Positions 1-64,000 of a stretch of 64,000 nucleotides of DNA are shown one piece after another. The stretch spans positions 124,001-188,000 of the forward strand of contig WTXD01000042.1 of assembly GCA_022496205.1 (NCBI GenBank), given 5' to 3'. Both the position numbers and the translations under genes were made by a program. This DNA is from Gloeopeniophorella convolvens (Eukaryota > Basidiomycota > Agaricomycetes > Russulales). The notes under the pieces were generated by a model, which saw only the letters and a program-made list of their open reading frames with translations, did no database searches and was not told the origin of the DNA. Every line of letters begins with the position of its first letter. Position 1 is the first letter of the stretch.

Positions 1-2681
1 AGTGAAGCCGAGTTGGAGCCAGCTTTAGAGCTACATACATAAGTAGAGCGAATCAGTACGCATCGAGGAAGCCCGGAACGCGTGTATCGAAACTCGAGTC
101 TTGGCGGCGTTGGTGGCACGGCGCGAGGCGGTGGCCTTGGATGGGATTGGTGGGCATGCGAGGGCGCGAGGACGGTGGCGACGGAGGCGATGTGGATGGA
201 CAATGGCGGTAGCGAGGGACGGTGCGAGCATGAGGCGGTCGGAGGCGAATGGGATTAGATAATGAAAACGTGCTGTTCCAGCGGCGTTGCACGCATAGCG
301 CACGCGACGTCCTTACAACACTATCACATCATTTTCATCTTGTTTCTCACTTCCCCAGAAGCTCAGTTCGCCCGGTAGCCGCTCGGGTTACTCGATACAC
401 ACAGCAACTGGCCTGATGACGGCCGTTGGCCCCTGGCGTGCATACAGGACGCTGGTAGCGCCGTGTCACCTGGCGCACCATTGCATCACCACCTCACACC
501 CCACCATTCAATGAACCCGAATGTGTCGTATGTATGTCTCATGGTATCCGTGATATGCGTGTGTGTAATCCTAGTGAATTCAGATTTTCGCCCTGCCACG
601 CCAAACCGTTCGTGCATCCAACGAGCGAACCTCATACATCAGGCCGCTGTCTCAAGCTTTTGTGATTATGCAGCCACTTTTTCCCCTTGAATGTGCTTAT
701 ATGGCCTCTACGGTCTGGTATCACCTGCCGTTTCAGCATGCGAGGGTGATTTTCGTGCTGCGGAAGGACAACTTTTCGATACCTCATCTAATTGAGTTAT
801 ATCAATCGCTACAACTGCTGCAGCATAGGGGTCAGCTTATGAAGCAGCTCAAACATACCATTTTTAGACGTCGCGTGCCATCACACAGGCGTGCGCTGAC
901 ATTCTGTGGCCCGCCGCTCCCTGTACCGCAGGCACACGGGCCATGCACGGGCTGGCTCGCAATCTCATTGGCTAGGATCACCGGGCTGGGAGCCGATCAA
1001 CTTCCGACTTACTCGGAGTCAGCTTCATGCATGACTTCGGACGTTGGTTAAGTTGATACGAAGTTGCAGCCCGGCTTCACTCGGCTGGGCCTTACGGCAA
1101 CACTGCCTCCGGCACGAGCGCTGCATCAAGCACGAGGTGCATCTAGCCAGAAGCCCGGGTTAGGGGTGGAAAATGCCGCAGGCACGTTCCTTCCCCTCGG
1201 CCTCGGCCTCAGCACCCGACCGCCGCCCTCGTGCCCCGCCGCGGCTCATTATGACGATGCCGTCGCGACTGTTGGAGTACCGATCTCGTTCGGCGATGAT
1301 GTCGTGACATGTGACGTCGCAGCGAGTATAGATACAGCGGTATTCAAAGTCATAGGCCCCGCGTTGACGTCGGTTCAGAACAGGCGTCTGATATGTGCAC
1401 GGCCCAAGATGGAAGGTCCGCACGTAAGCGCGCTCATTTCGAGTTGCCGTGCTCAGCCGGCAGACACACGCGCAAGCGTGATTGGACGGATGCTACTGCT
1501 GCAGTCTCCGCCAGAACACGCCTGTTCTGAACGGACGTCAACGCAGGGCCAATGCTATTGAATTTGGCTGTAGTACATGCTTGCCATGCATCAGCACAAA
1601 CAGACTCACCAGTCTAGCCGGGACGCGTGAACAACGCGTGCGCAAATGTACATCAGTGGGTTCTGATGTAATGATAAGATCGGATCTATGATCCCGGCAC
1701 GCGTGACAATTTATGACAAGCGCGCACTCCTTGCGCACTTTTCTCTCGACTTCAGCTTTGTTCTGGCACGCTCAGATCTCAACAAATAAACCTAAGACTT
1801 TGTAAGTACATGAAAAACGTATCAATGAATCCATATGCAAAGTATCAAGGGATTCCATTGAGGATAAGCCTGAGGTTACCAGGAAGTGAACGTTTGTGTT
1901 CATATCCCGGTTAGGCATAGTGCCTGGGGATGGCCAGCGGTTGGTTACAACGCCAGGCCCACGCGCCCTCGCATAGGCTAACGGGGCTTCTGTAGAATAG
2001 ATGCGGGGTATTTCTCGGAGCGCGCGGGCAATTCTAGACAGAAAGGATCGCCGTCTAGTAGGTACAGTCAGAAACAGATAGATACAAGATATTGTACTAT
2101 GTTCACCTCAGTTCTCGCGCGCTCTAGTAGACACGGAGCTGAGAGACGAAATTTTACGGGAGGGTGGCTTGACCATCACCGAACAAGACTGTATAGTACC
2201 AACCGGATTGGTCTATTGGGAATAAAGATACGAGACTCGCGGTGCGAGCTCAATGCGCGAAAGCACAAGTCGAAACCCCGGGCCGCCGGCCCGGGTCGTA
2301 AAGTCAACATAACGAAAGACTGCGCGCGCGTTTGTCCGCACGCGCGTGCCACGAAACGGATAGCAAAACGGAATACGAACGCTCGATTCCAACAGCTTCT
2401 CCGCACGGCCAATTGGTGGGACCAAGGTTCTCCCATGAGGAAGAGAGGATGCAGGCCTCCGAAACATCTTGATGAGGTGCCGAAAAACGGATCCGATTGC
2501 ATTGATCATGATATCAGGGCAAAGCATCTGCGTATGGATGGGGCAAACAAATGTGTACTACGCAACAAATACGAGGGCATTGCACAGCACAAGCAAGGCA
2601 TGTGCCACGCTGCAGCACTTCTCAAGCATAGGTGGCAAAAGCTGAGCTGCAGGAGGTACTCTCATAGATAGAAAGGCGGTG
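1..2681. other. Gene-free stretch
   Basis: No coding sequence in this stretch can be supported. The open frames are short, lack recognisable motifs and overlap on both strands. It contains the inverted repeat listed at 1328-1574 and a short GC-rich palindrome near 2277-2297. The DNA is moderately GC-rich and nothing resembles a tRNA, an LTR or a conserved protein. Confidence 0.5.
1328..1574. repeat. Imperfect inverted repeat, ~62-bp arms
   Basis: The segment at about 1328-1390 reappears as its reverse complement at about 1512-1574. The best-conserved core includes CGCCTGTTCTGAAC and GACGTCAACGC. The arms are roughly 75-80 % alike with a spacer near 120 bp. This could be the remnant of a small foldback or MITE-type element; no coding sequence lies between the arms. 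Confidence 0.5.
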
Positions 2682-4246
2682 TTACTCTTCGTCAGCACGT
2701 GGGAGGTTGAGGCGATCTGCCATGGTCCCAGCTAAGGCATCGCCAAATAGAAGGCGGAAAAGGCGATGGCCGCTGTACCTCCCGTGCAACAGCTCATGAT
2801 GAACGCAGCTCCAAAAGCCCTCCAGCTCCTCCATCGTCAGAAGCTCCCAATTCTTGTTCATAAGGGGCTTCTTTAAGATGCTGGCAGACGTTGGTTTGAT
2901 TACACCAACATGGGCGAAGAGAGATGGCTTGATGGACTTGTTTGCTGAGCAAACAAAGCAGCCGTTAGGACTCAAAAGCTTAAGTGAAGGTGTTGAACGA
3001 ATGGCTTACAGAACTTTTTTGTTAGAGTGTCTCCAAAACCATCATAGGAGCGTGTGCCAGCAGGCGTGGTGCGGGAGTAGATAGGAGATGTAGGGTCGTA
3101 GGCGGCAACAAGCCAGCAGACTATGAGGGTCACATAAGGGATGCGCTCGGTGACGCCTTTAGACTTCTTTACGGGGCCCCAGGGAAGCCTTCGAAGCCAA
3201 TCTTTGACGTCAGAGCCCTTAACAGGGGGGTTGCGGGTGGACTCTTCTGGAATGGCAAGCTCGGGCATAGCCTCTGCTATGGCAATGCCTAGAATGAGAG
3301 CAAGGCGGTGGAGGAAGAAGTTAAGGTTCCAAGAGCTGTGTACCCAGTCGAAGAAGTCGGCCTCAGTTGAATTCATGCCGGAATACTTGAGGGATCGTGG
3401 GTCGATGTCAGTGGGGGCAGAGGCAGCTGTGAGAAGGAATGAAAAGTCATGATTGAACCGGGTATAAGTCCATGCGGCATTAGTATCCGCTGCTTGAATG
3501 CGGCGGACGGCGGATTCAACATGGGCTTGCTGGCGCTGAGGCTGGGACATCCGAGCTACTGGGATGGAGGGGGGGAGTGGGCGAGAGTTGGTAGAGGGGG
3601 ATGCAGAAAGGACGACAAAAGCCTTGTAGGAGACATGTGGGCCACCGGAGGAATCAAATGTTGGGATTACTGAGATGGAGGCGCGATCAAGAGCCTTCTC
3701 AAAGAGGGGAACAAACTTGTCTGAGGTTTCAGAGATGGAGGAGGGGTCGTTGGTGTCGAGGGAGGGAAAAAGAGAGAAGGTCAAGAAGACCTCAAAAACG
3801 CGATAGAAAGATCCACCCTTGATGATGGGAAGCTTTGCGGTCGCCTCTCGGGGCCGCTGGCCAACTGTGGCTTTTTTATACAGAGCAAGGGCGAAGTCCC
3901 GCCTGGTGTAGAAGGTTACAGAACCGCTGGGGAGGGATGACCTATTATCTGACGGGGATGTCAGAAAGCAGCGCACAAGAAGAACCAAAGAATCAGTTGC
4001 AGAAGCGAAAGGGGTATCACTATTTCGCCAAAGCTGAACCCATTTAAGGCGCTCTTGGAGAAAGTCACGTGTTGAGTTTGAGAGGTTTGAGCGAGCAAGG
4101 GTGGCCTTAATTTCTGCGGTAAGGCCATTGGCTACAAACTGGGCAGTCTCGTCAACATAGACCTGTATAAGAATGTCGAGAATTGAGTTCCGAAGGGAGT
4201 CAAGAGGGTATAGGTCGCGGGGGACTCGGTTGCGACTATTAGACAT
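2682..4246 (-). CDS. Unknown protein, 499 aa, two exons
   Basis: I do not recognise the family. Exon 1 runs from the ATG at 4246 down to 3010 and exon 2 from 2944 to the stop at 2682. The 65-nt intron (3009-2945) has donor GTAAGC, branch site CTAAC and acceptor CTCAG, and it restores the frame exactly (500 codons with stop). The frame is open further upstream to 4273 but only with a GTG, so 4246 is preferred. The product is soluble-looking: no signal peptide and no clear membrane helix. A low-complexity Ser/Pro/Gln stretch lies near residues 210-240, and Trp/Leu-rich conserved-looking segments follow. It sits about 310 bp downstream of a second unknown gene on the same strand. The intact spliced frame argues for a real or recently active gene, possibly part of a repeated family. 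Confidence 0.6.
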
Positions 4247-4555
4247 GTTGGTTTCACGAGTGGTGGCAATCACGGAGGCGTGCTTGGATGCAAAAAGGGC
4301 CCGATATATCTATAATAGAGGGGGGTGCACTCGCTATTAGCTAACAGGAAACAAAAAAGGAGAGGATGCAAAATAATGGGACAATGGATCAATGGGCTGC
4401 AAGCCCCGCCCATGCGGACATGTGCACTACTGCACAGCAGAGCACAGAGGCGGCATGGGGGTAGTAGTAGGTGCACGCATTGCTGCGCGAAAATACCATA
4501 GGCGCAGCCGCTTCATAGCAACAAGCGCATGGGTGCCTATGGCCTCAGACCAACT

Positions 4556-7500
4556 CTAAAGGCCATGTGACGACCACAGGCTGCCATGCGCTTGTTGTTG
4601 CATGAGCCCAAGGGGGCGAAGTGGGGCGACTGAGAGGGCAGGGCCATCAAAGGAGCGGAGACGTACTACATCATAAACATGCCCATAGGTGAATGATATG
4701 CTTCGACTTGAGGCTGTTAGGGGCATTCGAGTGCGGCTATCGAGTGGCCAATCACGGTAGTTCATTTTGTGAAGATCGGTGGGAACTGTAGGGTTGAGGG
4801 ACGGAAAGCCAGTTGTTGCGATGCCTAAAGAGAGCCAGAAGTGGTTCATGCTAGTTTTAGTAAGAACCTTGGGGCTTCCAGTGTGGCAGAAATTCAGGGT
4901 CCGCTCAAGCATTGAAAGCAACTCTATGTCATAGAAGTTGGGGGAGGCATTAGCCTGGATAGTGGGATGGACGATGATGAAATCTTTGATGCGAGCGAAT
5001 ATGGTTTCAATGAGCGATGTGATTGGGTATGAGGCCCAGGAAATCATGTTAGGAAACGCCTATGGGGAACGGATGATATATTGAGAGGAACAATTAGGGT
5101 GAGGAGAAATCGAACCTTTGGAACAAAAGCAACCAAGCTCTCCTTAAGGGGCCCCCAGACAGTAGGAAGTGCCCAGGCGTCTAAAAGCGGGCATACGATG
5201 CTTTCATATACAAAACTACATGAATGATTGGTATGTCAGAGGGTAGAATGGGGAGGGAGAGGAGAAACGGACCGGCCGTTGCGTTTCTCGACTGGGATCT
5301 GCTCCACTTTGATGCAAAAAACATTCTCCATGCGAAGACAGCGTGGGATGTCGTGGCTAGGTGGTTTTACTTGATTTTCAAACTCCTTGTGGGGAAGGAG
5401 GCCCGCTTTCCGCATGCAGTCTTGAGCTTTACGCTTATCAGACGGGCTGACAGCAAAATATCCCACAGCAGCCTTTGTTAGGCGGCCCTGCTGCACGGCA
5501 TGTAGGGCAGAAGAAGGGCGGACTCTGTGAGAGACCTGGTTGTACATCTGAACGCTGAGCAACTCGACCGTAGCCTCGACGAGATCGTCGCCACTTTCAG
5601 GAGAACCAGCAAGCTCCTCGGGGTCATGGCCAGCGAGGGTGAGGTTGAGCAAGTCTAGAGCCTCGTGGAATGCAGGAAATCCGCCTCCAGCAGCCTGAAG
5701 CTGACCGTAGGAGCCTGTGAAGGCAAGCGGATACACGGTTGGAACTCCAGGAGCTCCAGAAGATAGCGAATAGTGAAGCCAGTCCCGATGAGACTCAGCT
5801 GGGGCCCCCTGGCGAAATTGACGGAGCATTGTTGGGAGGTTGACAAGGAGTCCACAGCGAGAGCCGATGAGATAGTGAGGCTTTAGCCTCGGAATCTGCT
5901 TACCCAACTCGTCATAGATGGGGGTCAGGGCGTTGTCGTTGTCAGCTTCGTTGTCAGCTTCATTGTCAGCGTCGTCAGCAGGATCGAGAGCATGCAGGTC
6001 TTGCACGGGGAACTCCTGATCAGGGTCAAGAAAGATGCTGTCACCATGCTTGTCAATAATAGTCTGAGCGGGGATGCGAGTCCATCTATTAGCAATTTGG
6101 CAGCTAGGAAATGGGTGTGAGAGAGGCCAACAGCCGCTAGAACCATTTTGTGGAGGTATAAAGCGGACGTACGCAGCATGGGTGGCAAGCGCGACGGATA
6201 TGTAACGAATGTAAGACACATCAATGTCGGAACCCCACCGGTCAGCCTCATCTTCGTTATATGAGGTTGCACCTGGGCGCCCGATGGGTCGGTTTTGGCC
6301 ATATTTATATGCAACAAAGATGAGCTTCGCATCTGAGATGATGTCACCATGGCGATAGGAGTCGGGGGCCTCCTTTATCCAGTCGGCCCATTTGCGCTTG
6401 ATGTACGAGTCTAGCTGGCGGACATGTTGCGCCTCCATCTCTAGGACCCCAAGTTGGCTGAGGTATGAAAATAAAGGAAAAGGATGAGCAAGTGTTTTTG
6501 CGAATGACGTAGGTTTAGGCCAGAGCAAAAGCGGGTGCCTCGCAGCCATCGCAACACATGCACCCCAAGAGGTGGCTCTTCGAAGCCGCAGGCATGTTTA
6601 CGATCGCCACCGCTACATGGACGAGATGGCGAGAACCGTTTCAAATAAAGCGAGCCACTCACAATAAGTTTGTGCTCGCCTGTAGGCTCTGCAAGCTGCT
6701 GATATCTGGGTACCTGCTCAGGCAGTGCACCGCTCTATACCTAAGCGTTGCAAGCGCATGGGATAGGAACGCTAGTACGACCAGCCGATCATGCCAGGAT
6801 GGGACTGTGGTGCCATCTTCACGACGGCGGCGACGCTGCTGATTTGCTTCTATGGGTTCCGGACCAAAGAAGGTGGGAGGTGCAAGCACGAGAAGGATGT
6901 TCAAGATTGTCCCAGCTGTGCCAATAAACATCACCCGCCCTTCGAGCGGGAACCCCATGATGCCATGTTTGTTCTTAAAGGCCCTGCCCGTTTCATTCAC
7001 CTTGAGGAAGAAGGTCCACCGTAGCTCCGGCTCTATTGGAATGATTGCGCGGCAGCCAGGTTCATTTGGAACATACATGATGTAGTCAAGGAAGTGATCG
7101 CGGGTCCCGGAAACCGTGTCGTGGTGTGCGAGGTCGGCCATGTATTTCTGGTCGACCGTGAGCTTCACCTTCTTGGCCAGCATCGCTCGTACCCCACGGG
7201 CGTCTTTTCTATAAAACATACGTTTGAGCTGGCTGAGGTTGTATGTCGTGCGTGGAAGGTTCTCGTATTCTTCCTGGCTTTGAAGAATAGACGCGGCGCC
7301 GTTGTTGGCGACGTCAATAAGGTCATCGCCATTAATAGGGTCGTCGGCCAGCATCTCAGCTTCAGGATGAAAAGGGTCAAGGTCAAGATCGAGCGGCTCT
7401 TCCTCGGGCTCTGGCAAAGGAGTGGGAGGGCGACGGACGGGGTGAGTGGGTTGGTGGTCTTGGCCAGGGCCAAAATGGGAACCCGGCAGTTCTATGCCAT

Positions 7501-8194
7501 CCTCGAGGTCAGCGCTGGGCCGAAACGGCTCCACATCATCCCTATCAGACGGATGGGGGATGTGTTCATCATCGGATAGGGGAGGGGAGCCGGCATGTGG
7601 AGGCGTGAAAGGATGAGAAGAGCCACGAAATGAAGGCCCTGGGTGTGGTGAACTTCGAGTAGGGGAAGATGGCGCCGGCATGTTGCGATGGGTTGGCCCA
7701 CGGCCCTGGGGCGGCTGGATTGCAGCAGCTAAGCCAAGCTGCCGCATGCTGGGAGATCCATCCAGAGGAGGTAGCTGGAGCGAGGAGCGGCGGCTGAGGT
7801 GCTTCTGCTGGGAAATAGCCCTCAGGTTCAGAAGGGGTGGCTGTTTATCAGAATGGGTCTATCAAGCGCCAGGAAGTGGCATTATAAGTTAGCTAATTGA
7901 ACACTGGCGGGCTTGAGAATATGGAACAGAAGGACGTACATGATGGGACGCAGGTCTAGATGGGGGTGTGTCTCGCATCGCATCAGCGGAAGATGAAGCG
8001 CGAGCACGTTTTCTGGAAGCAGCAGCAGCGTGAGAAACGCTCGCCTCTACACCATCCATATCATCGTCGGACTGATGATTATGGAGGCTGAAGAGGCATG
8101 GCCAGGTGAGAGGAGCATAATGGACTAAGTGAGAAACTAACCCGTCATCCAAGTCAGCTGGCTGGTTGCGATTCGTTGAATAAGCGGGTGGCAT
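4556..8194 (-). CDS. Unknown protein, 1055 aa, six exons
   Basis: I do not recognise the family. Predicted exons are 8194-8142, 8087-7940, 7840-6663, 6457-5273, 5215-5116 and 5059-4556. Introns of 54, 99, 205, 57 and 56 nt separate them. All have GT donors and AG acceptors, and together they give exactly 1056 codons including stop. The first 190 or so residues are disordered: a basic patch RKRAR near residue 50, then Pro/Ser-rich and acidic Glu/Asp/Pro tracts. A globular region follows, rich in Trp, Tyr and His, and includes a short acidic Asn/Glu/Asp repeat in exon 4. No catalytic motif that I can name is visible. The 205-nt intron could hide a further small exon. It lies upstream of the 499-aa gene on the same strand, and the two may form one functional or mobile unit. 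Confidence 0.55.
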
Positions 8195-11100
8195 GTCGTA
8201 TGAGAACAGGAGGCCTGGAGGCGAAAAGGAGTGGAGGAAAATAGAGGATATCAAAGAGGCAGGAGTAGAGCAAGAGAAGCGAAGCGGGCAGGTAGAAGGT
8301 GAAGGGCTTAGAAGCACCTTTGGGTGGGAAATTTGGCGGCCTTGCGACAACCAGCGATGCAAAGGCTAACCAGCATAGGAGACAAGCTCGATTAGCGAGG
8401 GAAGGCAATGTTTTTCACATGCCCCAAGGGAAAAAAAAACAATTGAAGCCCGCTGTCAGCACGATGGTTAGGCGACGTCTGCAACGGCAAGCTCGTACTT
8501 ACAGGTTTGCAGCGAGGATTGCTGACAGGACGCATGGTATAAATTCATCAGGATGCACGGCTTTCATCAAATAAAACCAACAAATAATTTTTTTCTATGC
8601 GTTGGCTTCACGGCTGGGGTAGCCGGTTAGCACTTCCGGATGGAAGTAGACTACCTACTTCCGCAGGCGGCTCTTCTTGAGCAAGCGTCACGTTCCGAAA
8701 ACCGTTGACAACCTGGCCTCAGTGAGTACAAGCCTCCTCGGCGCTGAGGCTGGCGATGGCGAGCGCAGCCACAGGAATGGGGGCACCCTTCGGATGGGGC
8801 GCCTGAGGAGATTCGAGACCTAGCGCGTCGGGTACGGCCCATGAATGCAAATCGCGCCCGGGTTCATCCCCGTCATCTTGGATGGTGCCGGGGTCACGCA
8901 TCATGTTGCATGAGGCCGCGTCGGAATTACTGGCATCAATCCTGCAGGCTGCGCCGACTGACGCACGCGTGTTTGCCCAGGGCCCAAAAGCGCCGAAGCA
9001 CTGGAAGGAGTTGCGACCAAGCCCTGTGGCGGGTCCATGGCACGCAGGCGCCCAGCAGCTAGCTCTATCTAAGCGGGCTTGGCGGTTGAGCTATGGTCTG
9101 CGGCAGGCGCTGTGCGTATCGAAATTATAGCAGCGTATATATTTTCAGAGGCGGCGGTGCCGTACAAACCGTTGTAATAGCTGGCCGGCGCGCATCTGCC
9201 TTGACAACCCTCCGCCTAACTCTTTGCTAGCGCGACCACCGCTTGTTCCAGCAGTGCGGCTGCTACAGCGCCGAGAACCACGCATGAGCAGCCGCTGTGC
9301 CCTTGTGCCCTGTGAATGGAATGGCGACCTGGGGCAGCACCCGACCCGGTGCACCGATGAGAGCTGCTGTGAGGTGCTGCTGCGCGCCACGGAGGTGCCT
9401 TGGAAGGCTGGACCGCATGCCGGTGCGCGGTGCCTGCGAGCGGTGTGCCCTGGCTAAATTCGGGCTGGGGGCAGTGCTGAGTTGCACTTCAGTGGCAGAA
9501 AAGGAGCGGGGGAGCACGCACGCACGCCGTTGCGGAAACCCGCACGCCCGCCGCGCTGAAGCCGGGGGTATTTGGCCTGCTACCAGGCGGTGCGGCTGAG
9601 CGGCAGTTCACAAGGCTCGAGAGGCGCCACGAACCTTCATCAGAAGGGGCGTTGGTGCTTTTCCTAATCCCGCCGGCTCCCCTCGCCCTTGAGGCGGCCC
9701 GCCTTCTTGAGTTTGGCCTTTAGGCGCCCTCATAGACCGCAGCGAGGCAAAGCCAGCGTTATGCAGCTCGCGTCGTGCCGCCCATCGTGAGTCTTGATGC
9801 ACGCTGGCTCGGGGTGCACGCACGGCGTGAGGTTCGGTGGAGGCGTCTGCGGCGCTAATGCCCACGCAAGCAGCGGCGCAGTAGGGTCGCCCATAAGCGG
9901 GAGTGCGGCTGCTGCCTCCTTCTCGTCAGCACGCACGCTGGCCCTCCGAAAGAAGGCACACGCACCCATGGGGTTGTTAACTTCTTTGCAACTACGGCCG
10001 GCCTCGAAGTTCAACAGCAGCATGAGCAGCCCTGTCGGGGCATGGTTCCGAGCCCGCGGTGCACGAGCCACTTCTTGAGCAGCTGCTTAAGCACCCGCCG
10101 GATCTCTCCGTGAGGTTCAGCGCCGCGTGGTCGCTGCCAAAGCTGACCCAGCGACCCATGTGCTCAACTGCCGCGCGGCACTCGGCAGCGTGCTTGCCGA
10201 CGCCATGCACTGCGTAGCACGCCCGTGCATAGCGTGACGCCGAGCCTCTCGTCGGTATTGTGCTTGACAGGTACGCAGCGTGTGCCTCAGCACAAGCACT
10301 GTGGAGCGTGAAGGCCCCACGCACCTTGATCGTGTCGGCGAAATTATCATGATGGAGAACAGGGGTTCACTGTAGAGCAGGGGATGAGACGGCCCTCGGG
10401 GAGCTTGAGGCCAGCCCGGGGCGTGTCAACATCGCACCAGTACGGGAGCTCCCTCTCTTCCTCTCGGGGGAGGTTGGAGGGAGTCAAAGCTGTGCGATCA
10501 ATGAGCACCCCGTGGGGACGATGGACACGCAGGAGGTAACTCACTGCCGTGCGGTGGGAATATGGCCGCCAGCCCTGCATTAGCTGCGGACAACCCAGGG
10601 GGGCAGATGCGTGTGACCTGCGCCCTGCCGGCCCACACTTAGCAAGTAACCAACGAGTCGTGTCCACCACGCACACACTCCGCGATCGCTTCGGGCGTGT
10701 TGAGCATGAAGAATGGGAGAAGCGTGCACGGGAGTAACTCGGCACCCTGCAATTCATCTTCTAGACTGTGTGCCCAGGGCGTTGGTTGCGCTACTGGGTG
10801 CGAGAGGGGAGGGGCCGAGCGCACCACACACTCGAACGTTTGAACGTTGAGCGCTCTGAGGGAAGCTGAGTCAGCTGAGCACGGCAGAGTACTCAGATCT
10901 CAGATTCTGTCCACGCTTCCCTTTTCCCTGGGCATAAATGGACCTTGGAACAACTGCTATCCAGCCACACTCGCATTTAATCAGACACGAAATGTATATT
11001 TCCAAACACTACTGAGTTTTACAGAGTGTGCACGAGAACCCCCGTCCCAGCGTTGTCCGAGGTCGTATGAACACTGCCGAGCACTATCGGGCCGATTCCA

Positions 11101-12239
11101 GACCGGTTCGGAACGACACAGACTACCACCACCCCATCACTTGCTTGCCTTCGCGCTCGCACTCCGCTTCATGTACTCCTGCAAATGTTCTAAGTCAAAT
11201 CGATGTTATACTCCGAATGGTCAAAAACACCTCCTTGACTGCGTTAGAGACCCGAACCAGAGTCCCAGGCGACCTTGAACTCGTAGGCCGTTGCATGGGG
11301 CAACCAATGAGACAACCAATGCAGTATGAGTTCCTGCGCATTCGTGTGCCAAGTGCGTGAAGCCAGCGAACCAAATCGGGCTACCCCAGCGGAAACGCGA
11401 ACGTACCTCACGGTGGTCTTATTGGTCGCCTTCAGCGATGCTGACTTCTTCGCTTGCGCGGTGGGGCACCTCGGGAATCACACTTCGATTGCGGGTCCGA
11501 GAGTCTTGTCAGCGGGTGTGTGTGTGAACATACAAAATCGGGTAACATGATAGGGTGGCCCAACGCAAATGCGAACCCACCTTGTGATTGTTGCTACCAG
11601 ACTGGTGGCTTTCGGTAATGCTGGCTTTTTCGCGCGCACAGCGGAGGAGCTGCAGGAATGCTAATTTGTTTGTTACAAAACCCTTAAGTACATTTTATAT
11701 TGTACATACTGCATATATGCATACCTCGTCTTCGAAGTCAAGACATGCACTGGGGAGCATGAATAGCGTGAGGGCCTGGTGAAGGCACTGCGGTGGTTTA
11801 CGTGGTCCAGGGTGATGATGAGGGAGGAGGGAGAGAGAGGCGGTGGAGAGCGTCGGGAGCAGTACATCTCATAATGCTTTGTCTGAGTGGGGGCCGGAGT
11901 CTTCTGTCTCCAGCACATGAGGCAAGTGCAAGGCCGGGAGAGCTTGACGTTGGGTAGCAGGAGTGTGTGGATGTTGTGAAGGAGGCTGTCTATGCTGGGG
12001 GAAAAGCGGGGGTGTCAGTGATAAGAGAAAAGGACAATCGGAATCATCGGAGCTCAAAGCGGTGCGGAGGACAATCCGCGTCGACCACGTGACCGTGCCT
12101 TCGGGTCGGGTGCACTCTGACCGGCTTTCGACGAAGTCGAGCGCAAGCTTGGCTTGCCCTCGTCGACATCATGCCTCCCACACCTCCCCTCCACTGCTCA
12201 ACTGGACAGGCCACACAGACACGTAACTGGGGTGATAGA
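8195..12239. other. GC-rich stretch without recognisable genes
   Basis: Long open frames occur on both strands between 8.6 and 10.8 kb (for example minus 10,757-10,347 and 10,324-9,992), but they are Arg/Ala/Pro/Cys-rich, broken by stops and unlike any family I know. They are best explained by high GC content, though a decayed gene on the minus strand cannot be excluded. Around 11.4-11.7 kb an imperfect ~175-bp direct repeat is visible: the segment near 11,395 resembles the one near 11,570. Confidence 0.45.
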
Positions 12240-12876
12240 CAGGCCTTGGGCGGATGATCCCTCCAACCATGGCAAACCCCGCAGATTCGTGCGTCTTTCC
12301 CGCTCGTGTTGCGCAGCTCAGATGTCTCATTTTGTTATAGATTTCCGAGGAAACCTCTGCCATGGTCTTGACGAAGATGAAGGAGATTGCTGGGGCGTAC
12401 CATAGCTACACGTGTATCCAGTCTCATCGCGTTTTTGGTCAAACCCATCGCTCCAGCAGACTTCAACAACGCTCAACGTCAGGCGACAAGGGCTCTGGCA
12501 CAATCGCCGGCCACCAGATCCTCCATCCATCAACGAGGCCACCACCGCAGCTATTGCCTATGGCCTCGACGAGAAGAGAAGAGCGAGTCCTGCTCGGCAG
12601 GCTGAAGCGCGAGGCTGGGAAGGCCAAGTGCATTCTCTCATCCCAGCAGTCCACCCGCTTCGAGATCGGGTCTTTTGAGGGCAGCAACGCGCGATAAGCG
12701 AGACGAGGCCACGTAAGGAGCTCAACTTGGATATCTTCTGCAAGACGATGTAGCCCATTGAGCAGGTCCTCAAGGATGCCGATGTCAAGAAGGAAGACAT
12801 CAACAAGGTACGTTCATTCGCTTTCTGTTTGATTCATTACTCACGCTCGTGTTGAATGTACGTTCGATTCGCAGCA
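12240..12876 (+). pseudogene. Hsp70/BiP-type chaperone gene fragment, decayed
   Basis: Short pieces in successive frames match the Hsp70 ATPase domain in order. They are MVLTKMKEIA (12,362), FNNAQRQATR (~12,461), AAIAYGLDEK (~12,545), LKREAGKAK followed by the LSS..STR..I.SFEG segment (~12,600-12,680), ELNLDIFCKTM (~12,720) and VLKDADVKKEDIN (~12,770). Frames shift several times. A TAG replaces the codon after KTM. The part that should contain the LGGGTFD phosphate loop is missing between the AIAYGLDEK and LKREAGKAK blocks. A GTACGT donor follows the last block and an acceptor lies near 12,876, so an intron seems retained and this is not a processed copy. The VLKDADVKKEDI wording resembles ER-type Hsp70 (BiP). 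Family membership is secure; the subtype is a guess. Confidence 0.75.
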
Positions 12877-13619
12877 AACGCGCAGCGTTTGCGTGTCATA
12901 AATACAACCAATTTATACTGCTGAGCGTCCATAATAAAACCACTGCGATTGGGTGCCGCGCAGGCTCGAAACCACGGGCGCGCAACACCGACAGAGGCAA
13001 GGGAACAGTCGAGTGTGTGGAGAGCTCACGCACGTGCGCTGTGCGCACGATCCGATTGCAACAGCCTGAGCTCGTCCAGCCTCACAACACTACCATCTCC
13101 ACTTGCAGGCCCAGGCGTATGTCGTCCTCCCTTGCTTCCTTGTTCGTTGTCTTATATCTCGCTCTAGCATCCCATCCATTGACGTCGATCCCAGATGATG
13201 GCCGTGGTTCGGGTTGCTCAGGGGGCCCCAGAAGCGTATTTGCACTCGGGATGTTGCTCGGACCATCAGGCATCCGGGTGGTGGGATTCTGGGCTTTATT
13301 ATGACCCTTGTCGTGTACATACTTGACGTTGTAAACGCCGTAGAGCCAGCACCTGAACAAATAAACAAGATACATACCTCTAGACCGCTGTCAACTTGTA
13401 AACGACACATTCATATTGTCGTCCAGGGGTATCCTGTGCTCCCAATGTCAGTCTGAATATGGAGTGACTTGATACACTTGGGGACGTGTGCGATGCCGAG
13501 ATCTTGTTGAACTGGAGACTCCTGAAGCACCTTTATAGGTAGTACAGAAGTAGGCATTTTGGGTCCTAGACATACCAATTAATAGAGCAAGATACTCGAG
13601 GAGATGACAATACAGATGC
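12877..13619. other. Intergenic, nothing recognised
   Basis: Open frames here overlap on both strands and show no family motif. No continuation of the Hsp70 fragment could be found downstream of its putative intron. Confidence 0.4.
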
Positions 13620-13734
13620 TGTAAGGGGCGCGAACGCGTGTGGACCACGCGTTCGTCGCCTCGATCGAAAAGTATCACAAGGTACGGGATCCGGGTAGGT
13701 TGGATGGAGGGAAATCGCGTGATAGTGTAGCTAG

Positions 13735-13741
13735 TATAAAA
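13735..13741 (+). promoter_or_regulatory. TATA-like box upstream of Gag-like fragment
   Basis: TATAAAA lies about 225 bp before the first Gag-like ATG. It sits inside a stretch that could be the LTR of this element: TG-start at 13,620, CA-end near 13,896, followed by a GTATCAG motif that could be a primer-binding site. A second LTR copy was not found, so the LTR assignment is only inferred. Confidence 0.3.
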
Positions 13742-13965
13742 GGTGGTCGCAACTGATCCGGTTGCGACAACTCTCTTGTACTTACTTCACGCGATAACTC
13801 GACATCCCACTGATGTACGTGAATTCTGGTTATGACTGGAGCGACCTCAAGAGTACACGTTCTTACATCTTTTTAACCACCGCACATACTTCAACAAGTA
13901 TCAGAAAAACCCCTCTAATACCCGTACCTAAAACAGGCCTCTGCCACTGTTCGAATGTGCGAACG

Positions 13966-15046
13966 ATGTCGACTCGGTCGACGCCTGCTGCGGATAAAGA
14001 TAACCCGAGCAAGCCTAGATTGTCCCGGGACGCCAGTGCAGGGGCTAGTACGGGCGCGAGTGCCAACACTAGCGCGGCTGCGAGTGCGAGCATGAAAGAA
14101 ACTCGTTCGGCCCCGGCAGCCACGCCGGATCCTGAGGTCCATGACCCATTGCGGTCGCCGTCCGGGCCCCAATGTGGCCGTGGAGCGACTTCTGATCCCA
14201 GGATCATTCTCGTCGCCCTCTCCGGCGGAACGAGAAGTAAAATTTGAGGAGATCACACGGACGCCCGATGAACCAGTTGGCCCGGTTGATGCTCCACCGA
14301 TGAAGAATTCCATCAGCCCCGAGGAGGTGGATCACATTATGAATGAGCTGAATAACTTCGTGGATGGTGCTTCTGCTCACTGGGAATCGGCCTCGAAGAC
14401 GGTCGAGGAAGGCGTCGCTATAGCAAGAGGAGCGCGCCAGATGGAATCGGCCCTACGAGAGCATGTCAATACAATCCTCTCTAAGCTAGTTGGCGCCGGT
14501 GCAACACCCACAAAAAAACCGGAACGCTGGGGCATTTGCCAGATGGAAACAATACTTCGGGCACAGGCCGACGCAGATCGCGCGGAGCCTGAATCCACCT
14601 CAGCACGAGTTGGGGACATACCCAGCGAGGCGAGTACTGGAAATGAAACCATCCAGATGGACCGCAACGCGCGCCTCCAGGAACGAATGCGTGCGACAGT
14701 GGAGCACGAAGAGGAGCGCGAGCCAGGCGAGAGCTTGGAATCTTATATTCACCGCATGGTGCACCCAGTAAAGCTGCGGGACCGTTGCCAACGTGTTGCT
14801 GAACAATTCGCTCAATCTGCGAATAATTCTAGAATGATGGGAAAACACACAACAGCCATGAGAGTTCGGATGATAACGATGGTGATTCACCAACTCACCT
14901 GCCCTCATAACCCAAGTACGCGATTAAGGACCACACGTCTAAGCGGGTCCATAACGCAGCCCACCAGGCTGATGGCTCCAGAGGTTATGGGATTTCAGCT
15001 GCACCGGCTGTGTCGGCTGGATGTCAGAATTTGCAGCCGGGCCTGA
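13966..15046 (+). pseudogene. Gag-like fragment of an LTR retrotransposon
   Basis: An ORF starts with ATG at 13,966 and encodes a Ser/Ala/Thr-rich N-terminus. The coding frame then shifts by one somewhere between 14,140 and 14,230 and continues to a stop at 15,046. The second part has an acidic, helical segment with VDHIMNELNNFVDGASAHWE near its start and charged helices after it. This resembles the N-terminal Gag region of gypsy-type elements in agaricomycetes. No zinc knuckle, protease or pol follows: after 15.05 kb the similarity stops. I judge it a truncated element with a frameshift; the family call is tentative. Confidence 0.4.
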
Positions 15047-15520
15047 TTAGCTCGAACAATGCACAGGCCGCTGTACACGCGACGCCTAAGATGACGTCAG
15101 TAATGCTGAAGAACACTGCATTAGGCGTAGGGTATAGATACGCGCACCTGTTAAGATCTGGGAGGCCGGATAGACGTTGATGTAGTAGAGAGTAAAGAGC
15201 GAAGTGAACATTTGGATACCAAGTTACAATCTTATCTAGGACGAATCACGTGCTACGATGCCAAACGAAACTTGACACTCCTCCCCAGCGTGCACAGTGG
15301 TTCGTCAACACCAATAGACAGATAGGAGATGTAAGTAAGAGAAGAAGGGAAAAAAAAAGGTGTGACCAAGTCCCCAAAATGGACACGATTGCAGTAAAAT
15401 GCAGCGACCCAAGAAGTGTCGACCCGATGCTGTAGTAGGCTCAGTCAAGATGCTAATACACTTCTCCATATGAGGGCTTGAAAACCCAAGATGGTAGAGA
15501 GACCGGGGTCGTCGACAACC

Positions 15521-15700
15521 TAGTCTTACCCTTCCTGGGTGGCTGCTGTGCCCCATGACGCAGCCTTACCCTTCCCCCAGGCTGCTAGATGCCGTCGCAC
15601 GACAGACAAGTTGCCATTGACAACCCAGTCTTACCCTTCCCGTGGCTGCTGTGCTCAAGGAAACACAGTCTTACTCTTCCCGGGCTGCTGGATACCGTCA
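15521..15700. repeat. Minisatellite, four imperfect units
   Basis: Four copies of a motif close to AGTCTTACCCTTCCC followed by GGGCTGCTG lie at about 15,522, 15,561, 15,623 and 15,668. Spacing is 39-62 bp, and two units end in a related GATRCCGTC segment. Confidence 0.6.
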
Positions 15701-15714
15701 CATGGCAAGATGAG

Positions 15715-16150
15715 ACGAGGGTCGAGATGAGAATCGAGACGTGAGGTGAGGGAAGGAAAACGGAAGACAGGAGTCGGGGGATGGAAGAGATGAGATGAAA
15801 AGGCTTGAGACTTGAGATGAGAGGCGGAGGAAATGGAAGACTGGGGACGAGAGACGAGACAGGAAGGAGGTTTGAGATGGAGAAATGAGACGAGGGCCGA
15901 GAGAGCCGAGGCAAGAGTGACGAGACGAGATGAGACGAGAGAGGAGAGGAAACGAGAGAGTGAAGATGAGATGAAAATGCCCAGGTTACATGCGGATACC
16001 GCTAGCTGGGGAGACGGGGGAGAGAAGAGCGTCCAGGAATATGCGCGGATGCCGCTAGCTGGGGAGAGAGGAGACCTTAAACTTGAGACTTGAACTGAGG
16101 CTTGAGACGGAGAAGATGGGAAGTTGGAGAGGCGAGAGATAGACAGGACG
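15715..16150. repeat. Purine-rich (GA) tract
   Basis: The plus strand is strongly purine-biased over about 430 bp, with GAGATGAGA/GACGAGA-type degenerate repeats. Open frames on either strand here are composition artefacts. Within it, a short direct repeat (core GCCGCTAGCTGGGGAGA) occurs near 15,998 and 16,050. Confidence 0.65.
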
Positions 16151-16732
16151 GGATGGAACAACAAGCACGCGACGAGATGCAATCGCGGACCAAGGACCGC
16201 GAGATATACTCCTCCTCAGTGAGGAGCGCACAGAAAAAAAATTAAACCAGTTCTAAGAAGCGAAGAAGTGATAAGGGGTACAAGGACAAGGAAGGCGCAC
16301 GGTGGGTTAGGCCTGAGAAGGAAGAAAGAAAAAAAATGGGGGACGAGAGCATGTCGCGGGCGTGGCCTTAGGCAGTGCGAGAGCGGGACGGGTGGGAGGG
16401 GAAAGAAATGCATGGGCGCGGCCGAGGGAGGCACAGCGCCGGACGTCGCAGGACCTCCTGTTGTGCAAACGCGGCGGGTGGTCGTGCGTCGTCCGGAGCG
16501 GACGCGGTGACGGATTGGCAGTGCATCGTCCGGAGTCGAACGTGGTCGGACGGAATGCACACGACCGTGAGCGTGCCACAGGCGCATGGAAAGGGGGGGT
16601 CGGGACGCAAGAGCGGGGCAGCCGAGGTGATGGCGGATGGTGCACGACACGGCGAATGGTGCTGGCGCATAGACTGGTGACCGAGTCTCTACACGACGCT
16701 GACGATGGCAAGCATGTACCGTGTGTATGTAG
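16151..16732. other. Non-coding flank of the TIR unit
   Basis: GC-rich sequence with shadow ORFs on both strands. I see no gene. It ends where the left terminal inverted repeat begins. Confidence 0.45.
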
Positions 16733-16890
16733 AGACTGGTAGTTTTGGTCGGGCCTTTGGTGGGGATTCCGCAACCTGTCAAAATGGCAGTAGATTTCAT
16801 CGGGATCAGTCACACTGCGTGACGATTTGACAGCACTTGACAGCTGTCAATCCGTTTTGGGCGTCGGAGGACGGAAAAAGTCAGGTGACC
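16733..16890 (+). repeat. Left terminal inverted repeat (158 bp)
   Basis: It begins AGACTGGTAG and ends at CAGGTGACC. Its reverse complement recurs at 23,376-23,536 with a handful of substitutions and one or two small indels. It contains several TGACAG hexamers and the 12-bp palindrome TGACAGCTGTCA (around 16,848), plausible binding sites for the element's own protein. Confidence 0.85.
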
Positions 16891-17753
16891 GATCGCGTCG
16901 TCTCGCGTTGGAATGCGTCGTACGAACTTGCCAGCTCATGCACGCATGAAGTCGAATATATATGACAGCTGTTATCGCGGAATATTTTTCGCTGCTGGGT
17001 CGCAGGTCCCGGCATACTGCCACGGTCGCGGCTCGAACTCCGACAGACTCCGGCGTCCTAATTTGGTAACTGCTCACTGTGCAGTCGTTACTCCTGGGTT
17101 GTGACACTCATTACTTGTGGGCTGCTGGAGCTATCACTCCTGGATCCTAGCACACAGTCTTATAATGATTATTACCTTTTACCCTATAATTTCTGAGCAC
17201 CCTGCTGGGGATGAGCACCAATCTTCTGGATTGCAAGTCACACTCAGTCCAAATTTGGCTGCGTGATGCGTGATCAGTCACCGCGGGCTGTGCAAAATGA
17301 AAGCCGGACAAAGTCAATCACATGACCTAGACTAAGGACTTATGACTGAACTCTGCACTACAATGAAGGCAGATCCACCGGGATGATTCCCTTGAGACCC
17401 AGACCAATTTTTGTAAGGCCCAGGTAGACTCTGAGAGAAAAGCCATGACCATACTTGGGTAATTCCGGGAGCCAAACATATAAAGTTTGATATGGAACAG
17501 CAAATTAAAAATATGTATAGAGTAAGGCATCAAAAGTGCGAGAGGGTTGCAAAAAAGTGATGAGTTAAAGTCGGTCAAGGCTCGCTTGGTGCGACCCAGG
17601 ACTGCGGACCGGCACAAAAGTGCAACCAAAACGATTTTCCTACAATATCCCTGTCATACACGAAGCCCCAACACTTTCCAGTTCTGCTTCTCTGAAGCTG
17701 TATCCAAGGCCTCGGGCGAAACCCAGGACGCTGGACAAGACCTAGCTCGCCTG

Positions 17754-20043
17754 ATGTACTCTCGGGTCTACTCTGCATCTGGAGGCAACATTCGTCTGCG
17801 CGAGGACCAGCTGATCTCGGCAATTCACTTCTACGAGGGCAGGGACGTGATACACGTTTCTCGTACCGGATCTGGGAAGACTATGCAGATTGTGATTGCG
17901 GCGCTCATGGACCCTAAGATCGCTGTGCTCGTGCTCTCGCCACTTATGCGCCTTCAAGAATCGATGGTGAGTTTGAGTCTGCTCGTCTTGGTGGTGTGGT
18001 TCTTTACTACTATTACCATGCCTAGGCTGATGGCCTCAACAATTTTGAGGGCATAAATGCGGTCGTAGTAAATCACAAGATGCGATATGACTCGAAGAAG
18101 TGGACGGTACGCGTTTCGAGATGTCTCACATCGCGATTAGTTTCTCACGTCCCCGTAGAATATCCACAATCTTCAATACAATGTTATAATGGCATCGCCA
18201 GAACAATGTGATGCCATCGACGGACGCCCTACACGTTTGCAGCAGCTTCTTTTGGGAGGGATCCATGTCAATTCGGATTTTTCTGCACGCATCAAGAGGG
18301 TTATCGTTGATGAGGCCCACCTCGCGTTCATCTGGGGAAATGTATTGTCCGACACGGAAGCTGCATTCCGGCCTGCGTGGGGTGAAATCGGCAAGCTACG
18401 CATCAAACTTAAGGCAGGCACGCCTCTGATGACTCTCACTGCTACGGCGCCGGCATCCATCTGTGCATTTCTTGAGAAGACTATGCATCTGCGATCACCT
18501 ATTCTCCGCAAGAACTGTACGAACCGCCCGAGCCAGACGTACGCGTGCCATCCTATTGTCGGCAGTCTAAAGGACTTTAGGAACCTCGGGATGCTCATTG
18601 ACTCAGCGCTCTCTGATCATGACGACTGCCCCACGACGCCGCGCGAGGTTGTCGCAGCTACTCGCAAGACAGTAGTGTTCATGGACAACACTGGTCTAAT
18701 CGAGTCTGCGCACGATGCACTTTATGCTATGCTCCCGGCATCGCTACGTGCTCAGCTTAGAGCCCTAGGGTTCATCCGGTTCTACCATGCCAAGATGTCT
18801 GACCGGTTTCTCGACGCAACTTTTGACGCGTTTCATCATTCGGATTCGACATGCAAGATTTTATTCGCAAGCAGTGCATTTGCAACAGTAATGGATGGTG
18901 TTTTGCAACAGCCGCGTGCGTGCTAACAGTACCTACTATAGGGGCTCGACATCCCCAACATTGAGGTCGTCATTCAGTATGGCGTCTGCCATTGGTTCGA
19001 GGGCTTGCTCCAACGCTTCGGGCGGAACGTACGGCAGGGGCACATGCATGGACTCTCCCTTCTGATGTACGAACCCTGGGCTCTGTCTCCAACAACCAGC
19101 AAACCTTCTGCAAAAGAGTGCCGAACCTCTGAAGCGATCAAGAAATATGTTGCGCTCACCACGTGTCGCCGCGGCTACATTGCGGAATATTTGGACGATG
19201 ATGATCCGGAAGGTACGCTGTCAAGATTTCTGTCTTGAAATTGTGGAAGTTAGGGTGTTTGACAATGACTTGAGCACCGTCACATCACTACAATACATCT
19301 CTGATTATCCTCGTGCTCATCAATGTTTTATTGTAGCTCTGCTATACGATGGAGATCTCTGCTGTGATGGAGACCATTCGGCGACTCACAAGAACGTTCA
19401 CGTGGCCTCTTTTGACCTTCAGCATTATTTTCCCGGACATCTCCTCGGAGGAGATCCCCCTCGGTGCGAGCAGCCCACGTCCACGCGCTCGAGAGGGAAG
19501 CTACCACCTATGCGTCCTAAGGTTCAGCAAGGATACCTTAAGGAGACCCTGAAGCGCTGGCTAGTTTCTCCAGAGCGTCAAGCGCTCACTCCTCGTTTTC
19601 CTGCACCAGAAGACCTTGTACTATCAGAGAGTGATCTCACAGCACTCGTTCAAGCGCCCTATGTAGCATTTAGGACTTCCGCAGATGTGGCATCAGTCAT
19701 AGGGCAAGCGGACGAGTGGGCAAGCATATATGCACATAGCATCCTTGGTATTGTCCAGCAGTTTGAGCTGATTGCGCAGATCAACATGTCTCAGTGGACA
19801 CAAGACCTTAAGGACAAAAAAAATAAACGAAAGCTCCCCGAAAGCCTTGCGGAGGTGCCAGAGGGCGTGGCTTCAACATCACAAGATGTGACACAAATTG
19901 CAGAGGCGGTTGCAAGAATCGGAATCGAGGATCTGAAGCCTGTGACGCTGCCTCAACGCGATGATGAGGGTGCCACTGGTGAGCGTGAGCGCAAGCGAGT
20001 TAGACTACATTACGAGGGCTTGTCCGTAACTCTAAGGCTGTAA
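17754..20043 (+). CDS. RecQ-family DNA helicase, 666 aa, five exons
   Basis: Superfamily 2 ATP-dependent helicase. Exons are 17,754-17,966, 18,026-18,106, 18,159-18,887, 18,942-19,212 and 19,337-20,043. The introns are GT-AG and in phase, and all 667 codons are open. Motif 0/I: LREDQ then RTGSGKT (about residue 40). Motif II: DEAH (about 150). Motif III: LTATA (about 193). Motif V spans an intron and gives FAT then GLDIPN. Motif VI: QRFGRNVRQ, with both Arg of the Q..GR..R signature. A C-terminal CRR...CCDG segment matches the RecQ zinc-binding module, but the usual last Cys is not in place (CCDGDH). The C-terminal ~200 residues are charged and have no known domain. The start is uncertain: the frame is open upstream to 17,547 without another ATG. 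It is convergent with the DUF6589 gene, 206 bp away, inside the same inverted repeats. Confidence 0.85.
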
Positions 20044-20249
20044 ACTAATGGCTATAATTAAAATGGTCAACCCTCGTCGTCTGCATGGCTGCCAAATCCT
20101 GATGGCGGTGGATTGTCGTTCCCTTCAAGGTCCGCGGTAACAATGGGTTCTAATAAGTCGCTGCTCTCTGCTACGGCAAGGTCTGGCGGCACTTCATCAA
20201 GACCTTGAAAAGCTTTACGACGACGCTGATGAAAGTAAAATAAGAGCCC

Positions 20250-23200
20250 TCATAGGCCTTTAAGCTTGCTGATGCCCACAGCAAAGGCATCAATTGTTGG
20301 TTTGGTGATAGGTGCGTGTCGACTCGAAGTCGGAATGAGTAGCGCCCACTCATCAACCTTCACCGACACTGAATAGACATGCATGCTGGTGTCAACTTTA
20401 GTGTGGGTTATTCCTTTATAACCGACACCAAGTGCTGTGCGAAATGAGTGTAGGAGTTTTTGCAAGATCGGCACAGTTGGGGACACCGTTCGTATTGAGT
20501 CCCATCCTGAACCATTTGCTGTATGATGGGAGAATATCTCCTACATAAACAGCCCAAGAGTGGTGAGGATAGTCACAAACATTGATGCGTGTATAGGGTT
20601 CACCTTCAGGGTATTTATAACATGTTCAATATTTTCGTCAACGCCAGTCCAGTGCCCGCTACGCCCACTCATATTGATGAGCATATTATCACGCATGACG
20701 TCGCTGGACATTCCTCAATGCATCAGCAATGTCATGTATCAAACACGTAGTCACTCACGCGAATCCGGGTGTCCAAACCTTCTCCAAATTTTGAATGAGA
20801 TGCAGAAATTCCGTGCAGTAGTTTCGAGCACCTGCGCCACAGAACCAGATTGCCAAGTGCCCTAAGAAGAGTTCCACGCGACCAAAATCGCCTGACTTGA
20901 CCGCTTCGTGCAGTGTGTAGAAGTGTAGGAGGTCGCGGAACATCAGGCGTACGCTTCGAGCCGTTTGATCCACGGTGGGGCCTTCAGCGGAGTCAGCGAC
21001 ATCGGTACCATTGGAGAGCTGAACGAAGATCTCCTCCGCCATTGTGAGGGGCGTCTTGACATCCGGTGCAGAGTTCGCAAACTCCTGAAGGGTACCGGGT
21101 GCGCACTTTGACTTCCACATGGAGAGAGTCAACCCAAAGAGAACTTGATTCTCCGTTGCCTTGAGTGCATGGTAGTCTGGGTGCTCGGATGCGTGACGTT
21201 TCTTCCCTAGAAGCGAGATAAAAGACTCTAGGCTGCCATAGTCTTCAGCGTTGCCACGGTGAAGACCAAGCATAGACCATGACATATTGAGGAGGACATG
21301 AAACAGACCTGGCGCAAGCTGCACCATATCGATGCGATCCAGCGAGGTGACGTCGTGTTTACGCCGGGCTTGTGCTGCACGTATATTCGAGTTGGTTGCT
21401 TGATCATTGATAGATGGGATCGCCAGCTGTCCGAGGTCGCACACGGCATCCATCCCAAGCTGCGTCTCATACGCCTCGCGAAAGACTTCTATATTGCCTT
21501 CGATTGATGCCTCATTGGTAGTGGTTGTCTGTAGTGGGTGCTGCACGGTATGGTGACCTTCTGGTGGCGCGCGGCGAGGAGGGTGCTTCAGTAGCGGTGA
21601 CTCAAGATACGAAGCTGCGAGCGTCTTGAACTCAGGTGCAAACCGCAAGAGAATTTCGACTAGATGGATTGCCTGATGATCCAGAATGGCCTCTCTAGTG
21701 GATTGAGAGGGCGCGACGTGCTCAGAGAAGGTTATCTCCTCGAGTTGGTTTCGTCGCTCAAGAATGGGACGCAAGGCACATGCCTCCTCCGAGGCATTTC
21801 ATAGTTCGTACAGAATGAGGGTTGTGCCGACTGTGACCTTCGGACGAGCACCCGGACGTTGTTCTACGTAGTTGGATGTTGCAACATGGATGTTGTCATA
21901 GCAAAACATGTGGGGTCCACGTGCCGCATCACGAGCAGCTGCCATGGAGTGGCGACAAAGGGATTCGTGAGCGTCCGAGAGCCCGCTGTACTCCGAGGAG
22001 AGCCCCAGCTTAGAACAGATTTCGATGCACTGCTTTGGGGCGCGCGCCGCCCATTGAGTGATCCCATGAGCAAGGGCAAAAAGCTGAGCTTTCTGAGAGC
22101 GGTGTTTAGCAATTTGGCAGATGATGACGAGAGCAACCTGCGGATCAATGAAAGGTTTGCACAGGTCTAGGGACACGGTAAATATATTGACGGACGCACC
22201 CTATCAGGATTCTTCGACGTGTTACTCTTCCTAGCGCGTTTAGTCTGCAATGCTTGAAGCATTAAATGGTGCATGTTCGGAGCATGTTCCTCGATCACGG
22301 CCCCGACTGAGTCCTTGAGAGAGAAATCTGCAAGGTGCGACGGCTCCAGCGATGCAGCCTCCAAGCGGAACTTTGCTGTCAGCACATCCATCTCGCTAGA
22401 TATCTTGTCCTCCACAAGTTCCACAGCATGGGAGTCTTCATCAAGGAATTCAATTATTTGACTCTTTGCCTCAGGAACGCTCCACCAAAGTCTGAGGATG
22501 TCGCGTACACCATTTGCTTCGTAGAATGCGCTCGCAAGAGATTTGGTGCGCTCGGATGCACTGGGCTTAAAGAGTGTCTCTAACAAGAGATTGGCACCTC
22601 TATGATGCGTCGCGTCGCGAAACTGCTCGATGTGCGAAGCACAGCGCTCATCTAGCGTCATCCGCATGGGGACTTGCTGGACTGGAGGCTGATATCCTTG
22701 CACGTTCAGCAAATCTTCTAGGAGCAACGATGGGAGAAGAGGAACAGTCGGAGATGCGTTTCGGGATATCAGCCTCTCCACAAGGTGTTTCCGCGCACTG
22801 CGGCTAACAGGATGTGAAGTGTCCGTAGGTGTCGGCAAATCCGGAGTCAATGGTGGTAGGGACTGGCAGGAAGGCGTCCACAGAGGCGCAGCTGGAACGC
22901 GAGTATTTGACGTAGCTGGGAGGCTATGAGATCGTGCAGGGGTGGTATACAGTGCCCATGGTACGTCCGTTGGAGCATATCCAGGAGCCCACGCAGGATC
23001 AGAGCGCAGAGAAGGAACAGAACTGGGAGTCCAAGGCGAGAAGTTGAGAGTGGCCGGAGGAGCAGAGAACGGAGACGGAACACCAGAAAGTAGTCGATCA
23101 AGCCCAGCGCCGCGAGAGTCAGATGCTAGATAGTGGGTTTGAGTTTCGTGTGGTGTCCGGAAGTTGAACCCAGGTGTTTGCGAGTGTGCAGCTTCACTGG

Positions 23201-23261
23201 TCCCACGGAAAGGAGAGTCAAGGGTGCTAAAAAGCATTCTGGAGTCTGGAGGATAGTACAT
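20250..23261 (-). pseudogene. DUF6589 protein gene, one premature stop
   Basis: Exons are 23,261-22,200, 22,137-20,759, 20,703-20,604 and 20,540-20,250. Introns are 62, 55 and 63 nt, and the frame holds throughout (943 aa plus stop). The exception is a TGA at 21,799-21,801, codon 467, where the sense would be Arg (CGA). The first 190 or so residues are Pro/Ser-rich and probably disordered. The rest carries features I associate with the fungal DUF6589 family: an RSQKAQ segment, a YDNI motif followed by EQR, LAPGLFH, LHRG with GSL, EHPDYH, GDFGRVE, GAGARNYCTE, and VMRDNMLINM near the end. Its biochemical role is unknown; conserved acidic residues (YDN, PDYH, CTE) would be compatible with a nuclease or transposase fold, which is speculation. 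It lies just inside the right inverted repeat and reads toward RecQ. Confidence 0.75.
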
Positions 23262-23375
23262 AATGCAGGTACAAGAAACGGAGGACGCAGAACGAGGGGA
23301 CGCGCATATATTTCAGGTTAAGCACGAATGGCACAGTTGGCAATGCGCTGGCAACTCGACTCGGACGACACGACT

Positions 23376-23536
23376 GGTCACCTGACTTTTTCCGTCCTCC
23401 GACGTCCAATCAAAGATCCCAATGCGGATTGACAGCTGTCAGACGCTGTCAAAGTGTGACCGATCCCGATGAAATCTACTGTTATTCTGACAGGTTGCGG
23501 AATCCCCACCAAAGGTCCGACCAAATCTACCAGTCT
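23376..23536 (-). repeat. Right terminal inverted repeat (161 bp)
   Basis: Reverse complement of the left repeat. It has GGTCACCTGACTTTTTCCG at its inner edge and CTACCAGTCT at its outer end. The TGACAGCTGTCA palindrome is conserved. An extra ~10 bp near 23,410 accounts for the length difference. Confidence 0.85.
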
Positions 23537-23759
23537 AGCTGGCGCAGCCGTCGGCGGCCAGAACTCCTCCCAACGCAAGGGCGGTGATGTATGTTGCAAA
23601 GACGGTGCGCGGACGGTCCAAGATCTAGCAACCGCGCGGCGCCGGACTGCAGCAACGCCAGGCGCGTGAGGGATGGCGAGCAGGCTAGAGGGGGGAAATG
23701 GTGACCAAGGGAGAGGTGAAGGCGGAGGGCGCGGGCACCTGATCCTCTACACTTTATCA

Positions 23760-24665
23760 CCTAAGTAGCCCTATGCATGTGGGGGTCTCTACCCGCGTCT
23801 ACGTGGCCCTTTCCATCACTCAAATCCCAGCCCACACGGCTGCCCATCTGGGCTTTCCTAAATGGGATCGGACCTGGGAAAGTTACATCAGCGCGCGCCC
23901 GCACAGCCCACAGGCATTCCCGAGCGAGGTATGCTCGTTGATGCTCGTCGCCTGCATCGCCCATGATGTTCCCGCTGCTTTCCAAATGGGATTCCGCCCG
24001 CCTCTGAGCCCAGTCCGCCCGCCTGCCCTTCCCGCTTTATTATCTAGCCCACAGAGCCCGTGTGTTCGGGCCCCTTTAGCTGTGTGCCCGCTCAGCCCGT
24101 GCTCTGTGCTCTAGTGAGTTTCCGTCCACGTAGCCCGCCTTTCCTTCTTGGAGAAACAGCATGCTCATGTTCCTCCGTCCAGCTAGCCCATACATTCCCA
24201 TTCTGGTGTTGCTCTAGCCCAGCACGTGCTGTGTGTGTAGCCCAGTCAGCCCATGCATCCGCCCGGCCTACAGCGCCTGTTACTTAATGTTTGCCGAACC
24301 CATCCAGCCCGGATGCACAGGGACTACTGTTATCCCCGTGCATGCTGTTGTGCCCATCCAGCCCGCAACCTTCTCGGATGTCTCGCCGCGCCTCTCTCGG
24401 CTCCCGCCCAGCCAGCCCACCATTTCCTGTATCTAGGATCTATCGCCCAGTCAGCCCATGGTCGCTCACTATATACGGTCTTGTCGTCCAGCCAGCCCAC
24501 GATCGCTTGATATGCAGTCCCGTCGCCCAGTCAGCCCATGATCGCTTTCCTTCAAACTCACGCCTGTCCAATCATAATCTCCCCGCCCACCCAGCCCACA
24601 TTTCCTCGATTCATGTCCATCCCGCCGCCCACTCAGCCCGCCATCGCTTTCCTTCATGGCCTGTG
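23760..24665. repeat. CAGCCC-rich degenerate satellite
   Basis: CAGCCCA/CAGCCCG motifs recur every 20-60 bp. The clearest units, of the form GCCCAGTCAGCCCATGATCGCTT, lie near 24,448, 24,489, 24,529, 24,585 and 24,627. Open frames over it on both strands are composition artefacts. Confidence 0.55.
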
Positions 24666-25055
24666 CGCGCTTCCGGCATGGCGGCGGGCACATCCGCCGT
24701 TCGCACCCTGATTAGGGGGTTGTAGCTTCCCTGCTCGCTCGTTCGTGTGCTTGGAGTATCTTGCATTAATAGCCCTTGTAGGATTCCGGCCACCAGTCGG
24801 GCACTGTATGGGCTCCCTGCCGCTCCTACGTCACGTCTTGGTGGCACATCGTTGGACGCGGCTAGAAGCTGTTACTCTTAGGAGAATGGACAGCTGAGCT
24901 GAGCTCCGAGTATCCCATTTTGTGTATGTACCTACCAGATCTCTGATGAAACTGAATCAATGTTATTTGATATGGCCTACGGTGTGTGTGCTGACTCTAG
25001 CCCATCTAGTCCACTCGTGCATTGTGTATAAGTATGGCTTTGAGCGCCGTCGTGC

Positions 25056-28000
25056 GTGGCCCCTCCCTCCTGGTCCCTTTCGCTCCCTGTCTATTCCTGC
25101 AGCACCACGTCATGGTATCGACGGGATGATGGTGCGGGTTACGCGAGCCGAAAGATTCGTGTCAACAGTGGCAAGGTTTCCGTGCATATAGCACCAACGC
25201 GTCAACGCTTGAAAGAATCAGAAGACAAGCTACCGCTTTTCCAGTTACAACCAACTCCCTTGGGCCTTGCAGAGCAGAAGGAGCTTGGATCCGTGTACGC
25301 GGAAAGAGCGAGGCGAGCATATGCAAGTACGTTGTCACTGGAGCCCTGTTACATATCACTCACGCCTGGCAGGCCTTTCTGTTGGTACTAAGCGCAAGTT
25401 CCAGCAAATCTCAGGGACTGCTGTTGAGGGCGAAGAAGACGCGTCCAATTCCACTGACCAGAGTGCATGGATAGGTGTCGATCAGGACGACGAACCCTTT
25501 GAGACAGGCTTCGAATTATCTGGTGAAGGCTGTGAGGCGGACCATATCGCCGAATTCCTTGGAATGTGCGTGGTGGCTGTTCTTTTCCTCTTGTCTATCG
25601 TTATTCAAGGATAATCTAGGCCTTCCAAATGCACTAATAGCCAAACGTGGTCATCCCGCCTTCGAACGGTCGAATCCAAGTGGGACGAGCAATTGCCGTC
25701 GTTGATTGATTCCTACTTGGATTACCGGAAGAATGGCTACGCTCGCCTTGATTCCGGCCAGACGCATGAGCAATTCACGATGTTTTACATCGATGTCTAC
25801 GGTATTTTTTTTCTAGATTGGCTAGGTCTATTGTAGCGGGCCTGACAAAGTTTGCAGAGTTCTCGAGCGATCACGTCTTTGTCCAGCTACCTGGGTGTCC
25901 CTACCCAAATATGAACCTTTTGCTACAGGGTTGTCTCAGTGCGGCGCCCACCCACGTCTCGTTTGCGATATCACTGCGGGCTTTGGAGCTATATTGCCGG
26001 CTTCGCGTTCGCCAGCCTCGTCTAAGCATACAGGCGTGGGTTCGAGCGGTTTGCGATTACCACAATGTGCGTGATAGTTTTGCGTCTTCTCCTCAACCAC
26101 TGAGCGCAGCCTGAACGAGGATAGATAACCTACAAGTGGTCCTACTGGCAGCAGTTTTCCGACATATTTGACATCTACCTCAGGATCCGGCGTGGGGTGG
26201 ATGCACGAGTGCAGGAGTGTCTCAAACGGTCAGATCCGCATTGGCGTGCTAGGCACTCATGCCCAACACCAGGTGAGTTTTCGATCTCGAGTGGAGCACG
26301 TGAGGAATCTCAATGAGCCACTCATAGCTCCCGGACGAGAAGCAATTGGATATAGCGGCCATAGGCGTCCTCGATGGGAACCAATCACTCAAATGTGTTC
26401 ACATGCGCGAGGGGTTGACCTCTGATCCCCGTGTCTTCAAGAGTGATTATTATCTCACCGAGGACGAGGTGAATCACTTCAAACACGATGTAAAACCAAG
26501 ACTGCCAAAAAAGCGGCCTGGAGTACGTCCATACTTCGCTCAGCCTATGTGGTTGAATCGGAATGACCGGTTACTAAACATCAGACCGATCCCAACGCCA
26601 GTAAGGGTTCCGACGATGCCGCCTCAGTTGCCGCGTGGTCCAAAGATGCCCAAGAAGCAACCCCTGCAGATGGCGACATCGACAGCGGCACCTGCACTGA
26701 GCGCTGGAAAGCCGCGCAAAGCGATAATCTGAAGCGTATGTGGGCAATCTACCGAGAGACTGGGGTTTTCTTATCAGCATGCCGCCATGGCCTGATATGG
26801 TGGATCTGCGACATGGTTGAAAGCGGCGAGCTGTAGGCATTATTATGACTCCCATGTACGGTCTCTGACATCGTTGTTAGTGCTAAGTACCCCCTCGCGA
26901 TGTTGACCGTGTGCTCGATGTCATGCAGAGTAGGCCTGGAATGGGCTACGACATCGGCTGTTCCTTCGAGGCGACGATCGCAAAAAGTTCGATCGCGGAC
27001 AAAGCTTCTACCAGGGCGCTTCGCATGGTTGTGCCAGCGTTTCATGGGTATGCTCACAAGAGACCATGCCAGCTCTCCTATCACCCGCTCTTCACAGGCG
27101 GTTTTGGGGTTGAAGGCATGGAAACCGCAGAGCGGATATTCTCCTCTTTCAACGGGCTTGCAAATATTACACAATACGCCTCCCAGTTCCACCGTCGCCA
27201 AGCAATCGACTTGTACGCACGCCAACATGACGACGACAAATACTCAGAGCTATGCAAGTATTCTCGCGGCGCACTTCAAAGCTGTAAACTAATAACCTTC
27301 CTTTAGCCTCATTCCTCTACGGTAACTACAAGCAGGTCTGCAACATCTTAGACGAGCTCCCTGCCGCCATCGCTGCCCTCCAGTCTGGCAAGTCTCTCGA
27401 AGAAACTAACTACCGCCAGCATCTCGAGACAGCGCCAATACCTGCTTTCGCGCGCAAAAGAAACTCCAGAGGATGAGTTTGCGTGTGCATACATAGAGAG
27501 GCTGATCCTCCATGAGAAAGCAAGGTAAGCGTTGTGCAGTTCTGATAACAGCACCTTACTGATCACCGCTTGATGCCGCTCGGTCACTAAGACGCTTCAT
27601 ACTGAGGCAATTGCATACTGTGCCTCCAAGGTTTCTGCCCGCTCGTCATTGCATGAGCGCGCTGCCCTCATGCAGCACCATGCGTTCGAGAACCTCGAAC
27701 GCATGCAAGATCTGTTACAAGCATTCGAAGTCACGCACGGACTTGTCAGGCGGTGGACGCCAGACATGCCAGAATGGCAGAAGGCGTCAAAATACTTCGC
27801 AACCCGCCAGTATCAGCAGACGCTGTCCAAGCTCGAGGGTTTAGTTGTCGCTCGCCTTTTCGAACTTCACAAGATGGGTCTTTCAGGAACTGGTGCGTCG
27901 CCTCTAGTTCCAGTACCATTCCCAGCGCTCACGGGTGTACTGTCTAGGATATAAGCTTCGTACTCATATCAATAAATCACTGAAGACACGCTGTAAGGCG

Positions 28001-28639
28001 ATTCAACGAGCGCTCAAAAAGTTCAATGAGGCTGCGAAAGATCTTGGTCGGCCACAGCTCGATTGGAAGGACACCCCCTCATATGAAAGCTTAGCTGAGT
28101 TCGAACTGCTTCGGGAATGCAGAGACGACATCCGGCAGCAGCCGTGGGCTGACAGCGTGAATCGCCAGGCAGCGTTGTACGCGCTCAAGATCGAGCGTGC
28201 CAAGGAAGAGCGAGAGCATTTGAATATCGAGGTTGCCCGGCTTGTCAACTGGATGAAGACTGAAGAATCTCTACTCGCCGCGACGATCATCCAGCTGGGT
28301 GAGGATCAGTCTACGCTCACCACTGAGGTCCAGGACTTGTTATCACGCCGTTTGCGGCAGAATGAACTCCATCGTTCTCGGATCCTCCAGATCTACCAGC
28401 TCTCACACTTTACCGGAGCCACAGACGCTACGCTCATGGTGCAACGATCGGCTGACCTGCCGGTGGCTGAGATGGGAACTCATGAGCTGCTGATGCTCCC
28501 TGAATCAGAAGGGTTATCACAGGCTTACGCCGTGGAGTCGGAAAGGCCAGATGCTGAAGAAGACGATCACGCGCAGGATGAGCTGGACAAGGTAAACGAG
28601 TTTCTCGAAAACCTTGACACTATCGGTGCAAACACATAA
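25056..28639 (+). CDS. KDZ-type DNA transposase, about eleven exons
   Basis: Kyakuja-Dileera-Zisupton transposase. Supported exons include about 25,090-25,326, 25,373-25,565, 25,620-25,801, 25,858-26,066, 26,125-26,272, 26,327-26,522, 26,585-26,832, 26,881-27,255, 27,307-27,534, about 27,590-27,890 and about 27,950-28,639. Family signatures appear in order: AISLRALELY, a cysteine-bearing HSCPTP segment, VLDGNQSLK (first Asp), CTERW, CRHGLIWW with DMVESGEL and AKYPLA, GYDIGC (second Asp), FHGYAHKRPCQ, GFGVEGMETAERIFSSFN (acidic residue), and the C-terminal coiled coil beginning GYKLRTHI. The start is not resolved. Three junctions do not keep phase by eye (near 26,273-26,326; 26,905, a GTGT that should be GT; and 27,255-27,306), so it may be a young pseudogene. 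No terminal repeats could be assigned to it. Confidence 0.8.
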
Positions 28640-30706
28640 AGCGTAGTATTGGTGTTGGATGGTTGTGATGCCGTAGTATATACTTGCAATATGACACTAT
28701 AGCATGTGCACGTTGGGACTTATGATTTGCTCGCGAGGGCAAAATCTGTAGGGAGATACGGCAGAAGGAAGCACCCGTGGTACATTTACCGATCACCTCT
28801 GAGACGTTCAATTTGGAAACTGATGCTCCATCGGGGCGTCAGGACGTGTTGGACTGCGACTTGACTGCGACTCATCTATAGGCGTCGGTCTCAGTGTGTG
28901 ATTCAGACCAAGATTCACTTCTATCTCGTGATGAGCTAGCACTTTCTGTTCACAAAGGTTGCAGGTAGGGATCATCAGATCATGCAAAGAATTCTGTCAA
29001 GTCTCAAGATATTTCTGTAGCAATTAAAGGAGGATAATTGGGTTCTTTCGAAAGTGCGCGAAGGCAGTCTGTACGCAAGACGACGCCGGCTCAGTATCTC
29101 GCGCGCTGTGCCAACGAGAACTGAGGGGCTACAGGATACTCGGGGCGATGACATGTCCATCAGCCACAACTGTACAGTATCAAATAAAAGGAGCAAGCGG
29201 AAGCAAAATGCGCTGCAGGGGACATTGCCTTGCTTGCAAGGCTAGTCCCCGGTCATAATTGTAGCCGGGCGGCTACCAGGAACGAACAAACCCGAATATC
29301 GGCAATGGCCGGTACCTATCGCCAATCGGATTCTTCCGGAAGGTGACGTGACCGAGTCTGGAACGCGGGACAAGTCTCACTGTCATTGTATTCAAGGCTG
29401 GCACGCTACATCAGGGGCCTCTCCTCCGAGAGTTTGTGCTTGCTCAATGCGCATGCCCTCAGACATGCGCAGGTCATACACAAATTTCAGATAGCACAGC
29501 ATAAGGTCCATCGGAATCACCAATTCAAGGATCGCTGTACAGGTGTCACAACACGACCTATCGGCATCAGCGCTTCAGCCTTTGACTCGGATGCCACAGC
29601 AATTCAGAAGGCTCGACCTCCTAGAAGTGCCCATCCTGCGAGAGGTATATCGCAAAGACGATCGCGAGGAGGATAGACATACCCGGGCCGGCTAGCACCT
29701 TGGTGATGTACGCACGGTGCAGCTGCACCGCCTAGCGGTAGGCCCTGGCTGAGCCACCGGTACTACGTGTGCACAAATCAACTGTCAGGGATCAGTATGC
29801 TCCCATCGTACAGCTGTGCACCTCGATTAAGGTGAAGATCGCTCTGAGCGTGACGCTGAACATAAACATGAGCAGAAACGCACGCACAGTGCGTGTCGTG
29901 CAGCACTAGTGGTGTCAAAGGTAGGCAGCAGGACAAGCTTGGTGCTGCCAATGAGTGAGCGGAGGACGGCCAGTGCGAAAACACCGCTTCGTGGCGGCGC
30001 AGGTTCGGGTGCTGCATGCACACATGCAAAGCACTGGTAAGTCACTATATGTAGTGCACGCAGATGGCACTGCAATACTATTCATATCACTCATATTAAC
30101 TCCCACCTGAGGCCTGAGGCCTAAAGACTAATTGTACCCCTCCAATGTACGATGATGCTCTCCGACTTTATAAAAACCACACAGAATCCCTCTCAATGTA
30201 TGATACTCTGCTCTAGTTCTGCTCCCTGCAAGCAAGGCAAAAGCCACTGCAGGTGGCGCTTCTCGAGTCAGCAAACCTATCCAAAAATATTGGGTGATTG
30301 CAGAAGGTGGTCGAGTTCGCAATTAATGACAGTGATTGCCATTGGTCATGACCAGGCCGCGATTTGTCTTGGCCGTTCGCCATCGCGATTTGGGGCCATC
30401 ACCGAACCAACTAACTACCTAACGTCCGGTCCCGGCCTGCCGGCCCGAGACCCCCTTGATCGCGATACCATTCTACTCAATCTAATCTAATCTAATTGTT
30501 ATAATCACTGTTCAATGGCCATCTGCCCACCATTACTGTGAATGATCGTGATCCCTATACCACTCTGATATTAGCTGGCAATTCACTTGTCACTTAATTT
30601 GTTGAATCACCATCTCTATGTCATTGTACTAGTGAGATAGCTATCTGCTGCTCAATCTACTTGTGAGATCACCATTGTCCTCACAATCTACTCGCATGAT
30701 CATAAT
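28640..30706. other. Intergenic, no gene recognised
   Basis: Mixed-composition DNA downstream of the KDZ gene. It may include the right flank or terminus of the KDZ element, but I could not pair it with a left terminus. No LTR or conserved protein was found before the solo LTR at 30,707. Confidence 0.45.
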
Positions 30707-31231
30707 GTTGAGACAGACAGGACTCAGGACAGGAAGGATATCTCTGATTAGATTAGATAAGGGACTCGGTGATCTGCGAGCTATCTGATCTACAATGTAT
30801 ATGACATCATTATGTTCTAGCCCCTAAGGCTGTACCTACTCTTATTCCTGTTCTAGATTCTTCCGGGCTCTTCCATAACCCACATGCAGTTCCGGGTTGA
30901 CCCACCTGCAGTTCCAGTCGACCCACTTTAGTTCCACTTTCACATGGGTCTCTGGTTATCACATGTTGCTATTGTTTATCACATGCAAACCACATTCCTT
31001 TTGTGTATATAAAGGACACTGTTTTTGCCCTTGTAGCCTCAGTCTGTTGACTTCACTGACTGAGGCAAGTACTTTACTTCTGGAACTTCTGGACTTGTGC
31101 TTACCTAGTTACTTTAGCTTTGCTCTTGCTTGCCTAGATATTGTGCCAATGACATTCAGTCTGTTGACTTCACTGACTGAGCTTTGCTCTTGCTTGCCTA
31201 GTTGGCACCCTGTTTCTGCTGCGCTTCAACA
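30707..31231 (+). mobile_element. Solo LTR, family B (525 bp), TSD CATAA
   Basis: It starts TGTTGAGACAGACAG, ends CTTCAACA, and is flanked on both sides by CATAA (30,702-30,706 and 31,232-31,236). It contains GATTAGATTAGAT near the 5' end, a TATATAAAGGAC promoter-like box and two copies of a CAGTCTGTTGACTTCACTG motif. The intact duplication shows a full element inserted and then recombined down to one LTR. Confidence 0.9.
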
Positions 31232-31314
31232 CATAAGTCTCTACAAGATTACCCTGTTGCTTATCATTACCTCAATACAATTGCTCGAGGTTGGCTTGAG
31301 GCTCTCATCAATAG

Positions 31315-31330
31315 TTTTTTTTTTTTTTTT
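31315..31330 (-). other. LINE poly(A) tail
   Basis: A 16-nt T run on the plus strand, equal to an A run at the 3' end of the minus-strand LINE, placed after its 3' UTR. Confidence 0.75.
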
Positions 31331-31607
31331 GAATCCATTTGTGTGCACCTCGGTGTACAGAACCCCATGTAGCACGTATAACCGTTTAGTCCTCCCTTTC
31401 TATGACCTTTGCTGTCCCAATATCCATCCCCCAGTCTCGCTCCTCTGGCCCCATGCAGCGTGAGCTGCGCTTTGTGGGCCAGCGTCGCGCAGTGCCGTGG
31501 CCACATCGTGTGCGGTGCGTGAATTTGCCAACTGGTTGCCGGTGCCGCGTTGATGCTGGTGAATTGGTTGAGGCGTGTGATGAGCGTATGTGCCTTGCAC
31601 TGCGAGG

Positions 31608-31976
31608 TGTTGAAGCGCAGCAAGGGGTGGAGTGACAACTGAAGGACACAAAGTGACGCTCAGTCAGAGAAGGTCAAAAGACTGAGGCTACAAGGGCGAA
31701 GAAAGAGGTCCTTTTATACAAGTAAGGAGCGACAATAGCATGTGATAAACAATGCTTAGAAAGCCTAGGAGACCCACATGAAACGGAGAATAGGTGGGTA
31801 CCGGAGTACAGAGTGGGTCATGGAATGCCCTAGAAGAGTCCGGAAATACGGAAACGAATGTGGGGCTGAATACAGCCTTAAGTCTAGAACGTTATGTACA
31901 CAAGATAAGATAGTCCTTGATCATTAGGTCCATATCTAATCTAATCAGAGCCGCCAGGACACTGTCCGTCTCAACA
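31608..31976 (-). repeat. Copia 3' LTR (369 bp, family A short form)
   Basis: In element orientation it begins TGTTGAGACGGACAG and ends GCGCTTCAACA, with a TATAAAAGG box. The last coding triplets of the polyprotein, including the stop at 31,945, lie within its first 32 nt. Confidence 0.95.
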
Positions 31977-34900
31977 TCCCCCCGTGATCAAGACATCCTA
32001 AACCCATTTGCCCAGAGAGCAGGGAGTGGCGCGATTTGGCAAGTGATTTTGTTAAGCCATCTGCTACCATGTCCTCTGTCTTGGTGCGAACCAGATCTAC
32101 GACGTTGTTTTGAACATACTCGCGGATCTTGTGGTGCTTTAGCTGGATATGTTTGGATCTCCTGCCAGTAACTGGATTGCTGGCGAGGTCGACTGAACCT
32201 TTGTTGTCGCCGTGCAACAGGATTGGATCTTCAACATTGTATCCTAGCTCAGAGTAGAAGCTCTGATACCACGCGGCTTGGTTGCCAGCGTCGGTTAAGG
32301 CCATGTACTCGGCTTCAGTGGTGCTGAGGGCGATGGTCTTTTGCTTGCGCGAGGACCAAGAGATTGCGCCTTCTGCTAGAAGGAATACGTAGCCAGAGGT
32401 GGAACGGTAGTCGTCTGGGTTGTCTCCCCAGCTTGAGTCGGAGTAACCATAAAGTCCGACCCCATTGGCCCCATCATAGCGAATGCGATAGTTAATAGTC
32501 CCCTTGAGGTATTTGAGGACGTATTTTGCAAGGCTTAGATGTTTTTGTGAGGGATTTGCTGCGTACTGGGCAAGGCGTCCCACAGCAAAGGAAATGTCCG
32601 GTCTAGTGCCAAGGTTTGCATAGAGCAAACTTCCGATGAGAGATTGGTAGTACTGTCTCTCTTCAGCGGATGCCTCCTTGTCTGATTTGACAAGGTGCAC
32701 TTCGGCGCCGGCAGGAAGGGGGGTGAGGTTTGGATCGGCATCATCTAGCTTGAATTGCTTCAGCTTGTGGAGGATATATCCAGACTGGTCGATCTCTAGG
32801 CGGCGTAAGGGTTGATCGCGAGTGATGCGAACCCCGAGGTAGGACTGGATTTCTCCAAGATCCGTCATCTCATAGCGCGCACTAAGAGCAGTCTTGATGC
32901 GAGTAACCTCAGATAGGGAGTTCCCCATCAAAGTGATGTCGTCAACGTATAGAATAATGATGATTTTTATATCCCCCCCACGTTGAAGATACACATAGAT
33001 CCCAGCATCTGAGACCGTGCGCGTGAAGCCGAGTTCCTCAAGAACTCCATGGAATTGCAAGTTCCATGCGCGTGAAGCTTGTTTGAGACCGTAGATTGCC
33101 TTTTTAAGGCGGCAGACCTTGTTCTCCTGGCCTGGTACTGCGAAACCTTGTGGTTGCTCCATATAGATCTCTTCATCCAGGTTGCCATGAAGGAACGCCG
33201 ACTTGACGTCCATCTGGTGGATTTCCCAATCCTCTAGCGCAGCTAACGCTAGCAAGAGTCGTAGTGACTCAAATCTGGCAACTGGAGAGAAGGTTTCGTC
33301 GTAGTCTATCCCAGGGACTTGTGTAAAGCCCTTTGCCACCAACCGAGCTCGAAAGCGTCCATCTGCTTTGAGCTTGAAAACCCATTTGGATTTTACTGCT
33401 TTGCGACCTGCAGGGAGATCCATTAACTCCCATGTGCCGTTCTTGGCAAGAGCGTCCATTTCATATTGGCACGCTTCAGTCCATTCCTCCGCGTTTTCAG
33501 ACCGCATTGCCTCTTTATAAGTGGCAGGATCTTCACCAATTGCAGCTGCAAGTAGCTCTGCAATTCCTAGACGTCCAGACCGGAATTCAGCGTTATCTCC
33601 AGAGTAGTACTTGGGGTTAGGACGATGCGGACGTGTAGTGCGCCGCACAGGCCGAGCCTCATCCATTTCCCTAAGTAGCCGGCTACGCTGCTCGGCATCT
33701 CCCCGTATTTGTTCAGGAGTTGGGCGGGGTGGATCTACTACTGGTGGCTGAATTATGGGTTCCAGTCTCTCCATATGTGGAGATACCACGGCTGGCCGGT
33801 GGACTGGCCGTGTGGTGCGTCTTTGAGGAGTCTGAGGGACCGGTGTTTGTCTGAATAGAGGTGGAGGGGTGACAGGTCGCTGTACAATGAAGGGGTTTTC
33901 TTCCTGTTTTTCTTCCTTTGCAGGCGGGTTAGGCGGCGGAGGAGAGGGAACAGGAGGTGGTGGAGGCGGTGGATTCGCCGGTGGGATAGAAAGTTGTACC
34001 GTTGGCACTGGTAAGACAACTGGGGCTGGTTGGAGAACAGTAGAGGACGGCTCAGGCCTCTGCTTAGATGGGAATGTGCTCTCATCAAAGGTCACATCGC
34101 GGGACACTTCAATAGAGTGAGTACGTCCATTCCATAGTCGGTAGCCCTTAGAACCCGACTCGTACCCAACAAACGTGGTCTCAATCGCCTTAGCGTCGAG
34201 TTTCCTACGCTTGTCACTAGGCACATGTTTATATGCCAAGCATCCGAAGACGCGAAAGTAAGAGACGTCAGGAGTGTGACCAGCACTCCAGCGCTCAATG
34301 GGTGTACGCCACTCAAGCGTTCTGGTAGGGGTACGGTTATAGACGTGCACAGCAGCGCCTACCGCTAATTCCCAGAAGCTGAAAGACAGTCCAGCATGAT
34401 GTAGCATGGACAGTGCCTTATCCATAATGGTGCGGTTGAACCGCTCGGCTTTGCCATTCTGCTGAGGCGACCCTGGCATCGTGGTGTGATGCTCAATTCC
34501 CTTCTCCGTAAGGATCTCCTTGACAGTGCCCGACAGGTACTCGCCACCTCGGTCTGAGTGCAGAGCCTTTAGCGGTTGGGCGGTTTGTGTTTCCGCCCAT
34601 GCTAGGAACTTCCTGAAGGCTGCAGCAAACTGATCCTTGGTTTTAAGGTAAAAGACGACTGCATGACGCGAGTAGTCGTCTATGAAAGTGGCTGTGTACC
34701 GAGCACCTTGGATGGAGTCCTTCTGCATAGGCCCCGCAAGATCGCTATGAACAATCTCTAGAATGCGAGAGGCCTTTTTGGAGGAGTGGGGAAAGGGAAG
34801 TCGTGTGCTCTTGCCGAATTCACAAGCCGGACAAGGAGCAGAGGGCACGACTGAGCTATCAAGTGCAAGACCCTTTACAGAGTCTGCATGACGCTTTAGG

Positions 34901-36282
34901 GTCTCATATGATACATGACCCATGCGCTGATGCCAGAGGTCCAGTGTGAGGGCAGTGGACCCAACATGTGCATTGAGGGACTGTACTGAGGCGTCTAACC
35001 AGTAAAGGTTGCCTTCTAAGTAGCCCGTCGCAACATGACTCTGGTTGACAGAGATTTTAAAGGAGCGTTCCTCGAACGTGACAGTGGCCCCCTTTTGTGC
35101 TAGAGCACGCGTAGAGATGAAGCGTGTCTTGACATTTGGAATATGCAGCACATTATTGAGGGTTATCACGGAGTTCTGCCCTGTTTTGAAGACGACAGTG
35201 CCAACACCACATTGCTCGACTGTAGAGTTATCTCCCAGGCTTATGCTGCCTTTGGTGAGGGAGTAGTCTGTGAAGTCGGAGCGATAGGGAGTGATATGGT
35301 GTGTTGCGCCAGAGTCCATCATCCAGCGGGATCGCACAGAGGCATAAAGGGAAACGCGCATTTCATTGTCCACCTCCTGAATAGTGGCGGTGGTAGGTAC
35401 TAGTACATGCGCGTTGGCGGACTTGTTACTGTCCGCCACCTTGTTGCCCTTGGCATCCACCTTTCCATCCTTGAAGTCCTTCTGCAGCTTGCGACAATCA
35501 GGGCGGATGTGACCCTTCTTCTTGCAATAGTGGCAAGTCACATCCTTTTTCTTGGGTTTGTCACCCTTGCCCTTGATGGGCGCCCTGGCCGCATTGAGAG
35601 AACCGTTGGACTGACGGCGCGTTTCCTCATTGAGGATTGTCTGCGCGATGTTGTCATGCTCCAGCTTTGAGGGCAAGCTGGCAGCGAGGATGGTGGAGGC
35701 TACCGTGTCGTATGACGACGGCATGGCCTGAAGGAGGATGAGGCAGAACTGGAGGTCAGAGACCCCCATGCCCGCAGAGGTGAGGTTGTTCCTCAGCGCG
35801 TTCAGCTCATTGAGCTGAGGTGTCATTGGCTTGGAGTCGTCCAGCCGTGCTTGAGTCAAGCTGACCCAGTTGTTGAAGGCCGTGGTGGCCCCAACGCCCG
35901 CATAGGTTTCCCTAAGCTTGTTCCACTTGTGTGCCACTGTGGGGTAAGTGGCGTCGCTCTCGACAGAGCTCCAGATGGTGTAGGCCATGTGGGACATGAA
36001 ATATCCCTTCATGACGCCTTGGGCCGTGTCCCAGTCATCTTGAGTGACATGAGATGGCATGGCTTTGATCTCCAGGAGACCACCAAGGTTTGCCATCATG
36101 AGAAGGCCTTTGAACGAGGTGGACCACTCGTTCCAGTTGGAGCCCTCAAACTTGTTGCCCGGATTGGGCGTGAGCTTCATGTCCTTGAGGTTGAGTCTCA
36201 TGGACGTGGTGGAGGCAGGAAGGGATGCGGTTTGCGCCGGCTGCGCAGGGAGGAAAGCAGATGGAGAGGAGGGTCTCGACAT
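31945..36282 (-). CDS. Copia Gag-Pol polyprotein, 1445 aa
   Basis: One uninterrupted frame with the copia order of domains. Gag occupies about residues 40-230. A zinc knuckle CHYCKKKGHIRPDC lies at about 250-263. The protease active site is MMDSGATHH (about 321). The integrase has an N-terminal HH-CC segment (WHQRMGHV...CPACEFG), then the core with HSDL, SDRGGEY and GKAERFN carrying the D-D-E residues. A Pro-rich linker follows. The reverse transcriptase has FLHGNLDEEIYMEQP and YVDD, and the RNase H ends with SSRKQKTIALSTTEAEYMAL. Gag and Pol are fused with no frameshift, as usual in copia. The start at 36,282 is the first ATG of the frame. The last ~10 residues are encoded by the 3' LTR. No nonsense codon is present, unlike older elements nearby. 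Confidence 0.95.
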   Translation of the reverse strand: MSRPSSPSAFLPAQPAQTASLPASTTSMRLNLKDMKLTPNPGNKFEGSNWNEWSTSFKGLLMMANLGGLLEIKAMPSHVTQDDWDTAQGVMKGYFMSHMAYTIWSSVESDATYPTVAHKWNKLRETYAGVGATTAFNNWVSLTQARLDDSKPMTPQLNELNALRNNLTSAGMGVSDLQFCLILLQAMPSSYDTVASTILAASLPSKLEHDNIAQTILNEETRRQSNGSLNAARAPIKGKGDKPKKKDVTCHYCKKKGHIRPDCRKLQKDFKDGKVDAKGNKVADSNKSANAHVLVPTTATIQEVDNEMRVSLYASVRSRWMMDSGATHHITPYRSDFTDYSLTKGSISLGDNSTVEQCGVGTVVFKTGQNSVITLNNVLHIPNVKTRFISTRALAQKGATVTFEERSFKISVNQSHVATGYLEGNLYWLDASVQSLNAHVGSTALTLDLWHQRMGHVSYETLKRHADSVKGLALDSSVVPSAPCPACEFGKSTRLPFPHSSKKASRILEIVHSDLAGPMQKDSIQGARYTATFIDDYSRHAVVFYLKTKDQFAAAFRKFLAWAETQTAQPLKALHSDRGGEYLSGTVKEILTEKGIEHHTTMPGSPQQNGKAERFNRTIMDKALSMLHHAGLSFSFWELAVGAAVHVYNRTPTRTLEWRTPIERWSAGHTPDVSYFRVFGCLAYKHVPSDKRRKLDAKAIETTFVGYESGSKGYRLWNGRTHSIEVSRDVTFDESTFPSKQRPEPSSTVLQPAPVVLPVPTVQLSIPPANPPPPPPPVPSPPPPNPPAKEEKQEENPFIVQRPVTPPPLFRQTPVPQTPQRRTTRPVHRPAVVSPHMERLEPIIQPPVVDPPRPTPEQIRGDAEQRSRLLREMDEARPVRRTTRPHRPNPKYYSGDNAEFRSGRLGIAELLAAAIGEDPATYKEAMRSENAEEWTEACQYEMDALAKNGTWELMDLPAGRKAVKSKWVFKLKADGRFRARLVAKGFTQVPGIDYDETFSPVARFESLRLLLALAALEDWEIHQMDVKSAFLHGNLDEEIYMEQPQGFAVPGQENKVCRLKKAIYGLKQASRAWNLQFHGVLEELGFTRTVSDAGIYVYLQRGGDIKIIIILYVDDITLMGNSLSEVTRIKTALSARYEMTDLGEIQSYLGVRITRDQPLRRLEIDQSGYILHKLKQFKLDDADPNLTPLPAGAEVHLVKSDKEASAEERQYYQSLIGSLLYANLGTRPDISFAVGRLAQYAANPSQKHLSLAKYVLKYLKGTINYRIRYDGANGVGLYGYSDSSWGDNPDDYRSTSGYVFLLAEGAISWSSRKQKTIALSTTEAEYMALTDAGNQAAWYQSFYSELGYNVEDPILLHGDNKGSVDLASNPVTGRRSKHIQLKHHKIREYVQNNVVDLVRTKTEDMVADGLTKSLAKSRHSLLSGQMGLGCLDHGGMLRRTVSWRL
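31977..31987 (-). promoter_or_regulatory. Copia polypurine tract
   Basis: CACGGGGGGA immediately precedes the 3' LTR in element orientation. It doubles as coding sequence, because the ORF runs through it into the LTR. Confidence 0.7.
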
Positions 36283-37163
36283 GTTGTCAGAGGTGCGATG
36301 GTAAGGTCTGTTGCCGAGGAGCAGTCAGCAACAGTGCTGGTGCAGAGAAGATGTAGATGCCTCCTGCGCATGTGAACTTGTACCACTGATCATAATGACC
36401 AGTCCTCAGAGCCCATGATGTGCGACTTTGTAATGTACTTTTGTAAGGTAATCCACTGTAGAGATGAGCCACCCGGCACGACCATAGAGACAGCATTGAA
36501 ATAGCCCATCTATGCGCTTTGGGGGAATCTCTACTTAAGGCCTAGATGATTGGGCCAGTGGATAAGGGGGTCCAATTTGTTCTACATGCATGGCGCTCTG
36601 TTTCCCAATGGTCAAAGGACCTGGTACTGACGCTGGTTCATGCAGAGGTGAACTGTGAGGCTCATCCCTATGTACTACTGTATAGTAGGGTAGCGCAGTT
36701 GTAACAGGCGCAAGGTCTAGGGTGGTGTTCCCCGCCTTGTTATACACCAAAACCGCTCCCACTTAAGGGCAGACGGCCAACCGTTCACTAGCCAAAAAGC
36801 GTCACAAGGGGCTTCCCCCTTGCTTGCCTAAGGGGCCATAAGGGCCGCTCTTCTGGCTCCACACACAGCGGCTGACTACTGCACGCTGGTGGGTTTCCCC
36901 AGGAACATGTACAGTAGTGTAAGGTAAAAGTACTGTAGGTGCGCACTGTGGGGTGAGGAAGCTTGCTGTGGTTCTGCGTCGCCACGCTCCGTCCCACAGT
37001 TTGCAGGAAGTCCGGTTAGGACCCAAGTGCTATGCACAATCCCATGGCCTGGCCAGGGAAGGAGGAAGGAAAGAATGGAACAGAGGCTCGCCTTGTTGGG
37101 AGTGAAGATGCGTTGTCTTGTCAAGGGAGCTTGTGTAAATCTTCTGTGCAAGGTATCTAGGCA

Positions 37164-37175
37164 GGGCCCATAACC
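37164..37175 (-). promoter_or_regulatory. Copia primer-binding site (half-tRNA type)
   Basis: Directly after the 5' LTR the element reads GGTTATGGGCCC. This is complementary to GGGCCCATAACC, the anticodon stem-loop region (anticodon CAU) of initiator tRNA-Met. Pairing with an internal tRNA segment rather than the 3' end matches the half-tRNA priming known for Drosophila copia. Confidence 0.75.
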
Positions 37176-37544
37176 TGTTGAAGCGCAGCAAGGGGTGGAG
37201 TGACAACTGAAGGACACAAAGTGACGCTCAGTCAGAGAAGGTCAAAAGACTGAGGCTACAAGGGCGAAGAAAGAGGTCCTTTTATACAAGTAAGGAGCGA
37301 CAATAGCATGTGATAAACAATGCTTAGAAAGCCTAGGAGACCCACATGAAACGGAGAATAGGTGGGTACCGGAGTACAGAGTGGGTCATGGAATGCCCTA
37401 GAAGAGTCCGGAAATACGGAAACGAATGTGGGGCTGAATACAGCCTTAAGTCTAGAACGTTATGTACACAAGATAAGATAGTCCTTGATCATTAGGTCCA
37501 TATCTAATCTAATCAGAGCCGCCAGGACACTGTCCGTCTCAACA
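37176..37544 (-). repeat. Copia 5' LTR (369 bp, family A short form)
   Basis: Same sequence as the 3' LTR as far as I can read. It carries the promoter for the element: TATAAAAGG about 95 nt from its downstream end. Confidence 0.95.
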
Positions 37545-37637
37545 CGAGGTGCGTGTTTTGAGTTGCGCCGCACGCGAGCGCGGTGCATCGTTCCGTCTCG
37601 CACGTTATCGCGTGACATCTGTCTTAAGTCCTGTGTC

Positions 37638-40600
37638 CTACTGCCTCTCTGTGCCTCTTTCTCTGCCTCCTTGCGGTTGTCCTCCCTGTTCTATCTGCTT
37701 CTCGTATTCGAAGCGGTGTGTGGCTGCTATGTAGTTTGCTAGCGGTTTGATCATTCTAGCGTCGTTAAGCACCGCTTTGCGTGTGAGTCCACCGCTCTTG
37801 AGGTGGCGCCGCAGTGCCCAGTGCTCATGTGCGTAGGCGGGGCAGTAGAAGATAAAGTGATCAGTGTTCTCGGTGTGGTACCCGCATGTGGGGCATCGCA
37901 CTGCGTCGACTCGTTTGAATCGGTAGAGGTATCCATTTAGGGGGATGTGCCCTGTTCGTATCTGGAATATCTTGGACAGCATCTGTCTTTCAATGTCAGT
38001 GTTACTCACCATTTTCATGTATGTGCACATTGGCGCGTCGACCCCCAACTTCTTATATTGGTCGTATCTCGGTGACTTCGCCCACTTTTGTTTCCACTTT
38101 ACCTTGATCGCGTCGTTCGCTGCTTGCTTGATTGCCGATGCGCTTCGGGGGAAAAGTTTATGGAGGGGTGCTGGGAGGTCTTTCTTGTTGCTGGTTAGTC
38201 CTGCAGCTGCCAGCTTTGCGTCTTCGTCGACTTGTTTGTTACCTTCTATGCCTGAGTGCCCTGCTGTCCATCTTACCGTGAGTGAGTACTTCTTGCTGCT
38301 GCGCTGCTTCTTCAGCTTTCTCGTCATCTCTAGAAAAGTTGTCACAAGGTGTTGGCCTGGGGCCCTCAGCACCATTTGCACTGCCTTGACAGTAGCTTGG
38401 TTGTCTGCCCCTATTGCGAAGCTCGTTTTACCTTTCTTCTCAGTCTTGATAAGGTGCGCGCTAAGGATGAGTCCGGCGAGCTCCGCCTCATACACCATGT
38501 GGTGCGTTGCTGGTCCTAGGTGAAGGTGAAGTTTTCGCGGCGCTTGTCGTCCTCGCAGCAGAATCGCTGCCGCCCCTACCTGCCCGTTCTGCGCAGATCC
38601 GTCTGTGTAGATGCGTACCTCTTTGGTAGCGTTCGCGTCCTCCATGATTGATTCTTCCTTGCTTGCTGCGATCGTAATTCGCATGGGTATGTCGTGTGCA
38701 GTGGCCGGGTTTTGTCCGTATGCTGGTATGGTCTCCGTTAGCTTAGGATCAATCTGGAATATATGCATGAGGTGGTGAAGCGGTGCTCGGTGCCGTTTCA
38801 CGTAGCGTGCAGCAGCTCGTCTGATTGGTTTGTGCAGGGGGTGGTTCTCCGGTAGGATTGCTAGGCGTGTTGCCATGAGCTGGCACGTTTTCTCTATGGC
38901 GTATTGCATGGGGAGGAGATCTGCATGTATTTCTAGGATGTCAGTGGGTGAGGTGCGCAGTCCTCCTGTTATGGCGAGTGCGCCCATTCGCTGCATTGTG
39001 GTCAGCTGCTTTATCACTTGTATGGACCCTTTTCTTCTTAGTCCTCCATCGCGGCCGTGCACTGGTGTGCACCAGATGTCAGCTGCGTATGTCACCTTAG
39101 GTATTGCAACTCCGATGTACAGTCTTCGTGCGTAAGCTGGTGTGAGTCCAAATGATGGTCGCGCGATTCGTTGTAGCTGCATGGTCCATTCTGTGCCTTT
39201 CTTGATGGCGTATGTGGTTTGGGCCTTCCAGTTGAGGTGCTGGTCGAAGATTACGCCTAGGTACTTAGTGCTTTCTGTAGGTTCAATGGTTGCTCCTGGG
39301 AGCGTTAGCGAGGTTCTCTGCTTAGAGCTGCGCTGGTGTGCGAAATCTAGGAGTGTGAGTTTGCTGAGTTCAAACTTCGAGTTGTGTGTTTTCGACCATT
39401 CGAAGCCGCTGCCCGGCCTCATCATCATGTCGGCTAGGATGTCGTGCGCCTCCTGGAAGGTCTTCGCCACAGCTGTTAGTATCGTGTCATCTGCGAATGC
39501 AGCTGCATTTTCGTCTGCGCTTTGGGGGATGTCAAGTAGGTCTGCATTGTAGAATTGATAGACCCCCATTGAGAGGGGGTCTCCTTGGCCTATGCCGTTG
39601 TTGATCACTATCCTGTCTGACTTGTGATCGTCAAATCTCAGTATGGTGGATCTGTCACTTAGCATGTTTCGGACGAATGTTACGATTTTTGTAGGCATTG
39701 CACGTTTCTTCAGGTTGTGGGTTAGTCTCTCATTGACTGCATTCAGGAAGGTGCCTTCGATGTCCAGAAAGAGGACCGCCGTTACCTTGCCTTGTCGCCA
39801 CGTGTCTTTCACTGTGTTCACAAGTAAGTGCATGGCATCCGTGGTCATGCGTCCTGGTCGTCCACTGAAGTGTGTTGCAGGGAGTAACTGGTACTTTTCT
39901 GTGTAGTAAGACATCAGGTCCGCTACGATTGCTGTCATGACCTTTCCCATCGTGTTCAGTAGCACGATGGGTCTATACGCTTTAGGTAGGTCATATCGCA
40001 GTTTGCCAGGCTTGCGAAGTATGACTGTCACAAAAGTTTTCCACTTTTTATAGTAGAACTCTCTGTCGATGGTGGCCCTGTATATGTAGTATAGTCTGTC
40101 AACGATTAGGTCAGTGCAGCGCGTAAGTACAATGTTGGGCATGCCATCTGGTCCTGGTGCCTTGTACGGTTGCAGCGCCTTCAGCTTCTTTCTTATCTGT
40201 GGGCGGGTGATGTTAGCCATGGTGTCTACTGGGGGAGGGTACATGAATCCGCTGTTGATGTCATCCAGCTCGGGTTTTTCAGGGAAGAATGCTCGCGCTA
40301 GCGCTCTGCTTTTTTCCTCGTTTGAGATTGCCAGTACGTCGTTACCATTTTTGTCCTTGATCTTCAGATTTGGTATCCTAGCTTTTCCGCCGTCGCTTGG
40401 TGCTGCTGTGATATATCGGTGTGCCGTCCATATGTTGGGGTCCGTCGTGCGCTCTAGCCAGTTGCGCCAGTGGTTTCGCTTCTCTTTCTCAATCAATCTA
40501 TGGTATGTGTTCTTCGCGTCAGTATGGTCTTTGTGTATCGGGTGATTGGGACTAGGTTTTAGCATGAATGAGTCTCTCCCGAGCTTTTTTGCCTTCTTCC

Positions 40601-41630
40601 GTAGGAGCGAGAGCTCCTTGGTCCACCAGCACCGCCTTTTGGGCCCTATCTCGGGGACTGGTACTATCATGGTTATGGTGTCGCTTAAGCATCTTGTCAG
40701 CTCGTCGCATGCTTTTGTGAGCTCGCTCTGTGTGGTCAGTGGCTTCGGCAGCCCGAGCGCCGCTATCCACGGCGTCAGGTCCTCTTTGAATGTGTCCCAG
40801 TCAACATCCCTGAAGTTGGGAGCAGCTCCGCTGTATGTCCTCACGACATCAAGCTACAGCGTTGTCTGTATCAGGAGGTAGTCAGTGTTGACTCCGTGTC
40901 TGTCTGGTTGGATTTCGCATAATGTTAGAATGTCTTCAGAGTGATCTGTAAGGAAGACATGGTCAAGTTGAGACCAGCACTTTGTTACCCTATGCTGGTG
41001 CGTTGGCTCTCCCTCTGGGAGTGCCATGTATAGCCCTATTTCCAATACTATGTCAATGAGCTCTTCTGCTGCGTTGATTACCTGTGCTCCTTGATACAGC
41101 TCCCAGTTGTCTGGTTCGTCCCATTGCGGGTGGTGACGATTGAAGTCTCCGAGCCACATGATGTGTGCATTTCCGTCTGCTGCATTGAGCATGTCAGCGT
41201 GTTCTTCATGGAAGGCACTCAGCTCTTCTATGGTCCAGTCGTGTTCGCAGTCGTTGTAGATGTTGAACAGGTAGAGGGTGCCCCACTCACCCTGAATCTT
41301 TATCGCTGTGACATCCCCAGACTGGAATTCTATTTGCTGCCAGTTATTCGTCAGTAGGGTTGCTCGGACAAGAAGAAGCAATCGTGTCTGCTCAGGGTTT
41401 TTCTCATGCATCATGGGATATATCGGTGTCCAGTCCCTGGATGCTATGGTCTGGTTCTTGAAGTTTATCGCGGGCTCTTGAAGTGCTATGATGTTGATGT
41501 TGATGTTGTCGTGCATTAGCGTCGCACTGCTTATGAGGTCATGCTGGCATGTCGGTGATTTCACTACGTTCTGTTGCCATATGGTGAGTTTATTCTCGGG
41601 TTCGTGGTTACCTTCTTGGTTTTCTAACAT
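37638..41630 (-). pseudogene. LINE ORF2: endonuclease, RT, RNase H; one stop
   Basis: The ORF2 protein would be about 1330 aa; the frame is continuous except for a TAG at 40,854-40,856. The N-terminal AP-type endonuclease has ALQEP, WLGDFNRHH and LDHVF. The reverse transcriptase follows, with GPDGMPN, LFLDIEGTF, GIGQGDPLS and FADD in place of YADD. The RNase H has YTDGSA, EAELAG, ADNQA and AGHSGIEGN. A C-terminal CPTCGYH...H...C zinc motif closes it. This order is that of the I/Tad1 group of LINEs. The TAG between endonuclease and RT would fit a CAG-to-TAG change. The protein would nick the target and reverse-transcribe the element RNA. Confidence 0.9.
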
Positions 41631-41776
41631 AGGTCTTGTGCACTTTGGGGTTCTGCTTCTTGTTCCCTGCTGATGTATCGCGACAGCGTGTATTGACGGC
41701 TGTTGTCTACTTCCAGCATGTTGCGGACGTCACGGGCTCAGTCGCCATCTTCGTCTATAAGTTGCTCGTCGTTCGG

Positions 41777-43906
41777 TCATCTAAAGTACCTATCCATGGT
41801 CGTTTGGTCACTGGGCAGTTCCTGCTGCTTGCGATGTCTCTGTTGCCCTGGTTGTTGCGGTGCTATGGCACGCATCGGCACCTGGCGCTGTCCATTACCT
41901 CTCAGGCCTGTTGGTAGGCTCCCTACGGCATATTTTTGTGAGAAATGCTGCTCTATTGGGATTCTCATCGGTGTGACGGCGTACGTCCAGTCCTCGTCAG
42001 TCTGGTAATAGGGCATTGCGTTCTCTGGGAAACACGTGTCATACTGGGCGCACCGTGCCCTGAAGGCTGGACATCCCCTGTCCCAACTGGCGTGTCCGTC
42101 CTCTTGACAGGATATGCACCGGGGTCAATCCTGCTTGTCATATTGCGTCGTCAGGTGCTCTCCTGCGCACGTTCTGCACGTGTTCTGTGTGGCTTCACAG
42201 GTGGCTACCAAGTGGCCCCACTTCCTGCACCTCATGCATTGCATGGACTCACGCTTGAATTTTTCCGGCCATAGCTTGATGTGTCTGAGGTTCAGACCGT
42301 CCTTAATCACTTTATTAGCTGTCTTCACATTTGTAAAGGTAAAGGAAGCGTGCGTGGTCTGCTGGTCCTTCAACCTGTGGTTCAGCGGCTTAATCCATCT
42401 CGCTTTGAGCAGGGCTCCATCTTCCAGGTCGTTGTCCTTTTCGAATTTGCGCTTTGTTTCATCGCTGTTGAGTTCCACTGTGATTGGGACTGCCTTAACT
42501 AGCATAGCAAATGTACGGTCCTTGATCATTGCTGTTACTGTCAGTGCTGCTTCGAAGTGCGGGCATACCATGAGTGATGTTGAAGCGCAGCAGAAACAGG
42601 GTGCCAACTAGGCAAGCAAGAGCAAAGCTCAGTCAGTGAAGTCAACAGACTAAATGTCATTGGCGCAATACCTAGGCAAGCAAGAGCAAAGCTAAAGTAA
42701 CTAGGTAAGTGCAAGTCCGGAAGTTCCAGAAGTAAAGTACTTGCCTCAGTCAGTGAAGTCAACAGACTGAGGCTACAAGGGCAAAAACAGTGTCCTTTAT
42801 ATACACAAAAGGAGTGTGGTTTGCATGTGATAAACAACAGCAACATGTGATAACCAAAGACCCATGTGAAAGTGGAACTAAAGTGGGTCAACCCAGAACT
42901 GCATGTGGGTCATGGAAGGGCCTGGAAGAATCTAGAACAGGAACAAGAGTAGGTACAGCCTTAGGGGCTAGAACATAATGATGTCATATACATTGTAGAT
43001 CAGATAGCTCGCAGATCACCGAGTCCCTTATCTAATCTAATCAGAGACATCCTTCCTGTCCTGAGTCCTGTCCGTCTCAACAGTGAGGTCTTCGTCTTGG
43101 AAGTCCACGAGGACTTGTCGCGCTTTCTTGTCGACATCTCTCGTTACCCGCAGATCTATCAGCGGCACTACCAAGTTGTCAGTGCGTCCTGTCTGATTCT
43201 GCGTACCTCCATGCTGTGTGCCCTGTTGCATCTGTTGCGTCTGTTGTCCCTTGACTAGTGCATCTTGGTAGTTGTTTGCTGTTGTCTCGAGGTGTTTTGA
43301 CGAGTCTGACATCTTGTCCATGTTGCTGTTGAATGCCTGTATTGTTCCTTGTATGTTGAGTGCGGCCTGTTCGATGCTCTGCGTCGCTGTCATCATTCCG
43401 TTCTGTGTGTTGTGCGTGGCACTCAGCTTGTCGGTTATCTCCACCAGCTTTCCCCCCATTGCTTTCCCTATCTCATCAATGGCTCGGAGTATGTTGTCAC
43501 TCATGTGCGCGATGCAGTTCTTGGTTTTGGCCGTGGCCGACTCCATGGCGCTGCTGATGTTGTGTGTTTCTTTGTTGAGCTCTTGGATGTGCTTGACCAA
43601 CTCGGCAACGTGGGCCAGGGTTGTTTTGGCCGTTACCTCTGTGGCATGTAGGTCTGTTGCGAGTACTACTGCTGCGAGGAGTGAGTCTGCGTCACTCTGG
43701 AAGTCGACTGACAGGATTTTGTGTGTGGCGAGGAATTTCCTCGCGCTGATATATTTCGCGTTCATGATTGGCTGTGTCACCGCAACTGTTGTCGGCGTGC
43801 TATTCACGTTCGTCGGTGTGGACACTCTCCGGTTGTATCGCGTGGTTCTCTCGGTTGGTGGCATGATGCTGGGTGCTACACCCATCTCATCACCTCCTGC
43901 CGGCAT
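41777..43906 (-). pseudogene. LINE ORF1 (Gag-like), split by solo LTR
   Basis: It begins at 43,906 and is helical and Ala/Thr/Gln-rich for about 270 residues. It is then interrupted by the LTR at 42,578-43,082 and resumes in the same sense to about 41,777. The second part carries zinc knuckles: CMRCRKWGHLVATC, then CRTCAGEH, and, after a TGA at 42,125, CISCQEDGHASWDRGC. It would encode an RNA-binding protein that packages the LINE transcript. It is dead twice over, by the insertion and by the TGA. Its stop at 41,777 lies about 150 bp before ORF2. Confidence 0.75.
42578..43082 (-). mobile_element. Solo LTR, family B, inside LINE ORF1
   Basis: Reverse orientation: plus strand begins TGTTGAAGCGCAGCAG and ends CCGTCTCAACA. 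GTGA occurs on both sides (42,574-42,577 and 43,083-43,086), with the preceding A shared with the LTR end, so the duplication is 4-5 bp. It disrupts the LINE Gag frame and is therefore younger than the LINE. Confidence 0.85.
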
Positions 43907-44812
43907 GTCTTCAATCTGTGCGTTGATACCCCAAGGCCGGGCCTATCGGTGCCCAAACAAGGTAAGTAGCAGGCCGCGTAGGGGGAACTAACCATAAGAC
44001 CCGTTGACCGAGGCCCCGACGGTAGGACCGAGCGTGCCGCAATGGGCCGAGGTGTCCGAGCGAGTCAGCCGAGCGGCCGGCGAGAAGTAGTGAATCGAAT
44101 GCGTCCAGGGCTTCGGCCCTAACACTAAACAAGTCTGAACAGCAAAATGAGAGGTGAACTGCCCCGGCGGGGGACTTTCTTGTTGGAATCAGAGTACAGT
44201 AAGGTGTTTTTATACAAAGGGCAAGCCTCTAACCGCAGGCTGCACACAGGAATCTCCTCAATCACCATCCTCTAACCCGATCCACAATCTGAACCCAAAT
44301 ACCGCTTAACCGACGCTTGTACTGAGTCGAAACAGCCGTCTTGAGCCCGGCCGAGGTTCCGGGGCTTTGGCCGAGGTTTCCAAGCGATCAGCCGAGCCTT
44401 TTGAGGGCTAGGGGCCTCGGTTCTGATTGCGCTCCAGCCAGAGACTTTGGTAAGCTACTCGGACACTGTGCAGAGTCGCGGTCCACGAGCGCAGGGACTC
44501 CAGGGCTGTAACTGAGGTGGAACTGAGGGCCGAGGAGTTGGAACTAACCAGAACTAAAGGGACTTAGCTGGGCTCGAGTGCCAGGTCATGGAATCACAAA
44601 ATCGGTCCACAACAGAGGGTATATGCTCCAGCAGTGTATCAGCGTTCCTTTCTCTCGTTGTCGAGCTTCTTCGGCTCATGCAGTGATACAGCATGTGTAT
44701 GTATAATAGAAGTGGTGTTTAAGTGTATCCTAGCTGCCTGCACCTCAATTAGCATGGACGACGAGTCGTGTCCGCTTTTGTGGTGGTGGTTGCCAAGAAA
44801 GGAAGTCCCTCG
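43907..44812 (-). other. Probable LINE 5' untranslated region
   Basis: About 900 bp upstream of LINE ORF1, with several GCCGAGG motifs and no coding potential. Tad1-like elements carry internal promoters here; no specific promoter motif could be identified. Confidence 0.4.
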
Positions 44813-45032
44813 TCAATAGTTATCTCACACTGATCCCATTAGACCGGTATATATAAAGATGTTGCAGAATCTTATCCACTAGAAGGGCACAAAAGATATC
44901 TAATCTGTACTATATACACTCCTCCTGGGATCGCCGTGGCCACCCTTAGCTCATCATTGCTGTTGCCATTCATCTTGTGCGTGCTGCCCATTGGTGCTTG
45001 CCACCAGCTGCAAGTTCTGTCACACATGCAAC

Positions 45033-45513
45033 TGTTGAGACAGACAGTGTCCTGGCCGCTCTGATTAGATTAGATATGGACCTAATGATCAAGGACTATC
45101 TTATCTTGTGTACATAATGTTCTAGACTTAAGGCTGTGCTCAGCCCCACATTCGTTTCCATGTTCTGGACTATTCTAGGGCATTCTATGACCCACCTTGT
45201 ACTCCGGTACCCACTCTTACTCTATTTCATGTGGGTCTCCTAGGCTTCCTAAGCATTGTTTATCACATGCTATTGTCGCTCCTTACTTGTATAAAAAGGA
45301 CCTCCTCTTTCACCTTTGTAGCCTCAGTCTTTTGACCTTCTCTGACTGAGGCAAGTACACTTACGCTCCTTTCTACTTTCTTATACTTACACTACCTTAC
45401 AGCCTCACTCTGTGTCCTTCAGGTATTGTTGTAATCAAGTCTTTTGACCTTCTCTGACTAAGCGTCACTCTGTGTCCTTCAGTTGTCACTCCACCCTCTG
45501 CTGCGCTTCAACA
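45033..45513 (+). mobile_element. Solo LTR, family A long form, TSD GCAAC
   Basis: 481 bp. It starts TGTTGAGACAGACAG and ends GCGCTTCAACA, with GCAAC at 45,028-45,032 and 45,514-45,518. It is the same family as the copia LTRs. It is longer because it carries two copies of a block with core AGTCTTTTGACCTTCTCTG and the ~110 bp between them. Confidence 0.92.
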
Positions 45514-45679
45514 GCAACTGCCCTCCGTGCTGCATTGTTGTGGTGCTGCTTGCTCCGAACGAGCCTCTGTTGCAGGCTCAATACCTCCATATGTTGCATG
45601 TTGCCACTGCTGTAAGTTTGTTGTGAGTGTGCTGACTTCCCCTGAGCACATTAGACAAGGGCAGGGCTCACCCCACCGC

Positions 45680-46825
45680 TGTCACGAACACTAGGGCTTC
45701 AAGGAGGTTGAGATGCTTAAAACACTTGAGTGAACTCAGCCCTACTAGTAAACACCCTATGTGTTGCCCACAATGCAATGCATACCACTCACATTATGTT
45801 GAAGCGCAGCAAGGGGTGGAGTGACAACTGAAGGACACAAAGTGACGCTCAGTCAGAGAAGGTCAAAAGACTAATACATTAGTGCAATACCTGAAGGACA
45901 CAAAGTGACGCTGTAAGGTAAAGTAAGCATAAGGTAGAAGTGAAAGGAGCAGTAGTGTACTTGCCTCAGTCAGAGAAGGTCAAAAGACTGAGGCTACAAA
46001 GGCAAAGAAAGAGGTCCTTATATACTGTAAGGAACGACAGATAGCATGTGATAAACACTGCTTAGAAAGCCTAGGAGACCCACATGAAACAGAGTAAGAG
46101 TAGGTACTGGAGTACAGGGTGGGTCATGGAATGCCCTAGAAGAGTCCGGAACATGGAAATGAATGTGGGGCTGAACACAGCCTTAAGTCTAGAACATTAT
46201 GTATGCAAGATAAGATAGTCCTTGATCATTAGGTCCATATCTAATCTAATCAGAGCTGCCAGGACACTGTCCGTCTCAACACATTATAACTATAAGTCTA
46301 AATGCATCATGTGACCCTTCACCCCCATTCCTCACCCTACTCCCTAATGGCCAACTCACCCTGAAATACCCCCAAGATCCCAGACTAGGGATCACTCAGA
46401 ACGGCCATATTACTCATCCCAAAGTAACCAGAACCTTGATCAAGGTGAAACACTTCATGCATCCTCTTTGGGACTCTGATCATCAAGAACTCCATAGGGC
46501 CTCAAGCCCCACTCTGTGATGGAATCTAAGAAGTGTATCAGAGAGGAGAGGTTATGGGAAATCCCCTCTGGAATCCCCATCAGTAATTAGACCAGATCTG
46601 TCTGGGGGATCTCCAGTAGTATATAAGACCCCCATGTATCGCCCAGTGGTCCTCAGACTGTCCATCTGTTGCACTCTCATCTGTACCTAGCACTGTAATA
46701 GCACTGTTAGTGTGTTCCCCCTCGTTTCTGCAATACTTGCAGCTTATCTTCTGTTCCCCCCCTTGTAATGCTCTCCAAACCCTCTACTATCCTCTCTGCG
46801 TGCACTCCGCAAGTGAGTCCTGACA
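45680..46825 (+). mobile_element. LTR family E copy, interrupted by family A LTR
   Basis: It starts TGTCACGAACACTAGGG and ends GAGTCCTGACA. Without the nested LTR and its duplicated 5 bp it is 656 bp, exactly the length of the second copy at 58,066-58,721. It contains a TATATAAGACCCCC promoter-like box. No target duplication is visible (ACCGC left, TCCAT right), so it may be one end of a rearranged element. Confidence 0.75.
45797..46281 (-). mobile_element. Solo LTR, family A, nested in family E LTR, TSD CATTA
   Basis: 485 bp, reverse orientation, long form. CATTA flanks it at 45,792-45,796 and 46,282-46,286. It sits inside the family E LTR and so is younger than it. Confidence 0.9.
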
Positions 46826-47283
46826 TCCATTAGCCATAATGACAGAATAGGCAACTTATTGCCTTAAAAAGCTGCTGTTGTAAGCAATGGCAACTCGGCC
46901 TGGAGACGGTGACGATGTCAAGGATGTTTTTGATCATGAGCAATGACCATCAAATGGTCATTTGCGACCAGGTCTGCTGATGCAATGTGAGCGTGAGTAT
47001 GACTTAGCGTGTACAAAATGATGAGAGCCCAGGCCGAAGTGCCTGGGCTGGTGCGAAAGTGTAAAGTAGGAATGACCAGAGTCTGCTGATATGCTGCTTA
47101 GGTGCATAGGGCATATATTGGTATAATTTACGCATTTCAGCGACTCTATGCAAGTCACCAGCACGACGCGGAACTCACACTTCGCAGTCTGGACTGCATT
47201 GGCTCACAAGTAGCATTGGCGGTCACGTTCACTCGCTGTGTGGACTCTCCAAGTCGTTCGGCTGGTTGGGCTTCGGTGCAACT
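46826..47283. other. Intergenic, nothing recognised
   Basis: About 460 bp between two LTR copies. It may hold a remnant of the internal region of the family E element, but no primer-binding site or coding sequence can be named. Confidence 0.35.
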
Positions 47284-47779
47284 TGTTGAGATCGACAGGA
47301 CTCAGGACAGGAAGGACATCTCTGATTAGATTAGATAAGGGACTCGGTGATCTGTGAGCTATCTGATCTACAATGTATATGACATCACTTTGTTCTAGCC
47401 CCTAAGGCTGTACCTACTCTCGTTCCTGTTCTAGATTCTTCCAGGCTCTTCCATGACCCATATGCAGTTCTGGTTGACCCACCTGCAGTTCCGATCGACC
47501 CACTTTAGTTCCGCTTTCACATGGGTCTCTGGTTATCACATGTTGCTGTTGTTTATCACATGTAAACCACACTCCTTTTGTGTATATAAAGGACACTGTT
47601 TTCGCCCTTGTAGCCTCAGTCTGTTGACTTCACTGACTGAGGCAAGTACTTTACTTCCGGTACTTCCGGACTTGCGCTTGCCTAGGTATTGTGCCAATGA
47701 TATTTAGTCTGTTGACTTCACTGACTGAGCTTTGCTCTTGCTTGCCTAGTTGGCACCCTGTTTCTGCTGTGCTTCAACA
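47284..47779 (+). mobile_element. Solo LTR, family B, no clear TSD
   Basis: It starts TGTTGAGATCGACAGG and ends GCTTCAACA, 496 bp. It lacks the TSD seen on the other family B copies (CAACT left, ACACA right). Either the site decayed or unlike LTRs recombined. It is internally shortened near the second CAGTCTGTTGACTTC block. Confidence 0.8.
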
Positions 47780-48003
47780 ACACAATTACTGTTGACTGTT
47801 GTCCCCCTTTCTGTTAACTATCCGACTCCACTATCTCTTCTACAAAAACCTCCCCATCTTACTCCTTGCTTACCATGCTTACTGGTCTTATCTTCCTTAT
47901 CTTAAGATTTTCCACTCTTAGAGCTAAATTTAGGCCTGCTTGCAGCCATCTTACAGCCCCTAGCTTATCTGGGTCTTCTGCCCTGCTTCTGCCTTCCTTA
48001 CCA

Positions 48004-49350
48004 ACGAGGGTATTTCCCATGGCTTTGCCACTTCACAGGTATGGTCTGGCAGGGGAATGTGGCTCTTACTTGTACTACTTATAATACACTCTGTGCACAT
48101 TACATATAACAACTCTGACTGTTGGAGCCAAATCTGGCATGGACGCCTTTGCTATCATTGTGGCCCATACCATTAGAACATTACACCCAGTAGTGCGTAC
48201 TGTTCGACATGGCAGGTCAACCGGTTGCCGGTCACCTCGGCAGCAACAGTGGCAAAAGTGCATCGACAGTACACCACATACTGCACTATAGAAAGATTAA
48301 AGGAGAGGGCGCAACTGGTTGTTGCGTCCGCCGGCCCGCAAACGTTGCATGTCAGGGCACACACCATTAGGATACAATGCAACAAAATGCCATAGCATCG
48401 CACAGCGACCGTGCACTCATCCAAGGCGCATGCATGGTTCTAGGTTGGCAGGTGTGGCTTCTTGCCATGCCCGCATCGCTTCATGTTGGTGTGTGCCATG
48501 CGAGACAGCACTGCATCGTGTCGAGGTGTTGAGTGGGCGAGCACAGGGACCATCCTATAGCCATGTGCACTGTATACTGTGGCATGCGCTGGGGCAATGC
48601 GGTCGGTCACCACGTGTCAGTGATCAGCGACAATATGGGTCGCGTGTAGATGCAGTCATGCACACTGCATCATAGGGCGAGTAAAGGGGTGGGCGCGACT
48701 GGTTGTCGTGCCTGTTGGGCATGCGCCTCCTGTTGCAGCATGCATCATGAGTGCCGGCCCTGTGCCCTGTGCTATGTCGACTCTTGCAGTCTTGCTATTG
48801 CAGGCAGTGTGGGCATAGTTGGCAGGGAGCAGCACACTAACGCGACAGGGGTTGGAGAATGGAATGGCGATGATGTGTGTAGCACAATATGGATGGGGTA
48901 CAGGACAGAGAGGGTGGTGAGAATCAAAGCATAGATGTGCTACGCACACCTCACTACCGGCACTCCACATTAGGCCAGCGCCCACGGTTCCCCGTCCCAT
49001 CTTCGCGCAATAAAATCTGCGTGAGCGGAGATGGTACGGGGTGGTGTAGGGGCACGGGTATGGCAAAGAGCATGGGCGAGGGTGTGGTGCACGGCTGGTC
49101 CAATGATAGCGACGGGTGAGGCTTGTGGAGGGCGGGGGCAAGCTCAGCAAGCATGCTGCACAACAGGGAGATCTGAGTTGCGGGCGAAATGCGGAGGGTG
49201 ATGCGAGCAGCACGGGAGCGTGGCGTGGGACTTTTTCCTTGGGTGTGGGACTTTTTGGCAGGGCGCGCGACTCTCTGTGGCCGCGAAACTTTTCATTGGC
49301 TACAACGTGCAATTCCCACACCCTTTGCTCCTTTCTTTTTAGATGTCTTG
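48004..49350. repeat. Dispersed repeat family D, copy 1
   Basis: It starts ACGAGGGTATTTCCC. Its first ~475 bp match 59,772-60,270 and its first ~40 bp match 53,611. Internally, blocks near 48,290-48,330 and 48,680-48,720 resemble each other (core GACTGGTTGT). The right end (CAATTCCCACACCCTTTG then CTCCTTTCTTTTTAGA, about 49,312-49,349) is shared with 59,740-59,771 and in part 60,752-60,775. No coding sequence can be supported. Confidence 0.6.
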
Positions 49351-50906
49351 TATCACTTGAGTCATTAAAGCTTGCTCAACCATGCTATTTTACCATAACA
49401 AGTCTGAGGGCACCATGCCACCCCACTGACAATATACCCACACCATAGCTTATGATAATGATACTATACAATGCATACACACACCTACATGCTCTACACA
49501 GCACACATGACTATACGCCCTCAGGCGTGCGGAACCCGCCCTTAAGCACATCTGCCACACCACGTGCAAGCTGGGGCAATACGCTGTTCACACCCGGTAA
49601 CACCCCGAGCGCCGCTGTCTCTGCCGCCATGCACATACCCGCCATACCACGGTGCCCGCACCATGCTCGCGCACCCAGAAGTGCACATCGCGCCTGCACA
49701 GCTCGGGCATGCACACCACGGTGGCACCCGCAAAGCTCCAAGGTGTGCCCATGTGGGCGCAGCGCACGCTGACGACGACAACGGGACCCAGTGCGTGTTA
49801 ATGAATGCAGCGCATATGAGCGCGGCAAGCGCGGGCGCAGGGCACACCTTGTGCGTAGCACAGTGCAACGTGGTGGCGCCGAGCATATAGGAGAGGAGCG
49901 TGGGCAGGAGTGTGTGCAGCGCGTAGTTGGCTGGGCTATGCAGTGGTGGGTCTGGTTGTGCTGGTCGTGGTGGCATGGGGAGGGGTGTGAGCAGTGTGGG
50001 GTGTGTACATTGTTCTGCGGAAAATCGTGGGAGAGGTCGAGGGCTGGGGATGTCAGGAGAGTGCAGGGAGACGTGGGGGGGAGGGGTGGGTGATGCAAGG
50101 GCAAGGGCGAGGGCAAGGGAGGAGTGCAGTGAGTGAGCTGCGTGCTGTGTATCAAGTAGCTACGCACCTTACATTGCACCGAAGTCTTGTGGCAATGATC
50201 CGGTGACGGCAGATGGAGGGCACGGGGAAAGGCAGTGATGGCGGCAGGTAGCAGCGGGAGTGATGGTGATAAGGATGGGGAGCGACGCCGGAGGCCTACA
50301 ATGTGGTAGAAGTCAGCGAGTTCGACAAGAGAAGCACTTACATGGGAACATGAGCCATGTTCAACAGCTCAGGGACCGGGTCGGAGAGTGGACAGGAAGG
50401 TTAAAGGAGGGAGGCGGCGAGCTTGTCGGTGAGGACAGCGGTGAACTCGCCAAGGTCAACTCAGGCCCAGAAATGACCAAGTCAAATCGACTTAGGTGCG
50501 TGACAATGTGGGACGTGCATGTGAACTACCTGGCCGAACCCGGTGTCATGCAACCTTTGCAGCGCGTGCTGCCTCGTCACTTCACAGTCTTCTCCTCCCT
50601 CCATCTTCCCCCATTTTCCCTCTCCCGTTTCCTCTTCCCTCTCCCTCCTGCAGTACCTGCAAGCCAAGGTTTGTATAGGATGGAACTGGGCACAGGAGTG
50701 AGTGTTCAGCATGTCCTACACGGTTTTGCTGACTTTGCTATTAGTACAACACTTTGCTGGCTTGCTGCTGCCTCGCCTCCCTCCCTCTCTCTTAGCTCTT
50801 AGTCCTCTGGCTGATATAAGGTATATCTTCTCACTCTTTCATGCACCATTGTTGACTCCATTGAGTAGCAGACTCCTTGGTTCCTGGCTGGATGACTTGT
50901 GATTGA
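49351..50906. other. Low-complexity GC-rich stretch, no gene
   Basis: Pyrimidine/purine-biased, Cys/Ala/Pro-rich frames occur on both strands with no family motif. A CT-rich run lies near 50,590-50,660. Nothing else could be recognised. Confidence 0.4.
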
Positions 50907-50950
50907 GGGTTAGAGTTAGGTCTTTAGGGTGGGTTAGGGTTAGGGTTAGT
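50907..50950 (+). repeat. Interstitial telomere-like TTAGGG repeats
   Basis: About six imperfect units of GGGTTA. The most regular part is GGGTTAGGGTTAGGGTTAG at about 50,931-50,949. TTAGGG is the telomere repeat of most basidiomycetes. The tract lies in the middle of DNA, not at an end. Confidence 0.75.
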
Positions 50951-51970
50951 ATTAGTTACTTTAGTGTAGAATGTTAGTAGTGTATATTGGAATATCAGCT
51001 CCTTTCTCATTGCTTTTATATCATAGTATGATCACCTTTTGACTAGCTTATTCATGTCTTATTATGTGCCTTATCTTTGAGAGTTCTTTTAAAGATGCTA
51101 ATAAGATGTAGGTCTTATGACTAGTGTGGCAATTTAGACGGATAAGGACAAAATAAGCCCAGTTTCCAATAATAACTTATTAAGATCTTATTTCCTACTA
51201 TAAGAGGGGGAGGTTTTTGTAGAGCACCCCCATATCATCCATAACACAGATGGAACCTGAAATCAATCCGGTTATATCACTCATTACACTGAGTTTGATG
51301 TCTCGCTAAAGGAAAATCACATTTCCAGTGTTTCTACATTTCCAGTATCAGAGGAGAATGTATCATCCCTGGATTTCCCTGGCTGCGACTGTTTCAACCC
51401 CTGATCTTGTGGGGTGAACAGCGAGTCGTAGACGACTTCCATCCCATCACTCTTTCCACTTCAGACGCATCCTCATGGAAACCGACACTGACGACATTCT
51501 GAGCAGGAGCATGTGTATTAAACATACATTCCATCTCAGAGTGGGAAGAGGAGGCACGTGTCAATGTCCAACTTTACCTACAAGGGGTTGAACCCTTAGA
51601 CCTAGAAACAGAGGACAAAATTTATTATGGATCGCCACCAGAACTTGTCGACGAGGTTCACCTCCTCCGAGTTACTCAGGTGCAGCGACTTGTAGAAGCA
51701 GCACTAGATCCAAGTAAAATGAAACCCGATCCCATTCCCCCACACTACTGACGCTTCGATAAAGTCTTCAGCAAAGAGGCAGTGCAGAGATTCCTGAAGT
51801 CACGACCATGGGATCATCTCATTGACCTAAAAGACGATGCACCACCTTCACTCCCGTGTAAAATCTATCCCTTGTCCCCGGCCGAGCAGACTGCACTCGA
51901 ATCCTTTCTTGATAAACATCTAAAGAAAGGGTACATTCAACCGTCTAGCTCCCCCTATGCTTCTCCCTTC

Positions 51971-52239
51971 TGTGAGATGGGAACCTCAGTCGGAACATAG
52001 AGAACAACTCTATTAGATATCTACCTGTGAGATGGGAACTAAGGTAGAGTTAGATGGGAGTGATTATAGAGTGAATGACTATGGCTTACCCTCAGTCGGA
52101 ACGTAGAGAATGACTGAGGGAAGTGGAACGCAGACAGCGCGAGTTCGGTATTCGAGATTATGTAAGCGAGTGTAGAGTGTTCGAACGGAGCGAGATGTAT
52201 AGTACAATAATTCTCTTATTTACTACAACGATTCCAACA
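51971..52239 (+). mobile_element. Solo LTR, family C (269 bp), TSD CCTTC
   Basis: It starts TGTGAGATGGG, ends GATTCCAACA, and is flanked by CCTTC at 51,966-51,970 and 52,240-52,244. Removing it plus one CCTTC restores the gypsy RT reading frame exactly, which proves it is an insertion. It contains two partly repeated GAGATGGGAACY segments. Confidence 0.85.
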
Positions 52240-52715
52240 CCTTCTTCTTTGTTAAAAAGAAGGATGGAAAACTTTGACCTGTGCAGGACTATTGCCAGCT
52301 GAACGCCTACACAGTGAAGAATCATTACCCTCTTCCACTCATTGAAGAAATCCTCCATAAACTCCAGACCGCCCGACTCTACACAAAGTTCGACGTACGA
52401 TGGGGATACAACAATATCCACATCAAAGAAGGCGACCAATGGAAAGCTATGTTCAAAACAAACCACGGTTTCTTTGAACCCATGGTCATGTACTTCGGAA
52501 TTACAAATTCCCCATCAACATTCCAGACAATGATGAACAAACTGTTCAAAGATGAGATTGACTCAGGTCTTGTCTTCATCTATATGGATGATATCCTCAT
52601 TGCGACCCCCAACGACCCAGACCTTCACTGATGCATGGTCGAATGAGTACTTCAGAAACTCCTTGACAATGATCTCTACCTAAAGCCAGAAAAGTGTACC
52701 TTCAAGAGCACAAAG

Positions 52716-53219
52716 TGTTGAAGCGCAGCAGAAATAGGGTGCCAACTAGGCAAGCAAGAGCAAAGCTCAGTCAGTGAAGTCAACAGACTGAATGTCATTG
52801 GCACAATATCTAGGCAAGCAAGAGCAAAGCTAAAGTAACTAGATAAGCGCAAGTCCGGAAGTACTGGAAGTAAAGTACTTGCCTCAGTCAGTGAAGTCAA
52901 CAGACTGAGGCTACAAGGGCAAAAACAGTGTCCTTTATATACACAAAAGGAGTGTGGTTTGCATGTGATAAACAACAGCAACATGTGATAACCAGAGACC
53001 TATGTGAAAGTGGAACTAAAGTAGGTCAACTGGAACTGCATGTGGGTCATGGAAGAGCCCAGAAGAATCTAGAACAGGAACGAAAGTAGGTACAGCCATA
53101 GGGGCTAGAATAAAATGATGTCATATATATTGTAGATCAGATAGCTCGCAGATCACCAAGTCCCTTATCTAATCTAATCAGAGATATTCTTCCTGTCCTG
53201 AGTCCTGTCCGTCTCAACA
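52716..53219 (-). mobile_element. Solo LTR, family B, inside gypsy pol, TSD CAAAG
   Basis: 504 bp, reverse orientation, flanked by CAAAG at 52,711-52,715 and 53,220-53,224. It interrupts the gypsy frame between the RT and the VDYLGVIL block. Confidence 0.9.
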
Positions 53220-53610
53220 CAAAGGTGGACTACCTTGGTGTGATCCTGAATGGTGACCAAATCGAGATAGACCCTGTAAAGCTTGACAGTATCAGGGACT
53301 GGCCCGTCCTGAAGACCGTCAAGCAAGTACATGCATTCCTTGGATTTGGGAACTTCTACCGCCACTTTATCAGAGATTTTGGTAAGATGGCTTGACTATT
53401 GAATACCCTTACAAAGAACAATACCCTATTCCTTTGGACCGACGAATGCCAACTCACGTACAAACGACTCAAAGACACTTTTCTCTCAAATCCTATACTT
53501 ATTCACGTTAATCACGATAAACCCTTCTTCCTTGAGACGGACACTTCTTCATTCACATGTGGTGCAGTTCTTTCCTAAAAGGGTGTCGATGGACAACAAC
53601 ACCCTATAGC

Positions 53611-53690
53611 TTACGAGGGTATTTCCCATGGCTTTGCCACTTTGTAGGTACGGTGTAGTATTGGCCACAGGAATGTAGCTGTCCCATTGA
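53611..53690 (+). repeat. Dispersed repeat family D, 5' fragment
   Basis: GAGGGTATTTCCCATGGC and the following ~30 bp match the starts at 48,004 and 59,772; similarity then fades. It truncates the gypsy pol pseudogene. Confidence 0.5.
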
Positions 53691-53914
53691 GTATTTATAG
53701 CTTAGCTAGCTTATAGATTGTAGCCTCTATAGGATTATCTCAATATCTATTACCTCTGAGTCATAGTAGATAAACTGCCCTTTGGGCAGTATATTGATAA
53801 GTCAAGTTATGCCTGCCCTCAAGTAATACTATAAAGAGAACACCTATTATCTTGCCCATTATAACACATTATACAATAGACACCACATGCTTTAATATAC
53901 TACACTAATTAGTA

Positions 53915-53946
53915 TTGAGTCTTGAGTCTTGAGTCTTGAGTCTTGA
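53915..53946 (+). repeat. Microsatellite (TTGAGTC)4
   Basis: Four perfect 7-bp units plus a partial fifth, just past the 3' end of the Helitron helicase frame. Confidence 0.9.
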
Positions 53947-54010
53947 TGGTAGAGCCTGTAAAGGAAATATTAGTTGATGTACTATAATCAGAGAATGTTG
54001 TTGATACTTA

Positions 54011-57000
54011 CTATGCTCCAAATATATTTGCTATAGCTTCAGGGTATACAACATTGGAAACCTCTGTTCCATCTGAGCCTTCTGGAAAGAGGACCTTGAT
54101 ATGATGTCTTGAAGTGCATTGTGATAGTGCAACATAGAGTTGGCCATGTAAGAATACTGACTTGCGTAAGTCAATACCAACATTTTGAATGGATTGACCC
54201 TGAGACTTGTTGATGGTCATAGCAAATGCTAAGCGGACAGGAAATTGATGTCAAGATAATGGGATAGGAAGATCATCGTTTGAAGGTTGTAGGATGATCC
54301 GTGGAATGAAAGCTACCCTTCCTGCATGTCTACCTCCAAGAATATGGCATTGTAACACCCTTGGCTTGATATCTAGAAGCACCATTCGTGTTCCATTACA
54401 AAGACCTTGATTTTGATCCAGATTCCGTAAGAGCATGAGTGGACAGCCCTTTTTGAGTTTTGAGTGGGCTAGTGGAAGGCCAGTGATTATGAGAGAGTTG
54501 AGATATTCAATAGGATAGTCAGCATTGGCTCCACCACCTTCTGTAACAGAGTCGATACTTAGAAGAGTAGTTTCATTGCCAGGGAATTTGGCCAGCATTG
54601 TAGCATTGATTTCTTCAACTGCATTATTTGTTGTTGTCAAAATATTGCACTCTAGGAAGAAGGTGTTGAGCTTTGGTTGAACTATGATATTGGGATAGGT
54701 GTAATCTAGAAGGGAGGCTAGATTGTTTTACAAGAGTTTCATAGTGGCTGGTAACATAATGGTCTTGTGTAGGGAGAGATTTCTTCCTTCACCAACATCA
54801 AGAAGCCATCTTGCAAATTCATCACTTTCTGGTGACCTGTCTAACCGTATATTCTGAGCTAGATAGAAGATTTGAGTATAAGCCCAAATTCTTGACTTTC
54901 GAATTGATGCATTGATAATTTGCTTGCGAGATCCTTTAGGCACCACTGGTAAGATCTGATGAAAGTCTCCTCCAAATAAAACAGTAAGACCACCAAATGA
55001 ATGCTGGTCTTCAAGGATATCTTGTAAAGACCAATTTAAAGCCTCAATGCTATATCGGTGCTGCATTGGAGCTTCATCCCATATGATTACTTGAGTTAGC
55101 TTGATAAGCTCTTTCAGGTTTTCATTTTTGTCTAGTCGACAAAGGGAATTGTCGAAGATTAGAATGGGAATCTTGAACCGAGAGTGTGCTGTGCGACCAC
55201 CATCTAATAGAAGAGCTGCAATTCCTGAGGAGGCCACACAGAGGGCAGGCTTTCCTATTGAGCATACAGCAGCAGCAATTGTATTGCAGACATAAGTTTT
55301 GCCACCACCTCCTGCACTTTGAAGAAAGAAGGTTTTCCCTTAGTTATTCTGAATGGACTCCATGACAGCTTCAAAGGTAGCAAGCTGTTCAGTATTGAAT
55401 GATTCTCTGCGAGCCTCTACTTCTAATGTTAGATCAGCCATGTCATAAGCAAGTTCTTGCTGTAGAAGGAAGTTGTGTTGTATTGGTTCTCAATCTTGAG
55501 TTAGAATAGGCATTGGAAGGAAGTTTTGGAGAGTCTTTCCAATTTGAAGTAGGATCTTTTGGATAAGGAAGAGTCCATAGTCATAGACCGTTCCTTGAGT
55601 AGGGGCTACTTGTTGAAATCGACGTTCCAAAGCCACTCTAAGATTATCATATATTGAGGCCTTGTACTGTTCTCATAAGACCTCTGGATGAGCAGGAACA
55701 CAATGCTCTAGCATTAGAGCAAAGGGGTTCCGAAGTTGAGAGCCTGTTTGAATCTATACATATACTTAGTAAGATGCTTCATCTTTAAAATAGTAAGGTA
55801 TCACACCTCAGCAGCTTCACGAAGACATCAGTCCCATTCACCATCATCTTCAAGTAGACCATGTGCAAGATATGCTGCTTTGAATGTTGGATAGACTGTA
55901 TCATAAACAGTACAAATATCTGCCCAGGAGGTTGCACCTCTAACCACTGTAAGCAGAGTTCAAAGGTAGAATTGTTCTCCACTGTTTGGAGGAACAAAGT
56001 ACATTTGGCCAATTGTAGAGCCTTTCTTCCGAGGAGTCCACCTTCGATTTTGCTTATTCCATACAAATCTTTGTGGAAATTCTTGATGTGTAAGAAGTAG
56101 GCTATCAGTTGCAATGCAAGCTGCATCTTGATTAGCTGTAAACCATTCTGTTAGCTGAGTTTTAGCTGAGGATGGCCGATCTAGAATATCAAGGATGTCA
56201 TCTTCAGGATCAAAGTAGACGGTTTGGTCATCAGGAAGATGGACAGGAAGTTGATAAACAGTAGGGGATTCAAGATGCATTTTGAAGCCAAAGATATGCC
56301 AGCAGGCTTCCATAGGGCCAATATATCGTGAGTCAATGTATTCTCTGACTTCGTCAATATTTTGTACCTCTAGTGTAGCACGGTTGGGACCCTTGTATAT
56401 GTACTTGTAAATATACTTGACAGCCTTGACCGATGCGCAGATTTCAACATTGATGTGACAGTTGTACTTTGATAGTAAGTAAGGGCTATGAGGGACCACA
56501 TTCCTGTTGTCAAGTGTTTGCCCTTTGGAGTTTGTAAATGTTCGACCATTGTCTGGCCAAGCATATTCTGGATATCCATTATCACCATATATTATGTTAG
56601 GGTTGAAGGATTTTGGATAATGCTTGCTACATTTTCCATCTTGCATGCATGGAGCATTTGGATGCTCAGGACTGCAAGGACCATGTAGCATACCTCAAGT
56701 AATTGCATCATATAAGATTGGATGTGTATGAGGGTCAGAAAGCTGTGCAGAAATGATTTGATCAACATGGCCTGCATCTCGGATTTTGAATGTGGCCTCT
56801 AAGAAGATCAATAGGTGGATATGTGATAGGCCACACTTTTGAAATTCAATGGTATAGACCATTCCTAAGATATTGCCAAAGAGGCCCTTTTGCACCTCTG
56901 ATGGAAGGGCATCCTTCTTCTCATTGAAGACCTGAGCTATAATATCTGGCCGATCTGATGGTAATTGTTGACATGGAGGATCATTAGGCCTAGCAGGGTC

Positions 57001-57518
57001 TCTATCAAATTCTAAAAGGGCAGCATAAACCTCTGGCCAGTTTGGATTTGCTGTCATAGTTAAGAAGAGGTCAGGTTTGCAACAAAAGCAACAGATTGCC
57101 ATTGAGTCTTGAAAGAGCTGGTACATGTGTCAAGGACTTCCAGCATGGGAGGAAGGGAGGATGACCCGATGACCATGTTCTCCTGCTACAACATCTGCTG
57201 CAAGAGCATCCCGAAGGCCTTGATAGGTATCAGCCTTCAACTCCTTTTGGTGAAGTCGAATCCATGTTAGATTGCTCTCTTCAATTGAAGCCCATGCATC
57301 AACAGTATATTGCTGAAACAACCTTCCACCACGAAATAGGACTTCAGAGTCATTAGATTGGTAGTGAAGGTGATAAGCATAGTAGTGAAGTTGAGTGACC
57401 CATTGACTTTTAGGCCGACGACCTTCAATTTGAGTTATAGGTATTTGAGGATGCCATCCTGTTTCGCCCTTGGGAAAGAGTAGAATATAGTGAAGAGGTG
57501 TGTATAATGGATGTAGAT
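54011..57518 (-). pseudogene. Helitron Rep-helicase (RepHel), 9 nonsense codons
   Basis: Read on the minus strand as one essentially continuous frame with no frameshift seen. It begins truncated with a PLHYILLFPKGETGW segment. Next come a GSP-HMYQLFQD block and the HUH motif GLSHIHLLIFLE. The Rep tyrosines follow in VKYIYKYIYKG. A PIF1-type helicase comes last, with Walker A SAGGGGKT, Walker B IIWDEAPM, FGGDFHQILPVV and the C-terminal TINKSQGQS. The protein would cut and roll the element as single strands. Stops: TGA at 57,130, 56,695, 55,960, 55,828, 55,673, 55,490 and 54,251, and TAA at 55,340 and 54,728. The frame is open to 57,669, but family similarity ends near 57,519. No Helitron end (TC start, hairpin plus CTRR) was identified. 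Confidence 0.88.
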
Positions 57519-58065
57519 TGTCACAGCCTGAGCCGGCGCGCGCTGAGCGGGCAAGGGCTGAGACGAGTGAGGTTCGGTGAGTCGGTCTCGATGTGAGCTG
57601 GTCCTTGAGGGTACACGAGAAGGTGCACAAGATCCTGGGTAAGACATGGTATCTTAGGGATGGAGGCAATCGGCCTCCGGTACGTCAAGTTCAAAGCTGA
57701 AGACCTCGCGATACTTGGGCGAACAAGACCCTCATGGGGTATCCCTGATAACCTTGTCAATTGACAAAGGAGAACAGGCTTAAGGCCTTAGAGTACAACT
57801 GCTATGCCTTAAGTACTACAAGAAGTGAGGTTTACATAATGTCCTAGTATCAAGTCAAACTGAGTCAGAACGAACTCAAGGTGGATCTCCTAGGTAGAAG
57901 TACAATAGTCATCCAATGGCATAAGGGGCGTGTCAAGAAAGATGAGGGAGTCATATGATGAGTGGAAGATAAGCGTCCCTAAGTCATGGAGCCGGAACGG
58001 AGCTCGTGTCGTGCAGGAAGGATAAGAAAAGAAAAGAAAAGTGAACATATTGTACAAGTCATGAC
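57519..58065. other. Unassigned DNA truncating the Helitron
   Basis: Begins TGTCACAGCCTGAGCC exactly where the Helitron similarity stops, so another element probably inserted or recombined here. No matching second terminus or TSD was found. A short GAAAA repeat lies near 58,026-58,040. Confidence 0.35.
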
Positions 58066-58721
58066 TGTCAGGACTCACTCGCAGTGTGCACACAGAGAGG
58101 ATAGCAGAGGGATTTGGAAAGCGTCACAAGGGGGAAGACAGAAGATGAGCTACGATATGCAGGAATGGAGTGGGAACACACTAACAGTGCTATTGCAGTG
58201 CTAGGTACAGATGAGAGTGCCACAGATGGACAGTCTGAGGACCACTGAGCGATACATGGGGGTCTTATATACTACTAGAGACCTCTCAGACAAATCTGGT
58301 CTAATTACTAATGGGGATTCCAGAGGGGATTTCCCATAACCTCTCCTCTCTGATACACTTCTTAGATTCCATCACAGAGTGGGGCTTGAGGCCCTATGGA
58401 GTTCTTGATGATCAGAGTCCCAAAGAGGATGCATGAAGTGTTTCACCTTGATCAAGGTTCTGGTTACTTTGGGACGAGTAATATGGCCATTCTGAGAGAT
58501 CCCTAGTCTGGGATCTTGGGGGTATTCCAGGGTTAATTGGCCATTAGGGAGTAGGGTGAGGAATGGGGGTGAAGGGTCACATGATGCATTTCGACTTGTA
58601 GTCGCAATGTGAGTGGTACACGTCGCATTGTGAGCGATACGTAGGGTGTTTACTGGTAGGGCTGGGTTCGCTCTAGTATTCTGAGCAGTTCGACCTCCTT
58701 GAAGCCCTAGTGTTTGTGACA
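58066..58721 (-). mobile_element. Solo LTR, family E (656 bp), TSD ATGAC
   Basis: Plus strand starts TGTCAGGACTCACTCG and ends TGTTTGTGACA. ATGAC flanks it at 58,061-58,065 and 58,722-58,726. It matches the copy at 45,680-46,825 in reverse orientation over its full length. Confidence 0.9.
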
Positions 58722-59590
58722 ATGACAAAATGCCTATTATCTTTCCCGTTCTGCTTACCGAACACCCTGTTCCTGATCTCGTTCAAGTTGCTGCTCAAGA
58801 CGCTATGCAGCCTGATCATGCTTCTGCTCATCCCATTGTTGCACTTGGTGTTGAAACTGTTATACTTGCTCCTCAACAGCTTGTCAGTCAAGTGATGTGT
58901 TCCGACATCTACACTGCTGTCAAGCTGGAGCTTCCACTATAGGGGCATCTACTACTGGAATTTCTAGCACCAATGCTGCAGGAGCAGCCATCGGGCCCCA
59001 ATATGCATTTTGATAGGCAAATTGTCCAGCCCCATTGATATTGTTGCTAGGGGAGAAAATGAGTTTATGCACTGGTGATATAGAAGAGTAGGCTTACTTT
59101 GGGTTGACCCTATAGTAGCCATTATTGTTGTTGTTGTTGTTGTTAGGATCCATTGTCACTACTGTGCTGAAGAGCCTACAGTACTTAGAGTTATTATTAT
59201 TATTTATTATACCCCAAAAAAGCATACTTGTTGTAGTCAAGTAGTGTGCTAGCAATGTGTGTGGTTGTGAAGAAGCCAGAAAAGCGGACTAATGTGGCTC
59301 TATAATGGTTTATTAGCATTACTTAATATCTCTAAAAAGTGTGCTAAACCTCACCTTAGAGTGTTTGTAGGGTGGTTGTAGAGTGTGTTGTAGTCCTGCC
59401 TAATGTGGGTTGTCAATGGTGTTAAAAAGCATATAATAAACAGCTTAATAATGCGCACCTTTGTCATTGCCCTGCTTCCCCACAGAGTAGGCAAATGCAT
59501 CTGTTTGGTTGTGTTATATCCATTTGGGGCAGAGGCGTGAGTTTACCTGTTCACAATATCGCGTCGGCACCAAGCTTGACTTTGTCCCAG
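58722..59590. other. Intergenic, nothing recognised
   Basis: AT-richer DNA with short trinucleotide runs (TTG and TTA repeats near 59,123-59,200). A short open frame at 58,730-58,942 shows no family match. Confidence 0.4.
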
Positions 59591-59771
59591 AGCGGTGTGG
59601 GAACTCTCGGAAGTCAGACAGGAGTCGGTCCCCGGGCCCGGAGGTGTGGGAGTTTCTAGCTGGTCGTGGGACATTTTGGCAGGGCGTGCAACTCTCTGGG
59701 CCTCACAGCCGTGAGAACTTTTCGTCAGCTATGCCGCGCAATTCCCACACCCTCCGCTCCTTTCTTTTTAG
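59591..59771. repeat. Short element with inverted ends, adjoining family D
   Basis: GAGCGGTGTGGGAACTC at the left is the approximate inverse of the right end TTCCCACACCCTCCGCTC, giving a ~175-bp MITE-like unit. A related right half occurs at about 49,213-49,349, sharing TTTTGGCAGGGCG and CTCCTTTCTTTTTAGA. It abuts the ACGAGGG start of family D at 59,772. Confidence 0.45.
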
Positions 59772-60270
59772 ACGAGGGTATTTCCCGTGGCTTCGCCACT
59801 TTGCACGTATGGTCTGGTAGGGGAATGTGGCTCTTGCTTGTACTACTTATAATACACTCTGTGGACATTACATATGTATAACAACTCTAACTATTGGAGC
59901 CAAATCTGGCATGAACGCCTTTGCTATCATTGTGGCCCATACCATTAGAACAACTCTACTTGCTATTGTCATATCTACATTACACCCAGTAGTGCATACT
60001 GTTTCAACATGGTGGGTCAACTGGTCGCCGGTCACCTCAGCAGTGACAGTGGCGACAGCGCATTGACAGTATGCCACACACTGCACTAAAGAAAAATTAG
60101 GGGGGAGGGCGCAACTGGTTGTTGTGTCCGCCGGCCCGCAAGTGTTGCATGTCAGGGCACACACCATTAGGATACAATGCAACAAAACGCCATAGCGTCG
60201 CGCAGCAACCGTGCGCTCATCCAAGGTGCATGGTTCTGGGTTGGCAGGCATAGCTTCTTGCCATGCCCAC
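59772..60270. repeat. Dispersed repeat family D, copy 2 (5' part)
   Basis: About 500 bp colinear with 48,004-48,477. It stops at the family A LTR. A fragment of the family's right end (ACTCCTTTCTTTTTAGAT) follows that LTR at about 60,757, so the middle of the repeat is missing. Confidence 0.65.
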
Positions 60271-60271
60271 A

Positions 60272-60751
60272 TGTTGAAGCGCAGCAAAGGGTGGAGTGAC
60301 AACTGAAGGACACAGAGTGACGCTCAGTCAGAGAAGGTCAAAAGACTTGATTACAACAATACCTGAAGGACACAGAGTGACGCTGTAAGGTAGTGTAAGT
60401 ATAAGAAAGTAGAAAGAAGCGTAAGTGTACTTGCCTCAGTCAGAGAAGGTCAAAAGACTGAGGCTACAAAGGCGAAAGAGGAGGTCCTTTTATACAAGTA
60501 AGGAGCGACAATGGCATATGATAAACAATGCTTAGAAAGCCTAGGAGACCCACATGAAACGGAGAATAGGTGGGTACTAGAGTACAGAGTGGGTCATGGA
60601 ATGCCCTAGAAGAGTCCGGAACACGGAAACGAATGTGGGGCTGAACACAGCCTTAAGTCTAGAACATTATGTACACAAGATAAGATAGTCCTTGATCATT
60701 AGGTCCATATCTAATCTAATCAGAGCCGCCAGGACACTGTCCGTCTCAACA
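60272..60751 (-). mobile_element. Solo LTR, family A long form, no TSD
   Basis: 480 bp, reverse orientation. It lies between two distant parts of repeat family D. The flanks CCACA and CCTTC do not match, so an insertion followed by deletion, or recombination between two LTRs, is likely. Confidence 0.85.
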
Positions 60752-60775
60752 CCTTCACTCCTTTCTTTTTAGATA

Positions 60776-62418
60776 TAACGCAAAACATGTGCAACCCTAG
60801 CAGGGAGAGAGAAAAGTGAGAAAGAATTGATGCAGCTGCAACAATAAGGGACATACCTAGCAGGGAGAGAGAAAAGCTGAGATTCAGGGGACCAGCTAGT
60901 CACCCTTTATCCCCTCCCCTGCCAGGGGCATAGGGGTCCTACACAAGCAACACCCCTCGATGGCTCACAGCTGCAGATGAGCTGTGACCTGTACCAAAAG
61001 TCCCTGAGCAGAGTGAATGGTCAGCTGACCGAACCCTGAGGGTGTACTAGTGCTGTCACGGCTCGGCTCGGTCCGGCTTGGTTCGGCTCTCTCGGGCTCC
61101 TCCCAAAAGGGGAGAGCCGAGCTGCGTGGGCAGAGCCAAGCCATATGATTGGCTCATCGGCGCTCCGGTTCGGCTCCGGAGCCGCTCAGCCTGGTCCCGA
61201 GCCAGGGCGCAACGCACTGTGGCGCTGCGAGAGCATCTCCCTCTTCCCTCGTCCCAGCTGAGCTTGGGACCACACGCGACTATCACTTGGTGTGCCGCCG
61301 GCACTTGCAATGCATCAAACTCGATTTGCTAGGATCCAGGGAGGTCGCCCGAGTATTTCTCGGGGCCCATGGTGCGTGTCAGGTTCATTTGGTTCAAACA
61401 TTGTACTAAACTTGTTTTTTTTGCAGATGCATCCTTCCCTCCCCTCGCACCAGTGACCACGCCCTCCCTCCTGCTTCCTCGAATCCGGCCCCCGTCTCGC
61501 AACCACACCTGGCTTTATCTCCACAGCATTCCTCTGCCTCTGGTCTCGTGTGCCTCCTTGCTCACCTCGTCGCTGTGCCTGTCGCTGTGTGCCCCGACGG
61601 AAGAACGCCCGCCCGCTACCACTGATCCCCTGCCAAAGGATGGGCCCGCATTTTAGAACGGTGTCGTGCACGACACGGTGCCTAGAGCTGAGCAAGCTGC
61701 TCCCACCCAGGTTGGAACCGTCACGGTCTCAGCTGATGTGGCCCATCCCTTTGCGTGCCTCCCTGCTCCCGCTGATGCGTACAGGGCTAAGGGCGAGACC
61801 GCTCGGGCATGAAATGACTTTGCATAGAACTCGTGGTCTTGGGTCTGGTTGGGTCTGTGGCGACGCCGATTCTGTGCTCATGCAACATTAACACTCGTCT
61901 CTTTTTGTCTCGACTATCTATTCACACTCGCCTTGGTTCGTGTCCATACTCTGTATCTCTTCTACCAGATGTTCCCTGCTGTCTTGTCCTTGATGCTAAT
62001 GACAAAGTATATCCGGTCCATGGACAGCTGTAGGTCTGTGACGACGTCTGCGCATGCGTTCGAGAGCTCATCTGTAAGGCTCGCGTCACGAGGCCTTAAA
62101 AATACCCAAGACTTCACACAATAGAACCAGAACAGTCTGTCAATTGTGTAAAGAATATAAGGTGCCGAACCATCAAGGTTTCGGCCCCTTTTAAATACAG
62201 GAAGAACTGTACAGTACTTAGATAATCTAGACAATCTGAAAGGAGTTACATTAGTCCCACGCCGCTGAGGTCTGCGAGCTCAGTATCGAACGCGGTGCGT
62301 GTTGGCGACGCGCGTCGGCGACGCGCGCCCGGTACTCCGGGCCGGAGGCCCGGTAAGGCGCACGCCTTACATCATCGCTCGTCTCTGCCACCTACCATCC
62401 CATCCCCCAAGTACAGTG
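60776..62418. other. Intergenic, low-complexity patches, no gene
   Basis: A short direct repeat of AGCAGGGAGAGAGAAAAG lies near 60,800 and 60,858. A GGCTCGG-rich patch covers 61,060-61,210. Short GC repeats (CGGCGACGCGCG type) lie near 62,305-62,330. The open frames carry no recognisable domain. Confidence 0.4.
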
Positions 62419-64000
62419 ACTCTCAAAACCTTTCACATGTTTTGCCACTTTGGCTTGTTTAGTGTATATCTCTATAACACATGCTATTACTATAAAACAA
62501 GTATCATTGGAAAGGTCTGCTTCATAGCTTTCTGACAGTATATAACATATATAGTATGGTACACTATAGCACATGTTACAGGTGATCTATCTACACTGCT
62601 TATGTGAAAGGTTTTGCTTCTGCCCTTTCTCAGACACTTGTTTCTTTTCTAGAGCAGTCAGTTTGAGTTGAAACTATGTAAAATTTAATATGCAGGCCAC
62701 CTAGCACTTTACAGTACTAATGCAGGAACAAACACAACCAAATAGCTCCTTTTTATTAATTAACATCATTTCAAAGTATTACTACTACTAATATCCTCTT
62801 TTACCTTAATACAGGTGAACACTTACTATAAATGTTATCTCAAACTGATATATTAGTTAGTTCTACTAGTGATACATATCTCTGATACTATTTTAGGCTT
62901 GTTAAGTCCTCTTATGAATGTTTAAAGAAGCTTTCCCCCTATAACCTATATGTATCCTATACCTTGTTGGCTCTGAGCAGGTTAATGCAGCCTTTCAAAT
63001 AGCTCAAAAACTCTAAGATATCAAGTTGATATCAGCCTCATCACAAATTACTTACTGTACTTAATCACATTCTAGATATGTAGCTTTAAATCACTAGATA
63101 CTCACCTTATATTCTATAACACTTATATAAGGTGATCTTTAAGGCCTTCTACAGGTTTCTTTTAGACTTAGCTCTTGCTAACTGAGTTCAGACAGTTGGT
63201 CTAAATCTCATTTAACTATATAATCTTCATTTAGTCTTTGGCAGTCTAGTTTTTAAACTTAATAGCCAAGTTTTATCCTCCCCCTCCTATTCTACTTAAG
63301 ATAAGGCCTTCTTTATGAAATATCACCTTTAAACTAGATGTTTTAGACAAAATTGCAAGTTACTTATAGAGAGACTAGTGTGGTCTTGATACTTCTAAGA
63401 GTTTTTAAGTCACTTAAATAGCTATATTAACCTACTCAGAGCCAACAAGGTATGTATAGGATACATATAGGTTATAGGGGGAAAGCTTCTTTAAACATTC
63501 ATAAGAGGACTTAACAAGCCTAAAATAGTATCAGAGATATGTATCACTAGTAGAACTAACTAATATATCAGTTTGAGATAACATTTATAGTAAGTGTTCA
63601 CCTGTATTAAGGTAAAAGAGGATATTAGTAGTAGTAATACTTTGAAATGATGTTAATTAATAAAAAGGAGCTATTTGGTTGTGTTTGTTCCTGCATTAGT
63701 ACTGTAAAGTGCTAGGTGGCCTGCATATTAAATTTTACATAGTTTCAACTCAAACTGACTGCTCTAGAAAAGAAACAAGTGTCTGAGAAAGGGCAGAAGC
63801 AAAACCTTTCACATAAGCAGTGTAGATAGATCACCTGTAACATGTGCTATAGTGTACCATACTATATATGTTATATACTGTCAGAAAGCTATGAAGCAGA
63901 CCTTTCCAATGATACTTGTTTTATAGTAATAGCATGTGTTGTTATAGAGATATACACTAAACAAGCCAAAGTGGCAAAACATGTGAAAGGTTTTGAGAGT
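62419..64000. repeat. AT-rich long inverted repeat, ~575-bp arms
   Basis: 62,419-62,990 recurs as its reverse complement at 63,421-64,000 with only a few differences (a 3-nt and a 4-nt indel and two or three substitutions). A ~430-bp spacer separates the arms, and weaker inverted similarity continues inward for ~50 bp. The right arm reaches the window end, so the repeat may be longer. Inside each arm there is a smaller inverted pair, AAAACCTTTCACAT and its complement. No protein-coding sequence is visible. It could be a foldback element or the two ends of a transposon with a very short inside. Confidence 0.9.

Follow-up and report, generated by a model that had tools for sequence, protein, structure and literature searches.

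The window examined here, a 64,000-nt stretch of the genome of the basidiomycete Gloeopeniophorella convolvens, carries what we judge, at a probability of roughly 0.78, to be a now-defective autonomous cut-and-paste DNA transposon, most likely an AcademH element of the Academ superfamily, in which a DUF6589 protein would be the transposase and a RecQ helicase an accessory factor. The element comprises the following features (window positions):

16661..16669, no strand: left copy of the 9-bp target-site duplication, GCTGGCGCA, identical to 23538-23546
16670..23537, no strand: whole element, 6868 bp, termini TAGACTGGT...ACCAGTCTA, with a terminal motif common to non-autonomous copies on contigs C24 and C235
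16670..16732, no strand: 63-bp terminal segment outside the repeat as preliminarily described, in which the terminal motif recurs and an imperfect hairpin is found
16733..16902, plus strand: left long inverted repeat
16961..17658, no strand: nested 698-bp non-autonomous element, ends TATGACAG...CTGTCATA
17754..20043, plus strand: RecQ helicase gene, exons 17754-17966, 18026-18106, 18159-18887, 18942-19212 and 19337-20043
20250..23261, minus strand: DUF6589 gene, BC834DRAFT_845591 (P0001), convergent with the RecQ gene; probable transposase
21799..21801, minus strand: in-frame TGA in the DUF6589 gene
23364..23536, minus strand: right long inverted repeat
23538..23546, no strand: right copy of the 9-bp target-site duplication

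The element is flanked by a perfect 9-bp direct repeat, GCTGGCGCA. The preliminary description had placed its ends at inverted repeats of ~160 bp, and these are real: a single gapped alignment gives 80% identity over 183 columns (E 2.6e-49), and three ungapped pairs can be read within it (16733-16834/23435-23536, 102 nt, 86%; 16857-16902/23364-23409, 46 nt, 91%; 16819-16861/23418-23460, 43 nt, 81%). The left boundary, however, lies at 16670 and not at 16733: copies on C24 and C370 extend 63 bp beyond the latter position, segment 16670-16732 is contiguous with the repeat in loci L014 and L018, and a boundary at 16733 was rejected because the perfect duplication is found only with the 63-bp-longer end. 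The non-autonomous copies on C24 and C235 have 9-bp duplications of their own.

It had also been stated that the repeats enclose only two genes, which proved incorrect, as a nested element of ~700 bp lies there too. It is one of the copies of a dispersed element whose ends read TATGAC.../...GTCATA, long copies of which are found on six contigs at 74-77% identity, and it is missing from a related fragment on C57. Duplications of 6 bp flank five other inspected copies, in each of which the ends were read; none was found at the window copy (16961-17658). A reading of this segment as a solo LTR (TG...CA) is ruled out by the TATGAC.../...GTCATA ends and by the 6-bp duplications in the five copies.

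That RecQ and DUF6589 form the gene set of a mobile element, as first suggested for the window, is borne out by their distribution in the assembly (36.68 Mb in 404 contigs). A PF20231 profile search returned 34 matches, which merge by position into 21 DUF6589 loci. The window RecQ protein found 27 matches and the RecQ family model TIGR00614 at least 31 (30 of 89 candidates scored), together amounting to at least 32 RecQ loci. No fewer than 16 of the 21 DUF6589 loci have a RecQ match at a distance of 5 kb or less, invariably in convergent, tail-to-tail orientation (C342, the window; C342:82k, C163, C161, C251, C290:136k, C290:145k, C323, C2, C332, C374, C168, C235, C356, C334 and C57:501k). The copies are related, so that these loci are not 16 independent events, though clearly different families are included. 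Among the matches scored, RecQ is lacking at the DUF6589 loci C4, C68 and C105, and also at C10 and C88, which lie at contig ends. Conversely, at least 16 of the at least 32 RecQ loci lack a DUF6589 neighbour; one of them, on C224, is the sole match over the RecQ family cut-off among those scored, and is probably the host gene. A protein search yielded eight DUF6589 relatives from other species. Two of these, P0003 and P0004 of Auriscalpium vulgare, are encoded on contigs of 22806 and 48037 bp, respectively, lengths that recur for the contigs of the RecQ proteins P0015 and P0014 of that species, so that each pair probably shares a contig; among the 120 of 166 matches listed, the remaining six relatives have no such RecQ partner.

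The preliminary description had held that pairs unlinked from the window's repeats would speak against a transposon. The pair does occur with different terminal repeats, in three further families (B-D, the window's family being A), but these share the same element design, and for this reason the finding does not refute the transposon reading. Within these families near-identical copies occupy different sites, and their similarity ends at the TAGTCTC... tips. In family B, C374 and C235 are 99.95% identical over 5962 bp, C235 and C168 99.6% over 6806 bp, and C374 and C168 99.5%; family C (C290, C161, C251 and part of C163) has pairwise identities of 97.9-99.3%, including C290/C251 at 99.3% and C290/C161 at 97.9%; and in family D, C356 and C334 are 99.8% identical over 6041 bp.

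Target-site duplications are found at seven of the ten larger copies, window included: GGATGCCTC (C235) and GGGGCCTTC (C168) in family B, ATAATTTCC (C161) and ATATAGACG (C251) in family C, and CCTGCAATC (C334) and the 10-bp ATCAGTGGGT (C356) in family D. The three without one are C374, whose right end is missing, C290, where none was found, and C163, of which half was read. Non-autonomous relatives of the window's family, of 1305, 1379 and 526 bp, carry TCAATTAAT, ATGCCTAAA and TCCGTGACC, respectively. Across the four families ten insertions have a duplication; it measures 10 bp in a single case and 9 bp in the other nine. Among nine other loci bearing the window's repeat, three have duplications (C24 and two on C235) and none was found at the remaining six (C13, C342:98k, C370, C223, C181 and C168:309k).

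Ten flank-to-flank junctions were compared with the assembly in search of empty sites, 40 of 427 candidates being scored, and at least three are uninterrupted elsewhere at 91-100% identity: that of C334 at C309 (100% over 180 bp), that of C168 at C94 (99%), and that of C356 in 38 occurrences of a repeat, at 91-100%. C94 and C309 may represent the second haplotype. The L011 junction is spanned at 82% (154 of 180 bases). Among the candidates scored, no empty site appeared for the window, C235, C161, L014 and L017 junctions, and for C251 one flank only was matched; such misses prove little, given that 40 of 427 candidates were scored. When all fetched loci were scanned for TA...TA ends flanked by a 9-bp duplication, 4 matches appeared, against 3 in five base-shuffled sets combined, and at this near-shuffled frequency they count only where homology had already placed the ends; L055 among the matches corresponds to the C334 copy and L021 to the window, and the scan missed L011, the C356 copy and copies joined from several loci. 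RecQ-DUF6589 elements are thus inserted precisely and with a 9-10-bp duplication, and the original proposal of a DNA transposon is upheld by the copies with the same pair, the duplications at ten insertions and the empty sites for at least three of ten junctions.

Both predicted genes proved to be what they had been taken for. The RecQ reading frame is stop-free through 666 aa, and its product is 100% identical over the full length to a deposited P-loop protein of Gloeopeniophorella convolvens (P0011). Against Pfam, P0011 matches DEAD (2.6e-14) and Helicase_C (1.2e-10) over the cut-offs and RecQ_Zn_bind only below the cut-off; among PDB sequences it matches solved RecQ/WRN helicase structures, from 5.6e-13. 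The second protein matches PF20231 at 5.3e-65. The DUF6589 gene contains an in-frame TGA in a stretch that the deposited model P0001 omits and that relatives keep; hence the window copy has probably lost, or is losing, the ability to function on its own.

DUF6589 itself is most likely a divergent DDE transposase, as suggested by its conserved acidic residues and by the lack of a rival domain in the ORFs scanned. Ten relatives share a D (x-D-N), a D (DQxT) and an E (Yxx-E), D359 and D523 being identical in all of them and E720 conserved in at least 90%, and the D...D...E also appears in alignments to the own-genome loci L001, L005 and L007; further acids are conserved as well (for example D694 and E699), and the triad is for that reason a proposal only. 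No transposase domain exceeded the Pfam cut-off in seven window ORFs and nine family-D ORFs, and the Pfam families over cut-off in the nine ORFs of the 6041-bp family-D element are DUF6589, DEAD and Helicase_C only. Comparisons of DUF6589 with other families gave chance-level matches: two for the relatives against other Pfam families (E 0.084 and 0.28) and a single one against PDB sequences (E 0.76). Foldseek with a predicted structure, itself a weak prediction, returned nothing at E <= 0.001. With the DUF6589 alignment as query, 37 stretches in IMG/VR viral contigs matched the pattern, none being confirmed, and a protein-database profile search added a single new protein, its search words perhaps coming from the variable N-terminus.

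The four families all begin with TAG(A/T)CT, except for one L011 end (TACTGG). When 150-nt ends were folded and compared with shuffled sequences, hairpins were predicted close to the tip (within ~30 nt) of either end in family B (z -3.42 and -6.70) and family C (z -2.52 and -3.62); structure is weaker in family D (z -1.89 and -1.65), and the 150-nt ends of the window's family show no folding excess (left z -0.72, right z -0.39). The 73-nt stretch 16670-16742 of the window gave z -2.64, and 2 of 200 shuffles folded equally well; this stretch was picked after its hairpin had been seen. Terminal hairpins thus appear to be frequent among the families, though not for each end.

The families may also bear the marks of silencing. 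Substitutions are nearly all transitions in C161/C251 (101 of 105), C168/C235 (26 of 26) and C334/C356 (12 of 13), which suggests C-to-T decay by a silencing system. The corresponding figures for C161/C290 (140 of 168) and C251/C290 (56 of 87) include unrelated changes, as the C290 piece extended past the shared part. Near-identical copies differ by too few changes to be informative on selection; in most ORFs nonsynonymous change is not below synonymous.

We propose that DUF6589 is an Academ-type transposase that would bind the element ends, excise the element rather than copy it, and insert it with a 9-10-bp stagger. The convergently encoded RecQ may assist by unwinding the ends, which are hairpin-capable in families B and C, or alternatively may act in repair of the donor or target gap. 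This division of labour, already put forward in the preliminary description, is the likeliest in light of the conserved pair, the copies and the empty sites, and it is still something that we infer. If it is correct, PF20231/DUF6589, annotated as a family of unknown function and present at 21 loci in one genome, is a transposase, and numerous genes annotated as 'hypothetical' in mushroom-forming fungi, along with some of their 'RecQ helicases', would be transposon genes; the young, near-identical copies with empty sites would be good material for asking why a transposon carries a RecQ.

Several other readings have to be weighed against this one. Mutator-like elements have long inverted repeats and duplications of ~9 bp, features shared by the window element, and MULE transposases exist in the genome (33 matches to PF10551), so the element might be a non-autonomous, Pack-MULE-like one that captured two host genes and depends on a transposase encoded elsewhere. 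We consider this very improbable: RecQ and DUF6589 stay paired tail to tail in at least four families that differ in their ends, and probably in Auriscalpium, none of the 33 MULE matches lies at a DUF6589 locus, and the ORFs scanned hold no MULE domain. The broader idea that a transposase of a known superfamily acts from elsewhere on the window's repeats likewise found no backing in the searches for MULE (0 of 33 matches) and XPG_I (0 of 4) at DUF6589 loci. It is scarcely credible that RecQ itself drives movement, with DUF6589 as a DNA-binding or regulatory partner; an RNase H-like fold of DUF6589 did not emerge from the weak structure prediction, which would suit that reading, but fixed-length duplications and precise empty sites call for staggered strand transfer, and we know of no RecQ that performs it. 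Less readily dismissed, though still unlikely, is a superfamily distinct from Academ, in which a helicase and 9-10-bp duplications arose convergently with AcademH. It would doubtfully be set apart as a superfamily of its own by TAG(A/T)CT termini, subterminal hairpins, helicase-assisted cut-and-paste with 9-10-bp duplications, and a transposase hidden in Pfam as a DUF. The chance-level matches of DUF6589 agree with it, as does the fact that the name DUF6589 was not found in the literature searched, where, largely at the level of search results, no description of a RecQ-DUF6589 element was recognised either. However, DUF6589 is a Pfam label that we take to be newer than the AcademH paper, and its absence from older papers consequently says little. 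Moreover, a helicase, a 9-10-bp duplication and occurrence in Basidiomycota are together the AcademH combination, as excerpts of the published accounts give it (PMC10045372, PMC10799480).

The element is therefore filed as a probable AcademH, since every testable feature fits that group and Kolobok fails in duplication and termini. The AcademH lineage was reportedly first described by Kojima in 2020 (Mob DNA 11:15). The preliminary notion of an undescribed element class is unsupported and probably wrong, as far as these extracts go: fungal, helicase-encoding AcademH elements with 9-10-bp duplications have been reported, and KolobokH has a RecQ (PMC10045372, PMC10799480, PMC9587614). KolobokH resembles the window element in being a RecQ-carrying DNA transposon of fungi; that it should be the right label is nevertheless highly unlikely, as in the available account its RecQ lies downstream of the transposase domain and Kolobok has TTAA duplications and 5'-RR termini (PMC9587614), in contrast to the 9-10-bp duplications, TA- termini and convergent genes here. 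Fungal subtelomeric RecQ helicase repeats likewise multiply RecQ genes within genomes, but are described in excerpt as telomere-linked (PMC4522978, PMC5576322), whereas RecQ-DUF6589 elements stop at defined ends, are flanked by duplications and include a partner gene. AcademX, a fellow member of the superfamily provided that the AcademH label is correct, differs in its nuclease (XPG-type) and its 3 or 4-bp duplications, and was ruled out by the 9-10-bp duplications and by the four XPG_I matches of the genome, none near a DUF6589 locus. Within Academ, AcademH generates target-site duplications of 9 or 10 bp and AcademX of 3 or 4, a difference tied, in the portion of the report consulted, to the encoded helicase versus nuclease (PMC10045372), and AcademH elements are given as low-copy in Basidiomycota, Ascomycota and Mucoromycota (PMC10799480). 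Likened by these partial descriptions, AcademH and the window element agree in an encoded helicase, duplications of 9 or 10 bp and occurrence in Basidiomycota, and the element is probably a member of this known, little-studied group rather than a wholly new kind.

Between near-identical copies of the further RecQ-DUF6589 element families in the same genome, differences were almost exclusively transitions, which made up 101 of 105 in the contig pair C161/C251 (family C), all 26 in C168/C235 (family B), and 12 of 13 in C334/C356 (family D); from sequence comparison, this is a pattern such as methylation or a RIP-like process would leave. Transversions were commoner in pairs involving C290, whose piece overran the shared part and so added unrelated changes. 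On folding, the 150-nt ends of families B and C carry subterminal hairpins close to the terminal motif (z from -2.52 to -6.70 relative to shuffled sequence), at these positions of the fetched loci:

L003, 100-249: hairpin-bearing end
L047, 2449-2598: hairpin-bearing end
L005, 52-201: hairpin-bearing end
L051, 1928-2077: hairpin-bearing end

The family D copy L054 (G000:C356:142300-151000) is inserted within a repeat that a search with the flank junction placed at no fewer than 38 other sites in the assembly. Local direct repeats of 20-30 nt occupy 15500-16080 of the window, immediately left of the RecQ-DUF6589 element.

A dispersed non-autonomous element of ~700 bp, with ends TATGAC.../...GTCATA, was found at the following places, and 6-bp duplications flank five copies outside the window:

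Window 16961-17658: nested copy
Loci L022-L024, L026 and L027: further copies

Elsewhere in the window are minus-strand open frames:

31945-36324, minus: single frame, 1459 aa
37638-41729, minus: open frame
43037-43942, minus: open frame

The first, in which a zinc knuckle and integrase and reverse transcriptase-like motifs were recognized by eye, looks like a Copia-type retrotransposon polyprotein; the other two, likewise judged by eye, resemble a non-LTR retrotransposon with endonuclease, reverse transcriptase and RNase H features, and a possible gag-like partner.
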